Origin: Microcoleus vaginatus HSN003
Lineage (GTDB): Bacteria > Cyanobacteriota > Cyanobacteriia > Cyanobacteriales > Microcoleaceae
NCBI RefSeq assembly: GCF_022701255.1
Contig: NZ_CP031705.1
Coordinates: 434,001 to 498,000 of the forward strand
Length of the DNA: 64,000 bases
Direction of reading: 5' to 3'
Shown in pieces: positions 1-64,000 of the stretch (the first letter of the stretch is position 1; each line of letters begins with the position of its first letter). Made by a program: the position numbers and the translations under genes. The notes under the pieces are model-generated. The model was not told where the DNA came from and did not search any database. It saw only the letters and a list, made by a program, of their open reading frames with translations.

Positions 1-363
1 TTGGTGGGCAATTTACGACTGCAGAGAGATGGGGCGAAAAAAAAAGAAAAGTTATATTTAAAAATTAAGCAGAAACCGGGTGCGATCAAGCACACTACTT
101 TGTTCCAGCAAACGAGCCTGGGTAAAAAAACCTAGCTGTGAAAGCAGGGCGATCGCGTAACTCCGGATTTTGATGTTTTGGACTCTACTAAAGGGTTGTG
201 AGTAGAGTGCCATAAAAATATTTGGCAAGCACGTTCTGCCAGAAAATATGAGACAATCACAAAAGTATTTGCCCTGACAATTACCCTCAAAACTGCGAAG
301 TTTAACTTGTAGGGAATATCGGTCAAATTGTCAATGTTGAATTCCTATATCTTTAGGTAGATT
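1..363. other. Intergenic region upstream of malQ
   Basis: No convincing gene is visible on either strand. The region is AT-rich and contains a poly-A stretch near position 40. It probably carries the malQ promoter, but I see no clear -35/-10 pair. Confidence 0.4.
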
Positions 364-1872
364 ATGCTTTTTCCCCGATCGAGCGGCATATTACTTCACC
401 CCACATCCTTTCCCAGTCGATTTGGCATTGGGGACTTGGGAATGGAAGCATATCGGTTTATTGACTTTTTAGTAGAGAGTGACCAGCAATACTGGCAGAT
501 ATTGCCGCTGGGCCCGACAGGATACGGCAATTCTCCTTATTCGTGCTATTCAGCAATGGCGGGAAATCCGCTGCTGATCAACCCAGAACTGCTGCGGAAC
601 GATCAATTGCTCGCAGATGAAGACTTCGCTAATTTGCCAGAATTTCCGCTCGATTATGTAGACTTCGAGCCGGCGATCGCCCTGAAAGTGTCTTTGCTCA
701 AAAAAGCTTGCGAAAACTTCAAAGCCAAAGCATCGCCGGTTCAGCAAAGAGAATTCTCAGCTTTTTGCGAAAGCAAAGAGAGTTGGCTGGAAGATTATGC
801 CTTCTTTATGGCACTAAAAGACAACTTTGGCGGTGTTAGCTGGAACAATTGGGAACCAGAAATTGCCCGTCGAGAACCAGAGTCGCTAGAAAAGTGGCGC
901 CAGCAGCTAAATGCTGAGATTTATTACTACAAATACGTCCAGTTTGAGTTTTTTCGTCAGTGGACGGAGTTGAAACGCTATGCCAACCAGCGCAACATTC
1001 AAATTATTGGTGACATTCCGATTTATGTAGCTCACGACAGCGCGGATGTGTGGTCGAATCCCCACTTATTCTGCTTGGATGAAGCCAGCAGAGAACCAGC
1101 TTTAATGGCCGGAGTTCCCCCTGATTACTTCAGCAGTACAGGTCAATTGTGGGGCAACCCCGTATACAATTGGGAGAAGTTGCAAGCAACTAATTTCGAG
1201 TGGTGGGTGCAGCGTTTTGAAGCGATTTTCTCTTATGTAGACGTGACTCGGATCGACCACTTTCGAGGATTTGACGCTTACTGGGCTGTGAAGCGCGGGC
1301 AAGAAACGGCGATGTACGGAGAGTGGATTAAAGCGCCGGGAACAGCTTTGTTGGATCTAATTAACGAGAAGTTTGGCAACTTGCCGATTATCGCTGAGGA
1401 TTTAGGGGTAATTACTCCTGAAGTGGAAGCTTTGCGCGATCGATACGAGTTTCCAGGAATGAAGATTTTGCAGTTTGCTTTTGGCGCTGGTCCGGGCGAT
1501 CCTTTTTTGCCTTTCAATTACGATCGCAACTCCGTAGTTTACACCGGCACCCACGACAACGACACGACTGTCGGCTGGTTTAATCAACTGCAAAACTACG
1601 AAAGAGATGAGGTTTTGCGTTATTTTGGCTGCATCGATCCCCAAGGAATTCACTGGTCTTTAATCCGCATGGGTTGGATTTCTATTGCTAATATGGCAAT
1701 TGTGCCGTTTCAAGATTTGTTGGGTTTGGGTACAGACGCGCGGATGAATTTTCCGGGGAAACCAGAGGGAAATTGGGGCTGGCGGTATCGGCCCGAAGCT
1801 GTGAATTGGGAAGTGGGCGATCGGCTCAAAACTATGACTTACATCTCCGGGCGGGCTCCTAATAAAAATTGA
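364..1872 (+). CDS. malQ: 4-alpha-glucanotransferase (amylomaltase), GH77
   Basis: This enzyme disproportionates alpha-1,4-glucans in glycogen and maltodextrin metabolism in the cytosol. The 502-residue length is typical of bacterial and plastid MalQ/DPE1. The N-terminus carries the family motif around SSGILLHPTSFPSRFG. The GH77 catalytic residues are visible: nucleophile Asp298 in TRIDHFRG, acid/base Glu345 in IIAEDLG and Asp398 in GTHDND. The ATG at 364 is the only sensible start because the conserved N-terminal motif begins within a few residues of it. The gene appears monocistronic; the next gene is on the other strand, beyond a repeat-rich spacer. Confidence 0.97.
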   Translation: MLFPRSSGILLHPTSFPSRFGIGDLGMEAYRFIDFLVESDQQYWQILPLGPTGYGNSPYSCYSAMAGNPLLINPELLRNDQLLADEDFANLPEFPLDYVDFEPAIALKVSLLKKACENFKAKASPVQQREFSAFCESKESWLEDYAFFMALKDNFGGVSWNNWEPEIARREPESLEKWRQQLNAEIYYYKYVQFEFFRQWTELKRYANQRNIQIIGDIPIYVAHDSADVWSNPHLFCLDEASREPALMAGVPPDYFSSTGQLWGNPVYNWEKLQATNFEWWVQRFEAIFSYVDVTRIDHFRGFDAYWAVKRGQETAMYGEWIKAPGTALLDLINEKFGNLPIIAEDLGVITPEVEALRDRYEFPGMKILQFAFGAGPGDPFLPFNYDRNSVVYTGTHDNDTTVGWFNQLQNYERDEVLRYFGCIDPQGIHWSLIRMGWISIANMAIVPFQDLLGLGTDARMNFPGKPEGNWGWRYRPEAVNWEVGDRLKTMTYISGRAPNKN

Positions 1873-1883
1873 TCGTCGGGAAG

Positions 1884-1925
1884 GGGTAGTTGGTAATGGG
1901 TAATTGGTAATTGTTAATGGGTAAT
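1884..1925. repeat. Heptamer-type repeat (GGTAATT/GTTAATGG)
   Basis: Degenerate 7-bp units of the type GGTAATTG/GGTAATGG follow malQ. Similar tracts recur at about 2330-2370 and 2425-2455, 5636-5690 and 39720-39782, on both strands. They are short tandem repeats of the kind common in filamentous cyanobacteria. Confidence 0.7.
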
Positions 1926-2227
1926 ATAGCAATCCTTGCATGAGCCGTAATTTTTTTACCCCACCCCAACCCTCCCCGAACCCGCTCTGAGAAAGTAAGA
2001 AATTCACCAATGATGCGAGGATTGCTATATCATATCTGTTAGCATCGGAATTATTGCTATCTCTATTCTCGACCTCTGCGTGAATCAGCGTCAATCCCTT
2101 GTCATTTGCGGTTAATAAATTATCTTTTTTTTACCGCAGATACAGGCAGATCAACAGGGATTAACCCAAATGAATGCTCTCAAATGCGGTTGCACCATCC
2201 CTCCATAATTGTTGACCCTTCGGCTTC

Positions 2228-2278
2228 GCGGTTCCTGCCCTTCGACTACGCTCAGGAACCGCCCAGTCGAAGGGCAGG
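2228..2278. repeat. Two overlapping, mutually exclusive hairpins
   Basis: GCGGTTCCTG at 2228-2237 pairs perfectly with CAGGAACCGC at 2253-2262. CCTGCCCTTCGACT at 2234-2247 pairs perfectly with AGTCGAAGGGCAGG at 2265-2278. The two stems share bases, so only one can form at a time. The element lies between malQ and rodZ, distant from any start codon. It is most likely an interspersed palindromic repeat rather than a riboswitch. Confidence 0.6.
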
Positions 2279-2457
2279 GCATCGCTGTTGACTGGATTTG
2301 ACTATTCCGATGCAACCGCATTGGAGATAAGGGGTAATTGTTAATGGGTAATTGGTAATTGGTAATTAGTGAATCAAGAAGGACATTCTAATTAAAAGCT
2401 GTGGACGGCCCGCTATTACCTATTCCCGATTACCCATTAACAATTACCCATTAACAC

Positions 2458-3339
2458 TCAACCTTCATTCTTGGGCGGTGCTGAAGGCTTGAGTTCGTTT
2501 GCTTTAAAAACAACTTCTTTGGCGACTCCAGGATCTCCGAGTTGTTCGGCTTCTCCGTTATTAACAGCAATCATTACCCCGCCGGCGTTACCTGCTACCA
2601 CTACCAATTGCTTTTGAGCTTCCCAAGTGCGAACAGTCCCTGAAGGCAAAATTCCCTCAAACTCTGTTTTGCCATCAACTTCAACCTGCATCCACGATTC
2701 TGCTTTAAAAGTGACGCTAACCATCACTGGTTTATTGCCAGATTGATTTAAATTTTGACCGCTTTTTGCTGCTTCCACAGCGGTGTAACTATCCGGTTTC
2801 TGATTGTTTGAGGATTTAGATGCCTCAGCAGCTAAACGGGCTTGTTCTTTCTGCCCAAGGGCGAGTTCTTCTGCTCCCGCACCGTTTTTTGCGGTAACAG
2901 AACCGCTCATCAACTGAGATAAGACATTGACCGAACAGATAATTAGAAATGTGTAAAAGAGGTAGAGGTGCATCGGCCGTAACTGAGGCCTATCTTGCCA
3001 GGATAGCTTGGTTCTCGATCGGGCCGGCGGTTCGATCGGGAAAAATTCGGCAAAGTGACTTGGGTCCAAACCCATTGCTTCAGCGTAGCGCTTGATCAAA
3101 CCCTGAGTGTAGACGGGTTCGGGAAGTTGGTCGAGTTGACCGTCTTCAATGGCTTGCAGCAGATTCCGCCGAATCATTGTTACCACGGCTACTTTGTCCA
3201 AACAAATCGACTGCTGTTCGCGGTACTGGCGGAGTTGAGCCCCAATTTCCGCTAGCTTCTTCTGAGCTGGTTCTGGCTCTTGGGAGTGCAGTTTCTTCTT
3301 AGTTGTTTGGAAGAATAAAAACAATAAATTCTTTGTCAT
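2458..3339 (-). CDS. rodZ: RodZ-like helix-turn-helix membrane protein (DUF4115)
   Basis: RodZ-family proteins link the MreB cytoskeleton to cell-wall synthesis. An N-terminal Cro/RodZ-type HTH lies at about residues 20-90 (LAEIGAQLRQYREQQS...). One membrane span follows at about 124-141 (LYLFYTFLIICSVNVLSQL). After a low-complexity linker, a C-terminal DUF4115 beta domain contains ESWMQVEVDGKTEFEG. I chose the ATG at 3339 because it forms an ATGA overlap with the stop of the upstream pseudouridine synthase, implying translational coupling. An upstream in-frame ATG at 3399 lies inside that gene. The length of 293 residues fits the family. Confidence 0.88.
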   Translation of the reverse strand: MTKNLLFLFFQTTKKKLHSQEPEPAQKKLAEIGAQLRQYREQQSICLDKVAVVTMIRRNLLQAIEDGQLDQLPEPVYTQGLIKRYAEAMGLDPSHFAEFFPIEPPARSRTKLSWQDRPQLRPMHLYLFYTFLIICSVNVLSQLMSGSVTAKNGAGAEELALGQKEQARLAAEASKSSNNQKPDSYTAVEAAKSGQNLNQSGNKPVMVSVTFKAESWMQVEVDGKTEFEGILPSGTVRTWEAQKQLVVVAGNAGGVMIAVNNGEAEQLGDPGVAKEVVFKANELKPSAPPKNEG

Positions 3340-4130
3340 ATGCTGTGCTCCTGGGAATTTACTGGCACGCTTATTGATGTTAGGTTGACTAGATTCCATA
3401 AATAAATAATTTCCGCATCTTCTAGGGGTCGGCAGCAGCCTGGTGGCAATATTGGCGCACCGGGCCGCTGCAATTGAATCGGGCCGATGGCTGTGCGGTG
3501 CAGGCGCACCACGGGATATCCCAACTGTTCGGCTGTTCGCCGAATCTGTCGGTTTCTGCCTTCTGATAGAATGACTTCTAACAGAGTTTGGTCTCGCGCG
3601 CGATCGAGAACTCTAACTTTCGCGGGCAAGGTCTTTCTGCCTGACAAGACAATGCCCTGACGCCACGTTTGTAGTATGGGTTCCGGGGGATCGCCAGCTA
3701 CCCAAACCTGATAAGTTTTGGCGATCGAGTGACGTGGATGGGTCAAAGAAAATGTCAGCTTACCATCATTGGTGAGCAAGAGGGCGCCGGTGGAATCTGC
3801 ATCTAAGCGTCCTACAGGGTGGATGCCTTGACCCGATCGCAATTTGGGCGGCAGCAGGTCGAGAACTGTCGATCGGGCTCGGGGATCGCTGCAAGTAGAA
3901 ACTACGCCTGCCGGTTTGTTAAGCAACATATAGATCTCTGCCGGTCGATCCGTTGGTTTCACCGGGACTCCATCGACTTGGATGAGATCGCGCTCCGGAT
4001 TCGCTTTTTGTCCTAAACGAACAATATTGCCATTAACTCGGACTCGTCCAGCTACAATCATCTGTTCTGCAAGACGGCGAGAGGCAATGCCCCACTGGGC
4101 GAGGATTTTTTGCAGCCTTTCATCAGACAT
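3336..4130 (-). CDS. rluB: rRNA pseudouridine synthase, RsuA/RluB family
   Basis: Isomerises a uridine in rRNA to pseudouridine. An S4 RNA-binding domain spans residues 1-60 (RLQKILAQWGIASRRLAEQM). The family catalytic motif GRLDADSTGALLLTNDG places the catalytic Asp at residue 110. The downstream GRNRQIRR motif is also present. The start at 4130 gives the canonical MSDERLQ N-terminus; in-frame codons further upstream to 4346 look non-coding. The stop overlaps the rodZ start by 4 bp (ATGA), so the two genes form an operon. RluB rather than RsuA or RluE is a family-level guess. Confidence 0.93.
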   Translation of the reverse strand: MSDERLQKILAQWGIASRRLAEQMIVAGRVRVNGNIVRLGQKANPERDLIQVDGVPVKPTDRPAEIYMLLNKPAGVVSTCSDPRARSTVLDLLPPKLRSGQGIHPVGRLDADSTGALLLTNDGKLTFSLTHPRHSIAKTYQVWVAGDPPEPILQTWRQGIVLSGRKTLPAKVRVLDRARDQTLLEVILSEGRNRQIRRTAEQLGYPVVRLHRTAIGPIQLQRPGAPILPPGCCRPLEDAEIIYLWNLVNLTSISVPVNSQEHSI

Positions 4131-4727
4131 GACGGGAGTGTGGAAACCCCCAACTCGCGAGCGGTGGGGGAGGAAACACGACACGGTTAATTGCTTAACC
4201 TTACTACTAAGGCTCAATTCCTGGTTGGGAATAAATTTATAATGCTGACCAATCATTACAGCACGCCGGGCCTGATGCAGATTGTCCTGATGGCATGACC
4301 CTGAATGTTGTGCAAAAACTACGAGGAAAAGACTCGCGGTAGGCACAGGCTTGCACCGTTACTGTGCGGCTGCTTTGAGAGGTGTGGGTTTGACCGGACC
4401 CTAAACCAACACTACCATAAATCCCGTACTGCTGGTTAAATTTATACGCTCGAATGCGAATTTTTCCTCCGGAGGGCACAAGTCGCGAACTAAGGAGAGA
4501 TCCCGAGGGGAAAAGGATGAGAATTTTTCTGCTTCTGTCATTGCTGATTCGAGATATCTGCTTGCTTCTTTCATTAATCGGACTTGAGTTCATCAACCCG
4601 GTTTCTACGGCAAATCACACGTTGACGGCGGTAGATCTGTGCAGAAAACGGGTTGATGAGGCCGAAAGTGCAAGTTCTAGTTAAATTTCTGTGCTTGAAT
4701 ATTAAGGTTTATATTCTGAAATTGTTT
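4131..4727. other. Divergent intergenic region with a long inverted repeat
   Basis: About 600 bp separate rluB (leftward) from the DUF2993 gene (rightward). CATCAACCCG at 4591-4600 pairs with CGGGTTGATG at 4649-4658. The pairing extends imperfectly to about 18 bp per arm (4589-4606 with 4642-4659) around a 35-nt spacer. Open frames exist here but have no recognisable family or codon pattern. Promoters for both flanking genes are expected, and a structured RNA cannot be excluded. Confidence 0.4.
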
Positions 4728-5519
4728 ATGACTGTCGATCGAAACTCTCTTCAATTTGACAATTTAGATAGCGCTGCTGGCTCTGGTGGGACTGTTAATC
4801 TCGGCGAGGAGCCGGAGAGACCTTCGCCGAGTCAAGGCAGCCGGATCGCGAGCGCGGTGCTGTCGCCGGCGGTGCAGTTGTGGCTGCGATCGCAAGTTCA
4901 GCAGGTGCACGAGTTGAAGGTGAAAATTGAGGGGAGCGATCGACAAATCTTCAGCGGTGCGATCCCCAAAGTCACGGCTACGGCTCGCGGTGCTGTGTAT
5001 AAAGGACTACACCTAACGGAAGTTGCCATAGAGGGCTGCGGCATTCGCATCAACCTCGGTCAAGCTCTCAAAGGCAAACCCCTGCGCCTCCTGGAATCCG
5101 TTCCCGTGGCAGGCGTTTTGAGGCTCAGCCAAGCGGATTTGAATGCGTCGCTGAAAGCGCCTTTACTTGCTGATGCTTTGAGCGAATTTTTGCTGCCAAT
5201 GGTGCCGCTGACAGATAGGGAGCAGTCGCTGAAGTTGCAAAATTCGCAGATTGTAATTGAGGCGGGTTTGTTGACGCTTTCGGCGGCAATTTTGCGCGCT
5301 GGCGGTAGGCAAATTCCTTTGCTATTGCGGACTGGTTTGCGGATGGCCAGCCCTCGCGAATTGATGTTTGAAGCACCAGAAATCGAAGTCGATGGAGAAT
5401 TAAAGAACAGTGATTTGCATGGTTTTAAAATTGATTTTGGGCCGGAAGTTGAGATAGAAGAATTGATTTTGAGTCCGGGGGAGATTGTTTGTCGGGGGGG
5501 AATTAGAGTTTTACCTTAG
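4728..5519 (+). CDS. DUF2993 (LmeA-like) phospholipid-binding domain protein
   Basis: A 263-residue cyanobacterial protein with the DUF2993/LmeA-type repeated beta structure ([20 protein letters not shown] and [19 protein letters not shown]). Actinobacterial LmeA binds phosphatidylinositides at the envelope; the cyanobacterial role is not known to me. There is no signal peptide or membrane span, so it is likely cytosolic or thylakoid-associated. The start at 4728 (MTVDRNSLQ) was preferred over a TTG 25 codons upstream because the extra residues lie in the inverted-repeat region and look non-coding. The gene is followed immediately by a heptamer array. Confidence 0.8.
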
Positions 5520-5520
5520 T

Positions 5521-5585
5521 TAGTTAACTGTTGACTGTTGACTGTTAACTGTTGACTGTTGACTGTTGACTGTTGACTGTTGACT
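5521..5585. repeat. 7-bp tandem array (TGTTGAC)
   Basis: About nine copies of TGTTGAC/TGTTAAC directly follow the DUF2993 stop codon. The same heptamer forms arrays at 24819-24880, 39793-39893 (reverse orientation) and 60424-60486. Confidence 0.85.
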
Positions 5586-5682
5586 TTAACCTGGTTCCTC
5601 GGCAAAGCGTGGGAATATATACCCCATGCCCAATTCCCCATGCCCAATTCCCAATTCCCAATTCCTAATTCCCAATTCCCAA

Positions 5683-6600
5683 TTACCGATTAATTAAAAA
5701 AGAGTCGATCGCGGGCAAAAATAAAGTCACAAAATAGTAGACTAAGGGCGCGGTAAAAACATAACTGTCGGTGCGATCGAGAATGCCGCCGTGACCGGGG
5801 ATCAACTGCCCCGAATCCTTGACGCCGGCGTCTCGCTTCATCATCGACTCAGTTAAATCTCCCAACAGGCTAGCAACCCCAATCAACAGACCAAAAGCAG
5901 CCCCCGTATACGCCCACCCCGGCCAATGTAAATACCAAGACCCAGCGGCGGCGACGGCGATGCTGCCGCAAACTCCAAATATGGCACCTTCAACGGTTTT
6001 TTTGGGGCTGATGTGGGACAGGCTAGTGCGGCCGAAGAATTTGCCGACAAAATAAGCCCCAATGTCAGCGGCCCAGATGCAGAGGAAAGCCAGCAGCAGC
6101 GAAGTCAATCCTAAAGATATGCTGCTGGAACTTGTCCAAGACGGCGACGGGTAAATGTTAACGGGCAAATTGCTTGCTACTGCTTGCGAAAGTTGGGTTG
6201 TAGCAAGATTGGCTGGGTCGAGACCGACTCGCAGCCGTACCCAATAGCTGGGCAAATAACCCCCGTAGAACAATCCTAAAATTGAAGCGGCAATATCGGC
6301 GATCGTCGATAATTTAGGTTGGAACAGTAGGTAAAAACAGATGAAGGTTCCAGCGAGGGGAAACATCGCATCTACGAGTTGCGGTGCAAGGGCCGCCGTA
6401 ATTAGCAGAACTTGACTGACAACTAAGGTAGTTTTGGCAGCGGGTGCAATGCCTTTAGCCCTGGCTAATTGAAAATATTCCAATTGACCTAGGTAAACGA
6501 TGATCCCGAAGCCGACGCTGAAGTACCATCCCCCCATAATAATCATTCCCAAAGCAAGGGCGATCGCAACTATTCCACTCAGGATACGAGACCAAGGCAT
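5683..6600 (-). CDS. cdsA: Phosphatidate cytidylyltransferase
   Basis: Makes CDP-diacylglycerol from phosphatidic acid and CTP, the precursor of phosphatidylglycerol, in the membrane. The 305-residue protein is strongly hydrophobic with about eight membrane spans. It ends with the complete CdsA signature, which has KR, KD, PGHGG and DR-D elements within [20 protein letters not shown] and the following ILDRTD. The start is ATG at 6600 ([15 protein letters not shown]). It is separated from cbiT by a repeat-rich spacer, so it is probably transcribed alone. Confidence 0.96.
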
Positions 6601-7081
6601 AAAATGAATTTCTCTTGCAGACGGCGGTGGGTAATTCGATTTTAGATTTTAGATTTTAGATTTTAGATTCTAGATTTACTCCACAGATGAATCTGGGAGA
6701 TTGAACTAGAGTCTAAAATTTTGGGTGGTTCACGACGATTGTCGGCGGCTTGTATCCGTTTTTGGGCGGTGTCATTCGACGCAAGGATGCAAGGATGCAA
6801 GGATGTAAGGATTGTTAGGGTACGGTTTCCTCCCTTGCACAGCCAAGCCCAATACCCAACTGGCGATGATCCAAAATCTCAACTCAGGGGGTCAATCCAG
6901 CTATGGTCGCCCTTATTCTAAGTATGAAGGTTAATTGAACGTAAAAAAGGTTAAGAATTACATTTTGGAATGGGCATAGGGCCTAAAAGCATGGGACATG
7001 GGGCATTGGAGGCAGACCCTGGAAGGGGATGGGTAACAAATAACCAATAACAACTCTCAACTCTCAACTGTCAACTAACTT
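6601..7081. other. Intergenic region with AGATTTT heptamers
   Basis: Contains a TAGATTT tandem array at about 6641-6676 and a short GCAAGGAT repeat at about 6780-6805. It presumably carries the cdsA promoter. No gene is supported; a 66-codon frame at 6721-6921 overlaps the repeats and matches nothing I know. Confidence 0.5.
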
Positions 7082-7675
7082 CTAATCGAGCTTTTCGCCA
7101 CTGAGAATAAATATGGGATTGACGGCGGCAAAGGTTTGACTCAGGCCGCGAGTCTCCAAGCGGTTGACGGCGGACTGGACTACTTCGATGTTGCGGACTT
7201 GTAACTCGGCGAACCCTTCGGAAAGGGCGTAAAGATTCTCTAAATTCGATGCTGTGGCGACAACTCTACCGTGGGGTGGCAAGTACCGCCAGACTTCTTG
7301 GAGAATGGCTTTAATGGGGCGACCTCCTTCGATGCAGACTCGGTGGGGGGGTTGGGGCAAGTTTGCAAGGCATTCCGGGGCACTGCCTTCTATGACTTCT
7401 ACGTTGTTGAGCTCGAATCGATCGCAATTTCTGCGAATCAAGCTTGCTACTTCTTCGTCCCTTTCGACGGCAATAATCCGACCTTTGGGACACAGCAAAC
7501 CTGTTTCTACGGCGATCGTACCAGTACCTGCACCGATGTCCCAGACCACTGAATCTGCTTGCAGCCGCAGGTGGGAGATTAACAGCAGTCGGACTTCTCG
7601 CTTACTCATGGGAATGCCCGGTAAACGTTCAAATAAGTCATCCGGGATGCCTGGAGTGACGTAGGGCCAAAGCAT
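7082..7675 (-). CDS. cbiT: Precorrin-6B/cobalt-precorrin C15-methyltransferase (decarboxylating), CbiT
   Basis: A SAM-dependent methyltransferase of the corrin ring pathway to cobalamin. The motif DIGAGTGTIAVE (Asp46) is the SAM-binding loop. Typical CbiT blocks include the N-terminal GIPDDLFERLPGIPMSKREV and VCIEGGRPIK. The start at 7675 gives MLWPYVTPGIPDD and 197 residues, the usual CbiT size. An in-frame extension to 7816 looks non-coding. CbiE, its usual partner or fusion half, is not adjacent. I see no cobalamin riboswitch upstream. Confidence 0.9.
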   Translation of the reverse strand: MLWPYVTPGIPDDLFERLPGIPMSKREVRLLLISHLRLQADSVVWDIGAGTGTIAVETGLLCPKGRIIAVERDEEVASLIRRNCDRFELNNVEVIEGSAPECLANLPQPPHRVCIEGGRPIKAILQEVWRYLPPHGRVVATASNLENLYALSEGFAELQVRNIEVVQSAVNRLETRGLSQTFAAVNPIFILSGEKLD

Positions 7676-7770
7676 AGTTATATTTTTGATTTTTGATTGA
7701 AGCAAGACGGCAGTTGGAACTCGTGGAAGAATTAGTAGAAATTCTGCCAATTTCCTCCAAGCCTTAATAT

Positions 7771-9339
7771 TTACTGTCGCACAACCTTGAGAGTTTGGAG
7801 GCCGGGATCGCTGCAACCTGTGATTTTTCCGCCGGCGGCAAGGATTTGTTGCAGGTAGTCAACGGCTGCTGGGGTAATGATTTCACCGGGCATCAGGACT
7901 GGTATTCCTGGGGGATAGGGACAGATGAGTTCGGCGCTGAGTCGATCGACTGCTTTGTCTGCGGGTACTGTTTCCGCTGGGAAAAAGAAAGCCTCACGGG
8001 GGGAGAGTGGGGGAGAGGGGGAGAGTGGGAGATTGGGAGATTGGGCAAATCTTCCATCGGACATCGGACTTCTTCTCTCGGACTTCTTCTTTCGGACTTC
8101 TTCCTTCTTCCTAACATCCGTTACATCCGTTACATCCGTTACAGAATCCGTTGCCGAACTTCCTTCTTCCTTCTTCCTTCTTCCTTCTAAAAGAGTACAA
8201 GCTCTAACTAAATTGTCAATATCTAATTCTGTATTTCCCAAGCTGATAATAAATGTTAAATGTCTGGGCATGGGAAGTTCTGCGGTGACGCAGAGTTGCG
8301 AGTGCAGAATTTCATCGGCTGTAAATCCTGTGATTCCTAAATCCGATACTTTTACTGTTAGCCTCGTTCGGTCTAATGCTGCAAAACCCGGTGTATTTAA
8401 CGGTTCTAAAACTGATAAGCCGGGAATTTGACTGATGCGCGATCGCGCTTTTTCTGCTAGCTGTAAAGTTTGCGCCATTAACTCTTTGCCGTGGAGGGCG
8501 ATTTGGTGGCGGGCTGCGTCTAGGGATGCTAATAGTATGTAACTCGGACTGGTAGATTGTACTAGCTGCAATGCTCTATTTAATTTTTGGATATCTATGC
8601 GATCGCCCTTGATGTGCAGCATCGATGCTTGTGTCATTGCACCGAGGGTTTTGTGGATTGATTGTACTGTTAAATCGGCGCCGGCTAATAGTGCTGGTTC
8701 TGGCAAGTTTGGATGAAAGTTAAAGTGCGCGCCGTGGGCTTCGTCTACTAATAACGGTATGTTGTATTGATGGGTAATTTGGGCGATCGCCCGCAAATCG
8801 CCGCAGACGCCGTGATAGGTTGGGTAAACTATCATTACTGCTTTGGCGTCGGGATGTTGTGCTAATGCTGCGGCTGTAGCTTCTGGGGTGATGCTGTTGG
8901 CAATATCCCATTCCGGGTTGTACTCTGGATTGACAAAAATCGGAATTGCACCGGATAAAATTAAACCTGAAATCGCCGAGGAGTGGATATTTCGAGGTAG
9001 GATAATTTTATCTCCTGGGCCGCAAGTTGCTAAGATGGCGGCGATAATTCCGCAAGTCGAACCGTTGGCCAAAAACCGAGTTGATTCTGCTCCAAATGCT
9101 TCGGCGGCTAAGTCTTGAGCTTCGGCAATTGCACCTTCTGGATTAAAGAGATTGTCTAACTCGGGTAATTCGGGCAAATCCGCTCGAAATACTGCCGCAC
9201 CGAATAAGTCAATTAGGGGTTGAGAGATTCCTTGTCCGCCTTTGTGTCCGGGGGCATAAAATGGGGCGTGCGGCTGATTTGTGCGATCGCGCAAAGCATC
9301 TAATAGGGGCGTTTTTGTTTGACAGTTTGCTGGTGACAC
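7771..9339 (-). CDS. Orn/Lys/Arg decarboxylase family PLP enzyme, with a repeat-derived insert
   Basis: A fold-type I PLP enzyme of the arginine/lysine/ornithine decarboxylase group, probably feeding polyamine synthesis. The N-terminus has HAPFYAPGHKGGQG. The PLP lysine is Lys230 in QSIHKTLGAMTQAS. The C-terminal domain has ICPYPPGIPVLMPGE. Residues of about 385-450 are an unusual Lys/Glu/Ser/Pro-rich insert between the large and C-terminal domains. Its DNA (about 7990-8190) matches an intergenic repeat near 19250. I favour a GTG start at 9339 (MSPANCQTKTPLLDALRDRT); the frame is open to 9492 but that part looks non-coding. Substrate specificity cannot be read from sequence. Confidence 0.88.
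   Translation of the reverse strand: MSPANCQTKTPLLDALRDRTNQPHAPFYAPGHKGGQGISQPLIDLFGAAVFRADLPELPELDNLFNPEGAIAEAQDLAAEAFGAESTRFLANGSTCGIIAAILATCGPGDKIILPRNIHSSAISGLILSGAIPIFVNPEYNPEWDIANSITPEATAAALAQHPDAKAVMIVYPTYHGVCGDLRAIAQITHQYNIPLLVDEAHGAHFNFHPNLPEPALLAGADLTVQSIHKTLGAMTQASMLHIKGDRIDIQKLNRALQLVQSTSPSYILLASLDAARHQIALHGKELMAQTLQLAEKARSRISQIPGLSVLEPLNTPGFAALDRTRLTVKVSDLGITGFTADEILHSQLCVTAELPMPRHLTFIISLGNTELDIDNLVRACTLLEGRRKKEEGSSATDSVTDVTDVTDVRKKEEVRKKKSERRSPMSDGRFAQSPNLPLSPSPPLSPREAFFFPAETVPADKAVDRLSAELICPYPPGIPVLMPGEIITPAAVDYLQQILAAGGKITGCSDPGLQTLKVVRQ
7985..8192 (-). repeat. Low-complexity repeat inserted in frame in the decarboxylase gene
   Basis: On the minus strand this stretch reads GGAAGAAGGAAG tracts, a unique core GTTCGGCAACGGATTCTGTA and three 9-bp units CGGATGTAA, followed by more purine-rich tracts. 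The same core with the same three units occurs outside any gene at about 19248-19320. In the gene it encodes the SATDSVTDVTDVTDV segment and its charged flanks. Confidence 0.85.
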
Positions 9340-9700
9340 GATTAATCTTGATTGCTGTATTTGATATTTAAGTAGAGCGATCTGAAAAAACCCTAATATC
9401 TTGTAGGGGCGCGTTGATCCAGTATCTTTACTCTCAGGCAGTTTCTTGCTGTACTCACGCGCCCTCCCCATATAATGTTTATTCGTAACCACCTACTTAG
9501 TTTAATGCCCCAGGCCTAATTTTAGGCAGACGTAATAGTTAATTATAGCTATTTAGATAGATGTATCCGCCGCCCTCTTGAGTTTAAAATTATAAGATAA
9601 AACAATACCACAACTCAGTTATTTTTGTTTGAAAATCTAGCTAGAAGAAGTGGCGACAAAATGTTTTTGGAACATCTCTATTAGCGAGCAAAAAACTAAC
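9340..9700. other. Intergenic region between the decarboxylase and the Pro-rich ORF
   Basis: Divergent spacer. It contains a TGTAGGGGCGCG tract near 9401, a sequence type often found between cyanobacterial genes, which argues against coding. Nothing else is recognised. Confidence 0.4.
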
Positions 9701-9949
9701 ATGATTTTTCCCAACCCTAGTCCGTTTCCCGGGCCGCAGATTCCCAGTACCGAACCGGGGCTGCCGACTATACCCGCATCGCCACCAGTGCCGGGCCCCG
9801 TACCCGAACCGATTCCCGGGATAGTACCGGAACCGGTACCTGCGCCAATTCCGCAGCCAATTCCCGAACCGGTGCCGGAAACTGTACCTTCTCCGATTCC
9901 TCAGACAGTGCCGGAGCCTATTCCTCAGACAATCCCTGAACCTGTTTAA
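9701..9949 (+). CDS. Small proline-rich repeat protein
   Basis: An 82-residue frame starting at ATG 9701. It is nearly all a degenerate P-x-P-x pattern: PEPIPGIVPEPVPAPIPQPI and variants, alternating Pro with Glu, Val, Ile and Gln. There is no signal peptide, Cys or aromatic core. The repeats are maintained at protein level while their DNA varies (CCG, CCC, CCT codons), which favours translation. Such stretches resemble TonB-like spacers, but no TonB domains are present. A MITE-like element follows at once. Function unknown; could be a gene remnant. Confidence 0.5.
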   Translation: MIFPNPSPFPGPQIPSTEPGLPTIPASPPVPGPVPEPIPGIVPEPVPAPIPQPIPEPVPETVPSPIPQTVPEPIPQTIPEPV

Positions 9950-9960
9950 ATTATGTAGGT

Positions 9961-10061
9961 AGGACTTACGCACATATTCCCGGTTTTTGCGAAAAATCTG
10001 GGGTTTGGCTAGGAGATATTCGCGCAGAAACTGGGTTTCTCACGCCGCGTCCGTAAGTCCT
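9961..10061. mobile_element. MITE-like element with 10-bp terminal inverted repeats
   Basis: AGGACTTACG at 9961-9970 is perfectly inverted as CGTAAGTCCT at 10052-10061, enclosing a 101-bp non-coding element. It lies between the Pro-rich ORF and ychF. The interior has two imperfect copies of a CCCGGTTT/CTGGGTTTCT motif. No target duplication was obvious. Confidence 0.6.
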
Positions 10062-10120
10062 GTCCGATATATTGCTGATACTTATGATATTTTGATACAG
10101 TGATATGTTTCTAAATAGCT

Positions 10121-11212
10121 ATGCTTACTGCCGGAATTGTCGGACTGCCTAATGTGGGCAAATCTACTTTGTTTAATGCTCTGGTTGCTAATGCCAAGGC
10201 GACTGCTGCTAATTTTCCTTTCTGTACGATCGAGCCAAATACGGGTATCGTGGCAGTGCCAGACGAACGGTTGAAGGTGCTGAGCAATATTTCCAATTCC
10301 GTGCAAACTGTGCCGACGCGGATGGAATTTGTGGATATTGCGGGTTTGGTGAAGGGGGCGAGTCAGGGGGAAGGACTGGGAAATCAGTTTTTGTCTCACA
10401 TCCGGGCCGTAGATGCGATCGTCCACGTTGTCCGCTGTTTTGAGAATGATGATATCATTCACGTTGCCGGTTCTGTCGATCCGATCCGAGATATTGACAT
10501 TATCAATCTCGAATTAATTCTAGCAGATTTAGCTCAAATTGAACGCAGGCTCGATCGCACTCGCAAGCTAGCCCGCAACAATAAAGAAGCTCAGGCCGAA
10601 GTGGATGTGCTCGAAAAATTAGTGGTGGTTTTGAATGCCGGGAAACCAGCGCGGCAGTACAGTTTCACAGATGAAGAATCTGAATTAGTTAAAGGTTTGG
10701 AATTACTGACCAACAAACCAATTATCTATGCTGCTAACGTATCTGATGACGATTTAGCAACTGGCAATAGCTATGTCGAACAAGTGCGGGAAGTAGCAGC
10801 TAAAGAAAATGCTAAGGTTGTCATAGTTTCGGCGCAAGTTGAGTCAGAATTGGTGGAGTTATCCGAGGAAGAACGAACGGATTTCCTAGAATCTCTGGGG
10901 GTAAAAGAAGGTGGTTTGAAATCTCTGATTCGAGCTACTTACGAATTATTGGGTTTGCGGACTTATTTTACTAGCGGCCCAAAGGAAACTCGCGCTTGGA
11001 CGATTATCGCGGGAATGTTAGCACCGCAAGCTGCAGGGGTTATTCACTCTGATTTTGAACGGGGTTTCATCCGGGCCGAAACTGTAGCTTATGAAGATTT
11101 GGTTGCTACGGGCGCGATGAATGCGGCTAAGGAAAAAGGCTTAGTTCGCAGTGAAGGAAAAGAGTATGTTGTACAAGAGGGGGATGTGCTGTTGTTCCGA
11201 TTTAATGTTTAG
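10121..11212 (+). CDS. ychF: Redox-regulated ATPase YchF (Obg family)
   Basis: A universally conserved P-loop NTPase that prefers ATP and binds ribosomes. The 363-residue length is exactly family-typical. Visible motifs are the G1 loop GLPNVGKST, the switch region NFPFCTIEPN, DIAGLVKGAS, a central coiled-coil insertion at about 130-200, and a C-terminal TGS domain with TSGPKETRAWTI. The start ATG at 10121 leads directly to MLTAGIVGLPN. The membrane protein gene follows 23 bp downstream, so they are likely co-transcribed. Confidence 0.98.
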   Translation: MLTAGIVGLPNVGKSTLFNALVANAKATAANFPFCTIEPNTGIVAVPDERLKVLSNISNSVQTVPTRMEFVDIAGLVKGASQGEGLGNQFLSHIRAVDAIVHVVRCFENDDIIHVAGSVDPIRDIDIINLELILADLAQIERRLDRTRKLARNNKEAQAEVDVLEKLVVVLNAGKPARQYSFTDEESELVKGLELLTNKPIIYAANVSDDDLATGNSYVEQVREVAAKENAKVVIVSAQVESELVELSEEERTDFLESLGVKEGGLKSLIRATYELLGLRTYFTSGPKETRAWTIIAGMLAPQAAGVIHSDFERGFIRAETVAYEDLVATGAMNAAKEKGLVRSEGKEYVVQEGDVLLFRFNV

Positions 11213-11235
11213 CTTTTTTTCCAGGAGATTGGCAC

Positions 11236-11607
11236 ATGAATATCGACATCTTTTCGCTGGCAATTGCTTGGCTGGTAACTTCGGTGAGCTTTTTTATTAT
11301 TTCCAAGTTGCCCATCGGGGTGGACATTGACACTTTTGAAAGAGCGATGATTTCGGCGGCGGTTTTTGGATTGCTGAATGCTTTGGTGCGGCCGCTTTTT
11401 GTGGTTTTGGGCTTTCCATTGGTGTTGGTAACTTTTGGTTTGTGGATAATTGTTATCAACGCGATTATCTTTGGATTGGCGGCTTGGCTAGTGGATGGAT
11501 TTCGCTTGCGGTGGGGAATTTGGAGTGCTTTGCTGGGTGCTATAGCCCTCGGTTTTATCAACTCTTTGCTCTCTGAGCTGTTGCGGACTCTGCCTAGTGT
11601 AAGGTAG
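11236..11607 (+). CDS. Phage holin family IV/YvlD-like small membrane protein
   Basis: A 123-residue protein with four predicted membrane spans. It contains the family hallmark AAVFGLLNALVRPLFVVLGFPLVLVTFGL, written here only to name positions of about 37-65, and NAIIFGLAAWLVDGF. The family (PF04020) is named after a mycobacteriophage holin, but chromosomal members in cyanobacteria are not linked to lysis. The start ATG at 11236 is 23 bp after ychF, with a GGAG-like motif upstream (CCAGGAGATTGGCAC). Cellular role unknown. Confidence 0.85.
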   Translation: MNIDIFSLAIAWLVTSVSFFIISKLPIGVDIDTFERAMISAAVFGLLNALVRPLFVVLGFPLVLVTFGLWIIVINAIIFGLAAWLVDGFRLRWGIWSALLGAIALGFINSLLSELLRTLPSVR

Positions 11608-11758
11608 ATCCGGGTAATGCGGGGGGCGGAAGGAAGGGGCGGGTTTATTCATCCTGTTAGTTATGGCAAATATTTCAGGTGAAACCCGCCCCTAAGGCAA
11701 ATATTTTAGGTTTAATTCCCCCATATCAGGTATGTATTTTTGGGTATTGGTTGAGTTA

Positions 11759-12190
11759 TTAGCCTTCGCAGTAGTCGATAAATTGCTCTGGAACGAGGCG
11801 CAATTCCCCCGATCGAAAGCGCTCGCTCGGCATCCAAAGTGCGGTAAATACCCCCTCTCCGTCTGCAAAGGCTAGACTCTCCAATTGATAAAATTTGGGA
11901 TCGACAAATTCGCACTGATAGAGTTGTATTAGTTCGTGTCCGGCTTGGCCATTAAAAATAAAAAAATTTTCCAAACACGCCAAATATTTGATATTTGTTA
12001 ACGCGGCTTGAATTTCTTCTTGAAACTCTCTTTGCAAAGCGTCGATGCTGTGTTCTCCGAATTCTATGCCACCGCCCAGAGCTCGGTAAAATGTGTCTTG
12101 TTTAACGGGATCTTCGCATTCTGACACGAAAATGCGATCGCCCGATCGAATTAATCCTAAAACAATTACGCGAATTATACCTTTTTGCAT
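11759..12190 (-). CDS. NUDIX hydrolase
   Basis: Hydrolyses a nucleoside diphosphate linked to another group; the substrate is not predictable. The 143-residue protein has a full NUDIX box with the Gly, Arg-Glu and Glu-Glu positions in GGIEFGEHSIDALQREFQEE. The strand before it (RVIVLGLIRSGDRIFVSECE) is typical of the fold. The start is ATG 12190. It seems transcribed alone, with tandem repeats directly upstream. Confidence 0.9.
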   Translation of the reverse strand: MQKGIIRVIVLGLIRSGDRIFVSECEDPVKQDTFYRALGGGIEFGEHSIDALQREFQEEIQAALTNIKYLACLENFFIFNGQAGHELIQLYQCEFVDPKFYQLESLAFADGEGVFTALWMPSERFRSGELRLVPEQFIDYCEG

Positions 12191-12216
12191 AATTAATTAT
12201 CAGTCATCAGTCAGTC

Positions 12217-12250
12217 GATTTTAGATTTTAGATTTTAGATTTTAGATTTT
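12217..12250. repeat. AGATTTT heptamer array
   Basis: Four to five tandem GATTTTA units just upstream of the NUDIX gene. Same unit type as at 6641-6676, 37139-37166, 51127-51162 and 60035-60053. Confidence 0.8.
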
Positions 12251-12299
12251 GGATTGAGGATTGAGGATTGAGGAGCGTGAATTAAATCATTTAAATAGG

Positions 12300-12358
12300 C
12301 TTGTGGGATGGGCGTCTCGCCCGTCCGTTATAGACGGGCGAGACGCCCATCCCACAAG
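12300..12358. repeat. Perfect 26-bp palindrome with 7-nt loop
   Basis: The left arm at 12300-12325 and right arm at 12333-12358 are perfectly complementary, with CGTTATA as loop. The arms contain GGGCGTCTCGCCC, so each arm can also fold on itself. The ends read CTTGTGGGAT and ATCCCACAAG, resembling the other GATGCC...CCACAA palindromes in this window. It lies between NUDIX and DUF3531 and has no T-tract, so it is a REP-like element rather than a terminator. Confidence 0.85.
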
Positions 12359-12527
12359 AACAATCACGCATTGCAGTTTATTTAATTCTCATTCCTTACT
12401 TGCAGCATGGAATCTGGGAGCATGAACCTTAGTCTAGGGCTTATGGGAATTTAATTATTTAGGGTGCGGGTTCCGTACCTTACTATTGCAAGTCGCGAGG
12501 GCGGGCACGGGGACACCGCCCCTATGG

Positions 12528-12980
12528 TTAATTATCAGCAGCAAAAGCCTCTCGACGGCGAGTGTTGTCAACGGGCCAGTTTCTATTTTCCCCGCCAATA
12601 ATGAGTTTTTCAATCGTTACGAATTCTTTGCTGAGTTGCTGGAAAACATTAATCAAAACATCGAGGCCTATCGCATCGCTAGTCCCCAAATCAAACCAGC
12701 AGCGAGCCCAAGAACCTTGATACTCCATTTCTCCCATATTGTGCATCAAAGCCATCATGCTTTGGTCGGCTAGATTAACATCGTAATTCATCTGACTGAT
12801 ATCTAAGCCTTCATCTTGAACCTGCAAATTTTCTGCATTAAATCCTCCCAGTTTTCCTAAGAAAAACCAAGAGTCAAACACTTCTTCAACATACTGTTTT
12901 TCACCGTTGGAAGGCACGTTGCTGAACTTCAGCCAAATCCAGAGGTCAAAGGGGTTAAACTCGCGAAACTCTACTTGCAT
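12528..12980 (-). CDS. DUF3531 family protein
   Basis: A 150-residue conserved protein of cyanobacteria and plastid lineages, with unknown function. It is recognised by FREFNPFDLWIWLKF at the N-terminus, EEVFDSWFFLGKLGGFNAENL, and MEYQGSWARCWFDLGTSDAI with its conserved Trp and Cys. No signal peptide or membrane span is present. The start is ATG 12980. It lies 15 bp after the stop of the TPR gene on the same strand, so it may be co-transcribed with it. Confidence 0.82.
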   Translation of the reverse strand: MQVEFREFNPFDLWIWLKFSNVPSNGEKQYVEEVFDSWFFLGKLGGFNAENLQVQDEGLDISQMNYDVNLADQSMMALMHNMGEMEYQGSWARCWFDLGTSDAIGLDVLINVFQQLSKEFVTIEKLIIGGENRNWPVDNTRRREAFAADN

Positions 12981-12995
12981 AGTTTTTTGGTGTTT

Positions 12996-14012
12996 TTATA
13001 GTGGTGGTAAGGCCGCCGGCCCCCAGACTCCATCTGCATCTCTAATTTTATCGCGCATGGGGTCGCAGGCGCGAGATTGGCTGTCGAGACGGTTACGGGT
13101 TCTGCACTGCTGAAAGAAGATTTCGGCTACTAAACTGCGCGGCAGTTGGTCGGGTTTTGCTAAGGCGGCGTCGAAGTTTTTTCGGGCTTCCTCAAGTAAG
13201 GTTTTGTTGCCGTTATTCCCCTGGGATTGGGAAAACAATATTTGTGCTTTTAGATAGAGAACTTCTGGATTGTTGGGTGTTTCTGCTAGGGATTTGTTGA
13301 CAAATTCTAAAGCGCGATCGTACTTTTTTAAGTCTCGATAGCCTACTGCCATGCCGCGATACGCTAAGTAGCGAGGAGAGGCTTTTTGTTCGAGTCTTTG
13401 AATGGCTTCGTTGGGGTTGGAAAAGGGCAGGTTTGTGGCTAGAATTAAGTCCATGTAGCCTTTGATCAGGTTGAGTTCGGGGTCGTTGGGCGCTATTTTA
13501 TCGGCGGCATCTAGGTATTGAAATACTACTCGCAATTTACTCACCGCTTGGGGCGCGCCTTTGGCTGTTCCTTCTTTTGCTATAATGGTCGCCCCTTCTA
13601 GAAAGTGGCCTGCTGCTGTGTAAATGTTACCGCGCAATGGATTAGTTTTCGTCAATTTTTCGCCGACTTCGCGGGTTTTCTGTGCGTAGGAATTCATCGA
13701 GTTTAAGTCCTGCTCGATATATGATAGGGAGGCTGCCATCGCATAGGCTAGCGGTTCGTTTGGTTCGGCTGATAGTGCTTGTTGAACTTGAGTTTTTGCT
13801 TGTTTGTAGTTTCCTTGCTGAAACATTGTTTTGAAAGCGGTTTCGGTATTGGGCCCGATCGCCTGCGGATTGCTGTTGCGAAAGGGATCGCCCGCTACTG
13901 CCGAGTTAATGCAGATGCTGAGGGCGATCGCTCCTGCACAGGCGATCGCCCGCACTGTCTGTTTAGAACTTAACATTTGCTTGCCCAGCGATGCTAAAGG
14001 AGTTTTCGTCAT
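12996..14012 (-). CDS. Exported TPR protein (Sll0314/Alr1548-like)
   Basis: A 338-residue protein. An N-terminal signal peptide (about residues 14-40, hydrophobic RAIACAGAIALSICINSAVAG) ends in AVA-G, a signal peptidase I site, so it is probably periplasmic or lumenal. Several TPR-like helix pairs follow: FKTMFQQGNYKQAKTQVQQA, YLAYRGMAVGYRDLKKYDRA and NPEVLYLKAQILFS. The C-terminus has two Cys (QCRTRNR and RACDPM) that could form a disulfide. The ATG at 14012 was chosen over a TTG at 14027. Specific role unknown. Confidence 0.82.
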   Translation of the reverse strand: MTKTPLASLGKQMLSSKQTVRAIACAGAIALSICINSAVAGDPFRNSNPQAIGPNTETAFKTMFQQGNYKQAKTQVQQALSAEPNEPLAYAMAASLSYIEQDLNSMNSYAQKTREVGEKLTKTNPLRGNIYTAAGHFLEGATIIAKEGTAKGAPQAVSKLRVVFQYLDAADKIAPNDPELNLIKGYMDLILATNLPFSNPNEAIQRLEQKASPRYLAYRGMAVGYRDLKKYDRALEFVNKSLAETPNNPEVLYLKAQILFSQSQGNNGNKTLLEEARKNFDAALAKPDQLPRSLVAEIFFQQCRTRNRLDSQSRACDPMRDKIRDADGVWGPAALPPL

Positions 14013-14129
14013 CGTCAATTCTCTCAATGGAATATACTGTAAACTAGAAACAAGAGAGTTAAATTCTCAAACTCTCGGGCCGCGACCAAAAAAAGAGTGA
14101 AATTTGCTTGATTTTTTCTAGCTGTTGCA

Positions 14130-14197
14130 GTATATTTTAATAATGGAAGTGTCAGTTTTAATATATGAACAGACAGATTTCCATTATTAAAATATAC
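14130..14197. repeat. Perfect 19-bp inverted repeat with 30-nt spacer
   Basis: GTATATTTTAATAATGGAA at 14130-14148 is perfectly inverted at 14179-14197. It is AT-rich and sits about 120 bp upstream of the TPR gene start, in the divergent spacer before the ABC ATPase. It is a candidate regulatory element or a non-autonomous mobile element. No T-tract makes it a terminator. Confidence 0.75.
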
Positions 14198-14367
14198 CAT
14201 AAAAACACTTAAAAATCAAACGCCTATGCTGAAAAAAGCTGAAAAAAAAGGAAATTTTTGTTAAGATTTATGTAAAATAATTGTGTGCGATCGGCAACAA
14301 CCAGAAACAGCCTTAACTATCAATAGGACAACCAAGAGTTCCCTCATCCAACAATAACTATTTTTCT

Positions 14368-14416
14368 GACTGCCAACTGCCAACTGCCAACTGCTAACTG
14401 CCAACTAACAACTGCC
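14368..14416. repeat. 7-bp tandem array (AACTGCC) touching the ABC ATPase start
   Basis: About six AACTGCC/AACTGCT units end within 5 bp of the ATG at 14421. The array therefore occupies the position where a Shine-Dalgarno sequence would be expected. Confidence 0.75.
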
Positions 14417-14420
14417 ATTA

Positions 14421-15086
14421 ATGCTTTATCTAAAAAACTTAGTATATCATCCTACCGCCTGTCCGAATCCTATTCTGAAAAATATTAACTTAGAACTTGC
14501 CTCGCAGCAAATGGGGCTGATTGTGGGTCGCAGCGGTTCTGGCAAAAGTACGCTATTAGAAATATTAGCAGGTTTAGCGGAAAAAACTAGCGGCGACATC
14601 CGTTGGCGGGAACAGGAATTAACACCGGAACACTTGCAACAGTTAGGAGGTTTAGTGTTCCAGTTTCCAGAAAGGCATTTTTGCGGAGGCACAATTTTAG
14701 AAGAATTGCGGTTGGGGCATCCTGAATTGAGACAAGAACAAATTAACTCAGCAATGGCAGAAGTGGGGCTCGGACATTTACCGCTGGGCGCTTCCCCCCA
14801 CGCTTTGAGCGGCGGGCAACAGCGCAGGGTAGCCTTGGCGGTGCAGCTAATTCGGCAGCCGCATTTGCTACTTTTGGACGAACCGACGGCGGGTTTGGAT
14901 TGGTCGATGCGGCGGCAGTTGGTAAGCTTGTTGAGTAAGTTAAAAAGTCACTGGACTTTGTTGATTGTTACTCACGATGCTAGCGATTTGTTGAGCGTTG
15001 CTGACCGATTTTGGACTCTAAACCACGGGGATTTGCAGGAGGTCGATCGGGCTAAGTTAGAAGCTAAGGAAACGAGTTGCGTTTGA
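14421..15086 (+). CDS. ABC transporter ATP-binding protein (EcfA-like)
   Basis: A 221-residue ATPase subunit with Walker A GRSGSGKST, Q-loop VFQFPERHF, signature LSGGQQRRVALA, Walker B LLLLDEPTAGLD and H-loop VTHDASD. The Q-loop pattern FQFPExxxF resembles ECF-type (vitamin or metal uptake) and CbiO-like ATPases. No permease or substrate-binding gene is adjacent, so the partner and substrate are unknown. The start ATG at 14421 gives the normal N-terminal beta-strand. Confidence 0.9.
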   Translation: MLYLKNLVYHPTACPNPILKNINLELASQQMGLIVGRSGSGKSTLLEILAGLAEKTSGDIRWREQELTPEHLQQLGGLVFQFPERHFCGGTILEELRLGHPELRQEQINSAMAEVGLGHLPLGASPHALSGGQQRRVALAVQLIRQPHLLLLDEPTAGLDWSMRRQLVSLLSKLKSHWTLLIVTHDASDLLSVADRFWTLNHGDLQEVDRAKLEAKETSCV

Positions 15087-15144
15087 GTCTTTTGGCGTTT
15101 CCAATGGTTTCCAGGCGAATAGAATTCGCGTCTATACAAACGAA

Positions 15145-15160
15145 GTCCGCCTACGCGGAC
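15145..15160. repeat. Small palindrome GTCCGC-CTAC-GCGGAC
   Basis: A 6-bp stem with 4-nt loop after the ABC ATPase gene, preceded by GCGTCTATACAAACGAA. It has no T-tract. Probably an interspersed repeat. Confidence 0.5.
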
Positions 15161-15188
15161 AGCAAGAAAAAAGTGAGAATCGAACTAG

Positions 15189-15935
15189 ATGATAAATGAG
15201 ATTAAAATGCCTGTGTTGCCCCAGATGAACGAGTTGTGGCAAAAAACGCTGAATTGGCAGCCGGATGAGTCGCAGCAACAACAATTTCAGCGACTTTATG
15301 AGTTAATTGTCGAGGGAAATCGCTCCTTGAATTTAACTCGAATTACGGAGCCGATGGAGTTTTGGGAAAAACATTTGTGGGATTCTCTGCGGGGAATTGC
15401 CAGACTGCTGCCCGCTAATCACAATTCGGCGGAAAATCCCGAATTGTCCGCCGGTTCGGTGCAGAAAGCGATCGACATTGGGACTGGTGGGGGTTTTCCG
15501 GGGTTGCCAATCGCGATCGCCCTGCCGCAACTATCAGTTACGTTGCTCGATTCTACTCGCAAGAAAATTGATTTCTTGGAAACAGTTTTGCCGTCTTTAG
15601 GCATAGAAAATGCTGCGACTTTGTTGGGGAGAGCCGATGAAATTGGCCGACAGCCACAGCACAAACAAGCTTATGATTTAGCCGTTCTCCGAGCTGTTGG
15701 AGCCGCTCCTCTCTGCGCTAAATGCGCGCTGCCTCTGCTGAAAAATGGCGGTTTGGCGGTACTTTACCGTGGGAATTGGACGGTGGAGGAAGAAACCGAG
15801 TTGCAAAGGGCGATCGAGCATTTGGGCGGTAAAATTGAGTCGGTCGAAGCATTCACAACGCCGACGAGTCAGGGGGCGCGGCACTGCGTTTACTTGCGGA
15901 AAGTTGTACAGCAGTTCGATCGTCCCGTGCGCTAG
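15189..15935 (+). CDS. rsmG: 16S rRNA (guanine527-N7)-methyltransferase
   Basis: Methylates G527 in 16S rRNA (formerly GidB). The SAM-binding motif is DIGTGGGFPGLPIAIA, followed by LLDSTRKKIDFLE. The N-terminal block NLTRITEPMEFWEKHLWDSL and RAVGAAPLCAKCALPLLKNGG are family-specific. The 248-residue length is normal. The ATG at 15189 gives MINEIKMPVLPQM; a second ATG at 15207 is also possible. The broken SDR gene starts 25 bp downstream on the same strand. Confidence 0.95.
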   Translation: MINEIKMPVLPQMNELWQKTLNWQPDESQQQQFQRLYELIVEGNRSLNLTRITEPMEFWEKHLWDSLRGIARLLPANHNSAENPELSAGSVQKAIDIGTGGGFPGLPIAIALPQLSVTLLDSTRKKIDFLETVLPSLGIENAATLLGRADEIGRQPQHKQAYDLAVLRAVGAAPLCAKCALPLLKNGGLAVLYRGNWTVEEETELQRAIEHLGGKIESVEAFTTPTSQGARHCVYLRKVVQQFDRPVR

Positions 15936-15960
15936 CTATAGCCGTTTTTCCATACTAACT

Positions 15961-16759
15961 ATGCTTGCCAATAAGATTGCACTTGTCATAGGTAGCTCGA
16001 AAGGAATTGGTGCTGGCATCGCCCTTGAATTAGCCAAAGCGGGTGCAGATATTTGTGTCAACTATTGCGATTCCCCAACATCTGCACTCGAAGTAGTTAA
16101 CCAGATTCACTCTGTCGGGCGTCGCGCTATAGCGATTCAAGCAGATGTCTCACAGCGTGACCAAGTGGAAAGGATGGTGGAGACGTGCGAACAAGAACTC
16201 GGTCATATCGATATTCTAGTGACAAATGCGATCGCCAGCGTCCGAAACACTTTGCTAGAAACTAAATTTGAGGATTTACAGCGGACACTAGAAATAGGCG
16301 TGTATGGTGTGTTTCACATCTGTCAAATAGTCGCCCGCCGTATGGTGGAAAGGAAGGCCCTCGGCTCGATTATCCATATCTCATCCCCGCACGCTCATTT
16401 TCCGTATAAGGGTGCGATATAAGGGTGCGATTGACTACAACACCACCAAAGCAGCCTGTCATCACCTCGTTCTTTCGATGGCGAATGAATTGATGTGGCA
16501 CAAAATTCGGGTCAACCTCCTAGAACCTGGGTGGACTGATACTCCGGGTGAGCGACGCTGGTATAGCGACGAATTGCTTGAGTCGTTCAGCAACCGAATG
16601 CCTCTTGCTAGGATGGGATGCCCGGAAGACTTAGGCAAAGCAGCAGTTTTCCTAGCATCTGATGCAGCTAGCTACATCACCGGCAGCGTGTTAAAGGTAG
16701 ATGGTGGATTGTACATTGAGGGCAGCCCGAGTTTGACAGCAGAATCTCAAGATAAGTAG
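15961..16759 (+). pseudogene. Short-chain dehydrogenase/reductase, frameshifted by a 13-bp duplication
   Basis: An NAD(P)-dependent SDR oxidoreductase. The cofactor motif GSSKGIGAGIALELAKAG, NAG-equivalent TNAIASVRN, catalytic Ser region HISSPHAH, active-site YNTTK and C-terminal LASDAASYITGSVLKVDGG are all present, so the full-length product would be about 261 residues. The frame breaks at 16405-16430, where TATAAGGGTGCGA occurs twice in tandem. Removing one copy restores PYKGAIDYNTTKAA exactly. As written, the first frame stops at 16422, just before the catalytic Tyr. Could be a real mutation, a phase switch or an assembly error. Confidence 0.9.
16405..16430 (+). repeat. 13-bp tandem duplication disrupting the SDR gene
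   Basis: TATAAGGGTGCGA at 16405-16417 is repeated exactly at 16418-16430. Thirteen is not a multiple of three, so the copy shifts the frame. Confidence 0.95.
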
Positions 16760-16805
16760 GTAGGCGGAATCTGAGATCTTGCACCATTCTCAATTACTTG
16801 TTTAG

Positions 16806-16871
16806 GAACAGGCAAGATGCCTGTTCCACAAGAAAACTCATTCTTTGTGGAACGGGCCGGAGAGCCCGTTC
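16806..16871. repeat. Two palindromic interspersed repeats
   Basis: GAACAGGCA-AGA-TGCCTGTTC at 16806-16826 is followed by CCACAAGA. GAACGGGC...GCCCGTTC at 16850-16871 forms a second hairpin with a 6-nt loop. They belong to the same palindromic family as the copies at 19460-19580, 47551-47571, 55802-55930 and 58188-58208. Confidence 0.8.
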
Positions 16872-17017
16872 TTGACAATGGTGAAACATCTCAGTGGAAT
16901 TAAACTGAACCATCTAACAATATGGAAACAGGGCTCAGTCAGCCATGCTTAAGGCTCAGGATATTTTACAATCGTTTACTCCATTGCGTTTTACAGCGCC
17001 TATCTACTTAAAACCGC

Positions 17018-17058
17018 GTTTGTTGTTAGGCTATTTGCGATCGATCGCAACAACAAAC
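17018..17058 (-). terminator. Hairpin downstream of the SOD gene
   Basis: GTTTGTTGTT at 17018-17027 pairs perfectly with AACAACAAAC at 17049-17058. The loop contains the 16-nt palindrome TTGCGATCGATCGCAA at 17035-17050. It starts 10 bp after the SOD stop codon. The following bases on the minus strand (GCGGTTTTAAG) have only a weak T-tract, so termination is plausible but not certain. Confidence 0.45.
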
Positions 17059-17067
17059 TTTGTGGAA

Positions 17068-17823
17068 CTAGGCGCTCGCCTGTTCGTAGCGCTTGTTAAT
17101 TGCCGCCCAATTAACAACATTCCACCAAGCTTTTAAGTAGTCGGCGCGAAGGTTTTGATATTTGAGATAATAAGCGTGTTCCCAAACATCGTTACCCATA
17201 ATTGGATAGTTGCCATCCATCAAAGGAGTGTCTTGATTTGCCGTAGTTGTAATCTCAAGTTTGCCAGCTTTATTGCGGACTAGCCAAACCCAACCGCTGC
17301 CAAAACGCTTAGTGCCGGCATCGTTAAATTTTGTTTTAAAATCGTCAACACTGCCGAAATTTTGCTGAATTGCTGTTGCAATTGCCCCTGTGGGTTCGCC
17401 GCCGCCGTTGGGACCCATGATTTCCCAAAACATACTGTGATTTAGGTGTCCGCCGCCATTGTTACGCACGGTTGTGCGAATATCTTCAGGCACTTTGCTC
17501 AAATCTCGCAGCATATTTTCAGCACTCATATTTTTGAGTTGCGGGTATTTGCTGACAGCATCGTTAAGGTTTTTAACGTAAGCGGCGTGGTGTTTGTCGT
17601 GGTGAAATTGCATTGTCCGCGCATCGATGTGCGGTTCTAAAGCATTGTATTCGTAAGGCAAAGGTGGCAGTGTAAAAGGCCCGGGGGTTTGGGCTATTTT
17701 TGGGCTTTCTGCAACTGGACTTGCTTGCGATACATTATTTCCTGACGCTTGGCAAGCACCTGCGGTAATAGCTCCCACGGTGGCAGTCACTAAATACAAG
17801 AAATCTCGGCGTTTAAGAGTCAT
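17068..17823 (-). CDS. sodA: Superoxide dismutase, Mn type, exported
   Basis: Converts superoxide to H2O2 and O2. Metal ligands are visible in [21 protein letters not shown] and DVWEHAYYL. The GGGH-NHSMFW and ANQDTPL signatures fit Mn-SOD rather than Fe-SOD, which has AAQxWNHxFYW. Unlike cytosolic SODs it has an N-terminal export signal: a Tat-like KRRDFL at residues 4-9, a hydrophobic stretch and AGAC with Cys24, a weak lipobox. It is thus likely thylakoid-lumenal or periplasmic and possibly lipid-anchored. The 251-residue length includes the signal and a short linker. The start is ATG 17823. Confidence 0.93.
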
Positions 17824-17999
17824 AAAAAGTACCTAAGTGAATTATTAACTGTTTTATCTCAGATTAAAGCAAAATGGGAGTGAGTTGAGAAAAAAAGTGC
17901 TATCGCCCGAATGGATGAGACGGATGGGCGATGGTTGTGAGAGTTTCTCAAGTATAGGCTAATTGTGTGCGCGTAACTAACTCACGTGCTCCGGTTCCC

Positions 18000-18034
18000 A
18001 ACCCGGTTTCTGTCTCGAAACCGGGTTTTTTTTT
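18000..18034 (+). terminator. Intrinsic terminator-like hairpin with T-tract
   Basis: AACCCGGTTTC at 18000-18010 pairs perfectly with GAAACCGGGTT at 18017-18027 around a 6-nt loop, followed by nine T residues. The T-tract is on the plus strand, although both flanking genes are on the minus strand. It might therefore block antisense transcription into the aldo/keto reductase gene. Confidence 0.6.
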
Positions 18035-18036
18035 GA

Positions 18037-19218
18037 TTATTTTTGGGACAAGCGCTGGATGGCTTCGCCTCCAAAAAGCCGATCGGCTGCTTGAAGAATA
18101 CCGGGAATTTTAGCAGCGTGGGGACTGTGGGCGAGAGGGCGGCGCAAGTCTAATTCATCGAGGCGATCGGCTTTTTGGCCGGGGAACCAGTGGCCCCCAT
18201 TACCTAAAAGGTTGTAGCGCATCTTGCAATAGTCGATCGTATCGTAAGCCTGCGCCAAATTCCACAGCAACAAAATCACATAAATATTAATACCTCCGGG
18301 AGTATTTTCTATAGTTGGTAAACCGACGTGCCAAGTGTTAAACCAATCTTCTCCTAATTTATCAATGGCTGCTTTTTCTAACTTTTTTAATATCGGTGGC
18401 AAAATTTCATCGACTTTATCTAACAATTCTACAGCTTTCAGATGCTCGTTAAAATCTTCAGGTTTGGCTGCGCCTAAACTCAAAGTATGTACTTGCGGCT
18501 GCGACAAACAAAACAAATCATTAAACACCATCGGACTCAGCGGATAGCACAAGTCTACCAATTTTTGTGGCGGCCTGTAAAGCTGACCGCCTTTGTCGGA
18601 AGGACTGATAATAAAAACGCCCATATCGTGACGTTTAGCAGCTTCAATTGCCTGCCAATTAATTTGATTGATGTAGTACCAATGCAAGTTAAGATAATCG
18701 AATTGATTAGTTTCAATTGTTTTGACAATCACATCCGTCGGGCCGTGAGTGGAAAAACCAATAAACCGAACTTTGCCTTCTGCTTGCAACTTTTTCGCCA
18801 CATCCATGCAGCCACCTGGACGCATAGACTCCTCTAGCAATTCCCATGTATTAATGCCGTGTAGTGACAGTAAATCGACGTATTCTAGTTGCAAATAAGC
18901 TAAGGATTTCTCAAATTCTTCGCGAAACTCTTGGGAGTTCGGTTTGGGACTAACTTTCGTTTGCACTATCAACTTTTCGCGGGGAAAGTTCGGCAAAATT
19001 CGCCCTAATTGCATCTCGGAAGTGCCGTAACCGCGAGCAGTTTCTATGTGATTGATCCCGCATTCAACTGAGTAGCGAATCGTCGCTTCTAGATTTTGTT
19101 GATTGTCTGGGGGAATTTCATTGGCTGGCACGTCTTGCCATTTGTACTGATATCTCATGCCACCGCAGGAAAAGACGGGCATGGATAATTCTGTGCGACC
19201 GAATCTGCGATATTGCAT
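18037..19218 (-). CDS. Aldo/keto reductase
   Basis: An NADPH-dependent oxidoreductase of the AKR superfamily, 393 residues. It begins MQYRRFGRTELSMPVFSCGG, the usual AKR N-terminus. Conserved elements include GINHIETARGYGTSEMQLGR, LIVQTKVSP (catalytic Lys) and YVDLLSLHG (catalytic His). The usual catalytic Asp of the D-T-A-x-x-Y-G motif is Glu here. The extra C-terminal region of about 90 residues (FPGQKADRLDELDLRRPLA) is seen in a cyanobacterial subgroup. The frame is open to 19485, but that part is repeats, so I start at 19218 (alternative 19224). Substrate unknown. Confidence 0.88.
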   Translation of the reverse strand: MQYRRFGRTELSMPVFSCGGMRYQYKWQDVPANEIPPDNQQNLEATIRYSVECGINHIETARGYGTSEMQLGRILPNFPREKLIVQTKVSPKPNSQEFREEFEKSLAYLQLEYVDLLSLHGINTWELLEESMRPGGCMDVAKKLQAEGKVRFIGFSTHGPTDVIVKTIETNQFDYLNLHWYYINQINWQAIEAAKRHDMGVFIISPSDKGGQLYRPPQKLVDLCYPLSPMVFNDLFCLSQPQVHTLSLGAAKPEDFNEHLKAVELLDKVDEILPPILKKLEKAAIDKLGEDWFNTWHVGLPTIENTPGGINIYVILLLWNLAQAYDTIDYCKMRYNLLGNGGHWFPGQKADRLDELDLRRPLAHSPHAAKIPGILQAADRLFGGEAIQRLSQK

Positions 19219-19247
19219 TATCATAATCAAAGTTAAAGCTATAGCAT

Positions 19248-19335
19248 AAGGAAGAAGGAAGTTCGGCAACGGATTCTGTAACGGATGTAACGGATGTAAC
19301 GGATGTAAGGAAGAAGGAAGAAGGGAGAAGGAAGA
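19248..19335. repeat. Intergenic copy of the GGAAGAAGG/CGGATGTAA repeat
   Basis: Shares about 70 nearly identical bases, including the core GTTCGGCAACGGATTCTGTA and three CGGATGTAA units, with the insert in the decarboxylase gene (reverse strand, about 8101-8172). Here it lies upstream of the aldo/keto reductase start. Confidence 0.9.
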
Positions 19336-19459
19336 TGTAACAATCGCAAGGGTTTCACTGATTAAGAAATTCTTAATAGTCTTGACGGTTGCTATAGGAT
19401 AAGAAACCTTGTTTTTGGTATTTTTGCGGGTTGTAACTCCCATATTGCAGTATTTTCCT

Positions 19460-19580
19460 GAACAGGCAAGATGCCTGTTCCACAAAGAGTTTTTGCAGTA
19501 TTCTCCTGAACAGGCAAGATGCCTGTTTTACAAAGAGTTTTTGCAGGCAGCATTCTTCTGAACAGGCAAGATGCCTGTTC
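19460..19580. repeat. Three tandem palindromic repeats
   Basis: GAACAGGCAAGATGCCTGTTC (9-bp stem, AGA loop) occurs at 19460-19480, 19508-19528 (last base changed) and 19560-19580. Each copy is followed by CACAAAGAGTTTTTG or a close variant. The spacing is about 50 bp. The array lies in the spacer between the aldo/keto reductase gene and rpiA. Confidence 0.9.
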
Positions 19581-19616
19581 CACAAAGAGTTTTTGAGAAC
19601 CAGTGGGCAGTTTTGA

Positions 19617-20333
19617 CTATTTAGAAATCTCCCGTACTACTGGTTTTCCGTCTTTGATTTCCCCGACTAAAACCAAATCTGTACAGTCTACAAACAAACC
19701 ATTTTCTAACACACCGGGAATGTTGTTCAAGCTTTTTTCCATTTCGCCGGGGTTGGCAATGTCATCAAATTTGACATCAATTACCATATTACCTTGATCG
19801 GTAATTACGGGGCCTGCTTTTTTCACACCCATGCGGAGTTCGGGTTTGCCACCCAATTTTTCAATGGCGCGCATCACTGGTGTTAATGCCATCGGTATAA
19901 CTTCGATGGGGACGCGAAAAGTCGAACCCAATTTATCTACGATTTTGGAACTGTCAACTACTACAATAAATTGAGTGGCGAGGTAATCGACTACTTTTTC
20001 GCGGGTGTGGGCTGCGCCGCCACCTTTAATTAAGTTGAGGTGGGGATCTACTTCATCAGCGCCATCAATAGCCACATCAATTCTGTCAATTTCATCTAGT
20101 GTTGTCAGCGGTACTCCGTACTGTTTGGCTAACACTTCTGATTGAAAAGATGTCGGCACTCCTTTGATATCTTTGAGTTGACCGGATTTTATGCGATCGC
20201 CCAATGCTTGAATAGTATAAGCTGTAGTTGACCCCGTGCCAAGCCCGACAATCATACCAGATTGTACGCGATCGGCTGCAGCAAAGCCGACTTGCTGTTT
20301 CATCAATTTTACGGGATCTTGTTCTGTGGTCAT
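19617..20333 (-). CDS. rpiA: Ribose-5-phosphate isomerase A
   Basis: Interconverts ribose 5-phosphate and ribulose 5-phosphate in the pentose phosphate and Calvin cycles. The 238-residue protein has [37 protein letters not shown], the catalytic REKVVD and the C-terminal DCTDLVLVG. The start is ATG 20333 ([16 protein letters not shown]). Only 39 bp separate it from the divergent glycosyltransferase gene, so the two promoters must overlap or lie within coding sequence. Confidence 0.97.
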
Positions 20334-20372
20334 GTTCGGTACTCCTTAATAGTTTTAAGATTATACCATTGA

Positions 20373-23300
20373 ATGAAAATCGGATTTCTCGATACCTACA
20401 CTTGGGATTACAATATTGAAACTCCTTACTGCAAACCTTTGGGTGGTACTCAGTCGGCTATTTGTTACTTAGCTGAGGCGTTGGCTGCACAGGGAAACGA
20501 GGTATTTTTGCTCAACAATACTTCCGAGTCGGGGATATGGCGTGGCGTTGATTGCAGGCGCAGGGTGGGGGACAAATCTAATTTAGAATTGCTGCGATCG
20601 CTCGATTTTTTAGTTATAGTCAATATAGTCGGCAAAGCGCTGGAAGTTAAGCAGCTTTTGGGGCACCGAACAAAGTTAATTTTGTGGATTCATAACGAAC
20701 CGGGCTTTGTATTTCTCCAAGATTTCAATAATCACCGAGAAATCAATGCTTGCGATGCTTTTGTATTTGTCAGCGAGTGGCAACGCGAGCAATTTCGCCA
20801 GCGCTTTGGGATTGAATTCCATCGCAGTTGTGTTTTAAGAAATGCGATCGCACCGTGTTTTGCTAACATTTTCGCCGATAATATTCCTATCCTCTCTCAT
20901 AAATCTCGACCGCCCGTTCTAGCTTACACCAGCACTCCATTTCGCGGACTCGATATTTTGTTAAAAGTCTTTCCCGAAATTCGTCAAGCTGTCCCCGGAA
21001 CCAGATTAAAAGTATTTTCAAGCATGAAAGTACACCAAATAGACGACAATGATAACAAGCTTTTTTTCGGTCAACTTTACCGCCAGTGTCAGGAAACAGA
21101 AGGCGTCGAGTACATCGGTTCCGTACCGCAACCCGAACTCGTCCGGCAACTGCGTTCAGTCGCGGTTTTAGCTTACCCGAATACCTATTTAGAAACCTCA
21201 TCTATTGCGGTGATGGAGGCGATGGCCAGTGGTTGCCGGATTGTAACGAGTGAATTGGCAGCTTTGCCGGAAACAACTGCTGGATTTGCCCGTCTAGTTT
21301 CAATGTCAGGGGTGGAAAATTTTGCATCGATAACTAATTGGAAGCGTGCGGGCCAACCAGATTGGGAGGGATATACAAGGCGGTTTTTAGAGGCGATAGT
21401 CGGAGTTTTAAATGAGGGCACGGGTGCGGGTGGCGCAACTGCTGAAAATCATCTGAGACAGCAGGTAGAATATATAAATCGAGGGTGTACTTGGTCTGTG
21501 CGAGCCCGAGAGTGGGTAGAATGGTTGAATATTATTAGTGTAAAAACTGTAAGAGTGGCAGAGCAAATGATCGGGAATTCTTTAGTAGGTTTAGAGGCAG
21601 TGAGAGATTATTTTCAAAAGGGAAATTGGCTGAAAGATCGAGGTGATCTCGGTGGCGCAATCGAGAACTATCAGAAAGCTTTAGAGTTTAACCCAGGAGA
21701 TGCAGAAGTTCATAAAAAGTTGGCAGAAGTTTATGTTTTGCAAGGAGAATTTGAAAAGGCGATCGCCTCTTGCAATGTCGCTCTTAAATTTCAACCCAAT
21801 TTTGCTCCTGCTTACTTAACAATAGGCAATGCTTTGCAGAGTCAAGGCAAGCTGGAAATGGCAATTGAAGCTTACTTGCAAGCTTTAGAAATTCAGCCAG
21901 AATTTGCTGAAGCCAGCGCGAACTTGGGCAGTATGTATTATAAGTTAGGGCAATTGGAACAGGCGGCAAATCATTACCAAAAAGCTCTGGCGATTAATCC
22001 TGAATTGTCTTCGGTTAATATGATGCTGGGCAGTGTTTTGCAGCAGCAAGGAAAGTTAGATGCAGCAATTACTTGCTATCAAAAAGTGCTGCAACAGCAA
22101 CCGGGAGATGCCAGCGCTGCTGAGAAACTATCGAGTTTGCTCGCACAACAAGAGCAGGAAACTACCGACAGCAACTTTATCGAATTAGAAACAGAATCAG
22201 GCGAACAGCAACCAGTATCTGTCAACAAAGATGAAGGCTACGGCTTGCAGCCTTCGAGCATCAATTTGCCGCCAGCGCCCACCACTGAGACTTTAAATAC
22301 TCCCTTTACAAACCCCGCCGAAGTTTCCCAACAAGTTACCTCGCTCAATGTTCCAGATAGCGGACAAGTTGCTAATTTTCAAGAAGTAGAACCGTACAAA
22401 AAACTCGCCGAAAACTTTTTAGTTCAAGGTAAAATTAAAGAGGCGATCGCCGCGTGTCAGCAAGCGATAAAAGTTCGACCCGATTTCCTTCACGCTTACG
22501 TCACTTTAGGCAATGCCTTGCAAGCTGAAGGCAAAATAGAAGCTGCGATTCGTTCATATTCTCAAGCCCTAGAATTGCAGCCAAATTTTGCGGAAGTGCG
22601 GGCCAATATCGGCAGTATGTATTTCAAAATGGGGCGTTTGGAAGAAGCGATCGCCCATTACCAGCAAGCCATTGCCCTCCGCCCCGATTTAGCGGGAGCT
22701 CACTGGAATTTAGGAAAAGTATATCACCAACACGGCAACATTGAAGCAGCGATCGCCTGTTTTAAAAGAACATCCGAACTCAACCCGCAGCTAGTCGGTG
22801 CAGACTTCCACTTTAACTTAGGTAATCGACTTTTCAGCCAAGGAAAGCGCGAGGAAGCCATCGAAAGCTACGAAAAAGCGATCGCCATTAAACCGGATTG
22901 GGCCGAAGCTTATGGTAACATCGGCAGCGCGCGATCGCAACAAGGCAATCTCGACGCCGCCATCGCTTACTATCAGAAAGCTGTAGCTTTAAAGCCGCAA
23001 TTAGAAGTTCTGCACTTCAATATAGCCAATTCTTTTTTGCAGCAAAACAAGTACGACGAAGCAATTACTAATTACCACAATACTCTGAAAATCAAGCCCG
23101 ACTGGCCGGAAGTTCACGCTAACCTCGGCAGTTGTTTTTCCATGCAGGGGCGGCTAGAAGAAGCTTTAGCCAGCTATCAGCAAGCCCTGGCATTAAAACC
23201 GAATTGGGCAGAGGTTTACTGCCGGATGGGACACATTCAGAAACAAGATAAGCCGTTGGAGGCGATCGCCAATTTTGAAAAAGCGATCCAATGCAACCCC

Positions 23301-24830
23301 AAATATAGCGAAGCCTACCAACAATTGTGCGACTTGCTAAGCCATTCCACAAACCTCGCCGGAGCCCGTAGCATAGCCGACAAATACTGCGAAAACTGCG
23401 GCGATGTCGCCCCAGTCATGTCAGCCACAGCCTACGTTTTTTCCTACCTGCAATCCGGTGTCAGCAAACAGGCAATTCAGAAACTCGAAGAAATCGAAAA
23501 ACTCTGCTACGAAAAGGTCGAAAGTTTTACCACAATCGAACTAAAACTGCTCTACGAAATCTTCCTGTTTGCAGTTTCTCACCTGCGAGACAATCGCGAA
23601 AAGAATGCCAGTTTCTACAGACTCATTGCAAAAGAATACTACCAAAAAGCCGTCCCTAAGCGCCAGGATATTAACAGAAACAACCGAGCCAATTACCAAA
23701 CAAAAGAACAGCGTCCTTTAAAAATCGGCTTCCTTTCCAAACACTTCCGCCGCCACTCCGTAGGCTGGTGCAGCGAAGCTTTAATTCGCGAATTAAGCCA
23801 CATCACCCCCCACGTTCACCTTTACGTCACCGGGAAACTTAACCGAGATGAAGTTACGCAGCGGTTTGAAGATATGGCGGGCAAGTTTTACTGGCCTAAA
23901 AAATATCCCAACGGCTTTGCTGATGGCGGTGAAATCTTCGCCGAAGTAGCGCAAGACAACTTGGATGTTTTGATAGACTTAGACTCGATGACAGTCCCAA
24001 CAAATGTCGAAGTGCTCTACCAATATCCTGCGGGAATTTGCGTGTCTTGGCTAGGATTTGACGCGCCCTACATTTCAGATAATCACTACTTTCTGTGCGA
24101 CGAACACACTCACCCCCCTGGTGTGGAAAAAAATTACTTAGAACAGTTAGTAAGATTGCCAGTTTGTTCGGTAGCAATTGGCGCACTGCAAAGCATTCCT
24201 GTGAATCGAGAGGCGATTAGAAATGCTCTCGGAATTGGCTTGGATAAAATGACTTATCTGTGCGTTGCACCAGGGAGAAAAACTAATCCCGAAATGGTAC
24301 GAGCTCAAGTTAAAATCCTTAAGGAAGTACCAGATAGTTTGTTAATCCGCAAAGGTCAAGGCGACCCCGATATTATTCACAGCACTTACCGCGAAGAATG
24401 TGAAATTCAGGGAGTAGATTTTGGTCGGATTAAGTTTATAGGGCAAACCAGAAGTGAAGAAGAACACCGCGCTATTTATTATGTAGCCGATGTGCTTTTA
24501 GATTCCTATCCTTACAACGGGGGGACTCACAATTTAGAGGCTTTGTGGGCGAATTTGCCAGTGGTAACTCGATCCGGCGACCAATATCTTTCGCGCATGG
24601 GTTACGCTTTTCTGAAAAGTGCAAATGTTGATGTTGGTGCGGCGTGGACTTGGGAGGAATACACGCAGTGGGGAGTTAAGTTTGGCCGCGATGCTGGTTT
24701 CAGAAATGCGGTGAAAGAGCATTTAATAAAATCTAAGCAGCCAGAACATCTCGCACCTTTGTGGAATCCTAAAAAGTTGGCTGAGGATATGTATGAGGTG
24801 TTTCAAAAACTTTTGTCAGTTGACGGTTGA
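20373..24830 (+). CDS. GT4 glycosyltransferase-TPR-O-GlcNAc transferase (GT41) fusion
   Basis: A 1485-residue multidomain protein. Residues 1-390 form a GT-B glycosyltransferase of the GT4 type (GGTQSAICYLAEALA near the N-terminus; VMEAMASGCRIVTSELAALPE at about 280). TPR repeats run from about 417 to 590, a Gln/Ser-rich linker from 595 to 668, then more TPRs to about 990. Residues 1114-1485 are an OGT/SPINDLY-type catalytic domain (RPLKIGFLSKHFRRHSVGW; DSYPYNGGTHNLEALW at 1377). The TPR scaffold could present protein substrates to either active site. Its product could be protein O-glycosylation; sugar and targets are unknown. The stop codon lies inside a heptamer array. Confidence 0.93.
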   Translation: MKIGFLDTYTWDYNIETPYCKPLGGTQSAICYLAEALAAQGNEVFLLNNTSESGIWRGVDCRRRVGDKSNLELLRSLDFLVIVNIVGKALEVKQLLGHRTKLILWIHNEPGFVFLQDFNNHREINACDAFVFVSEWQREQFRQRFGIEFHRSCVLRNAIAPCFANIFADNIPILSHKSRPPVLAYTSTPFRGLDILLKVFPEIRQAVPGTRLKVFSSMKVHQIDDNDNKLFFGQLYRQCQETEGVEYIGSVPQPELVRQLRSVAVLAYPNTYLETSSIAVMEAMASGCRIVTSELAALPETTAGFARLVSMSGVENFASITNWKRAGQPDWEGYTRRFLEAIVGVLNEGTGAGGATAENHLRQQVEYINRGCTWSVRAREWVEWLNIISVKTVRVAEQMIGNSLVGLEAVRDYFQKGNWLKDRGDLGGAIENYQKALEFNPGDAEVHKKLAEVYVLQGEFEKAIASCNVALKFQPNFAPAYLTIGNALQSQGKLEMAIEAYLQALEIQPEFAEASANLGSMYYKLGQLEQAANHYQKALAINPELSSVNMMLGSVLQQQGKLDAAITCYQKVLQQQPGDASAAEKLSSLLAQQEQETTDSNFIELETESGEQQPVSVNKDEGYGLQPSSINLPPAPTTETLNTPFTNPAEVSQQVTSLNVPDSGQVANFQEVEPYKKLAENFLVQGKIKEAIAACQQAIKVRPDFLHAYVTLGNALQAEGKIEAAIRSYSQALELQPNFAEVRANIGSMYFKMGRLEEAIAHYQQAIALRPDLAGAHWNLGKVYHQHGNIEAAIACFKRTSELNPQLVGADFHFNLGNRLFSQGKREEAIESYEKAIAIKPDWAEAYGNIGSARSQQGNLDAAIAYYQKAVALKPQLEVLHFNIANSFLQQNKYDEAITNYHNTLKIKPDWPEVHANLGSCFSMQGRLEEALASYQQALALKPNWAEVYCRMGHIQKQDKPLEAIANFEKAIQCNPKYSEAYQQLCDLLSHSTNLAGARSIADKYCENCGDVAPVMSATAYVFSYLQSGVSKQAIQKLEEIEKLCYEKVESFTTIELKLLYEIFLFAVSHLRDNREKNASFYRLIAKEYYQKAVPKRQDINRNNRANYQTKEQRPLKIGFLSKHFRRHSVGWCSEALIRELSHITPHVHLYVTGKLNRDEVTQRFEDMAGKFYWPKKYPNGFADGGEIFAEVAQDNLDVLIDLDSMTVPTNVEVLYQYPAGICVSWLGFDAPYISDNHYFLCDEHTHPPGVEKNYLEQLVRLPVCSVAIGALQSIPVNREAIRNALGIGLDKMTYLCVAPGRKTNPEMVRAQVKILKEVPDSLLIRKGQGDPDIIHSTYREECEIQGVDFGRIKFIGQTRSEEEHRAIYYVADVLLDSYPYNGGTHNLEALWANLPVVTRSGDQYLSRMGYAFLKSANVDVGAAWTWEEYTQWGVKFGRDAGFRNAVKEHLIKSKQPEHLAPLWNPKKLAEDMYEVFQKLLSVDG

Positions 24831-24880
24831 CGGTTGACTGTTGACGGTTGACTGTTGACTGTTGACTGTTGTCAGTTGTC
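24819..24880. repeat. 7-bp tandem array (TTGACGG/TTGACTG) spanning a stop codon
   Basis: About eight heptamers begin inside the last codons of the glycosyltransferase gene, encoding its terminal Val-Asp-Gly and the TGA stop. The array continues into the spacer. Confidence 0.85.
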
Positions 24881-25007
24881 ATGAGAAGGAAAAATTTCCG
24901 CATCTCTCAGTCTTCCCCGCTTTCTATTAAGTCTTGTAACAATCTTCGTGGAAATAGGTAAAAATTCCGCGCCGAGTCTGATAGATAAATAGCTGATTCA
25001 TAGTACC

Positions 25008-25051
25008 GCGATCGCACTAACTTTATGCCAGTTAGGGCGATCGCTTTTTTT
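25008..25051 (+). terminator. Rho-independent terminator built from two HIP1 sites
   Basis: GCGATCGC at 25008-25015 pairs with GCGATCGC at 25037-25044. CTAAC at 25017-25021 pairs with GTTAG at 25031-25035. Seven T residues follow. It is oriented to end the glycosyltransferase transcript, about 180 bp after its stop codon. Confidence 0.8.
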
Positions 25052-25153
25052 GTGGTGCCAGTTTGAAAAAAGAATGCAACTGTAGACAAGCTTCAAACGA
25101 CCAGCTTCATCAGTCATTCCCAATTCTAAAATCTAAAATCTAAAATAACCTGA

Positions 25154-28100
25154 CTACTGACTAATCGCCACTCGATCGCGCCCGCCAGACTTAGCTCCAT
25201 AAAGCGCCTTATCAGCAGCTTCAATCAGCATTTTCGGCGAGTTTTGACCTTCAGAAATCGTCGCCACCCCCATGCTGAGAGTCACGCAATCGCTGACAAC
25301 AGACTTAATGTGGGGAAGTGCTAAGGCTTTGACGCGACTGCGGATTCCCTCAGCAACAGCCTGTGCAGCCACGAGATCCGTATTTGGCAAAATTACCGCA
25401 AATTCCTCGCCGCCGTACCTAGCAGCCAAATAGAGGCGTTCTGGGGGTGCGTTTGTGCAAGCATCCCCGATCGCCCGCGCCACTTGCTGCAAACAAGCAT
25501 CCCCGGCTTGGTGGCCGTAATTGTCGTTGTAAAGTTTAAAACAGTCAATGTCGCACATAATCAAAGATAGCGGTTCCGAAGAGCTCGACTGCTCCCATTC
25601 TCGGTTGATCACCTCGTCAAACCGGCGACGGTTCGCTAGTTGAGTCAGACTGTCCAAATTCGCCAACCCGTCCAACCGCTGGTTGGCAGCAGCTAGCTGC
25701 TGGTAAAGTAAAGATTGTTCGATCGCGATCGCCACTTGAGTGCCCAACTGACTCAGCAAATCCACATCAAACTGCTGCCACTGGCGGGGTGCCGAACAGT
25801 GGTGGGCTATCAGCAAACCCCACAACTTCGGCACTTGACAAGAACCGTTACCTTCCCTAGGTTCTATTCCCTGCTGGACAATCGGCACTACCAAATTTGC
25901 CTTCACCTGACACGCCTCCAAAAAATTAAGGTGACACTGGCTCAAATTAGAAGTGTGAACATCCTCTATGGCGCGAATGCGGCCCTTTAAATACTGTCCG
26001 ATGTAAGTAGTGGCAAAACAGCAATCGTCAATTCCCATCCCTTTCAGTGGAATCCATCCTTCTGCAACCGACTCCACCACCACATCTCCGTTCCAGTCGG
26101 GTCGGAAGCGGAAAATCAGCACGCGATCGGTTACCAAAAACTCCCGCACTTCCGCTACTGTAGTGTTGAGAATATCTTGGAGATCCAGAGAAGAACGGAT
26201 GCGTGATTGAATCTGTGCGATCAGGCGTTCCCGTTCTATTTGTTGTCGCAGCGCGACTTGGGCTTGCTTACTTTGAGTAATGTCTCGGCCTTCGGGCAGC
26301 AACAATACTATTTTGCCCGTTTCATCCGCGACCGGTTTTAGAGAAAAATCAACAGTTGCCGTCCGATTTATACCTTGAACTTCCACTTCATAGCGGACAA
26401 ATTCACCTTGTGCCGATCGAGAAATCGCCTCTTGCAACTGTTCCTGAACTTCCTCAGAATCTCCCCACCAAGGCAATAGCCAAAACGGTTTATTTGCCAC
26501 ATCCCGCAGCTTAATTCCCGCGAAATCCAGAGAAGTTTGGTTAGCTTCCAGCAGAGTGCCGTCCGGTTTCAACAAGCTCACAAATTGGAAAGAAGAATCA
26601 AAAATTGCTCGAAAGCGCCTTTGAGAATCTCCCAACATTGCCGTCACCTTTTCGCGAGAGGTAATATCGCGGAAGCGCCACACCCTGCCAATAATATTTT
26701 GTCCGACTCGAATTGGCTGCGTGTAGCGCTCAAAAGTGCGGCCATCTTTAAATTCTAAAATATCGCAACCTTCCGACTCTGCATCGCTATAAAATTCTTT
26801 AACTCTCTGCAAAAAAGCCCTCGGATCTTTAACTTGCTTAGTCAGAAATGCCAGTCGCACTGTTCTATCCATTGAGTTTCTAACTTCTTCATAAATTCCC
26901 CACATTTGAACTAACTTTTCGTTAAAACTAATCAGTTCTCCGGCGGTAGTAACGGCGAGAATGCCGTCGGCAGTTGCTTCCAAGGTAGCGTGCAGCAGAG
27001 AGCGCGATCGTTCTAATTCTGCTGCGGTCAATTTGCGTTCCGTGAGGTCTCGGACTGCTTTCACCTGTACTAAACGACCTTCCCAAAATACGAATTTGCT
27101 GCGAACGTCAGCAGGAAAAGCAGTTCCATCTCGCTTAAGAAAAATAGTTTCACAGACGGTATTGCTGGCAGCAGAAATCATTTGCGGCGCCTGTTTGTAT
27201 GATTTCGGCGACAGTAGTTCCAGCAAGCTCATTCCCACCATTTCCGCAGGTTCGTAACCGAAAAGTTCGGCAAAATTACTGCTAACGCTCAAAATTGTGT
27301 CGCGGTCAGCCACGGCAACTGCTTCAAAATAAGCTTCGCATTCGAGCAAGCGCGCTGCTGAGTGGCTGCTGCTATTTTCGCCAGAGGAGTAGCTGTTGTT
27401 AATTAGCTGTTGCAGTTGCGTATTTGCGGAGTACAAAGCGGTCATGGCTTGCCTGTACATAGCAGTACGTTTCTCGACTTTTTCTGCGAGGCGATCGCGA
27501 TATTCTCGCAGTTCTTTTTCGACTCTAATTAAATCAGTAATATCTACTGCAAACACGATGACGCCAGCGACTTGACCTGTTTCGTCGCGGTAAGGTATTT
27601 TATCTGTCCGCACCCAGCATTTTTGACCGGAGGCTGTTGGTAGCAATTCGACTTGGCCCTGTTTGGGAACGCCAGAATGGATTACTTCCAAATCTTCTAA
27701 ATAATATTGCTCTGCTTCGTCTGGATAGATTTCATAAAAAGATTTACCTTCTAATTGAGCTGCGGGCACACCTCTCGATGCAGCGGCGGCTTGATTAATT
27801 CGCAGTAGGCGACTTTCGGTATCTTTGAGCCAAATCATCGCCGGCACGGAATCAAAAATAATTTGCTGTTCTTGTTGCTGTCGGCGTATTTCTGCTTCTG
27901 CTTGTTTTCTTTTATTTATTTCTTTTTGCAGTTTTTCGTTGGCTTTTTTGAGTTCAGCAGTGCGTTTTTCTACTCTCTGTTCTAGTTGATCGTAGTATTG
28001 GGTTAGCAAGTTTTGCTGCTGTTCGTGCCGTATTGTTTCTAATTTTAACTTTTCGCTAGCTGACAAACTTGCGGATACAAAGTCTGCTAATATTTGGGTG

Positions 28101-29119
28101 AATTCCTGTTCTTCTTCCGTCCAATCACCGTCGGAACCGTGGCGTTCGGCGCTGACTATTCCCGCCATTTGACCTGCCAGCACAATCGGTACGTTTAACA
28201 GGGAAGTCGTGTCCCGATCGGCAAAATAAAGACCGACAAGTTCTTGTGTTCTCGGATCATTTTCGGCGGCCACCGTTGCGATCGCCCTTGCGGATTTTAA
28301 AGCTTGAAAATATGCCGGACAGTCGGCGGCTGTGATGATTATTTGTACGGAATGGAGTTTAGTATTTTGTTCGTACAGGTCGATGCAGTGAAGCTGCGTT
28401 TTGTCTTCGCCGTACAGCCAAATACTGGCTCGATCGCAGTTGACAATACTGACAGCGGTTTCTGTTACTTCGCGGATGAATTTTTCTAGATTGTTGCGTT
28501 CTTTAAGTTGACTTTGGGCTAATTTTGCGATCGCCAAAGTTGGACTACGCCAATTTTCTTCTCTGTGCTTGGGCCGCGCCGATAGCGTGAATGACTGCGA
28601 AGCCGCATTAATTTCTTCGCAAACTAACAGTACCGCCGGCCGTTGGAAATTGCCAAGTGAGCGACCATTAGTGTTTTCCTCTATTTTCCAATCTACCGCA
28701 GGCATTGCGCGCGCGGTTGCTTTTACCCAGATAATTCTGCCGTCTTTGCAAGTCAAGCCGCCTTCCCAATAGGCAACTGTTGGAGTTTGCTTACCGTTTT
28801 CCTGCTGTGCCAATCCGGCAAATTCACTTTGCATTTTTCCTTGATATTGGCAGGAAAATATGTTAAAAATTGAATGACAAATTAATTCCTGCGATTTGTA
28901 GGCTAGTCTCGCCTCGCCGAATTGATTGAGGGAAAAAACTCTTCCCAAAGCGTCTAGAACAAAGTAAATGCCCGGAAAATTGTCGTAGAGAGTTCTATAC
29001 CAATCCTGTTCGACTTGTTTGCTGCACGACTGTTTTGCTGCTGCGAACTCGCCGTCAGTGCGGGTCAAGTGAGAATTGTTGGTTTCTGGGTTGCTTGAAT
29101 TAATTTTTTTAGCAAACAC
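25154..29119 (-). CDS. PAS/GAF sensor diguanylate cyclase with a DXCF-type cyanobacteriochrome GAF
   Basis: A 1321-residue soluble sensor. Layout by eye: PAS 40-170, GAF 205-355, coiled coil 365-415, PAS 418-535, 590-695, 705-825 and 830-955, GAF 965-1140, GGDEF 1160-1318. The cyclase motif is intact: RYGGEEF (GGEEF at 1236-1240) makes c-di-GMP. The inhibitory RxxD site is replaced by RLYL, so product inhibition may be absent. The second GAF has DCCF (Cys1034) and CH (Cys1062), exactly 28 residues apart, as in DXCF cyanobacteriochromes such as TePixJ. It may therefore bind a bilin and control c-di-GMP by light. No EAL domain or membrane span. Confidence 0.9.
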   Translation of the reverse strand: MFAKKINSSNPETNNSHLTRTDGEFAAAKQSCSKQVEQDWYRTLYDNFPGIYFVLDALGRVFSLNQFGEARLAYKSQELICHSIFNIFSCQYQGKMQSEFAGLAQQENGKQTPTVAYWEGGLTCKDGRIIWVKATARAMPAVDWKIEENTNGRSLGNFQRPAVLLVCEEINAASQSFTLSARPKHREENWRSPTLAIAKLAQSQLKERNNLEKFIREVTETAVSIVNCDRASIWLYGEDKTQLHCIDLYEQNTKLHSVQIIITAADCPAYFQALKSARAIATVAAENDPRTQELVGLYFADRDTTSLLNVPIVLAGQMAGIVSAERHGSDGDWTEEEQEFTQILADFVSASLSASEKLKLETIRHEQQQNLLTQYYDQLEQRVEKRTAELKKANEKLQKEINKRKQAEAEIRRQQQEQQIIFDSVPAMIWLKDTESRLLRINQAAAASRGVPAAQLEGKSFYEIYPDEAEQYYLEDLEVIHSGVPKQGQVELLPTASGQKCWVRTDKIPYRDETGQVAGVIVFAVDITDLIRVEKELREYRDRLAEKVEKRTAMYRQAMTALYSANTQLQQLINNSYSSGENSSSHSAARLLECEAYFEAVAVADRDTILSVSSNFAELFGYEPAEMVGMSLLELLSPKSYKQAPQMISAASNTVCETIFLKRDGTAFPADVRSKFVFWEGRLVQVKAVRDLTERKLTAAELERSRSLLHATLEATADGILAVTTAGELISFNEKLVQMWGIYEEVRNSMDRTVRLAFLTKQVKDPRAFLQRVKEFYSDAESEGCDILEFKDGRTFERYTQPIRVGQNIIGRVWRFRDITSREKVTAMLGDSQRRFRAIFDSSFQFVSLLKPDGTLLEANQTSLDFAGIKLRDVANKPFWLLPWWGDSEEVQEQLQEAISRSAQGEFVRYEVEVQGINRTATVDFSLKPVADETGKIVLLLPEGRDITQSKQAQVALRQQIERERLIAQIQSRIRSSLDLQDILNTTVAEVREFLVTDRVLIFRFRPDWNGDVVVESVAEGWIPLKGMGIDDCCFATTYIGQYLKGRIRAIEDVHTSNLSQCHLNFLEACQVKANLVVPIVQQGIEPREGNGSCQVPKLWGLLIAHHCSAPRQWQQFDVDLLSQLGTQVAIAIEQSLLYQQLAAANQRLDGLANLDSLTQLANRRRFDEVINREWEQSSSSEPLSLIMCDIDCFKLYNDNYGHQAGDACLQQVARAIGDACTNAPPERLYLAARYGGEEFAVILPNTDLVAAQAVAEGIRSRVKALALPHIKSVVSDCVTLSMGVATISEGQNSPKMLIEAADKALYGAKSGGRDRVAISQ

Positions 29120-29415
29120 TTTTGGCTTAACTCGACTGTAATTAATTTTACTTTCTGGAATTTAACTTTCTTATGAAAGTAAATTAAACCTGTTGTTTTA
29201 AAAAAGTTACAAGTTGTAACAAAATTACAACTTGTCCAGCGTGCTGGTTTTCGCTTCCCAATGCAACCACTTTGTTTGTTTGTAGTTGGTAGACCGTCTC
29301 TCGGCAATATTTCCCGCTAGTTGCAATGCCAGCGGGTTTAGCTACAATTACTCGGTCTGTACTTTTAGCATCCTAGACAATGGAAAAAACCGGCAATCAA
29401 TAGTTTTAAGTATAT

Positions 29416-30603
29416 ATGATAACACTCAAATATCTAGTATTGGGACTGACCTATTTGGGATTCGGTTTGGGATATTTGCCGGGGTTGCGAATGAACCGGG
29501 CGGCGGTGGCAATTGTCGGGTCAGGTTTTGCGGTGGGTTTGGGAATACTCGACCTGAAAACTGCTTGGGAGGCGATCGACCCCAATACGATCGTTTTTTT
29601 GCTGGGAATGATGATCGTTAATTCGGCTTTGGGATCATCGGGCTTTTTTCAACTTGCTTTGGAGTTTTTAACCGGCTTTACTCGTTCTCCTTTCGGCATT
29701 CTGGTGGCCGTTACTTTTGGCAGCGGCATTCTATCGGCATTTTTTCTGAACGACACTACTGCTATTTTGCTGGCCCCTTTAACACTCAGTCTGACTCGCT
29801 CTTTGTCTCTCAACCCTATCCCTTATCTTTTAGCTTTAGCCGGAGGAACTAATTTAGGTTCGGTGGCGACTGTGAGCGGGAATCCGCAAAATATTCTCGT
29901 CGGTTCTTTTTCGGGAATTAGTTATTTGGAATTTGCCCGGTCTCTCGCACCAGTAGCTTTAATTTGTTTGCTGGTTCAAGTAGCTTGGCTATACTTGCTT
30001 TATCCAGAACTGCGTTCTTGCAAATCTTTGCCGGAGATTACTCAAGTCCGGTATCGCTTGTTCAAGCCTTTACTGGCAAAAAGTTTGTGGGTGACAGCAG
30101 GACTTTTGGTAGCTTTTTTAGTGGGTGCACCTTTAGCAGAATCTGCCTGGATAGCTGCCAGTATATTGTTAATTACTAGGCGTGTCAAGTCCGATCGCAT
30201 TTTGCAAGGCGTTGACTGGAATTTGCTAGTGATGTTTGCGGGATTGTTTGTGGTGACTAAAGCAACTCAACAACTAGGTTTGTTGGACAACTTAACTCAT
30301 TTGACTGGTACACCGCTGAGTTTGTTGGGAGTTACCGTAATTCTTTCTAACTTAATTTCTAACGTACCGGCGGTGTTAGTTCTGCAATCAGTGATTGTCA
30401 AAACAGATACACAAGCTTGGCTGTTGTTGGCGGCGGGTTCTACTCTGGCGGGGAATTTAACTTTGTTGGGTTCCGTGGCTAATTTGATTGTAGCTGAGGT
30501 TGCAGGGAAATCAGGCGATCGGCTGACTTTTAAAGAACATTTGCGCTTCGGGCTGCCGCTGACTTTCGTTACTTTGGGAATCGCTTATTTTTGGCTCTAC
30601 TAA
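29416..30603 (+). CDS. SLC13/ArsB-type ion transporter
   Basis: A 395-residue integral membrane protein with about ten spans. The family blocks TNLGSVATVSGNPQNILVGS (residues 147 onward) and ILSNLISNVPAVLVL (about 312 onward) are the two pseudo-symmetric re-entrant motifs of the citrate/arsenite/sodium-anion transporter superfamily. It lacks TrkA-C domains. The substrate (sulfate, dicarboxylate, arsenite or another anion) cannot be told from the sequence. The start is ATG 29416. It converges with the alpha-mannosidase gene. Confidence 0.85.
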   Translation: MITLKYLVLGLTYLGFGLGYLPGLRMNRAAVAIVGSGFAVGLGILDLKTAWEAIDPNTIVFLLGMMIVNSALGSSGFFQLALEFLTGFTRSPFGILVAVTFGSGILSAFFLNDTTAILLAPLTLSLTRSLSLNPIPYLLALAGGTNLGSVATVSGNPQNILVGSFSGISYLEFARSLAPVALICLLVQVAWLYLLYPELRSCKSLPEITQVRYRLFKPLLAKSLWVTAGLLVAFLVGAPLAESAWIAASILLITRRVKSDRILQGVDWNLLVMFAGLFVVTKATQQLGLLDNLTHLTGTPLSLLGVTVILSNLISNVPAVLVLQSVIVKTDTQAWLLLAAGSTLAGNLTLLGSVANLIVAEVAGKSGDRLTFKEHLRFGLPLTFVTLGIAYFWLY

Positions 30604-30686
30604 AAGAGGATAATCATGAGGCTATGATCCTCATACGATAAAATTTTAGCCTCGCGCTTTTACCTGTGCGAACTGGATTGGTTTTC

Positions 30687-30720
30687 AGGAACCGCAGAGG
30701 GCGCAGAGGGGAGAGGAGAA
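30687..30720. repeat. AACCGCAGAGGGCGCAGAGG-type repeat
   Basis: An intergenic copy of a repeat also present at about 45868-45902, 33565-33592 (inside the mannosidase gene) and, degenerate, at 34560-34592, 37570-37600 and 47480-47500. Confidence 0.75.
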
Positions 30721-30782
30721 GAGAAGAGATGAGAGAAAAAGATGTAGGTTTACAGCCGATCGCCGATTGCGGTATAAAGTCT

Positions 30783-33700
30783 TTAGGTATCTGTTTTGGA
30801 CACAATTGTAAAAGTCGCGATTTTCCAAGGCTCTATCTTAAATCCTCCTCCTTCTGACAACTTTTCCGACAAATTGCCCGGTCGTTCTAACAAATCTACT
30901 GGCCCTACAATTTCTAATCCCAAATCACTATTCAATTCTAGCACAGCCTGTTTACCCTCAGATTCGCAACAGCGCAAAATCCACACATTAGAATCCTCTT
31001 CCGATTGTTTAAACGCCATCAAAACTAAATTGTCCGCCGACAAATCCAAGAACTTGCCAACTGCGGGTAAACTCTTGTTTCGATTTTCTCCTAACTGCGG
31101 CAATACCTTTACTAGCAGCGGCAAATTCAACTCATAGCCGCGCCGAACTGTGCCGGCCTCTTGCCAATTTCCGCTGTGGGGATAGACGGCACAAGTAAAT
31201 TCGGAAACTCCTACATCTGCTTGTTCGTCCGGCCAAGTCGAACCGCGAAGCAATGTCAGCCGAATTTGATTTGGTTGAAGGTCGCAACCATATTTGCAAT
31301 CATTGAGCAAACTGACTCCAAAACCGTCATTGCTGATATCAGTCCAGCGCAAAATCGGCACTTCCCATTTGGCTTTTTCGGCGGGCGTCTGTGGTTTAGT
31401 TGTGCGTGCGATCGCACCGCCGGGAATTTCGCAAGTTGCAAAATCTGCTTCTACATTTAACCCAAAGGCTGCTTTGACTAAAACGTGAGTTTCTTGCCAA
31501 TCTGCAACTGTCTTGATTTTCAGCAGCGGCGCCCCTATTTCTACTATATAATCTTGGCAAAACTCCGATTGGCCAATTTGCCGGACTACTCGCAAAATCT
31601 GCCGTATTTCTCCCTGTGCTATCCAGGAAATATCTTTCAGTATCGGCGCTGGTAGTTGATGTTTTTCATAATTTGGGTCTATGTTCCAAGCATCCCAATA
31701 TTGGCCGCTGTCTTGAAATGCTTGCAGTTGATTGCCGCCTGCTGCATTCAAGACTTCTCGATTATTTACTTTATCCCAAATGCTGGATAAATCCCCGGTT
31801 TTTCCGTCTACTGTTGCCCGAATAAATTCATTTTCTAATACCATTTCTGTGGCTACAAAAGGCGTTTCTTGACTAACTGTGTTTTTTTGTGCTATACCGT
31901 ATGTAAGTTTTGATAACTCTGTCTTTTTTTCTGTTTCTGGGCTGGCGGACGCATTATCCACAGTTTGAGCGTCTTCGCGACACAGCCAAAACACCTGGTA
32001 GCCAACGGCGGGGAGATTATTTGCCCAGAAGAATAGTTTAGATTGCGATTCGAGTCGATCGCCCCTGACAATCTGCGACACCAATCGCCGTCGGGAAAAA
32101 TCGTAAATTTGCCAAACTGAATCAGCGGAATCGGGAAGCGGTACAGCGACAACCTCAGAGCGCGACCAATTGAGAGTATTGAAAATCAAAATCGGTTGAG
32201 CGTCGGGCTGCGGAGGATTCGGCAGAGAAATTTGAGCCGAGATTGCATCCAAAGATTTTAACAGAATTTCGCGACAAGTACGATCGACCTCGGCAAAGGC
32301 TAGATTAGCATCCGCGTAGACTTGGGCGATCGCAGAACCGGGCAAAATATCGTGAAACTGGTTAAACAAAATCTGTTTCCAAGCTGATTCTAACTCGGAT
32401 TTCGGATAAACCGCACCAGTACAAATCGTTGCCAGCGAAGACAACAACTCCGCTTGGTAGAGCAATTCTTCGCAGCGGCGGTTTTGGCGTTTTTGGTCGG
32501 CGCGAGTCGTGTAGCAACCCCGGTGGAACTCTAAGTAAAGTTCGTCTTTCCAAACAGGCAGAGTGCGGGGAAGAGTTTTGAGTTGTGAGATGGGATGATT
32601 TGCATCCGAAATTGCCGATAAGTTTGACAATTCTCGCGCCTGTAAATTCTCCTGATTTTCGGATTCGGGAACATAGCTTTCGGACTTAGTTGCCGCAACT
32701 TCAGGCAAAAACTGACTCTCAATCAAAGACAAATAATCAACCGCTTTCGCAAACTCCAACTTCGGGAAAAAAGGCGACATTTTCCAGCGTTTCGCCACCT
32801 CCAACATATCACGAGTCGGGCCACCGCCGTGGTCGCCAACCCCAGGCAACCAAAGAGCATCTTGCAAACCAGTCTTAGCTTGCCAGTCAAAAGCATAACT
32901 TGCCATTTTCACCGATTCTATACTTTCGCCAATTGGAGCAGACATCATGCTAAATATTTTAGTACCGTCCAATCCTTCCCACCAAAATGCACCGTGGGGA
33001 AATTCCGTTGTATCATTCCAACGCAACTTTTGCGTCACAAAATAATCCACTCCACCTTGCCGCAAAATCTGAGGTAATTGCCACCCAAAACCGAAAGTAT
33101 CCGGTAGCCAAGCCACCCGCATCAATTCCCCAAATTTTTCTTTTGCATAATGCTGTCCGTAAAAAACTTGCCGCACCATTGATTCAGCGGAAATCAAGTT
33201 TAAATCCGGTTCTACCCACATCCCGCCGACAACTTCCCAACAACCCGCCACCACCTGTTGTTTAATCGCAGCAAATAAGTCGGGCCGATGTTCTTCCATC
33301 CAAGCATAAAGCGCCGGAGTTGAATGACAGAAAATTAAATCGGGAAACTCCGATTGTAATTTCAATACCGACTCAAAAGTTCGCTTTGCCGCTTCCCAAG
33401 TTTCCGAGACAGGCCACAGCCAAGCTAAGTCTAAATGAGCGTGACCGACCAAATAGATTTTACTTGTATATATAGATGTCAGCTCACCACTTTCTCCTAT
33501 ATATATAGATGTAGAATTGCTATTTTCTCCAACCTCAAAAACCCCCTCCCTTCTTCCTCCCTCTGCGCCCTCTGCGCCCTCTGCGGTTCCCTCATCTAAA
33601 TCCCCAGAAAAAGATGTCAGCTCGCCACTTTGTCCTATATATATAGATGTAGAATTGCTATTTTCTTCAACCTCAAAAACCTCATCTCTTCTTCCTCCCT

Positions 33701-34517
33701 CAGCGGCCTCTGTGGAACAGGCGTCCCGCCTGTTAATTTCTGCGGTTCCCTCATCTAAATCCCCCGAAAAAGCCCGCAGATATCCCAGTAAATTGTGCCG
33801 CAAAACAGACAGTGAGCGATCGAACTTTTCGCGATCGCCCACGGCCGACCAATCAATCAAATCCATCGCCAAATCAATCTCAGATTTCAGCGTTTCCCCC
33901 TTGACAAACCAGGGGCGACTTGCTATTATTTCGGTGGAGAGGTATTGGGAATTTACATTTTCTAAATTTTGAGTTAGCGAATTTTGCAAAATCTCTAATT
34001 CGGCAGCCACAAAACCCGGATCAAAACAAGAAGAGTCAGCAGCTTCGTACAAACAAATCGATCGCACTAAAGCACCGTTATCGTGACCGGGACTTACCAA
34101 TCGCAAAATTACTAAAAATTCATCTCCGGGATTGGCCGACGAACTCAACAAAACTCGATCGGCAAAATCAAATAAATCTCCCTGTCCGACTAACTCCCCG
34201 TTCACAAAAATTTGAGCATCTTCTGCCCACCAAGTCAAGCCCAGTAGCAACCGCAAACCAACGACCGGATAGCCGTGCAAATTGTCAGGCATTACAAATT
34301 GCTGGCCCAAATACAAAACTTGCTTCCCAGACGGCCAAGCAATATGTCCTTTGCTGTTAAGTTCGGCAACCGGGCTGTTACAAATATTTACCGAAGAGAC
34401 AGCCGCGTCAGAGGCGCAGTACCTCCAACCAGACTGAACCTCCACTTGGCTGAGGCGCCGCAACTTCTCGACAGTGGCAGAAATATTGTTGCTAGCAGGT
34501 GACACAGAAGCGCTCAT
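30783..34517 (-). CDS. Alpha-mannosidase, GH38, with a duplicated repeat-derived insert
   Basis: A GH38 hydrolase of alpha-mannosides, 1244 residues. Zinc ligands sit in VGHAHLDLAWLWP (His359, His361, Asp363). The nucleophile is Asp473 in WLPDTFGFGW. An N-terminal beta domain and C-terminal mannosidase beta domains follow the usual order. Residues of about 249-350, just before the catalytic domain, hold two imperfect copies of SGDLDEGTAE...NSNSTSIYIG-SGELTS. These copies are encoded by interspersed repeat DNA (33470-33775). No signal peptide, so probably cytosolic. The start is ATG 34517. The insert sits where a linker is expected and probably leaves activity intact. Confidence 0.93.
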   Translation of the reverse strand: MSASVSPASNNISATVEKLRRLSQVEVQSGWRYCASDAAVSSVNICNSPVAELNSKGHIAWPSGKQVLYLGQQFVMPDNLHGYPVVGLRLLLGLTWWAEDAQIFVNGELVGQGDLFDFADRVLLSSSANPGDEFLVILRLVSPGHDNGALVRSICLYEAADSSCFDPGFVAAELEILQNSLTQNLENVNSQYLSTEIIASRPWFVKGETLKSEIDLAMDLIDWSAVGDREKFDRSLSVLRHNLLGYLRAFSGDLDEGTAEINRRDACSTEAAEGGRRDEVFEVEENSNSTSIYIGQSGELTSFSGDLDEGTAEGAEGAEGGRREGVFEVGENSNSTSIYIGESGELTSIYTSKIYLVGHAHLDLAWLWPVSETWEAAKRTFESVLKLQSEFPDLIFCHSTPALYAWMEEHRPDLFAAIKQQVVAGCWEVVGGMWVEPDLNLISAESMVRQVFYGQHYAKEKFGELMRVAWLPDTFGFGWQLPQILRQGGVDYFVTQKLRWNDTTEFPHGAFWWEGLDGTKIFSMMSAPIGESIESVKMASYAFDWQAKTGLQDALWLPGVGDHGGGPTRDMLEVAKRWKMSPFFPKLEFAKAVDYLSLIESQFLPEVAATKSESYVPESENQENLQARELSNLSAISDANHPISQLKTLPRTLPVWKDELYLEFHRGCYTTRADQKRQNRRCEELLYQAELLSSLATICTGAVYPKSELESAWKQILFNQFHDILPGSAIAQVYADANLAFAEVDRTCREILLKSLDAISAQISLPNPPQPDAQPILIFNTLNWSRSEVVAVPLPDSADSVWQIYDFSRRRLVSQIVRGDRLESQSKLFFWANNLPAVGYQVFWLCREDAQTVDNASASPETEKKTELSKLTYGIAQKNTVSQETPFVATEMVLENEFIRATVDGKTGDLSSIWDKVNNREVLNAAGGNQLQAFQDSGQYWDAWNIDPNYEKHQLPAPILKDISWIAQGEIRQILRVVRQIGQSEFCQDYIVEIGAPLLKIKTVADWQETHVLVKAAFGLNVEADFATCEIPGGAIARTTKPQTPAEKAKWEVPILRWTDISNDGFGVSLLNDCKYGCDLQPNQIRLTLLRGSTWPDEQADVGVSEFTCAVYPHSGNWQEAGTVRRGYELNLPLLVKVLPQLGENRNKSLPAVGKFLDLSADNLVLMAFKQSEEDSNVWILRCCESEGKQAVLELNSDLGLEIVGPVDLLERPGNLSEKLSEGGGFKIEPWKIATFTIVSKTDT
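33470..33775 (-). repeat. In-frame duplicated repeat cassette inside the mannosidase gene
   Basis: Two tandem copies each contain TATATATAGATGT, a GGAGGAAGAA-like tract and a CTCTGCGGTTCCCTCATCTAAATCCC end. The right-hand copy has an extra palindrome GAACAGGCG-TCC-CGCCTGTT (around 33715-33735) where the left-hand copy has CTCTGCGCCCTCTGCGCC. One repeat has thus apparently landed in another. Confidence 0.85.
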
Positions 34518-34699
34518 ATTTCGCTAAAATAGAAATTGTGTATTAATCAAAGATCGGATTGAACCGCGAAGACGCAAAGGACGCGAAGAAATAAAGGTTT
34601 CAGAGGGTTTGAAGCTGCGATTAAGATCTCGCTTTGATTTTACAGCAATATTTCGCAATGCCGGCGAGAACCAAAAATCTGAATTCAATAATAAAACTT

Positions 34700-36700
34700 A
34701 TGTCTAACGGTTACTACGGCCCCTACCAAAGCCGACTATTAAATTTTATATCGAAACAGTCCCGCCAAGTCGCTGACAATTGCGATCGAACTTGGCGTCA
34801 AATTAAAGAAGCAACTCTCACCGCTACCCAAATTCTGCTTTATCCCGCTTATTTGCTGGTGCAAAGTTCCCGACTGCTAGGCCGACAGTTGCGGGAATCA
34901 AGTCAAAAAGTAGATTTACCGGAACTGCAAGAATTTGTCGGGGACGAAAATCCCGATGGGCAACAAAATTGGTATCAGGGGGAAATTTCCGAGGAAAGTT
35001 CGATCACGGAAATTTTACACCTCGCCGAAAATTTACTAAACTCGTCGCAAACAGCGAAAACTTTAGCCACCTTCCCGCTGTTAATTAATCAGGGAAATGC
35101 TGCTAACGATTTACCTCCGGCAATCACTTTTAAGGGACAAATCACAAAGCATCAAACCACTTCCGTCTTAGAGTACCCGCTTGCTAAAACTGGATTAGAA
35201 CCGCAACCGAAAGTTGAGGGAATCGCCAGTTTTATCCCAGCCCGCACTTTAGTATTAGTGGGAAAAGAAAATCAGATTTTAGATATTTTGACACCCGAAC
35301 AGCAGGAACTGCTCGAAGGTCGCATAACTTGGGAAGTAGCAAACAGCGGGTCCGAACGGCGGGAAATTACCCAAAAAGAATTAAAATTTAATCTCGGTTT
35401 GGAGTCGGCAGCAAAAAAAGCGCAGTCGCGGCCGATGCGTCGTTTTTGGGAATTGATGGCCTGGCTTCAGACGAGCCCGGTTGCTCTGAAAAGAAATCAG
35501 TTTGGAGAATCAATCCTCGCCGTTAAAAAATCGATCGACCGCAATGCCATCCTAGTTCAAAAAGCCCGCCCGCAAATCGAAGCAAAAACCGCACAGCAGT
35601 CAATTGCGGCATCGAATTCGATCGACCACAATACCCCAAAACTAGAAACTAATTTTAACAGCAAGTTCGAGCATCGACCCCCTACTCCTCTCTCCTTTGT
35701 TACATTACTCGATCGCGCCGCCGTCAACCTCGAAGAATTTACCCTCCCGCCCTCGGCAAAAACAATCGCCGCACCCACAGAAAACCCCGGAGTCAAAATT
35801 GACACATCCGGCACCGAAACCAATTTAGATTTTTCCGCCCGCGACATCCTGGAAAAATACGCTCGAAACATCGAACAAGTTATTTGGTCGTCAGTAGACC
35901 ACCTCCTGGGCAAAGAAACGGCAGCCAGTGATAATACGGAGAAATCAGTCGCAATTCAGTATTATTTGAAACAGCGACAAGGACAAGAAAACACGCAAAT
36001 AAGCCCAGAGGTCGATCGACCGTGGCTGAAATGGCAAGACTTATTCGGGGAAGCAGCACCGCAGCATTTAATCGACGCAAGTTCCGAACCTCAGGCAGCA
36101 GTGCCAAGCCGTGTAGCACAAGCGGGTTCAAAAGTCAAGGAGGAAATGGCAGAATTAGGAGAATTGGCCGAAGGTCGATCGACCGCAGTGTCAATATCCC
36201 CGTACCCCGAAGCACTTCACCGCCTGCTGGGGCAGCTAAAACAGAGCTTGCTGACAAAAAGCCCAAAAAGTCAACCCCAAACAGCATCTGATTTATCTGC
36301 TGATTTAGCAGTTACTCAAAAAAATAGCTCTGCACTCGCAGCAGAATCAACCCCAGGGCGCGCGCCGGAAACCCAAGTGCCAAAAAACACAAACCCGAAC
36401 ACCCGACAAAACAACCAATCCCCAGCAGCAATCACCGCGCAAACCCGCAGATACACCCCCGCAACCCCCGCAACCCCCGCCGCAGCCGAACCAAAAAATC
36501 AGCACGCAGGCGTCCAACCCGAGGGCGAATACTTAGAAACAAAAGCAGAATCGATGGGATACATTAAGCACCCCCTAGAACAAGTGCTCGAATGGCTCGA
36601 TCGAGTCATGCTGCGGCTAGAAAACATCGCCGAGCAACTATGGAATTGGGCAAAAATCAACTTGCCAAAAATCCTCAAAAGCAAAGATAAAATTGACTAA
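34700..36700 (+). CDS. Large conserved-looking cyanobacterial protein of unknown function
   Basis: A 666-residue protein not assigned to a family. The N-terminus (about 1-75: YYGPYQSRLLNFISKQSRQV, TATQILLYPAYLLVQSSRLL) is Arg-rich and amphipathic, suggesting peripheral membrane contact. A central part contains LVLVGKENQILDILTPEQQE. A disordered Gln/Pro/Ala-rich region is at about 500-610. The C-terminus has MGYIKHPLEQVLEWLDRVML, which looks like a conserved short helix pair. No signal peptide, Cys pattern or enzyme motif. I chose the ATG at 34700 (MSNGYYGPYQ); an in-frame upstream start at 34634 is possible. psbI lies 78 bp downstream on the same strand. Confidence 0.7.
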   Translation: MSNGYYGPYQSRLLNFISKQSRQVADNCDRTWRQIKEATLTATQILLYPAYLLVQSSRLLGRQLRESSQKVDLPELQEFVGDENPDGQQNWYQGEISEESSITEILHLAENLLNSSQTAKTLATFPLLINQGNAANDLPPAITFKGQITKHQTTSVLEYPLAKTGLEPQPKVEGIASFIPARTLVLVGKENQILDILTPEQQELLEGRITWEVANSGSERREITQKELKFNLGLESAAKKAQSRPMRRFWELMAWLQTSPVALKRNQFGESILAVKKSIDRNAILVQKARPQIEAKTAQQSIAASNSIDHNTPKLETNFNSKFEHRPPTPLSFVTLLDRAAVNLEEFTLPPSAKTIAAPTENPGVKIDTSGTETNLDFSARDILEKYARNIEQVIWSSVDHLLGKETAASDNTEKSVAIQYYLKQRQGQENTQISPEVDRPWLKWQDLFGEAAPQHLIDASSEPQAAVPSRVAQAGSKVKEEMAELGELAEGRSTAVSISPYPEALHRLLGQLKQSLLTKSPKSQPQTASDLSADLAVTQKNSSALAAESTPGRAPETQVPKNTNPNTRQNNQSPAAITAQTRRYTPATPATPAAAEPKNQHAGVQPEGEYLETKAESMGYIKHPLEQVLEWLDRVMLRLENIAEQLWNWAKINLPKILKSKDKID

Positions 36701-36778
36701 TCTTTAGCTTATGATAAAAAAGTTGCCGCAACAGCAGCAAATCAGCTCAGTATTATGCCATCTTTGGAGACTCCCACA

Positions 36779-36895
36779 GTGCTAACCCTCAAAATCGTAG
36801 TTAATGTAGTTGTTTTATTTTTTGTTTCCCTGTTCATATTTGGATTTTTGTCCAATGACCCGGCCCGGAACCCCAACCGCAGAGACATGGAATAA
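36779..36895 (+). CDS. psbI: Photosystem II reaction centre protein I
   Basis: A 38-residue single-span subunit of the PSII core, next to D1 and CP43. The product is [20 protein letters not shown] followed by [18 protein letters not shown]. This matches PsbI over its whole length: start MLTLKI, one membrane helix, then the stromal FGFLS-DP-RNP-R-D-E tail. The start is GTG at 36779, which gives exactly the canonical 38 residues. An in-frame ATG at 36755 would add eight residues (MPSLETPT). It is too short for most gene callers and easily missed. It may be read through from the upstream unknown gene or have its own promoter. Confidence 0.93.
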
Positions 36896-37188
36896 ACAAT
36901 TTATCCCGGCCACTTGCTGGGGGCGCGTCACCGCAGCCCCTGCAACAGCCGACAAACCAGCAAAAATTAGTTGAACAAAACTTGACCTCGCACCAGCAGC
37001 GAGGTTATCTTGTGGCGAAAGCAAGTTCTGAAAGCAGCCATATTCCGGCGCGCCAAAGCCACTGCAAATTTTAGATATCAGATGAATGTTTAAACAGTTG
37101 CCTTATTAGATGCAAAATTTTCAATAATTTGCACCCTATAAAATCTAAAATCTAAAATCTAAAATCGGATGACTTACCTATTGTAACT

Positions 37189-39717
37189 ATGCCCTATCCG
37201 GTACCGCCACCAGAACCCTCTGCCCTCATCTACATCGCCAAGCCAAAAAAAGTCGCCCTCACTGTGGCGGCCGGCGATGGAGACACCCCCAGCAACCTCG
37301 CAGAAATACCGGAACCCAGCCCAGATATCGTTCAGCCACCGCAGCCACCGGCCCCAGCAGAATCCGCAGCAGCACTCCTCGACACCACCGCAGCCACCGA
37401 CCAGCCTCTAGAAATCGCCGACCCCCTAGCAGCAGTGGAAAGCGGCGACGCAGTGGTGGGATTTCAGCGTCGGGCTCCTGTGGGAGAAGCCGAAACTGCG
37501 GAAACTCCGAAAGATTCCTCGTTTACTGCTTACCAATTGGGCTCGGTAGAAAATGCCGTTGCGATTCGCAATCGAAAACGAACCGCAGAGGCGCAGAAAC
37601 AACAGGAGAGAAATGTTGTCGGAAAGCAGGAAAGTTGGTATCAGGCCCAAGGCCGGCAGTTAGAAGATAATCCTCCCGAACCTGCGGAGATTCCCGTTCC
37701 AGAAGCCGCGCCAGAACCAGCACCAAGCGGGCAACAGCAGTTCGACATTCCCGCACCCAGCCCGGCCCCCGCACCCAGCACGCCCCCTGCGCCGACACCG
37801 AAACCTAAACCAGCCGCGCCGGGAGTCCGCACCGCACCTTCTCAGCGGACGGTGCCTTTTCCGGTGAGTCCGGCCGATATTATTGAAGTTAAGGCCGACA
37901 GCCAAGAATTCGACGACAAGCAGCAAATTGTGACGGCGGTTGGTAATGTTGTTGTGCGGTTCCGGCAAACTGTGATTGATGCCGATCGAGCGATCGTCAA
38001 CTTAGTCACCCGCCAAGTGGTAGCATCCGGCAATGTCGCCTATACCCGCGGCCAACAAGTAGTGCGCGGCCAGCGGATGGAGTTCAATCTCGGCCTCAAC
38101 AGCGGCGCAGTCGAACAAGCCAGCGGCGAAATATTCCTGCCTGCAGCAGGTAGCGAATTGACCCCCACACTGCCGACAGATATTAGTGCTGGAACGATTC
38201 TTGAACAGCCGCTGAGCGATCGAATTACCAGCCAGCAGCCCCTGCGCGGAGTCAAATCCCCCGGCGCTGCTACAGTGACTCTCGGCGGTGGCGGACAGCT
38301 AGCAGCCCCCCGAGTGACCGGCGCCGTCAACCGCGTCCGCTTTGAAGCAGAACGCATCGAACTGCTGCCAGACGGCGCGAGGGTAGCAACCAACATTCGG
38401 ATTACTAACGACCCGTTTTCCCCGCCGGAATTTGAATACAGGGCCCGGACGGCGACGATTAGAAGGATTTCGCCCACGGCAGAGGAATTAGTCACAACTA
38501 AACCCCGCTTGGTGTTCGACAACCGCGTGAAAATACCCGTGTATCCCCGCAGGCAAGTGTTTGACAGCCGGCAGCAGAGCGGCCCGTGTTTGACTTTTGG
38601 CTACGACGGGGGCGAAAGAGGGGGTTTGTATGCCGAGTGCGGTTTTGAGGTGTTGCAAAACGGGCCGGTGCGGCTGACTCTGACGCCACAAATATACCTG
38701 CAGCGGGTTGTGGCAGAGCACGGCGGTAATCCGTTTTCTCCCGACAGCTACGGGCTGAAAGCAAGGTTGGGCGCTAGTCTGGGCCCGCGCACGAGGCTGG
38801 ACGGATCGGCCATATTTCTGAGTTTTGAGAATTTCCCGAACTTGCCGGAAGACAGCTTTAGGGGCAATTTGCGCCTGCGACAGTTGATCGGCACTCACAC
38901 TCTGGCAGCAGAATACAGTTATCGCGATCGACTGTTTAACGGTTCTCTGGGCTATCAAACCGTGCAGAGCAGCCTCGGGGCAGTCCTCACTTCCCCAGTC
39001 ATCCCACTCGGAGGCACTGGCATCAATCTCAGCTACCAAGCTGGGTATCAATTTATCAATGCTGACACCGATCGAGCAGACTTGCTCGAACCAGTGCGGG
39101 AAAACAACCGCGTCGATCTGGGGCGTTCCCAAGTCAGCTTCGCCGTAAGCCGCGGCTTCAACCTCTGGGAGGGCGAACCGCTGCCCCGCACTCCCACCCA
39201 GGGTTTGAGGTATACGCGGACGCCGGTGGTTCCTTTCTTGCAACTGGCCTTGGGACTCCGGGGAGTTGGCACTTATTACAGCAGTGGCGACAGACAAAAT
39301 TCCCTCGCCGGCAGTGTCGGCATTCAAGGGCAGTTCGGTCATTTCTCCCGCCCTTTCCTCGATTACACTGGGTTTAACGTGACTTATACCCAGGTGGGGC
39401 GCGACGGTATCTCGCCGTTTTTATTCGATCGCTTAGTAGATTTGAGAGTTTTGTCTTTTGGGCTTGTCCAGCAAGTTTACGGAGGCTTTCGAGTCGGATT
39501 TCAAAGTGCTATTAATTTAGAAAGCGGGGAACCAATCAGTACGAATTACACTGTAGAATACAGCCGCCGCAGCTACGCAATCATTTTGCGTTTTAACCCT
39601 GAGCGTCAAGTCGGCAGCCTGACTTTTAGAGTTAGCGACTTCAACTGGAATGGGACTCCCGAACCTTTTTCCGGGGACGCGCGAACTGTAGAAGGAGGCG
39701 TGCGTTTATCCGATTAA
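37189..39717 (+). CDS. LptD/OstA-like outer-membrane protein with DUF3769 barrel
   Basis: An 842-residue protein. After a disordered Pro/Ala-rich N-terminus (1-225), an OstA/LptA-type beta domain spans about 230-310 (IEVKADSQEFDDKQQIVTAV; VASGNVAYTRGQQVVRGQRM). The C-terminal DUF3769 region (about 460-842) has alternating strands ending in a typical barrel. By homology it would assemble lipopolysaccharide in the outer membrane with LptA/LptC. No clear signal peptide follows the ATG at 37189, which is odd for an outer-membrane protein; export could use an unrecognised N-terminus. Residues of about 126-140 (RKRTAEAQKQQERN) are encoded by the AACCGCAGAGGCGCAGA repeat. Confidence 0.82.
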   Translation: MPYPVPPPEPSALIYIAKPKKVALTVAAGDGDTPSNLAEIPEPSPDIVQPPQPPAPAESAAALLDTTAATDQPLEIADPLAAVESGDAVVGFQRRAPVGEAETAETPKDSSFTAYQLGSVENAVAIRNRKRTAEAQKQQERNVVGKQESWYQAQGRQLEDNPPEPAEIPVPEAAPEPAPSGQQQFDIPAPSPAPAPSTPPAPTPKPKPAAPGVRTAPSQRTVPFPVSPADIIEVKADSQEFDDKQQIVTAVGNVVVRFRQTVIDADRAIVNLVTRQVVASGNVAYTRGQQVVRGQRMEFNLGLNSGAVEQASGEIFLPAAGSELTPTLPTDISAGTILEQPLSDRITSQQPLRGVKSPGAATVTLGGGGQLAAPRVTGAVNRVRFEAERIELLPDGARVATNIRITNDPFSPPEFEYRARTATIRRISPTAEELVTTKPRLVFDNRVKIPVYPRRQVFDSRQQSGPCLTFGYDGGERGGLYAECGFEVLQNGPVRLTLTPQIYLQRVVAEHGGNPFSPDSYGLKARLGASLGPRTRLDGSAIFLSFENFPNLPEDSFRGNLRLRQLIGTHTLAAEYSYRDRLFNGSLGYQTVQSSLGAVLTSPVIPLGGTGINLSYQAGYQFINADTDRADLLEPVRENNRVDLGRSQVSFAVSRGFNLWEGEPLPRTPTQGLRYTRTPVVPFLQLALGLRGVGTYYSSGDRQNSLAGSVGIQGQFGHFSRPFLDYTGFNVTYTQVGRDGISPFLFDRLVDLRVLSFGLVQQVYGGFRVGFQSAINLESGEPISTNYTVEYSRRSYAIILRFNPERQVGSLTFRVSDFNWNGTPEPFSGDARTVEGGVRLSD
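37570..37605 (+). repeat. AACCGCAGAGGCGCAGA repeat in the LptD-like gene
   Basis: Matches the intergenic AACCGCAGAGG(G)CGCAGAG repeat (30687, 45868 reverse). It is in frame and encodes RTAEAQKQQ in the disordered N-terminal region. Confidence 0.65.
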
Positions 39718-39792
39718 TTCAATGGGCTAATTGGGCATTGGTCATTGGGCATGGCGAATTGGGAATTGGTAATTGGGTAATTAGAACCAAAA

Positions 39793-39893
39793 GACAACAG
39801 TCAACAGTCAACAGTCAACAGTCAACAGTCAACAGACAACAGTCAACAGACAACAGTCAACAGATAACAGTCAACAGTCAACAGACAACAAAT
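39793..39893. repeat. 7-bp tandem array (CAACAGT) abutting a start codon
   Basis: About 14 units of CAACAGT/CAACAGA end at ACAACAA directly before or overlapping the ATG at 39892. It is the largest heptamer array of the window and leaves no room for a Shine-Dalgarno sequence. Confidence 0.9.
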
Positions 39894-40563
39894 GACAGAA
39901 GTGACCGCAATATCTGCACAAGCAGCGGCTCTGCTGGTTCACTACGGTTTTGACCTAGGTGGCAAAAAAGCCGAGAAATTGGCGGGTGAATGGCTGACCA
40001 AGTATCCCGGCTATTGGCTGCGTTTAGCAGTGGTTGAAGCGCTTTATCAAGGCCGCTATAAGGCTGTTTCTGTGGGACAGCTATTGAGTATGTGGCATCG
40101 GATAGGTCAACCTCTCTATCATTTCAATCGCGAGTTTGAACGCTTGGTCTGCAATAATTTTCCTCAAAATTTAAACTGGGAAAGTGCTACTCAACTACCA
40201 CCGGAAGATATAGTTTTATCGAACCCGGAATCGGAAGTAACTGTCGCAGAGTTAGATTTGCATGGGCCGTCAGAGGCGCAACTTGATGTGGCGCTTCATG
40301 CAGAAGTCCCAAACACAGATGCCGAGGAACCAGCCAAATTGTCCGCAACCGACGATCGCACAAAAGAAAATACAGAATTTGTAGTATATGAAGATGTGGC
40401 TGTTACCGCCCTCGCCGATCGAGCCGAAGCCGAGCAAAAATTAGAGGATAAACCTGTGGCCAAATCCTTCCCAGTTGTCAAACACACAGATTTTCATACC
40501 AAGTTAAAAGCCATTGCCCGAGAAGGCCGAAGAAAGAAGGGAGAAAGCAGAAATAGGGTGTAA
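39892..40563 (+). CDS. Conserved-looking hypothetical protein
   Basis: A 223-residue protein with no family I can name. The N-terminal half (about 1-105) looks folded and conserved: LVHYGFDLGGKKAEKLAGEW, YPGYWLRLAVVEALYQGRYK, MWHRIGQPLYHFNREFERLV. The rest is acidic and disordered, ending in a basic KAIAREGRRKKGESRN. No signal or membrane span. The ATG at 39892 is the only start in front of the conserved part and lies at the end of a heptamer array. It converges with the bilin lyase gene, 25 bp between stops. Confidence 0.75.
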   Translation: MTEVTAISAQAAALLVHYGFDLGGKKAEKLAGEWLTKYPGYWLRLAVVEALYQGRYKAVSVGQLLSMWHRIGQPLYHFNREFERLVCNNFPQNLNWESATQLPPEDIVLSNPESEVTVAELDLHGPSEAQLDVALHAEVPNTDAEEPAKLSATDDRTKENTEFVVYEDVAVTALADRAEAEQKLEDKPVAKSFPVVKHTDFHTKLKAIAREGRRKKGESRNRV

Positions 40564-40588
40564 ACTTTGAGAACTAGAGAGTTATTTG

Positions 40589-41104
40589 TCACTCTTCAGT
40601 TTTGGGACTGACTCCCATCCGAATTTCCGAACAAAAAGATGCTTGTTCGGTACCGTTAGCTTGCTTAACAACGCTCGTCCGCAGTCGCAAGTTAGGCATG
40701 AGATACCACAGCCTTTCTTCTGCATGGAGGGTGTCTGATTCTGTAATCAATGTCAGTACGTCGTCGCCCATCACGTAGCGACTGTTACCCTTATCTTGCA
40801 AGACTTTGCCTTCGCTGGGATTGTCGGGATTTGGGACTATCGCTAATATTGTAGAACCGATTTGTTTAGGTTTGTCGCGATCGGGAACACCGTCCCAACT
40901 AATCCGAACGCTAGTTAGCCCAGTTGAAGCCGGGTTAATCGAGTGTTGTTGGCAAAGTTTGACGACATCTGCATCGCTCGCTGTCAGTATTTCTATTTTG
41001 AGGTCAGATTTACCGGCCTGCAATTCCCCAGAATTGAGATTGTGTACGGTACGCTGGGAAAACCATTTGCCTGCACTTAACTCGAAAAACTCGATAACAT
41101 CCAT
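40589..41104 (-). CDS. cpcS: Phycobiliprotein lyase, CpcS/CpeS family
   Basis: Attaches phycocyanobilin or a related bilin to a cysteine of phycobiliprotein subunits. The 171-residue protein has the family N-terminus MDVIEFFELSAGKWFSQRTV, the central VRISWDGVPDR and the C-terminal ERLWYLMPNLRLRTS. The lipocalin-like family length fits. I start at 41104 because other members begin with the Met just before the EFFELSAGKW block; a start at 41125 would add MSLETNF. Whether it is CpcS or CpeS, and its partner, cannot be told here. It may also serve the bilin-binding GAF protein encoded at 25154. Confidence 0.9.
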   Translation of the reverse strand: MDVIEFFELSAGKWFSQRTVHNLNSGELQAGKSDLKIEILTASDADVVKLCQQHSINPASTGLTSVRISWDGVPDRDKPKQIGSTILAIVPNPDNPSEGKVLQDKGNSRYVMGDDVLTLITESDTLHAEERLWYLMPNLRLRTSVVKQANGTEQASFCSEIRMGVSPKTEE

Positions 41105-41125
41105 GAAATTTGTCTCTAAACTCAA

Positions 41126-41811
41126 TAGTGCTTTATTTGCGATCGTGACTTGCGCGCTATGGAGTCAGAAAGCCGCTTTCTTCCTGCGTACCTAGCGGTC
41201 AAACCAATGATTTTGTCTAGAAACCCGGTTTAAGAGTGCAAGTCGTTTTCTATATTTTAGAGGAAGGGGGCGCACCTGCAAAGCTTTCTGAGAGCTTTGG
41301 GTGAAACAAATTGCAGATGCCGTTGAGGTAGCAAACCCAACCAGGGGGACATCTGCCTCGCTGATGCGGCCGACTTGACAGAAAATTAGAGCATCCGCCA
41401 TCATGTTTCGTTATAAAAAGTCTTTTTCGCACTTTAAATAAGGATTGCGATACCTAAAAATTATTAAGTTTGACAGTGTTGATCGATCGACTATCGTCGC
41501 CCAAATACCAGCTATGCTAAGAAAAACAACGATATATGTGAGCTTTTGTCGATCGATCGGTAAATTGGGCGTTGTTGAGTTGAATTATATTGGCGGCGAT
41601 TTATTGTAATCGCACTGCTTGAAAATTCTCAAAGCAGACTTCGACTAAAAAACCAGCAATTCATCAAACCATCACCAAACCGAGGACAGCAAGCCCGTAG
41701 CACATAGCATTCAAATATGTCATGCTAAGTCAAGAGAAAAGATTCTCGATCGGCTTTTCGGTAGGGTGCAGCTAGCGATCGTATACATTTAAAAAAGACA
41801 TCCGTAAATTT
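41126..41811. other. Long intergenic region upstream of the WD40 gene
   Basis: About 690 bp with no recognisable gene. It contains GATCGATCG-type palindromes near 41480 and 41553. A minus-strand frame at 41192-41404 matches nothing I know. I looked for NB-ARC or NACHT ATPase remnants that would complete the downstream gene and saw none. Confidence 0.45.
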
Positions 41812-44043
41812 ATGAGCGAGTTTACACAAGGGCTGGATAAAATGCAGCCTGCAGAACAGACGCACTACCTGGGAATATTGCCCAGTCAGTTAGCAGCGAC
41901 TTCAGACTCCGAAAAATTATACAGCTTACTAACAGATTACAATTTTATTGAAGCCAAGCTGTCCACATCCGGAGTACAAGCACTAATAGAAGATTACGAT
42001 TTAGCAACAAGTCCCGATATTATAATTTCAGACCAAAAAGCCGAACAACTCAAATTAATCCAAGAAGCAATTCGGCTGTCTGCCCACATTCTAGCCACAG
42101 ATAAAACCCAACTACCCACCCAACTAATTGCCCGCTTGATGTGCTTTGAAAGTCCAGAAAATCAAGCACTGCTAGCACAGGCACAACACCAAACAACCCC
42201 CTGGCTGCGACCGCTAACGCCCAGTTTTACCCCTCCTGGCGGGAGATTGCTACGCACCCTCACCGGACATACAGATTGGGTACAAGCTGTAGCAATCACC
42301 CCCGACGGTAAGCGGGCCATTTCTGCTTCCTCCGACCACAATCTCAAAATTTGGCACTTAGAAACAGGAGAAGAACTTTCCACCCTCAAAGGTCATCTTA
42401 CCTACGTCAATGCTGTAGCTGTCACCCCCGACGGTACTAAAGTAATTTCCGGTTCTTGGGACAATACCATTAAAATTTGGGATTTAGAAACTGGGACAGA
42501 AATCTTTACCTTTGCAGGCGATACTTTTGCCGTAGAAGCAGTAGCAGTAACTCCCGACGGCAAGCGAGTAATTTCAGGTTCTTGGGATGGCAGTATTAAA
42601 GTTTGGGATTTGACAAGTAGGGAAGTAATTTTTAACTTCAAAGGTCATAGCAGTTTTGTCCAGTCGGTAGCAGTAACTCCTGATAGCAAACGGTTAATTT
42701 CCGGGTCGGGAGACAACAGCATGAAAGTCTGGAACCTAGAAACCGGAAGAGAACTTTTTACTCTCACGGGTCATGAAGACTGGGTAAAAAGTGTAGCAGT
42801 TACTCCCGACGGCGAACTCATAATTTCCGGCAGTTACGACGGAACTGTTCAAGTTTGGAGTTTGTCTGAAATAAAGCAACTTTTCACTTTAGGAAAACAC
42901 AGCAGTTTCGTTCAAGCTGTGGCAGTCAGCCCCGACGGCAAACGAATAATTTCGGCTTCCGGCGACAAAACGCTGAAAGTTTGGAATCTGGAAACAAAAG
43001 AAGAACTTTTCACTTTTACCAATCACATCGCCCCAGTGAATGCTGTGGCTGTTACCCCCGATGGCCAGCGGATAGTTTCTGGTTCCTCTGACAAAACTCT
43101 CAAAGTTTGGCACTTAGAAATAGGCAAAGAAAATTTATCATTTGCAGGTCACGATGACTGGGTAAATGCTGTAGCAGTGACGGCGGACGGTACGAAAGCG
43201 ATTTCCGGTTCAGGAGACAACAGCATTAAAGTCTGGAATCTCAAAAACGGACAGGAAATTTTTACTATTCCCGGTCATAAAGATTGGGTAAAAGCGATCG
43301 CAATAACACCGGATAGCAAGCGAGTAGTTTCGGGTTCCGGTGACAAAACTGTGAAAGTTTGGAATCTAGAAACCGGACAAGAAATCTTTACTTTCACGGG
43401 TCATACAGACTGGGTAAATTCTGTGGCAGTCACTGCGGACGGAACGATGGCGATTTCCGGTTCGGGAGACAAAACTATTAAAGTTTGGAATCTAGAAACA
43501 GGAGAGGAACTTTTTACTTTTTCAGGTCATGAGGACGGGATAAAAGCTGTGACCGTTACTCCCGACAGCAAGCGGATTATTTCGGCTTCCGGCGACAAAA
43601 CTCTGAAAATTTGGAGTTTGGGAAAAGAAAAGAATATTTTCGCATATTTATGGAATTTAGCCGTCAAAAATCTACTTTTCACTCTCAAAGGTCATGAGAG
43701 TTTTGTGAATGCTGTGGCGGTTACGGCCGATGGCAAATGGGCGATTTCGGGGGGGCGGGAACCCAATTTGAAAGTTTGGGATTTGTCAAGTAGAAAAGAA
43801 GTTTTTACTTTGGCAGGTCATGCTGATGCGGTAACATCTGTGGCGACTATGGGAACCAAGGCAATTTCTGTTTCGGACGATAATACTCTCAAAGTTTGGG
43901 ATTTGTTAAGTCGAGAATTAATTGCTAGTTTCAGGGGAGATAGTGCTTTGAAAGCTTGCGCTATTGCACCTGATGGGGTGACCATCGTAGTGGCGGAAGC
44001 TTCGGGACAGGTGCATTTTTTGAGCTTAGAAGAGGGGAAATAG
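41812..44043 (+). CDS. Double WD40 propeller with STAND-type helical linker, no ATPase domain
   Basis: A 743-residue protein. Residues 1-150 (HYLGILPSQLA, DYNFIEAKLSTSGVQALIED, PWLRPLTPSFTPPGG) match the helical segment that joins NB-ARC/NACHT ATPases to WD40 sensors in cyanobacterial STAND proteins. Then follow 14 WD repeats by my count, of the type GHTDWVQAVAITPDGKRAIS...LKIW, enough for two seven-bladed propellers. No P-loop or effector domain is present, so this is a sensor arm alone. The repeats are highly alike, pointing to recent expansion. The start ATG 41812 precedes the conserved linker by only 20 residues. The stop codon lies in a TCATTAG array. Confidence 0.9.
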   Translation: MSEFTQGLDKMQPAEQTHYLGILPSQLAATSDSEKLYSLLTDYNFIEAKLSTSGVQALIEDYDLATSPDIIISDQKAEQLKLIQEAIRLSAHILATDKTQLPTQLIARLMCFESPENQALLAQAQHQTTPWLRPLTPSFTPPGGRLLRTLTGHTDWVQAVAITPDGKRAISASSDHNLKIWHLETGEELSTLKGHLTYVNAVAVTPDGTKVISGSWDNTIKIWDLETGTEIFTFAGDTFAVEAVAVTPDGKRVISGSWDGSIKVWDLTSREVIFNFKGHSSFVQSVAVTPDSKRLISGSGDNSMKVWNLETGRELFTLTGHEDWVKSVAVTPDGELIISGSYDGTVQVWSLSEIKQLFTLGKHSSFVQAVAVSPDGKRIISASGDKTLKVWNLETKEELFTFTNHIAPVNAVAVTPDGQRIVSGSSDKTLKVWHLEIGKENLSFAGHDDWVNAVAVTADGTKAISGSGDNSIKVWNLKNGQEIFTIPGHKDWVKAIAITPDSKRVVSGSGDKTVKVWNLETGQEIFTFTGHTDWVNSVAVTADGTMAISGSGDKTIKVWNLETGEELFTFSGHEDGIKAVTVTPDSKRIISASGDKTLKIWSLGKEKNIFAYLWNLAVKNLLFTLKGHESFVNAVAVTADGKWAISGGREPNLKVWDLSSRKEVFTLAGHADAVTSVATMGTKAISVSDDNTLKVWDLLSRELIASFRGDSALKACAIAPDGVTIVVAEASGQVHFLSLEEGK

Positions 44044-44087
44044 TCATTAGTCATTAGTCATTAGTCATTAGTCATTAGTCATTAGTT
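44041..44087. repeat. 7-bp tandem array (TCATTAG) containing the WD40 stop codon
   Basis: Six to seven TCATTAG units. The first TAG is the stop codon of the WD40 gene. Confidence 0.85.
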
Positions 44088-44094
44088 ATTATGC

Positions 44095-44130
44095 CGATCG
44101 CACTTTTGCTAAAATTTAAAAGTGCGATCG
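44095..44130 (+). terminator. Terminator hairpin between convergent genes
   Basis: CGATCGCACTTTT at 44095-44107 pairs perfectly with AAAAGTGCGATCG at 44118-44130 around a 10-nt loop. CTCTTTT follows on the plus strand. It is placed to end the WD40 transcript and may act in both directions. Confidence 0.65.
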
Positions 44131-44149
44131 CTCTTTTCCCCCATCTAGT

Positions 44150-44845
44150 TTACAATTGTTCCGGGTCAATTCCCATCGCTCGCAGTCTTTCTGCCAGTAA
44201 AGCAGCCCGCTGTTCGGCTTGTTCTGCCCGCAGTCGTTCTTGTTCTGCCCGCTGTTCGGCTTGTTCCAAGCTGCGAGAAACCTCCTCATAACTTGTAAAC
44301 GGTTCGCCATCAGGGCGATAAATTTGCAACTCTTCACCCGACAAATCAAAGCGAATTCCCAGTCGGGGACTGACCCAATTTTCGATCGCATCAATTACGT
44401 CCAAACGCCCCTCTGAACGCATCCAACCGCTAAAATCGTTGCGTTCCGGGTCGTACAGGTAATATTCCTCTACCCCGTGGCGATCGTAAAATACCTGTTT
44501 TTTATTCATTTCTGTTAGCCTGTTACCGGGAGAAAGAATTTCAAACACTACTTGGGGCGCGATATTTTCTTCTTCCCACTGCTTGTAAGAACCCCTATCT
44601 CCTTTCGGTCTGCCAAAGACTACCATCACATCCGGGCCGACGCGAATCTTGTTATCTCCTTCGACGGGATACCACAGCAAATCCCCCGCGACAAATACAT
44701 TCGGGTCATCGGCAAATAGCCAAGCTAAATTTTGTTGGATGATGAGTATCCAGCGAAATTGTTTGGTATTGTCAGACATTGGTTGGCCGTCGCTGTCGGG
44801 GTAAATTACATCAGATTTTTGAGGGGATTTGAGTTGAGTTACCAT
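44150..44845 (-). CDS. Uma2 family (DUF820) PD-(D/E)XK nuclease-fold protein, copy 1
   Basis: A 231-residue member of the Uma2 family, which is greatly expanded in cyanobacteria and has a restriction-endonuclease-like fold. The core motif is seen in VGPDVMVVFGRPKG, QVVFEILSPGN and GVEEYYLYDPERN. A C-terminal coiled coil rich in EQAEQRAEQERLRAEQAEQR follows the fold. Target and biological role are not established. The start is ATG 44845 (MVTQLKSPQK). It is a close paralogue of the next gene, with a duplicated upstream region. Confidence 0.9.
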   Translation of the reverse strand: MVTQLKSPQKSDVIYPDSDGQPMSDNTKQFRWILIIQQNLAWLFADDPNVFVAGDLLWYPVEGDNKIRVGPDVMVVFGRPKGDRGSYKQWEEENIAPQVVFEILSPGNRLTEMNKKQVFYDRHGVEEYYLYDPERNDFSGWMRSEGRLDVIDAIENWVSPRLGIRFDLSGEELQIYRPDGEPFTSYEEVSRSLEQAEQRAEQERLRAEQAEQRAALLAERLRAMGIDPEQL

Positions 44846-44950
44846 AACTGTTGTCCGGGGTTAAGGACTGTTGAATTTAATTTTAGCTGTTTCGGAAACT
44901 AAAAAGTGCGATTCTCTGCGGGATAGCTACGCCGCGCGTGCTTTTTCATC
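44843..44950 (-). repeat. Duplicated leader upstream of Uma2 copy 1
   Basis: The about 105 bp upstream of this gene (ACTGTTGTCCGGGG, CTGTTGAATTTAATTTTAGC, GGGATAGCTACGCCGCGCGT) are closely repeated upstream of copy 2 at about 45731-45836. The promoter therefore duplicated with the gene. Confidence 0.85.
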
Positions 44951-44971
44951 CAACCAAAAACACCCCAATTT

Positions 44972-45733
44972 CTAAGTTAATTCGTCTGGGTTAATTCCCA
45001 TTTCTCGCAACCGTTCCACCAAAATCTGCCCTCGGCGCCGTTCCTCTTCTAAAGCAGTTTCTGCAAGTTCTGCCCGCTGGCGTTCTTCTTCTAAACTGGT
45101 TTCTGCAAGTTCTGCCCGCTGGCGTTCTTGTGCTGTTTGCTGGCGTTCTTCCTCTAACAGTTGACAAATCTCAACGTAGGAGAAAAACCTCGTTCCATCC
45201 GGTCGATAAATTTGCAATTGAGAACCCGATAAATCGAAGCAAATTCCCAATCTAGGACTCGCCCAATTTTCCATTAATGCGATCGCATCTAACCCGTCTT
45301 CTCCCCGCAGCCACCCTCTCAGTTGGTTATTGCTAGGATTGTAAATGTAATATTCTTCAACTCCGTGGCGATCGTAAAATAGCAACTTCTTCTCCATTTC
45401 ATCCTGCGTGTTGCCAGGAGAGAGAATTTCAAACACAACTTGCGGTGCAATTCCTGACTCATTCCACTGCTGGTAAGAACCGCGTCTCCCTTTCGGTGTG
45501 CCGAACGCAACCATCACGTCGGGGGCATTAACAATATTCGGTCTTCCCTCGATTGGATACCAAAACAAATCACCCGCTACGAATACCTTCTCGTCATTAG
45601 CATACATCCATTCTAAATTTTGTTCGATGACGAGAATCCAGCGAAATTGGTCAGTATTATTTGCCATTGGTAAGCCGTCGCTGTCGGGGTAAATAACTTC
45701 TTGCTGAGTAGGGGATGGGATTTGAGTTACCAT
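44972..45733 (-). CDS. Uma2 family (DUF820) PD-(D/E)XK nuclease-fold protein, copy 2
   Basis: Paralogue of the neighbouring gene, 253 residues: PTQQEVIYPDSDGLPMANNT, APDVMVAFGTPKG, QVVFEILSPGN and GVEEYYIYNPSNN correspond block by block. The C-terminal coiled coil is longer and internally repeated (two ERQRAELAETSLEEE-type units). I start at ATG 45733 to match copy 1; the frame is open to 45838 through the leader repeat, which is not coding in the sibling. No partner antitoxin- or methylase-like gene is nearby. Confidence 0.9.
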   Translation of the reverse strand: MVTQIPSPTQQEVIYPDSDGLPMANNTDQFRWILVIEQNLEWMYANDEKVFVAGDLFWYPIEGRPNIVNAPDVMVAFGTPKGRRGSYQQWNESGIAPQVVFEILSPGNTQDEMEKKLLFYDRHGVEEYYIYNPSNNQLRGWLRGEDGLDAIALMENWASPRLGICFDLSGSQLQIYRPDGTRFFSYVEICQLLEEERQQTAQERQRAELAETSLEEERQRAELAETALEEERRRGQILVERLREMGINPDELT

Positions 45734-45840
45734 AACAGTTGTCCGGGGTGAAAGACTGTTGAATTTAATTTTAGCTGTTTGGGAAGGGTTAGAAGCGCGA
45801 TTCCCTACGGGATAGCTACGCCGCGCGTGCTTTCTCAAGC
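45731..45840 (-). repeat. Duplicated leader upstream of Uma2 copy 2
   Basis: Second copy of the leader described at 44843-44950. It includes GGGATAGCTACGCCGCGCGT. Confidence 0.85.
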
Positions 45841-45867
45841 CAATAGCCTATTCCTCTTTCTCCCCCT

Positions 45868-45905
45868 CTCTTCCTCTGCGCCCTCTGCGCCCTCTGCGGT
45901 AAAAA
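45868..45905. repeat. CTCTGCGCCCTCTGCGGT repeat
   Basis: CTCTGCGCC occurs twice followed by CTCTGCGGT. This is the reverse complement of the repeat at 30687 and the same sequence found inside the mannosidase gene at about 33568-33592. Confidence 0.8.
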
Positions 45906-45962
45906 ATCTCATTCACAAAAAAGCACATCGAAAATAGGGCGGACACCGCCCGCCCTACCCAA

Positions 45963-47372
45963 CTACTTCCTCTGCAACTTCACCCCGCGAATCGAATAAT
46001 CCAAAAGCTCAATTGGGTGCATTAAAGTAACTTCCTTTCCCTGCAACTCCAAATGCTTCTTAATTTGCAAAGAACAACCCGGATTAGAAGAAGCAATCAA
46101 CTCCGCCCCAGTATTCAGCAAATTCTCCACCTTTTGCACTCCCAATTCATCAGCAATATACGGCTGAAGCATATTATAAACCCCCGCACTCCCGCAGCAC
46201 AAAGCCGCATCCACAGGTTCTTTTAACTTCACTCCCGGAATTTGTTGCAGCAACAGACGCGGCTGCAAACTAATCTTTTGCCCGTGCAACAAATGACAAG
46301 CATCCTGATAAACAATTGTCAAATCTCCATCAATCAAAGGATTGAGTTTCGCCGTAATTCCCGCACTTGCCAAAAACTCTTGCACGTCCTTAACATTAGC
46401 AGCAAATTTCTCAGCTTTTTCCCGATATTGCGGGTCATCTGCTAAAATATGACCGTATTCTTTCAAAGTATGGCCACACCCAGCAGCGTTGATAATCACA
46501 AAATCAACGCCAGTATTTTCAAAGCTATCAATCATTTGTCTCGCCAAAGCTTTCGCCTGTTCCGCTTGGCCTTGGTGTTCCGGCAAAGCAGCACAGCATC
46601 CCTGACTTTTAGGAACCACCACCTCGCAACCGTTAGCCGTCAAAACTCGCACCGTAGCCTCGTTCACTGGCGAAAATAACAGCCGCTGCACGCAGCCTAA
46701 AATCATGCCGACTCGATAGCGTTTCTCCCCTTGTGCCGGAATTACCTCTGGTAAATTATCCCGGAAAGAATCGACAGTAACTTTCGGCAAAATTGATTCC
46801 ATCGCCGCCAAGCGGGGAAATACTTTTTTCAGCAAGCCTGTTTTGCGGACAAGTTTTGGCAGTCCTAATTTTTGATAAATAAACAGCGGTACAAGCAAAG
46901 GCCGCAATCTGTGAGGATAAGGGAAGAGATTAAAAATCAGAGTACGAATTACATTGTCCGAAAAAGTGCGTGGCTGATTTCTAGTAACTTGGTGGCGAGT
47001 TGCGGAAATTAATTTGTCGTATTGAACTCCAGACGGACAAGCTGTTACGCAGGCCAAACAGCCCAAACAAGTATCGAAATGCTGTGAGGTTGCTTCGTTT
47101 AAAGGTGCGTCGCCTTCGTTAATTGCATCCATTAAATAAATGCGGCCTCTGGGCGAATCCATTTCTTTGCCAAGTACGCGATAACTCGGACAAGTTGACA
47201 AGCAAAACCCGCAGTGCACGCAAGTATCGATTAATTTCGGATCGGGCGGATTGTTGGCGTCGAAACCTGGGATTTCGAGGGTTTCTAAGTGGGGATTTTG
47301 TGCTAGAAAATTGCTTTCTTTGGCAGGTCTTAAATCGTCGCTGGGAACTTGAGATTTTTCTGAAGTTTGCAT
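45963..47372 (-). CDS. glcF: Glycolate oxidase iron-sulfur subunit
   Basis: The electron-transfer subunit of glycolate dehydrogenase, part of photorespiratory glycolate salvage. The 469-residue protein has two 4Fe-4S motifs, CVHCGFCLSTCP and CLGCLACVTACP, and two CCG domains (GCCAALPEHQG and ALCCGSAGVYN). The length is slightly above E. coli GlcF. The start is ATG 47372. The GlcE-like gene lies upstream on the same strand, 276 bp away with a palindromic repeat between. The FMN/FAD catalytic subunit GlcD is not in the window. Confidence 0.93.
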   Translation of the reverse strand: MQTSEKSQVPSDDLRPAKESNFLAQNPHLETLEIPGFDANNPPDPKLIDTCVHCGFCLSTCPSYRVLGKEMDSPRGRIYLMDAINEGDAPLNEATSQHFDTCLGCLACVTACPSGVQYDKLISATRHQVTRNQPRTFSDNVIRTLIFNLFPYPHRLRPLLVPLFIYQKLGLPKLVRKTGLLKKVFPRLAAMESILPKVTVDSFRDNLPEVIPAQGEKRYRVGMILGCVQRLLFSPVNEATVRVLTANGCEVVVPKSQGCCAALPEHQGQAEQAKALARQMIDSFENTGVDFVIINAAGCGHTLKEYGHILADDPQYREKAEKFAANVKDVQEFLASAGITAKLNPLIDGDLTIVYQDACHLLHGQKISLQPRLLLQQIPGVKLKEPVDAALCCGSAGVYNMLQPYIADELGVQKVENLLNTGAELIASSNPGCSLQIKKHLELQGKEVTLMHPIELLDYSIRGVKLQRK

Positions 47373-47550
47373 AATATATTACCTAATTGTTTTGGTTCGT
47401 AGTAAGGACTTTAGTCCTTTCAAATTGCCAGCCTAAATCCATCAAGCCAACAAAAACTTCTCTTCTCTTCTTTTCTCTTCCTTCGCGCCTTCGCGGTTTG
47501 TTAAAAACAAATCTAATTCACAAATAGACATCTCCCGCCAAGCCAGTATT

Positions 47551-47571
47551 GAACAGGCAGGATGCCTGTTC
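47551..47571. repeat. Palindromic repeat GAACAGGCAGGATGCCTGTTC
   Basis: A copy of the palindromic family, lying between glcF and the FAD-binding gene, with CAGAAGA following. Confidence 0.8.
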
Positions 47572-47648
47572 CAGAAGAATTACTCCAGAGCTCTAATGAT
47601 TTAGACCGGAATTCAATAAAAACTGAACTCCTTACTACAAAATTTAAA

Positions 47649-49064
47649 CTAAATACCGCTGATAAAACGATGTGGACTCAAAAGATTTTCCGGGTCAAAC
47701 TGCTGTTTAATCCGCTGCATTAAAGCGATCGCACTTCCAGTATAGCCCCAAACATCTAACTGTTGCTTGATGTCGGTCGGCGCTGCTAAAACAGTCAGAA
47801 AACCGCCTTTCGCTTCGCACCCCCTGCGTACCTGCAACAGCGTTTGGGCCGTCGCCTTCTCAAACCGCAAAACCCCCAAACCGCTGCCTGCATGAATCCA
47901 AGCGTCCTGTACCGGCAATTCGTTAAGGGCCGTTACAGCTTCCGACGGTCTGATTCCTATTTTGCAAATAATTGCCGATTTTGTGCCAGAATCCCACATT
48001 GTTTCTGGCAATCTTTGCCATAACTGATGCTCATCATTCTCCCAGCAGCTAGCGCCTTGCAAACCAAACTTTTCGCCAACTTCCAGCAAGCGGGCTGATT
48101 GTTGTTTAACACTTTCTGCGATACTTTGAAATCTGACGATTAATCCCGTGCCCTTTCCTAAGCCTAATTGTGCTACTAAATCAGGTGACACCAAATCAAC
48201 GGCTGTCGGAGTCAAAGCAGAGGATAATAAGATTTGAGCCGTTTGGGACAAAGCATTAATTTCCCCTGTCAGCACTACGGTTCCCGAGGATTCAGGCAGC
48301 GGATAAACTCGGAAAGTTACTTGACTGATGACGCCCAAAGTGCCGTAAGCACCAGTAAACAGTTTCATCAAGTCGTAACCGGCGACATTTTTAACAACTC
48401 GACCTCCGGCTACCGCAATTTTACCGTCCGATCGCACAAAGGTAATTCCCAATAGCAAATCGCGCACCCCGCGATAGCGATGCCGCAAGGAACCCGCATC
48501 AGCAGTAGCGACAATGCCGCCCAAAGTTGCCTGTTGCGGATATGCTGGGTCGATCGGCAAAAATTGACCTGCTGCTGCTAAAATTTGCTGCAAATCCGCA
48601 AACTTCATCCCCGCTTCCGCAGTCACGGTTAAATCGCCCACAGCGTGCTGTACAAGTCGATTGAGGCGCGAAGTGCTGACAGCCACAAGCCCGGCTGCAT
48701 CAGGAGATACCCCTAAATCCCCCTTCAAAAGACCCACTTTGACAACATCTTGCTCCCCCCTTGTTAAGGGGGGCTGGGGGGGATCGGAGTCTAATTTTAC
48801 TAAACCGCCCCAATCAAGTTTGCTGCCACTGCCACAAGGCAAGACTGCACAGCGAGTTTGCCCAGCCCAAGCAATGACAGCCGCCAGTTCTTCCTGAGTA
48901 TTCGGGTAAACGGTACAATCTATTTTCGTGTCGGGGGCAACTGCTTTTTCTACCCGTTCTTGCCAACATGGCTCTGTATCTTGCCAGCGACAGATGCCAG
49001 CAGTCCCGACAATACTTTCTAATTCTTGTGTGCTTACGTAATTTTCGGTAGAAAAAGATTTCAT
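47649..49064 (-). CDS. glcE: FAD-binding oxidoreductase, GlcE-like glycolate oxidase subunit
   Basis: A 471-residue protein of the FAD-binding type-4 (PCMH) fold: AVLPCGSGSKLDWGG, VTAEAGMKFADLQQILAAAG, DPAYPQQATLGGIVATADAG, GGRVVKNVAGYDLMKLFTGA and the C-terminal RIKQQFDPENLLSPHRF. It sits with glcF and so is probably the GlcE subunit. It is longer than E. coli GlcE (about 350), partly from residues around 110 and the C-terminus, so the precise role is inferred from context. I start at 49064 (MKSFSTENYV); the frame extends to 49118 over a hydrophobic non-conserved stretch. Confidence 0.87.
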   Translation of the reverse strand: MKSFSTENYVSTQELESIVGTAGICRWQDTEPCWQERVEKAVAPDTKIDCTVYPNTQEELAAVIAWAGQTRCAVLPCGSGSKLDWGGLVKLDSDPPQPPLTRGEQDVVKVGLLKGDLGVSPDAAGLVAVSTSRLNRLVQHAVGDLTVTAEAGMKFADLQQILAAAGQFLPIDPAYPQQATLGGIVATADAGSLRHRYRGVRDLLLGITFVRSDGKIAVAGGRVVKNVAGYDLMKLFTGAYGTLGVISQVTFRVYPLPESSGTVVLTGEINALSQTAQILLSSALTPTAVDLVSPDLVAQLGLGKGTGLIVRFQSIAESVKQQSARLLEVGEKFGLQGASCWENDEHQLWQRLPETMWDSGTKSAIICKIGIRPSEAVTALNELPVQDAWIHAGSGLGVLRFEKATAQTLLQVRRGCEAKGGFLTVLAAPTDIKQQLDVWGYTGSAIALMQRIKQQFDPENLLSPHRFISGI

Positions 49065-49149
49065 GAAGGTTATCAGACGCCCGGTAAGAAAAATTATCAA
49101 AACACTGCCTAAAACCATTAAATATTAATACGGGGCCGATATTCAAAAC

Positions 49150-50625
49150 ATGAAAAAACAAATGTCTCAAAACCGAATTTCTCTGGGAATTACCGGTCTC
49201 AACGAAGTGATTGGCGGTGGCCTAATTCCTCAACGCTCTTATTTGGTGCGCGGCGGCCCGGGTACTGGCAAGACTACACTGGGCTTTCACTTTTTGGCAG
49301 CAGGTGTGGCTGTGGGAGAAACGCCCCTGTTTATTACTTTAGGAGAACCCGAAGCGCAATTGCGGGCCAATGCCACAAGTCTCGGTTTTGATATGGAAGC
49401 GATGGCGTTCCTGGATTTGAGCCCATCGTCAGAATTTTTTACAGAAGTTCAGACTTATGACATTTTCTCCCCCTCCGAGGTTGAGCGAGAACCGACTACA
49501 CAAAAGATTATTGAGCGAGTCCAAGCTGTCAAGCCACAACGGGTGTTTTTGGACGCAATCACTCAATTTCGCTACTTAGCTGCGGATGAGTTTCAGTTTC
49601 GCAAGCAAGTTCTGTCTTTTCTGCGGTTTTTGGTGGAAGGGGGGGCGACGGTGGTGTTTACCTCCGAAGGCACATCAAGTGCTCCCGACGACGATTTGCA
49701 ATTCATCAGCGACGGAGTAATTTATTTAGAACTATTGAAAGAAGGACGCGCCCTGTCTGTCACCAAGCTGCGAGGCTCCAACTTCCGCAGCGGCCGCCAT
49801 TCGCTGCGCCTGACTCAGGCTGGTATGGAGGTATTTCCGCGACTGCTACCGGACAACTATCAACAGGATTTTGTTGCTGAAGCAATTTCTTCTGGGGTTC
49901 CAGAAATTGACGAACTACTGCACGGGGGACTGGAACGGGGGACAGTGACGGTGATTACCGGGCCTAGCGGCGTTGGTAAAACGACGGTGGGCATTCAGTT
50001 TATGAAGGAAGCAGCAGGAAGGGGGGAGCGATCGGTAGTTTACATTTTTGAGGAGTCAACTTCAACTCTGCAGCGCCGCTGCGAATCAGTTAACATCCCG
50101 GTTGGGGCGATGATGGGGCAAGGAAGTCTTTCCGTGATACCCGTGGAACCTCTGCTGTACTCGCCGGATCAGTTTGCCTGTATGGTACGCCAGGAGGTAG
50201 AGCAGGAAAAGACGCGGATTGTGATGATTGACGGTATTTCTGGCTATCAGCTTTCGATGCAGGGGCAAGATTTGGTGCACAATTTGCACGCTTTGTGCAA
50301 GTATCTCAAGAATATGGGAGTCACCGTTATCTTGATTAATGAGATAGAAGCCATTAGCGGAGATTTTCGGCTGACCGAGATCGGGATTAGCTATTTGGCG
50401 GATAATCTTCTGTTTATACGCTATCTGGAACGCCAACTGGAGAATAGGACAGAAATCCGCAAGGCGATCGGAGTAATTAAAAAACGAGTCAGCAATTTCG
50501 AGAGAACTCTGCGAGAACTCCAGATTACTCGCTACGGCATCAAAGTCAGCAAACCGATAGGGGGGCTGCGCGGCATTTTGAGTTCGGCGCCGGTGTGGAT
50601 TGAGGGGGGAGTAGATGAAGATTGA
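49150..50625 (+). CDS. KaiC-like two-domain RecA-type ATPase
   Basis: A 491-residue protein with two KaiC domains. Walker A sites are GGPGTGKTT (Lys41) and GPSGVGKTT (Lys277). It aligns with KaiC through CII, ending at KPIGGLRGILSSAPVWIEG, but lacks the KaiC C-terminal tail that binds KaiA. At the position of the KaiC Ser431-Thr432 phosphosite, it has Ser414-Tyr415 (IGISYLADN). It is therefore a KaiC homologue outside the clock kaiABC group, perhaps a signalling ATPase. No kaiA or kaiB nearby. A response regulator and histidine kinase follow on the same strand after 570 bp. Confidence 0.9.
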   Translation: MKKQMSQNRISLGITGLNEVIGGGLIPQRSYLVRGGPGTGKTTLGFHFLAAGVAVGETPLFITLGEPEAQLRANATSLGFDMEAMAFLDLSPSSEFFTEVQTYDIFSPSEVEREPTTQKIIERVQAVKPQRVFLDAITQFRYLAADEFQFRKQVLSFLRFLVEGGATVVFTSEGTSSAPDDDLQFISDGVIYLELLKEGRALSVTKLRGSNFRSGRHSLRLTQAGMEVFPRLLPDNYQQDFVAEAISSGVPEIDELLHGGLERGTVTVITGPSGVGKTTVGIQFMKEAAGRGERSVVYIFEESTSTLQRRCESVNIPVGAMMGQGSLSVIPVEPLLYSPDQFACMVRQEVEQEKTRIVMIDGISGYQLSMQGQDLVHNLHALCKYLKNMGVTVILINEIEAISGDFRLTEIGISYLADNLLFIRYLERQLENRTEIRKAIGVIKKRVSNFERTLRELQITRYGIKVSKPIGGLRGILSSAPVWIEGGVDED

Positions 50626-51194
50626 ATCGGGATTTGTGCTGCTGTTTTGGGGCAATTGCAGCTAATTTGGGAGCCGTGAATCTACTAATTAGTAGGGGGG
50701 CACCTCACCACTAGCTTTAGTGCGCGCACCGCGCACCTCACCACTCGCCTAAGTTCTGGAAAACTTAAATATATTGGTAAATTTGTGTATTTTTCGACTT
50801 TTATAGCAGTTTTCGCTTCTATGAAATACAGTATGGGGACAGGGCGCGGGGCCGTGTCCCGTGTCAGATCATCTGTACTTCACTCAACTGAAAACCAATG
50901 TAATCCCTCGCCGGAAAGTAAGCTAATACCAGATAAAAAAAGAATCCAACTTTAGACCACATCCCAACCCATATATAATCAGTCGGGAGCATCTCAATGA
51001 AAGCAGCCAAGCCCAAAATTGGAGTTAGGAGCCAGGAGTCAGGAGTCAGGAGGAAAGAGTCAGAAGGAAGCAGGAAGAAGAAGTGTTTTTACAAATATGA
51101 GATGCTCCCAATCAGTCACTCCCCCTTCTAAAATCTAAAATCTAAAATCTAAAATCTAAAATGGTTATAACCCGTATTCACAGGAAGCTGATAA
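50626..51194. other. Intergenic region with repeats before the response regulator
   Basis: Contains a GCACCTCACCACT repeat (twice at about 50700-50745, and a variant at about 62307), a GTGCGCGCACCGCGCAC palindrome near 50720, GGAGTCAGGA-type repeats at about 51027-51050 and a TAAAATC heptamer array at 51127-51162. No gene seen. Confidence 0.55.
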
Positions 51195-51566
51195 ATGACT
51201 GGCACTTCAATAATTTTAGCCGTAGACCGCAATCAGCGAAACTTGGAACTATTAGCACAATTTCTCAATAAAGAAGGATACCAGATGATCGCGGCTTATA
51301 ACTTTGAAGAGGTTGCACAAGCTATCAGTCAGCCTGCTAGGATCGGGATGGCTTTAGTAGATATTTCTGGTTTCGATCGCCGGATTTGGGAGTGCTGCGA
51401 ACAACTGCGAAATCACCAAATCCCTTTTCTGATACTCTCGCCCAAACAAAGCGCTGCTATTCAGCACGAAAGCCTCTGCCACGGTGCTCGGAATATGTTG
51501 GTAAAACCTTTGATCGTTAGAGATTTGCTGGGAATTGTTCACAGCTTGCTAGGAGAACCTGCGTGA
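51195..51566 (+). CDS. Response regulator, single receiver domain
   Basis: A 123-residue CheY-like receiver without an output domain. The acceptor Asp56 (ALVDIS), the Asp near the N-terminus (AVDRNQR) and Lys104 (LVKPL) are present, so it should be phosphorylatable. It overlaps the kinase gene by 4 bp (GTGA), so the two are coupled. It probably relays between the kinase and another component. The KaiC-like ATPase upstream is a candidate partner by proximity only. Confidence 0.88.
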   Translation: MTGTSIILAVDRNQRNLELLAQFLNKEGYQMIAAYNFEEVAQAISQPARIGMALVDISGFDRRIWECCEQLRNHQIPFLILSPKQSAAIQHESLCHGARNMLVKPLIVRDLLGIVHSLLGEPA

Positions 51567-52723
51567 GTAACATTTTATTGCTTGTCGAACAGAAAGAAAA
51601 TCGCCGCTTGTTATTAGAATGGCTAGCAGTTTATTATGAGGTAGTGCTGCCAAACTCAACCGAAAATAGTGATGATTTTTTACCCTTTAATCAATCTTTT
51701 GACCTGGCGATAATTGACGGTATTGCCCTGAAACGCCATTGGCAATGGGTGGCCGCCCAAAAAGAGGCAGAGCACCCGGTATGCTTGCCTTTTCTTTTGA
51801 TTACATCACGTTCGGATGTAGGGATGGCAACGCAGTTTATTTGGCAAAGTATTGACGATTTGATTATCGCTCCGATCGAGAAGATCGAATTGCAAGCGCG
51901 GGTGGAGATTTTGCTGCGATCGCGCCAGTTGTCTTTAACTCTCAAATTGTCTCACGACCAACTCGATCGCACTCTGCAAACAGCCCAGGAACTCAACGAG
52001 ATGAAAACATCTTTGCTGTACATGATTGCCCACGACGTTCGCAATCCTTTGAATTTTATTATCGGCACTACACAACTTCTTAAAAAGTACAAATTGACAT
52101 TAACAGAGGAGAAAACAGAAGAACTTCTAGACAAAACTCAAGCCGCCGCCAAAGGCATCGATCTGTTATTAGATGATGTTCTGCTGCTGGGGCGTGTTGA
52201 GTCAGGAAAAACCGGGTTTTCCTTGCTACCGATAGACTTAGCAAAGTTTTGTAATGAGTTAGTAGGGGAATTTCAGAACAGCCTGAAGTTGAAACCTGAA
52301 AATGATCGGGTGACGCTAATTTTTATAAATAAGCATCCATCCGCGATGGCGTGTTTGGAGGTAAGCTTGCTCCGGCGCATTCTGGGCAATTTGCTGTCAA
52401 ATGCTATTAAGTATTCTCCCCCAAATACCGAAGTAATCTTTGAATTAAAAGTTACTGAAACTGAGGCTGTTTTTTCGGTACAGGATGCAGGAATTGGCAT
52501 ACCTGCCGCCGACCAAGAACGGTTGTTTGATTCATTTTACCGGGCTAAAAATGTCGGTCGAATTCCCGGTACTGGACTGGGGCTGAGCATTGTTAAAAAA
52601 TGCGTGGACTTGCACGGTGGCGAAATTACTTTGATCAGTGAAGAAGGCGTCGGCAGTATATTTACAGTAACCCTGCCGATCGCCAAACCTGCAAAAAATC
52701 AACTCTCGCCTGCAACGCCTTAA
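51563..52723 (+). CDS. Histidine kinase with degenerate N-terminal receiver
   Basis: A 386-residue protein. Residues 1-120 are receiver-like: the central Asp is kept (LAIIDGIAL), but the acidic pair is replaced (VEQKENR) and the conserved Lys is Ala (IIAPIEK), so it is a pseudo-receiver. A linker helix leads to the H-box MIAHDVRNPL (His157), then the N-box LLSNAIKYSP, G1 DAGIGIP, F-box and G2 GTGLGLSIVKK. No transmembrane segment is visible, so it is cytosolic. The start is GTG 51563, overlapping the response regulator stop. The signal may enter through protein-protein contact at the pseudo-receiver. Confidence 0.9.
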   Translation: MSNILLLVEQKENRRLLLEWLAVYYEVVLPNSTENSDDFLPFNQSFDLAIIDGIALKRHWQWVAAQKEAEHPVCLPFLLITSRSDVGMATQFIWQSIDDLIIAPIEKIELQARVEILLRSRQLSLTLKLSHDQLDRTLQTAQELNEMKTSLLYMIAHDVRNPLNFIIGTTQLLKKYKLTLTEEKTEELLDKTQAAAKGIDLLLDDVLLLGRVESGKTGFSLLPIDLAKFCNELVGEFQNSLKLKPENDRVTLIFINKHPSAMACLEVSLLRRILGNLLSNAIKYSPPNTEVIFELKVTETEAVFSVQDAGIGIPAADQERLFDSFYRAKNVGRIPGTGLGLSIVKKCVDLHGGEITLISEEGVGSIFTVTLPIAKPAKNQLSPATP

Positions 52724-53132
52724 ACTAGATGCAGGCCGTATATTGGGATAGTCATCGATGAATTTGACGATCGGGTGAGGCTATAGGTGGTAGTGTGACC
52801 ATGAGATGTATCCTCAAAAAACTGATAACAGCCGATCGTCAAGTGATGAAATTGAGCAGCGTCGTTCCAGAAGTGATCAACGAGCGGGATAACTGGCGAT
52901 CGACGAGCGGGAGAATTGGCGATCTTTCCTCAAAGCTCGATCGACCTCGTAATAAATGTTGAACGCACCCAAAAATAATTAGATACTATACAAAACTTAT
53001 CCCGAGTTGCCAGACTTTATATTTCTGAAAAAAAGCGACCCAACAACCGTCACATCTTAGAGGATCTGATGAGTATTTTAACACTTTAAAAGTGGTTAAT
53101 CAACTCTTTTATGAATTATTGTCGGACTACAA
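52724..53132. other. Intergenic region downstream of the kinase
   Basis: About 410 bp between convergent genes. It has GATCGACGAGCGGGA-type imperfect repeats near 52875-52915. No gene, terminator or known RNA recognised. Confidence 0.4.
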
Positions 53133-54662
53133 TCAATCAAGAGTTGAAGAGCGATCGCCTGAGCTTTCAGGCCCAGAGTCCAACTGTTCAACTATTAATG
53201 GTTGAAACCTGATATTTCCCGGTTCAATTGGCACTTTTCTCCACCAAGCTGGCAACAAGAGCAGCCAAAACTTACCCAAAGACACAGAACGCTGCTCGCG
53301 AACAAAAACCAAGGGCAGGAGAGCCGCCACTCGTAAGACGGCTGAGAGGGCAAACACCCCTGGCAAGCCACCGAGATTGGTCAAAGTGGCGATAAAGCCA
53401 CCAAGGGTGATTCCGATTGCCCCAGCGACACCAGGAACCGCCGCGGCGATCGCAAAGTATATCGACTGATTCAACAGTGGTGTCACAGACATCATCAAAT
53501 TACCACTGCACAGGTCGATCGCCGCCCACGTTGCACCGCCGATGATGTGCAACAGCGGGAACCACACCCATATAAAAATTGGAGCCGTTCCAGCTTCTAG
53601 CCAGAGCAGAGGGGTCAGAGCCACCAAGATTCCCACTACTATCATGATCGGGCGATTCCCAACCCGGTCAGCCAGTTTGCCCCAAAAAACCAGCAGCAGT
53701 AAGTTAGCACCCGCTCCTAAGCTGTTGTAGAGCGTTACCACACTCACATCTATACTTAGGTTATCCAGCAGATAGAGGTTAAAGAAGGGAGCGCTGATGT
53801 TAACGGCAAAGCTCCATAGAGCAGAGTAAAGCAAAAACTTTAAAAAATTGGGTTCCTTGAGAAAGCTAAAAATTGTCCCTATGGATGATTTTTCGCCTGT
53901 ATCTAAATGCGTGACGTGTACAAGCTTTGGGTTCACATCGCTCATAAAGAACTGAAAACCTAGACTGATGATGCCAAGCACAATTCCTAAAACCAAGATG
54001 GCACTGTAACCTTGGAGCCTTCCACCGGGCCAGTTCGATACCACTAGAGCCAGCAACGGCACACCAATGAGATTCGTCAAGCTGACAGCACTATTGCGAA
54101 AGCCAAAATACCGCCCGCGCAACCGCTGAGGTACTAAAACCGCCAACCAGCTCAAGAAGGAAGCACGACCCAAAGATTCTAAGACTTGAGTTACCCAGAT
54201 GATTGCCAATGTCAACTGCACTAGCTGAGATCCAGCGAGATGAAATGAGCCTCCCAACCACATTGCTGGCACGAGAATCAGCCACAGCAGTCGCGACATT
54301 CCGAAAATCCAGAGGGAATACCAGTGGCGGCTCTGCAGTCGGTCTCCGATATAAGCTCCCAAGGGTTGGAGCAGATTTACCAGTTGAGGAATGGAGGCGA
54401 GCATACCAATTTCGACTGGGCCAGCCCCTAAATCCAGCAAGAAATTACTGAGCAACGCACCGCCGATGATGCTGTAAAAAAGCGTAGCGAAGACACTCTC
54501 CAAAGTTAGTGCTCTGAGGCTTGACCGAGTTTCAGGTTTGGAAAGTTTTAGAGGCGAATTGGTCAGAAGTACCGTCTCTGGTATGGCTATATCCTCTTGG
54601 ATTTCCTGAAGAGGGAGAGGATTCGTTCCTACTAAGCTGTAATCTTCTTGTGTTTCGAGCAT
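53133..54662 (-). CDS. MFS transporter
   Basis: A 509-residue major facilitator with about twelve membrane spans. Typical features are ESVFATLFYSIIGGALLSNF (first helix) and the loop 8-9-type motif GKLADRVGNRPIMIVVG. The N-terminal 35 residues are hydrophilic. The loop LVPQRLRGRYFGFRNS is conserved in a bacterial group of unknown substrate. The start ATG at 54662 is the first before the membrane domain. It is flanked by spacers on both sides, so it is probably transcribed alone. Confidence 0.88.
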   Translation of the reverse strand: MLETQEDYSLVGTNPLPLQEIQEDIAIPETVLLTNSPLKLSKPETRSSLRALTLESVFATLFYSIIGGALLSNFLLDLGAGPVEIGMLASIPQLVNLLQPLGAYIGDRLQSRHWYSLWIFGMSRLLWLILVPAMWLGGSFHLAGSQLVQLTLAIIWVTQVLESLGRASFLSWLAVLVPQRLRGRYFGFRNSAVSLTNLIGVPLLALVVSNWPGGRLQGYSAILVLGIVLGIISLGFQFFMSDVNPKLVHVTHLDTGEKSSIGTIFSFLKEPNFLKFLLYSALWSFAVNISAPFFNLYLLDNLSIDVSVVTLYNSLGAGANLLLLVFWGKLADRVGNRPIMIVVGILVALTPLLWLEAGTAPIFIWVWFPLLHIIGGATWAAIDLCSGNLMMSVTPLLNQSIYFAIAAAVPGVAGAIGITLGGFIATLTNLGGLPGVFALSAVLRVAALLPLVFVREQRSVSLGKFWLLLLPAWWRKVPIEPGNIRFQPLIVEQLDSGPESSGDRSSTLD

Positions 54663-55022
54663 ACTGGATAGCCAATAGATGAGCTGCTACGCAGCTTAAT
54701 TGTATAATATAAGGTTAAGTATTTTAAGGAACACAGCCTAGAGATGCAAGCTAAAAATCATTTCTCTCAAAAGCCAAAAGAAAGATTACTTAAATAAATT
54801 AGAGAAAATAAGAGTGCCCAAATTAGAGAATAATTCTTAATTGCATTATTAATTAATCAATAAAAAGCTAAGTTTTTATGAATTTTCTATGCGCCAGTAG
54901 GTTACGGGATTTTTCAGGGTGAACCCGATAAAATAGAGACATTTTCACATGGAAAAAGTCAAGGTAACTCTCAGAGACCTACTTGTTAGTATGAATAAAG
55001 GTTGGTAAAAATGAGAACCCAA
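54663..55022. other. AT-rich intergenic region
   Basis: About 360 bp. It should hold the MFS promoter. It includes AATTAATTAATC-type sequence near 54845-54860. No gene or repeat family recognised. Confidence 0.4.
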
Positions 55023-56060
55023 TCAAAGTTCTAAAGGAGCCAGAGCGTTCAATAACTCTTCTAGGATAAATCGCAGCAAAGATTGAGTTGCTAATATTAA
55101 ACCTAATCGGGATTGGGCTAGTTTGGGCTGTTCTATTTTAACTTCTCCCCAAATTCGACATTGACTGTAAAAAGTCTGAAATGCTTCGCTCAAACACTGG
55201 GCTAATTTGAAATAATTGACAGGTTTTTCGAGTTTGTTTATCTGAATATTAGGATATAAATTGTCTAGCACTGTTAACAGTTGGGATATTAAACGGCGTT
55301 CTGCTGGGTGCACTAACCGCAGTCGATCGCCCTCGTCAATCCAAGGGATAGGATTTGGACTCGCCAGCGACCAAATTTGCGGCGCTGTAGCCACATCGGG
55401 CTGGGCGATCGAAATTATGCGATCGCGGTGGGCCATTCGCAGCAGGGAACAGCAGCGCGCGTGGCTGTACTGAATGGGAAACAGTCGATCGGCACACACA
55501 ACAGAAGATAATATTTTAGATTCTGGAACTGGGAGGTTCGTTTGAGCTAAACGTTGCAACCAGACGGCTAAACCTGCATCAGTCAACTCCATCTCAATAA
55601 TTCCCGCCGGCGCGACTTTAACTGCGAAATCTGGGTAGCACAGCGGTTCGAGTGTTTCTGCCAACTGTGCCGCAATTGTCTGCGGTGTCTGCTGCCAAGT
55701 TTTAGCCAATTTCAGGGCGATCGCAGACACATACAGCACCCGCGCGCTATCTTTACTTCGATTTAACGGAAATATTGCAGCATTCTCAATAAGCTTGTTA
55801 TGGGCGGGCAGGATGCCCACCCCACAATCAAATTCACTCTTTGTGGAACAGGCATCTTGGGCGGACAGAATGCCCACCCCACAATCCAATTCACTCTTTG
55901 TGGAACAGGCATCTTGCCTGTTATTGAGAATGGTGCCACCTATGAGATTTAAAGGAATTTGGGCCAGTGTTCCCTGCTGGGCGATCGCGCTTTGGAACTT
56001 GGAAAGCAAGAAACACTTCAGTGTAACTTCCGGGCACTGCTCCATATTTGCTGTATCCAT
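55023..56060 (-). CDS. DALR anticodon-binding domain protein with in-frame palindromic repeats
   Basis: A 345-residue protein related to the C-terminal (DALR) domain of arginyl-tRNA synthetase (HARCCSLLRMAHRD; RRLISQLLTVLDNL; LAQCLSEAFQTFYSQCRI; RLGLILATQSLLRFILEELL). It lacks the Rossmann catalytic domain with its HIGH and KMSKS motifs, so it is not a full synthetase. Residues of about 44-92 consist of two 19-residue units of QDACSTKSELDCGVGILSA type, encoded by 57-bp tandem palindromic repeats (55802-55915) that interrupt a probably ancestral continuous domain. The start is ATG 56060. Possible tRNA binding; function unproved. Confidence 0.85.
   Translation of the reverse strand: MDTANMEQCPEVTLKCFLLSKFQSAIAQQGTLAQIPLNLIGGTILNNRQDACSTKSELDCGVGILSAQDACSTKSEFDCGVGILPAHNKLIENAAIFPLNRSKDSARVLYVSAIALKLAKTWQQTPQTIAAQLAETLEPLCYPDFAVKVAPAGIIEMELTDAGLAVWLQRLAQTNLPVPESKILSSVVCADRLFPIQYSHARCCSLLRMAHRDRIISIAQPDVATAPQIWSLASPNPIPWIDEGDRLRLVHPAERRLISQLLTVLDNLYPNIQINKLEKPVNYFKLAQCLSEAFQTFYSQCRIWGEVKIEQPKLAQSRLGLILATQSLLRFILEELLNALAPLEL
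55802..55935. repeat. Two 57-bp tandem palindromic units inside a gene
   Basis: GGGCGGGCAGGATGCCCACC at 55802 starts a 57-bp unit that is repeated from 55859 with few changes, followed by a third partial palindrome GAACAGGCATCTTGCCTGTTA. Fifty-seven is a multiple of three, so the frame is kept. Confidence 0.92.
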
Positions 56061-56257
56061 ATCAGCTCATCCTACCGTAAGAGCAATGATCCACTGTTAC
56101 CGCTTGCACTGTTCTTGTACGTTAAACTGCGGAGGTCAGAGATAGTTGATCGGCTTCCCCAAGCGGGGCTACATCGAATTAATGCGCTTTTTAGCGATTT
56201 TTTTGCTAAATAATAATAATTTACGACAAATTTTTTGCTGACCTCTACCATTTTGAT

Positions 56258-56271
56258 GTATTTTTTGCTAC
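56258..56271. promoter_or_regulatory. NtcA-like box GTA-N8-TAC
   Basis: GTATTTTTTGCTAC at 56258-56271 matches the palindromic NtcA/Crp-type consensus GTA-N8-TAC, extended to TGTA...TACA. It lies 143 bp upstream of the Crp-family gene and about 200 bp upstream of the divergent DALR gene. The helix-turn-helix of the Crp protein resembles NtcA, so autoregulation or NtcA control is possible. No clear -10 box at the expected distance. Confidence 0.45.
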
Positions 56272-56414
56272 ATTGAATGTTTCGGTAAAACACAGAAAAG
56301 TCAGCACAGTTAAGAAGCGTGCAAGCTCGATCGGGGGTTGGTTGTCTCACTTTGTATCGCACTGCTGGCAGAAGCTGTTTTTCTCACTATTAAATATATC
56401 CCAGAGCCTCACTT

Positions 56415-57242
56415 ATGCAATCAACTTCCACATCTGTAGAGAGTATCGATCGACCTTTTATCACTTGGCAGCGAATTATCGACTGGGCCCAGGAACACTA
56501 CCGCTGCCGCACTTTTAGCAAAGATGAGCGGATTCCGGCAAGACCCGGACTGCTGTATTTAGTCCAGAAAGGTTCTGTGCGGCTCGTAGGTAGCGCTCAA
56601 GTTAGCGCTGCTGCGGCGAAGTCAAAATCCGCTGATAAAACTACAGAAGAAGCTTTTTTGGGCTTCGTTGGCGCCGGTCAGCCCTTTGAACTGGTGGCTC
56701 AGTCTCCGTTTACTCTCCAAGCTTACGCTCATGCCGATCAAACTCACGTAGTGTGGATGTACTGGCACGACTTGGATAATTGGCCTCACTTTCGTAGGGA
56801 AATTTTGGATGCGTTTCGCTACCAGCACCAGCGGAAACTTCTCTGGCTGAGCACTTTGGGACAGCGCCGGACGATCGACCGACTGTTGGGATTTCTCACT
56901 TTGTTGATTGAGGAGTTCGGGGAACCTTACGTAGGTGAGGGCGAACCGGATGTGGTTCGGGGCTACCGGCTGCCTTGGGCCTTGACTCACGCTCAAATTG
57001 GCAGCGCGATCGGCTCGACGCGGGTGACTGTGACGCGCTTGATGGGTAAGTTGCGATCGAAAGGTTTGATTAATACTGAGGATGATAATTTAATCTGTTT
57101 GCCGGCTAAGTCTAACCCCCAAAAGACAAAAAACCAACAGCAGGACTTAGAAGATTCCCTGGAAGATTCTCTGGAAGATTCTCTGGAAGATTCCCTGGAA
57201 GATTCCCTGGAAGATGAAGATTCTCTCGAAGAATCTGCATAA
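56415..57242 (+). CDS. Crp/Fnr family transcriptional regulator with SLED-repeat tail
   Basis: A 275-residue DNA-binding regulator. Residues 1-150 are a cNMP-binding-like beta barrel (GLLYLVQKGSVRLVG) with an insertion of about 15 residues (AAAAKSKSADKTTEE). The HTH at about 190-225 reads AQIGSAIGSTRVTVTRLMGK, almost the same recognition helix as NtcA (IGSTRVTVTRLLG). The phosphate-binding cassette is not evident, so cAMP binding is doubtful. After residue 235 the tail is Lys/Gln-rich and then carries five or more EDSL units, strongly acidic. Its regulon is unknown; NtcA-like sites are expected. Confidence 0.88.
   Translation: MQSTSTSVESIDRPFITWQRIIDWAQEHYRCRTFSKDERIPARPGLLYLVQKGSVRLVGSAQVSAAAAKSKSADKTTEEAFLGFVGAGQPFELVAQSPFTLQAYAHADQTHVVWMYWHDLDNWPHFRREILDAFRYQHQRKLLWLSTLGQRRTIDRLLGFLTLLIEEFGEPYVGEGEPDVVRGYRLPWALTHAQIGSAIGSTRVTVTRLMGKLRSKGLINTEDDNLICLPAKSNPQKTKNQQQDLEDSLEDSLEDSLEDSLEDSLEDEDSLEESA
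57150..57209 (+). repeat. 12-bp tandem repeat encoding EDSL units
   Basis: Five consecutive copies of GAAGATTC[C/T]CTG, followed by a degenerate partial copy. The unit length keeps the frame. Copy number could vary among strains. Confidence 0.92.
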
Positions 57243-57365
57243 AATTCTGCGGGAAATTGCCACCAAACAGCGCGTCACTATTAGTTTCGGGCGTCGCGCT
57301 CGTTCGCTCGACAGTGTACGATGAATTGTGTAAATTTTTCCCGTTCTCCAAAGGTGCGACTGACA

Positions 57366-58034
57366 ATGACCGATGACAAGCAAAAATCTTCAATCCCGAA
57401 CAATCAGCAACGGGTGGTATTCTGCGACTTTGACGGGACGATAACTGTTGAAGAAACTTTTGTCGCAATGCTCAAGCATTTCGCACCGGAACTGTCGTCT
57501 CAACTGATGCCTGAAATATACGCTAGAAGGCTGAGTTTGCGATCGGGAGTGCGGCAGTTACTAGAGTCTATTCCCTCTGAACGTTACGGGGAAATTGTGG
57601 AATTTTCTAGGGGAAGGCTGATGCGGCCGGGATTGTTGGAATTGCTGGATTTTTTGGACGAGAAAAAGGTAAATTTTGTGATCGTGTCCGGCGGTCTTCG
57701 GATTATGGTAGAGACGGTAATGGGCGATTTGGTACACCGGGCGAGCGTTATTTACGCTGTGGATGTGGACGCTAGTGGCCCTCGCTTGCAAGTCAATTCT
57801 GAGTTTGAGGGAGATGAGGAATTGGTGTCTAAGGTGCGGGTGATGGGGCAGCACCCGGCCGAAGAACAGGTGGCGATCGGAGATTCGCTGACGGATTTTA
57901 ATATGGCTTTGCAGGCTTCGTCGGTGTTTGCGCGCGATCGGCTTGCCCAGTATCTAGACGAACAGCAAAAGCCTTATACTAAATGGGATAATTTTTTTGA
58001 TGTGTTGGAAAGTTTGTCCCAGAAATGGAATTGA
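57366..58034 (+). CDS. mtnX: 2-hydroxy-3-keto-5-methylthiopentenyl-1-phosphate phosphatase (MtnX-like)
   Basis: A HAD-family phosphatase of methionine salvage. Motif I is VFCDFDGTITVEETF, motif II FVIVSGGL and motif IV IGDSLTDFNMA. The 222-residue length suits MtnX. Its neighbour mtnB catalyses the preceding step, which supports the assignment. I start at ATG 57366 (MTDDKQKSS), since an in-frame start at 57321 adds non-conserved residues. The spacer to mtnB (240 bp) holds a palindromic repeat. Confidence 0.9.
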   Translation: MTDDKQKSSIPNNQQRVVFCDFDGTITVEETFVAMLKHFAPELSSQLMPEIYARRLSLRSGVRQLLESIPSERYGEIVEFSRGRLMRPGLLELLDFLDEKKVNFVIVSGGLRIMVETVMGDLVHRASVIYAVDVDASGPRLQVNSEFEGDEELVSKVRVMGQHPAEEQVAIGDSLTDFNMALQASSVFARDRLAQYLDEQQKPYTKWDNFFDVLESLSQKWN

Positions 58035-58187
58035 AACTATAGCCTTTTTCAACAAAGGCTATATGTGTATTGGTAAAGTGGGCAGTACCCCGCCTAGGTT
58101 TACATAAGCCCCCGACTACTATTGTCAATAAGCCTTTCACGGGCGGGCGAAGAAGTGTTCAACCCACAAAAAAAATTACTCTTTGTG

Positions 58188-58208
58188 GAACAGGCATCTT
58201 GCCTGTTA
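58188..58208. repeat. Palindromic repeat GAACAGGCATCTTGCCTGTTA
   Basis: A family member in the spacer between mtnX and mtnB. Read on the minus strand it would translate as NNRQDACSTKS, the same peptide found inside the DALR protein. Confidence 0.85.
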
Positions 58209-58274
58209 TTGAAAATAGTACAAAATTTCACTATTAACCTAAAAAGTAGATAAAAAACTGAGGATTTGTAAACA

Positions 58275-58910
58275 ATGAGTGGCGATTTGAGATCGGATTT
58301 AATTGCAGCAGCCAAACATTTTTACGATCGCGGTTGGATGGTTGGGACTGCTGGCAATCTTTCAGCCCGCTTACCAGATGGCAGTTTTTGGATTACTGCT
58401 AGCGGCCGCGCCAAAGGGCAGTTAACTGAACAAGATTTTATCAGAATGAACTCAGACGGCGCAATTGTCGAGCAACCTGTTCCCGACAGCCGCCCTTCGG
58501 CCGAAACCAGCATTCATTTAGCCGTTTACAATTGTTTTCCAGACGCTAAAGCTTGCTATCACGTCCACTCCATTGAGGCAAATTTAGTTTCTCGGCTAAC
58601 AGCAGGAGATTCAGTGCCTTTACCGGCGATCGAAATGGTGAAAGGTTTGGGGGTGTGGGAGGAAAACCCGCAAGTGTCGATACCCCTCTTTACAAATTAT
58701 TTAGAAGTCCCTAAGATAGCCAAGGAAATTTGCGAATTCTTTGCCATTTGTGCGCCCTCTGTACCCGCTTTGTTAATTCGCGATCACGGTATCACAGTCT
58801 GGGCAGACTCGCCAGCCGCTGCCTACAATTATGTAGAAATTGTAGAATACATTTTTCGCTATACGATCGCAGCCCGCCAATTAAATTTAGATTTGAGATG
58901 GGATAGCTGA
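58275..58910 (+). CDS. mtnB: Methylthioribulose-1-phosphate dehydratase
   Basis: A class II aldolase-fold enzyme that dehydrates 5-methylthioribulose-1-phosphate in methionine salvage. The 211-residue protein has WMVGTAGNLSARLPDGSFWI, zinc ligands in CYHVHS and LIRDHGITVW, and RPSAETSIHLAVY. The start is ATG 58275. The patatin gene begins 78 bp downstream on the same strand. A role as a related aldolase cannot be fully excluded, but mtnX next to it fits salvage. Confidence 0.93.
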   Translation: MSGDLRSDLIAAAKHFYDRGWMVGTAGNLSARLPDGSFWITASGRAKGQLTEQDFIRMNSDGAIVEQPVPDSRPSAETSIHLAVYNCFPDAKACYHVHSIEANLVSRLTAGDSVPLPAIEMVKGLGVWEENPQVSIPLFTNYLEVPKIAKEICEFFAICAPSVPALLIRDHGITVWADSPAAAYNYVEIVEYIFRYTIAARQLNLDLRWDS

Positions 58911-58988
58911 GATTGAGCGGTGCATGAAGTTGGAGGCTTGGGAATTTGAGATTAGGAAACGAGCAAACATCGAGAATAGGCAACAATT

Positions 58989-60023
58989 ATGGCTAAATAT
59001 ACCAGAATTTTATCGATAGATGGAGGGGGAATTAGAGGGATTATACCCGCGCAAGTTTTAGTTAGCATTGAGTCAAAGCTGCAACAGAAAAGTGGCAACC
59101 CAGATGCGAGAATAGCTGACTATTTTGATTTAATCGCGGGCACAAGTGCGGGAGGCATTTTAACTTGCATCTATTTGTGTCCCGATGCCGAAAATCCCAC
59201 CAGACCTCGGTGGTCAGCCCAAGACGCTGTTAATTTTTCGATTCAGAGCGGCCGCGACGTTTTTAAGAGTCCATTTTGGAAAAAACTCAGATCTATAGAC
59301 GGTTTGATAGATGAAAAATATCCCAGCGATAGCTTAGAACAATTCTTTTTGGAAAACTTTAGAGATTGCAAACTCAGCGAACTGCTAAAACCTTGTTTAA
59401 TTTCCAGTTACGACATCGAAAGGAGAAAAGCTCACTTTTTCGATCAAATAGATGCTCAACAATATCCAGCCGAAGACTATTTTATTAGAGATATCGCCAG
59501 AGCCACATCTGCTGCTCCTTCTTATTTTGAAGTTCCCAAAATCTACTCTTTGACAAACGAATCCTACGCTTTAATTGACGGAGGTGTATTCGCAAACAAT
59601 CCGGCACTTTGTGCCTATGCAGAAGTTAGACATAAATTCAGACTTCCAGACAATGGCCCCGGCAGAGGCCCGACAGCAAAAGATATGGTAATTTTATCGC
59701 TGGGGACAGGAGAAGCTCAGAAAAAATTTCCCTATGAAGAAGTGAAAAATTGGGGTCAAGTTGAGTGGGTTCAGCCTTTGATTAATATCATGATGACGGG
59801 AGTTGCTGAAACTGTAAATTATCAACTAATCCAAATTTATGATGCGGTTGAAAGACCCAATCAATATTTGAGAATTACTCCCGATTTGATCCACGAACAA
59901 CCGCTGCCGATTGATGATGCCTCCGAAGAGAAGATATCGGCACTGCTGAGAATTGGCCAGGAGCAAGCCGACAAGAATAATGAAGAGTTGGATAAGTTTA
60001 TCGACTTATTACTTGCGGAGTAG
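58989..60023 (+). CDS. Patatin-like phospholipase
   Basis: A 344-residue acyl hydrolase. The oxyanion loop is DGGGIRG (residues 11-17), the nucleophile is Ser53 in GTSAGG, and the catalytic Asp197 is in DGGVFANNPA. Thus the Ser-Asp dyad is intact. There is no membrane span or signal peptide. The architecture resembles the CapV/CBASS type patatins and housekeeping ones alike, but no cGAS-like cyclase or other defence gene is nearby, so I infer lipid turnover. The start is ATG 58989. Confidence 0.92.
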   Translation: MAKYTRILSIDGGGIRGIIPAQVLVSIESKLQQKSGNPDARIADYFDLIAGTSAGGILTCIYLCPDAENPTRPRWSAQDAVNFSIQSGRDVFKSPFWKKLRSIDGLIDEKYPSDSLEQFFLENFRDCKLSELLKPCLISSYDIERRKAHFFDQIDAQQYPAEDYFIRDIARATSAAPSYFEVPKIYSLTNESYALIDGGVFANNPALCAYAEVRHKFRLPDNGPGRGPTAKDMVILSLGTGEAQKKFPYEEVKNWGQVEWVQPLINIMMTGVAETVNYQLIQIYDAVERPNQYLRITPDLIHEQPLPIDDASEEKISALLRIGQEQADKNNEELDKFIDLLLAE

Positions 60024-60151
60024 TCCTAGGGTTTTAGATTTTAGATTTTAGATTGGGAAATGAGTGATGATTACCACACAATCAATCACTGCCAATCTAA
60101 AATCTAAAAAGTTAGAGCACACCAACCGCAGGTCAAGCCGACTGAAAATAT

Positions 60152-60368
60152 ATGTTGACAAATCGTGCAATAGGCGATTAAAAGTTTTATTTTTGGGTTG
60201 ATAATTGCCCTTGTCGGTTGCGGTTAGGGATTGACGACGCTGGGCGGAGGGAAAAAAGTAGACCAAGCTGCCACGGCGGCCGCGGTAACTTCTTGGGTGT
60301 TGATTTTTGTGGCGGATTTATGTTTATCGCTGTTGATGTTTCACGAGTTGGGGATTCCTAGAAGTTGA
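60152..60368 (+). pseudogene. Remnant of an MlaE-family ABC permease
   Basis: The frame ending in TGA at 60368 reads GLTTLGGGKKVDQAATAAAV, then TSWVLIFVADLCLSLLMF. The preceding in-frame part is IKSFIFGLIIALVGCG, followed by a TAG where family members have Trp or another residue. This is the conserved C-terminus of MlaE/YrbE lipid-transport permeases (GLTT-GG--VG--TT--VV-S---IF--D). A shift near 60170 joins MLTNRAI from another frame. The rest of the gene is missing. It lies in the spacer after the patatin gene. Confidence 0.7.
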
Positions 60369-60423
60369 TAATCTTGGCGATTTATAGCACGAGTCATATC
60401 CATTCCGGTTGCACTCCTCATGA

Positions 60424-60486
60424 TTGTTGACTGTTGACTGTTGACTGTTGACTGTTGACTGTTGACTGTTGACTGTTGACTGTTGA
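60424..60486. repeat. 7-bp tandem array (TGTTGAC)
   Basis: Eight or nine perfect units, with further degenerate copies at about 60510-60530. Confidence 0.9.
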
Positions 60487-60706
60487 CGGGCGGGTCGAAA
60501 AACTGAATGGTTGAGTGTTAACTGTTGACTCGATTTTATTATTCCGATGCAACCGGAAACGATTCAGGAGTCAAGATGCTTAAATATTAAGGGTTTCAAG
60601 AATCATCAACGCCCTACGCCGCCAAGGCGATTGCTATAAAATCAACATGAAGATTTTTTAAACCGCAGATAAACGCAAATAAACCCTGATGCAATTTGAT
60701 CAGCGT

Positions 60707-62251
60707 TTATTTGGCTTCATCCGCTGAGCTCTGCGGTTTAAGACTCTCAACTTTAGATGGTAGATTGGAGAAAGGAGGGCGATACACTCGAATTGCCTGA
60801 ATAGGCACTTTCCCATCTGTTTCGGGGACGATTTCGAGGATGTGTTTGGAGTTGCTCAAATTCTGAGCCAATGTTGTAGAATACTCGCGGCTTGAATCTT
60901 TAATTTGTGGAGGAACGTATGAATCCACAAACATTGGTCGCACCTGCCAGGAAATTTCAAAGCCTTTAGGCGTCGGTTTTTTAGAGTATTCATAAGAATT
61001 TTTCAGCCACCAGTTTCTCGGTTCAATCACGACGCGGCCCGACTTTGAGACAAACATTTCGTCGTTTGTACCGCTGCCGTCGTAACCTGTTTTAGAACCT
61101 ACAACGTCAAATTTAAACTTGCTGGCGTCGCTGTTAATCTCAGTAATTATCGCTTTCCAATCTTCGAGGATTAGCGGTTTTTGGCTGGATACTTGGAGAA
61201 TAGCGGGCCAAGGAACGCCAAGGGTAACGCTAGGTCTGGTGATGCTGTAAAGTTCAGGAAATTCTGAGGGTTTTTTGCCGTCGATCGCAATTTTAGCAGA
61301 AATTGCCTTGCCGTTGAAGGTTTTATCGGCGATCGCATCTATTCTATTTCCTTCAAATTCTAAAACCAACTTGCCATCTTGCCACTTAATATCCCTGCCC
61401 ACTGTATAGGTTTTCACTAAATCCTGCTGCGGTTGAGGAGAATTTGGCTTGTATCGCAGATGCGGTTTTATGAGAGCAGCTAGGAGAAAATTTCCCCAAT
61501 CGTTGAGGTGAATGTTGTCGCTCAATAGCTGTTTGGGCTGCAAGCCATTATCTTTCAAATACCGCATCCAAGGTTCACGAATTTCGGCGATTTCGCAGCC
61601 GTATTTATCGGCCAACTCAGGCAGCCATTTAGTAGAATGAGTGTTGTGCCATTCGTATCGGCTGACTGAATTTGGATCGTCGCTGTTGCCTGTCGGCATC
61701 CAGTCGATGTGGTCTGAATGCAAGAGTATTTCGCTAGCAGTGCGGCTGCGGACATTGGCAATTATGGCTTCGTAATCTTCACCGCCTCCGTAGACGTGAA
61801 AAATTAGCAAGTCTGGATAAAAAGGATACAAATCGTGTTCGCTGGGACGGATTAAAAGCGGGGCGGCAAATCCTCCGATTGCCCGATTTTCCACAATCAA
61901 ATCTGCATTGGGAAATCGCTGTCTCAAATCCTTTACTACATCTTTCCACCAATCTTGTTCTGTGATAGATTGACCGTAAAATAGGATACGCACTTGGCGG
62001 CGGTCTGTTGGAGTGCTAGCTGCAAGTAGCCCCATCGTCCTTTGAATCCTCGCTCCAAAAGTAGCATTATTTTCAATAGGAGCGGGTGGGGGGAATGGCG
62101 TATCGGCCGCTATTTTTTTGATCAGCGGAACTAACAGAAAGCTCAGACACAAAAAAAGCAGCCACAAGTAGCGATAAATCTTGGATTTTCTGCTATTTCC
62201 TTGGTGTTTTGCCATTGTTTTATTTTTCCCTGTCTGTTTCACTTCGCTCAA
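60707..62251 (-). CDS. SGNH/GDSL-type hydrolase, membrane-anchored or secreted
   Basis: A 514-residue protein. A membrane segment at about 27-46 (YLWLLFLCLSFLLVPLIKKI) acts as signal anchor. An SGNH esterase domain follows: block I FYGQSIT (Ser95), Gly/Asn block around VENRAIGGFAAP, and block V DNIHLND with Asp245-x-x-His248. The C-terminal half (about 285-514) forms a beta-rich region that I cannot assign. The substrate may be an acylated polysaccharide or ester in the envelope. The start is ATG 62251; a second in-frame Met lies at residue 13 (MAKHQGNSRK). Confidence 0.85.
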   Translation of the reverse strand: MSEVKQTGKNKTMAKHQGNSRKSKIYRYLWLLFLCLSFLLVPLIKKIAADTPFPPPAPIENNATFGARIQRTMGLLAASTPTDRRQVRILFYGQSITEQDWWKDVVKDLRQRFPNADLIVENRAIGGFAAPLLIRPSEHDLYPFYPDLLIFHVYGGGEDYEAIIANVRSRTASEILLHSDHIDWMPTGNSDDPNSVSRYEWHNTHSTKWLPELADKYGCEIAEIREPWMRYLKDNGLQPKQLLSDNIHLNDWGNFLLAALIKPHLRYKPNSPQPQQDLVKTYTVGRDIKWQDGKLVLEFEGNRIDAIADKTFNGKAISAKIAIDGKKPSEFPELYSITRPSVTLGVPWPAILQVSSQKPLILEDWKAIITEINSDASKFKFDVVGSKTGYDGSGTNDEMFVSKSGRVVIEPRNWWLKNSYEYSKKPTPKGFEISWQVRPMFVDSYVPPQIKDSSREYSTTLAQNLSNSKHILEIVPETDGKVPIQAIRVYRPPFSNLPSKVESLKPQSSADEAK

Positions 62252-62421
62252 GGCGACTGTGGGATGAATGCTACGCCTCTATCAGTAGCGGTAGCCTGCT
62301 TATGGGCGCACCTCACCAGTAGCTGTAGTTTAGCCTGTATGGAAATATATTACCAACTTGAGCCAGACAAAAAGTGATATAATGCCAGCTAATTAATTGC
62401 AGGAGATCGATCGCACGTCAA

Positions 62422-62766
62422 ATGGATTACAAAACAGCCCGCAGTTTTCTGATCGACCAAGGAACCGCCCTGGAAACCAAGAAAAATCCCGACGCCTTCC
62501 TGATGCGTCTCAAACAAGGTCAACCGCCCGTACCCGGACAGGTGACATCGATTTTATTAGCTTTAAAAATATTGTTTGAGGGTTTGCAAGAATCTCCAAT
62601 GCTCGATCGACAATTAATCTCGGCACTGCATTTACTGTCAGTAGAAGGTTTGCAGCAATTTGAAGCTGGACTCCGCAGAGGAGTTTCTTGGCCACCGCTG
62701 CTGAAAGAAGACTTAAATCGAATTGCGATCGCAGTCAAGAATATCTTTTCCGGCGTCTGGCAATAA
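62422..62766 (+). CDS. Short cyanobacterial protein (often labelled dethiobiotin synthetase)
   Basis: A 114-residue protein widespread in cyanobacteria: DYKTARSFLIDQGTALE, LKQGQPPVPGQVTSILLALK, GVSWPPLLKEDLNRIAIAVK. I recall relatives named dethiobiotin synthetase in databases, but it lacks the P-loop and length of BioD (about 220 residues), so that label is not credible. All-helical appearance, no signal or membrane span. The start ATG 62422 has AGGAG about 20 bp upstream. Function unknown. Confidence 0.75.
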   Translation: MDYKTARSFLIDQGTALETKKNPDAFLMRLKQGQPPVPGQVTSILLALKILFEGLQESPMLDRQLISALHLLSVEGLQQFEAGLRRGVSWPPLLKEDLNRIAIAVKNIFSGVWQ

Positions 62767-63298
62767 TTTAACTCAGTCAACTCCGATGTTTAATAATAGA
62801 AATTGTCAAACTATACTACTCGCGAAAGCTTTCGAGGGAGGCCAAAAGAGCTGGCAGTCCCGCTAGCGCGGCCGACACCAGAGCCTCATCTTTGTAAACT
62901 CGCGATCGGAGAATACGGGTACTTTTAGACGCAGAGGTGAAAGAGCCTCGCCGTTGGAAATTTCCGGTTTCAACCCGCCCTAAATTTTTTGTTTCTCCCG
63001 TCACACAAAACATAGCAGTATCCTCAATTAATCCCTAGATATGCGCCCGTAAACTTTCTCAGGGCTTGCTCAATATTTTTATTATTACTCAGATAGGTAA
63101 CAGAGATGAAACCATGAAATAATTATTCACGATAGCTAGGGATCAACTTAAACTACATAACTACTTTTATTGATTTGTTACACGGCGCGTTTGTTTAAGC
63201 CGATCGCCCACAGCGACTCAGACACCAGCCACCAGCCAGCAAAATCACCGATTTCACAAGGGGAACGCGGCTCAATGATGCTACAGCACTTCCGGATG
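62767..63298. other. Intergenic region before the IS element
   Basis: About 530 bp. A 65-codon minus-strand frame at 62816-63013 has no recognisable family. GAGGTACAGTAGCAGCAATT at 63302 onward is coding for the transposase C-terminus and may approach the IS end. No target duplication can be tested because the other end lies outside the window. Confidence 0.4.
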
Positions 63299-63865
63299 TT
63301 ATGAGGTACAGTAGCAGCAATTAGTAAACCAGTTTTTGAGATGTTTCGGATTAATTAAGTCAAGAGCCACAGCAATTATCGTGTCAACCATTTTAGTGCT
63401 GGTTGGTGAAAACTGTCGCAATAAAGATTTAAGTTGCGACCACCATAATTCAATCGGATTAAAATCAGGAGAGTATGGGGATAAACATAAAATAGAAGCA
63501 CCCACCACGGCAATCATCGATGTAATTGAATCTACTTTATGCGCTGGTAAGTTATCCATCACTACTACGGCTCCGGGCCACAATTGTGGCACTAAACATT
63601 TCTCGATAAACACCTCAAATGCTTTGCTATCCATCGAGTTGTCCAGGGTCATTAATGCCACTACTTTCGTGAGGCTAATTGCACCAATTACTGTGACTTT
63701 CTTGCCTCGATAAAAAGGTTTGACCGCATAGGCTCTAGTTCCTCGTTGCGAACGTGCATGAGTTCTGGTTAAACCTAGCAATACTCCAGTCTCATCTAAA
63801 AATACTAGATTTTTTGGCTCGATATCCTTGACTTTTTCCCAATAGTCTAACCTTAACTTCATCAC
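63299..63865 (-). CDS. IS630 transposase, C-terminal DDE part
   Basis: 188 residues containing NLVFLDETGVLLG (first Asp), VVVMDNLPAHK (second Asp) and LCLSPYSPDFNPIELWWSQLK (Glu), the full DDE triad of the IS630/Tc1 group. The frame opens upstream of the GTG/ATG at 63865 in the same phase (TVRSSQAGTERVMKLRLDYW), so in vivo it is likely made by frameshifting from the upstream part rather than by its own start. Confidence 0.93.
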   Translation of the reverse strand: MMKLRLDYWEKVKDIEPKNLVFLDETGVLLGLTRTHARSQRGTRAYAVKPFYRGKKVTVIGAISLTKVVALMTLDNSMDSKAFEVFIEKCLVPQLWPGAVVVMDNLPAHKVDSITSMIAVVGASILCLSPYSPDFNPIELWWSQLKSLLRQFSPTSTKMVDTIIAVALDLINPKHLKNWFTNCCYCTS

Positions 63866-64000
63866 TCTTTCTGTGCCTGCTTGGCTACTCCTGACTGTTT
63901 TTTTTTACGATTTAATCCCAACTTCTGTAAGGCGCTACACATGGCTGTTCTGCCTACCCAATTTCCTGTCTTTTGGGCGAACAACTCACACAATTCTACC
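63860..64000 (-). CDS. IS630 transposase, N-terminal part (partial)
   Basis: The visible portion reads VELCELFAQKTGNWVGRTAM, then CSALQKLGLNRKKKQSGVAK and QAQKE before TGA. This is the helix-turn-helix region that binds the ends. The codons CGT AAA AAA AAA CAG contain nine A residues (63898-63906). A -1 shift there leads into the DDE frame, giving a fused NRKKKTVRSSQAGTERV protein. Programmed shifting or a one-base mutation would both explain it. The 5' end is outside the window. Confidence 0.8.

Follow-up and report, generated by a model that had tools for sequence, protein, structure and literature searches.

Short interspersed repeats in a linker of the GH38 alpha-mannosidase of Microcoleus vaginatus

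Background

How does the gene of a conserved enzyme come to carry, in frame, stretches related to repeats that mostly lie between genes? The question is raised by the GH38 alpha-mannosidase gene of the cyanobacterium Microcoleus vaginatus HSN003 (G000; genome of 6.76 Mb in a single contig), which is contained in a stretch of 64,000 nucleotides that was analysed as a whole and is referred to here as the window. The original prediction saw in this gene a cassette present in two copies and stepwise colonised by interspersed repeats with the reading frame kept, in principle as in Rickettsia. Protein-coding palindromes are known from that organism, which is intracellular and has a reduced genome. 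Its palindromic elements (RPEs) measure about 150 bp, and an excerpt of PMC10969869 gives 44 insertions in R. conorii genes.

Results and discussion

Anatomy of the GH38 cassettes

The N, middle and C domains of a GH38 alpha-mannosidase all exceed the Pfam cut-offs in the encoded protein (matches to GH38N, Alpha-mann_mid, GH38C and GH38C2). GH38N begins at aa 353, right after the two cassettes, which have the helical N-terminal region on one side and the first strand of the catalytic barrel on the other. The predicted pair of in-frame copies of about 140-160 bp was recovered with the lengths given in Table 1, and a repeat search returned two direct repeats between them, one of 101 nt (92% identity, spacing 138) and one of 34 nt (97% identity, spacing 159). 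It was likewise borne out that one copy holds a 9-bp tandem repeat, GCAGAGGGC, which reads (AEG)n, and the other a palindrome, GGAACAGGCGTCCCGCCTGTT, at 33714-33734. Compared with the first cassettes of sister genomes, copy 1 is longer by a net 30 nt, consisting of 27 nt and a repeated AGA and containing the hairpin ACAGGCG-GGA-CGCCTGT, with exact ends that are ambiguous inside the repeat. The AGA duplication may be a chance feature, the surrounding repeat being rich in AGA. Both copies also contain CTATATATATAG, the core of an AT-rich motif, ACATCTATATATATAGG, that reads TSIYIG.

Among the solved GH38 proteins listed, most begin to align at about aa 338-356, and the catalytic motifs are invariant in a 13-sequence GH38 alignment. 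An AlphaFold model of residues 1-660, computed with 14 sequences and only modest in quality given its mean pLDDT of 66.6, has pLDDT values below 50 at residues 254-348 and neither helix nor strand from residue 268 to 352; the cassette-bearing linker is accordingly predicted by this model to be disordered. Values below 50 were also obtained for a second linker, aa 606-650.

Table 1. Positions in the window of the GH38 gene, its cassettes and related repeats
Feature	Position	Strand	Remarks
GH38 alpha-mannosidase gene	30783..34517	-	ORF, 1244 aa, uninterrupted
Cassette copy 1, with palindromic insert	33612..33770	-	aa 250-302, 159 nt
Cassette copy 2, with 9-bp tandem repeat	33465..33611	-	aa 303-351, 147 nt
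9-bp tandem repeat, copy 2	33561..33585	-	reads (AEG)n
Net 30-nt insert, copy 1	33709..33738	-	within EINRRDACSTE; relative to first cassettes of sister genomes
CTATATATATAG core, copy 1	33635..33646	.	reads within TSIYIG
CTATATATATAG core, copy 2	33497..33508	.	
9-bp repeat just downstream of GH38 gene	30688..30709	+	palindrome-free in G000
Palindrome of the family of the copy 1 insert	16808..16824	+	
Further palindromes of that family	19462, 19510, 19562, 47553	+	
Further palindromes of that family	ends 55921, 58206	-	

Two components of the cassette are interspersed repeats

When up to 3 mismatches are allowed, the palindrome matches the window seven times, whereas 100 shuffles average 0.00 matches; for a 16-mer of the 9-bp repeat with up to 2 mismatches allowed, the count is five, compared with 0.06 in shuffles. 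Genome-wide, AACAGGCNNNNNGCCTGTT occurs 320 times and GCAGAGGNNGCAGAGG 39 times, with no occurrence of either reversed control, and both are present at other intergenic sites. A chance origin of the two repeats is rejected by the shuffled windows and the reversed controls. In the first 30% of the G000 contig (2.0 Mb), the pattern ACNGGCN-NGA-NGCCNGT has 137 oriented sites, 107 of which continue with TCCACA as the next six bases. The arms of the hairpin covary across these sites, pair 3 being A-T in 113, G-C in 19 and other in 5, and pair 7 being A-T in 130, G-C in 6 and other in 1.

That both repeats also lie between genes holds for most sites, with exceptions: when ORFs were picked by length and overlap, without a gene finder, those of at least 200 aa covered 68% of the 2.0 Mb and contained 9 of the 80 palindrome clusters and 1 of the 21 clusters of the 9-bp repeat. 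Palindromes therefore avoid coding regions. Seven of the nine ORF-borne clusters nevertheless sit at least 40 aa from either end. One of the nine host ORFs, 207 aa long and made of repeats, is probably not a gene. The notion that the palindrome is specially adapted by being open in all six frames was dropped, since 13.8% of random genomic 25-mers share this property; the GC form tested contains one frame with a stop on each strand.

The remaining parts of the cassette behave differently. The AT-rich motif was rejected as a further interspersed repeat, with two matches in the 2.0 Mb, both in the GH38 gene, and the complete cassette is not an interspersed repeat either: its own genome has one full-length locus, the GH38 gene itself, and the other 39 of the 40 matches scored (from 246 first-look candidates) cover only parts of the query.

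Unit number varies within the genus, probably by local duplication

A GH38 match is present in 60 of 61 genomes of the family. The cassette is absent from all 20 genomes of other genera that were read, out of 32, and conservation of its residues in distant orthologues was rejected on these; among their linkers, that of G006 contains a separate GDGGDGG tract and that of G007 is longer. Within Microcoleus, all 24 readable genomes of 29 hold one to eight units; G016, G020, G023, G033 and G035, in which the linker is not whole, were left out of the count. Ten genomes have one unit and ten have two (the first being reduced in G027), G013 and G022 have three, and G021 has eight, four of them identical across the compared stretch; a script counted nine SIYI motifs in G021, of which the last marks the junction with the barrel. 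For G017, whose linker contains unknown bases, the number is two or three, and the unit hit by these bases was omitted from the unit tree. The simplest state, a single TSIYIG joined straight to the barrel strand, is found in G015 and in one of the two GH38 gene copies of G019 (contamination 7%).

The 9-bp repeat predates the duplication, since genomes with a single unit, such as G029, already have it; a palindrome within the cassette was encountered in no copy other than copy 1 of G000. The unit tree places the units of one genome together for 7 of the 12 multi-unit genomes (G013, G021, G022, G025, G026, G032, G037) and does not for the other 5 (G000, G014, G024, G034, G036), which suggests that many duplications are local or homogenised and that some are shared. 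The predicted stepwise colonisation in frame is supported, the series of orthologues being compatible with it and neither of the results that would have refuted it having turned up, with one correction: the number of cassettes is due to local tandem duplication, not to the arrival of further elements.

Such changes in unit number are VNTR-like, and duplication is seen as well in the second linker (around aa 606-650) of G038, G029 and G031; both observations would be expected of an ordinary intragenic minisatellite whose likeness to intergenic repeats is incidental. The surroundings of the insert are difficult to reconcile with this explanation. A search with one pattern, which fixed GCAGAAATT and the palindrome, found the 9-bp repeat combined with the GC-form palindrome at 10 sites in 5 of the 29 genomes of the genus; G000 accounts for two of these sites. 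Beyond the search pattern, all ten share GAACC ahead and CCACA behind, and their flanks sort them into about five distinct loci, which include intergenic sites and an unrelated gene. In the latter, an Omp85 gene (L152:15548-17647), the composite reads EGTAEIDRRDACPT, in a frame identical to that of GH38 copy 1 (EINRRDACSTE). The recurrence of insert and surroundings at these loci in five genomes contradicts the strict form of the minisatellite explanation, which we regard as improbable, although its copy-number part remains true.

The intergenic 9-bp repeat that lies immediately downstream of GH38 provides a comparison of orthologous positions. At this one site, G033 and G013 carry 30 additional nt of the same type as the GH38 copy 1 insert, and the site is empty in G000. 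Given an insert shared by GH38 and Omp85 and a downstream site that is either occupied or empty, the element would be mobile or else spread by conversion; no insertion was caught within a single species. Other in-frame stretches that resemble heptamer arrays, for example NAQCPMPNAQCP, are present in the GH38 linkers of G012, G018, G030, G016, G017, G021 and G022.

Constraint on the cassette and integrity of the gene

If the cassette were a functional module, with TSIYIGES binding a partner or a sugar, or with AT-rich codons slowing translation ahead of the barrel, its copy number would be under selection. In line with this, nearly every unit retains TSIYI, the codons of which, ACA-TCT-ATA-TAT-ATA, are constant in 25 sequences except for one Ile codon in one of them. 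They include four consecutive informative codons at 0.96 or above, compared with a longest run of 3 in the flanks (186 informative columns); this constancy was spotted after the fact. The conservation of TSIYI is not explained by a purely neutral spacer. The unit overall, however, changes freely. In a set of 25 sequences with one unit each (296 of 300 pairs, which are non-independent), dN/dS is 1.49 for the cassette, 0.30 for the N flank and 0.10 for the first 240 aa of the catalytic part, and the cassette values per clade range from 0.61 to 2.39, all of them rough because the segment is short. The enzyme also exists cassette-free in the 20 genomes of other genera that were read, and the cassette is of low confidence and unstructured in the AlphaFold model. 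On balance a functional module appears unlikely, if less so than the other alternatives considered here.

An assembly artefact or a decayed gene is hardly credible. Draft contigs do stop inside the repeat in G016 and G033, and stops occur within two gene pieces at contig ends in G035, so that not every GH38 orthologue is demonstrably intact. The cassette is present, however, in the single-contig genomes G000 and G038 and in a 7.48-Mb contig of G013, and the eight genus orthologues with full-length matches in one piece contain no internal stops, which, with the invariant catalytic motifs, speaks against decay. An artefact was rejected on the single-contig genomes and the stop-free orthologues.

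Loops of other proteins

Hosts of the palindrome that could be assigned by Pfam include a heavy-metal P-type ATPase, an FGGY kinase, Omp85, urease alpha and a MASE1 histidine kinase. Between its E1-E2 and hydrolase matches, the ATPase has at least one QDACST-type unit in 22 of 25 aligned genomes, the unit being single and degenerate in G011, G028 and G029 and missing in G030, G032 and G019; that of G000 has six NRQDACST units and one variant. The FGGY kinase loop, aligned in 26 genomes, contains TGILPV in G000, G038, G033, G013 (twice) and G016, a PPLTRG...LKVPLI...GDLGGS repeat in G011 and G029, and other short stretches in the remaining genomes.

The KVQRG/DNFR loop of UreC was read in 21 of the 29 genus genomes and in 20 of other genera. 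Of the 21, 11 carry one to four copies of the palindrome there (GQDARST and decayed forms) and 9 carry one to five copies of a GC-rich palindromic element unrelated to it (LPPLTPPYQGG); the loop of G032 is ambiguous. Outside the genus, three genomes of the sister genus g7 have the GC-rich element and G057 has a heptamer array (TACTCCC); the other 16 of the 20 have none of the three.

These loops bear on the possibility that the repeats act as DNA or RNA, through mRNA stability, termination or recombination sites, with the encoded residues a tolerated by-product. Covariation in the hairpin and the near invariance of the CTATATATATAG codons would fit such a role. At the UreC loop, sister species carry an unrelated repeat at the same place, which indicates that no single sequence is needed there, and we consider this explanation quite unlikely, somewhat more so than a functional module but less than a minisatellite. 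Since the palindrome and the GC-rich element alternate between sister species and another genus has a heptamer-like array, there is a slight preference for a broader reading, in which particular loops of conserved enzymes in this genus would serve as permanent landing sites for short interspersed repeats of several unrelated families, which insert, multiply in tandem and take one another's place in frame on the time scale of speciation.

Proposed origin and relation to known systems

Taken with the orthologue series, these data make it probable that flexible loops collect short interspersed repeats, filtered by the reading frame, and that the GH38 cassette arose in this manner. The linker ahead of the barrel would be a flexible loop able to accommodate additional residues. 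In an ancestor of the genus it may have gained a short stretch related to the 9-bp interspersed tandem repeat together with the TCTATATATA motif, after which slipped pairing or unequal recombination between internal repeats could have brought the unit of about 46-53 aa to one to eight copies, independently in several species. Later, in the G000 lineage, a 27-nt hairpin with a repeated AGA (net 30 nt) would have entered the 9-bp repeat of copy 1, either through insertion or through conversion by a composite present elsewhere. Insertions that hit genes are presumably lost for the most part and those that keep the frame would persist, so that the loop grows by repeats and the enzyme stays intact; the gene is presumably expressed and its enzyme unaffected. 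The loops of UreC, the heavy-metal ATPase, the FGGY kinase and Omp85 would behave as similar sinks. Scattered repeats thereby appear to rewrite proteins without breaking them.

The likeness to RPEs that had been proposed holds in principle. As in Rickettsia, palindromic repeats are found in frame in unrelated genes with the frames intact, the same composite being read in the same frame in GH38 and Omp85 and related palindromes being present in urease, P-type ATPase and FGGY kinase. The Microcoleus element, however, measures 23-30 nt, and unlike RPEs the repeats are mostly outside ORFs, multiply in tandem and share one loop with different families. Compared by description, they seem to work like RPEs without being one. 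The small dispersed repeats (SDRs) of Nostoc, reportedly described by Elhai in 2008, are hairpins of about 21-27 nt with compensatory changes, nested in tandem repeats; the Microcoleus element resembles them in size, hairpin covariation, nesting and, at the one site compared, presence or absence at orthologous positions. We know of no SDRs reported in protein loops. The heptanucleotide tandem repeats of cyanobacteria (STRR), reportedly described by Mazel in 1990, are likewise short dispersed tandem units, and heptamer-like arrays occur in frame in the GH38 linkers of sister genomes. The unit GCAGAGGGC differs from the 7-base STRR unit in having 9 bp, so that its expansion, in contrast to that of heptamers, keeps the frame. 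Calothrix heptamers are mentioned in an excerpt of PMC4692102. In-frame variable segments of bacterial genes, with length variants within genes, are covered by PMC2884548, the excerpted text of which does not describe interspersed palindromes swapped at fixed loops. A literature text search for five encoded peptides found no mention of them, and no in-frame repeats in cyanobacterial proteins were recognised among the matches listed (titles and abstract starts, few subscription papers).

If the broader reading is true, landing-site loops would give protein-invading palindromes a counterpart in a free-living organism, one bound to sites and open to several families, and a similar process would operate in a cyanobacterium with a large genome, several families swapping at one enzyme loop. 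Selfish repeats that become segments of proteins would then be testable by plain biochemistry. Relatives of the urease have crystal structures and, relative to the best PDB match, 8hcn_C, the UreC of G000 has 16 extra residues at the loop.

Linkers of the GH38 alpha-mannosidase

Within the linker that carries the two in-frame repeat cassettes, the motif ACATCTATATATATAGG, located at window positions 33497-33508 (cassette copy 2) and 33635-33646 (copy 1), is near-invariant across the genus while the neighbouring residues drift. The second low-confidence linker of the same protein is duplicated in the orthologues of three of the compared genomes (G038, G029 and G031), and in a fourth, G028, the gene is longer by ~0.8 kb at this linker, as judged from match coordinates.

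Interspersed repeats in other open reading frames

In urease UreC, a single loop holds in-frame interspersed repeats that differ by species, in 1-5 copies; in G057, which belongs to a different genus, a TACTCCC heptamer array (L458) occupies that loop. The heavy-metal P-type ATPase contains six units of the palindrome-derived peptide NRQDACST plus one variant in the own genome, and the number of units differs between species. The FGGY kinase has a loop with TGILPV, the palindrome in the opposite reading direction, or with other inserts, according to species. Interspersed repeats appear to be the main constituent of Omp85 residues ~50-222, where the stretches near 72-141 and 162-222 match many further genome sites, often with stops. 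In the MASE1 histidine kinase, two oppositely directed palindromes (NRQDACST...CGTGILPV) immediately precede the best MASE1 stretch, and NRQDACST also lies close to the predicted N-terminal end of the ORF with a DALR domain.

Positions of the features discussed (L-numbers denote stretches of DNA read, with local coordinates after the colon)
Feature	Residues	Window	Stretch read	Own genome
GH38 second low-confidence linker	606-650	about 32568-32702
ORF with DALR domain		55023-56060
MASE1 histidine kinase			L391:6955-10128
FGGY kinase			L176:7144-8448	747144-748448
Heavy-metal P-type ATPase			L164:14537-17188	514537-517188
Omp85 protein			L152:15548-17647	275548-277647
Urease UreC			L400:3348-5105; also L419-L458	1623348-1625105
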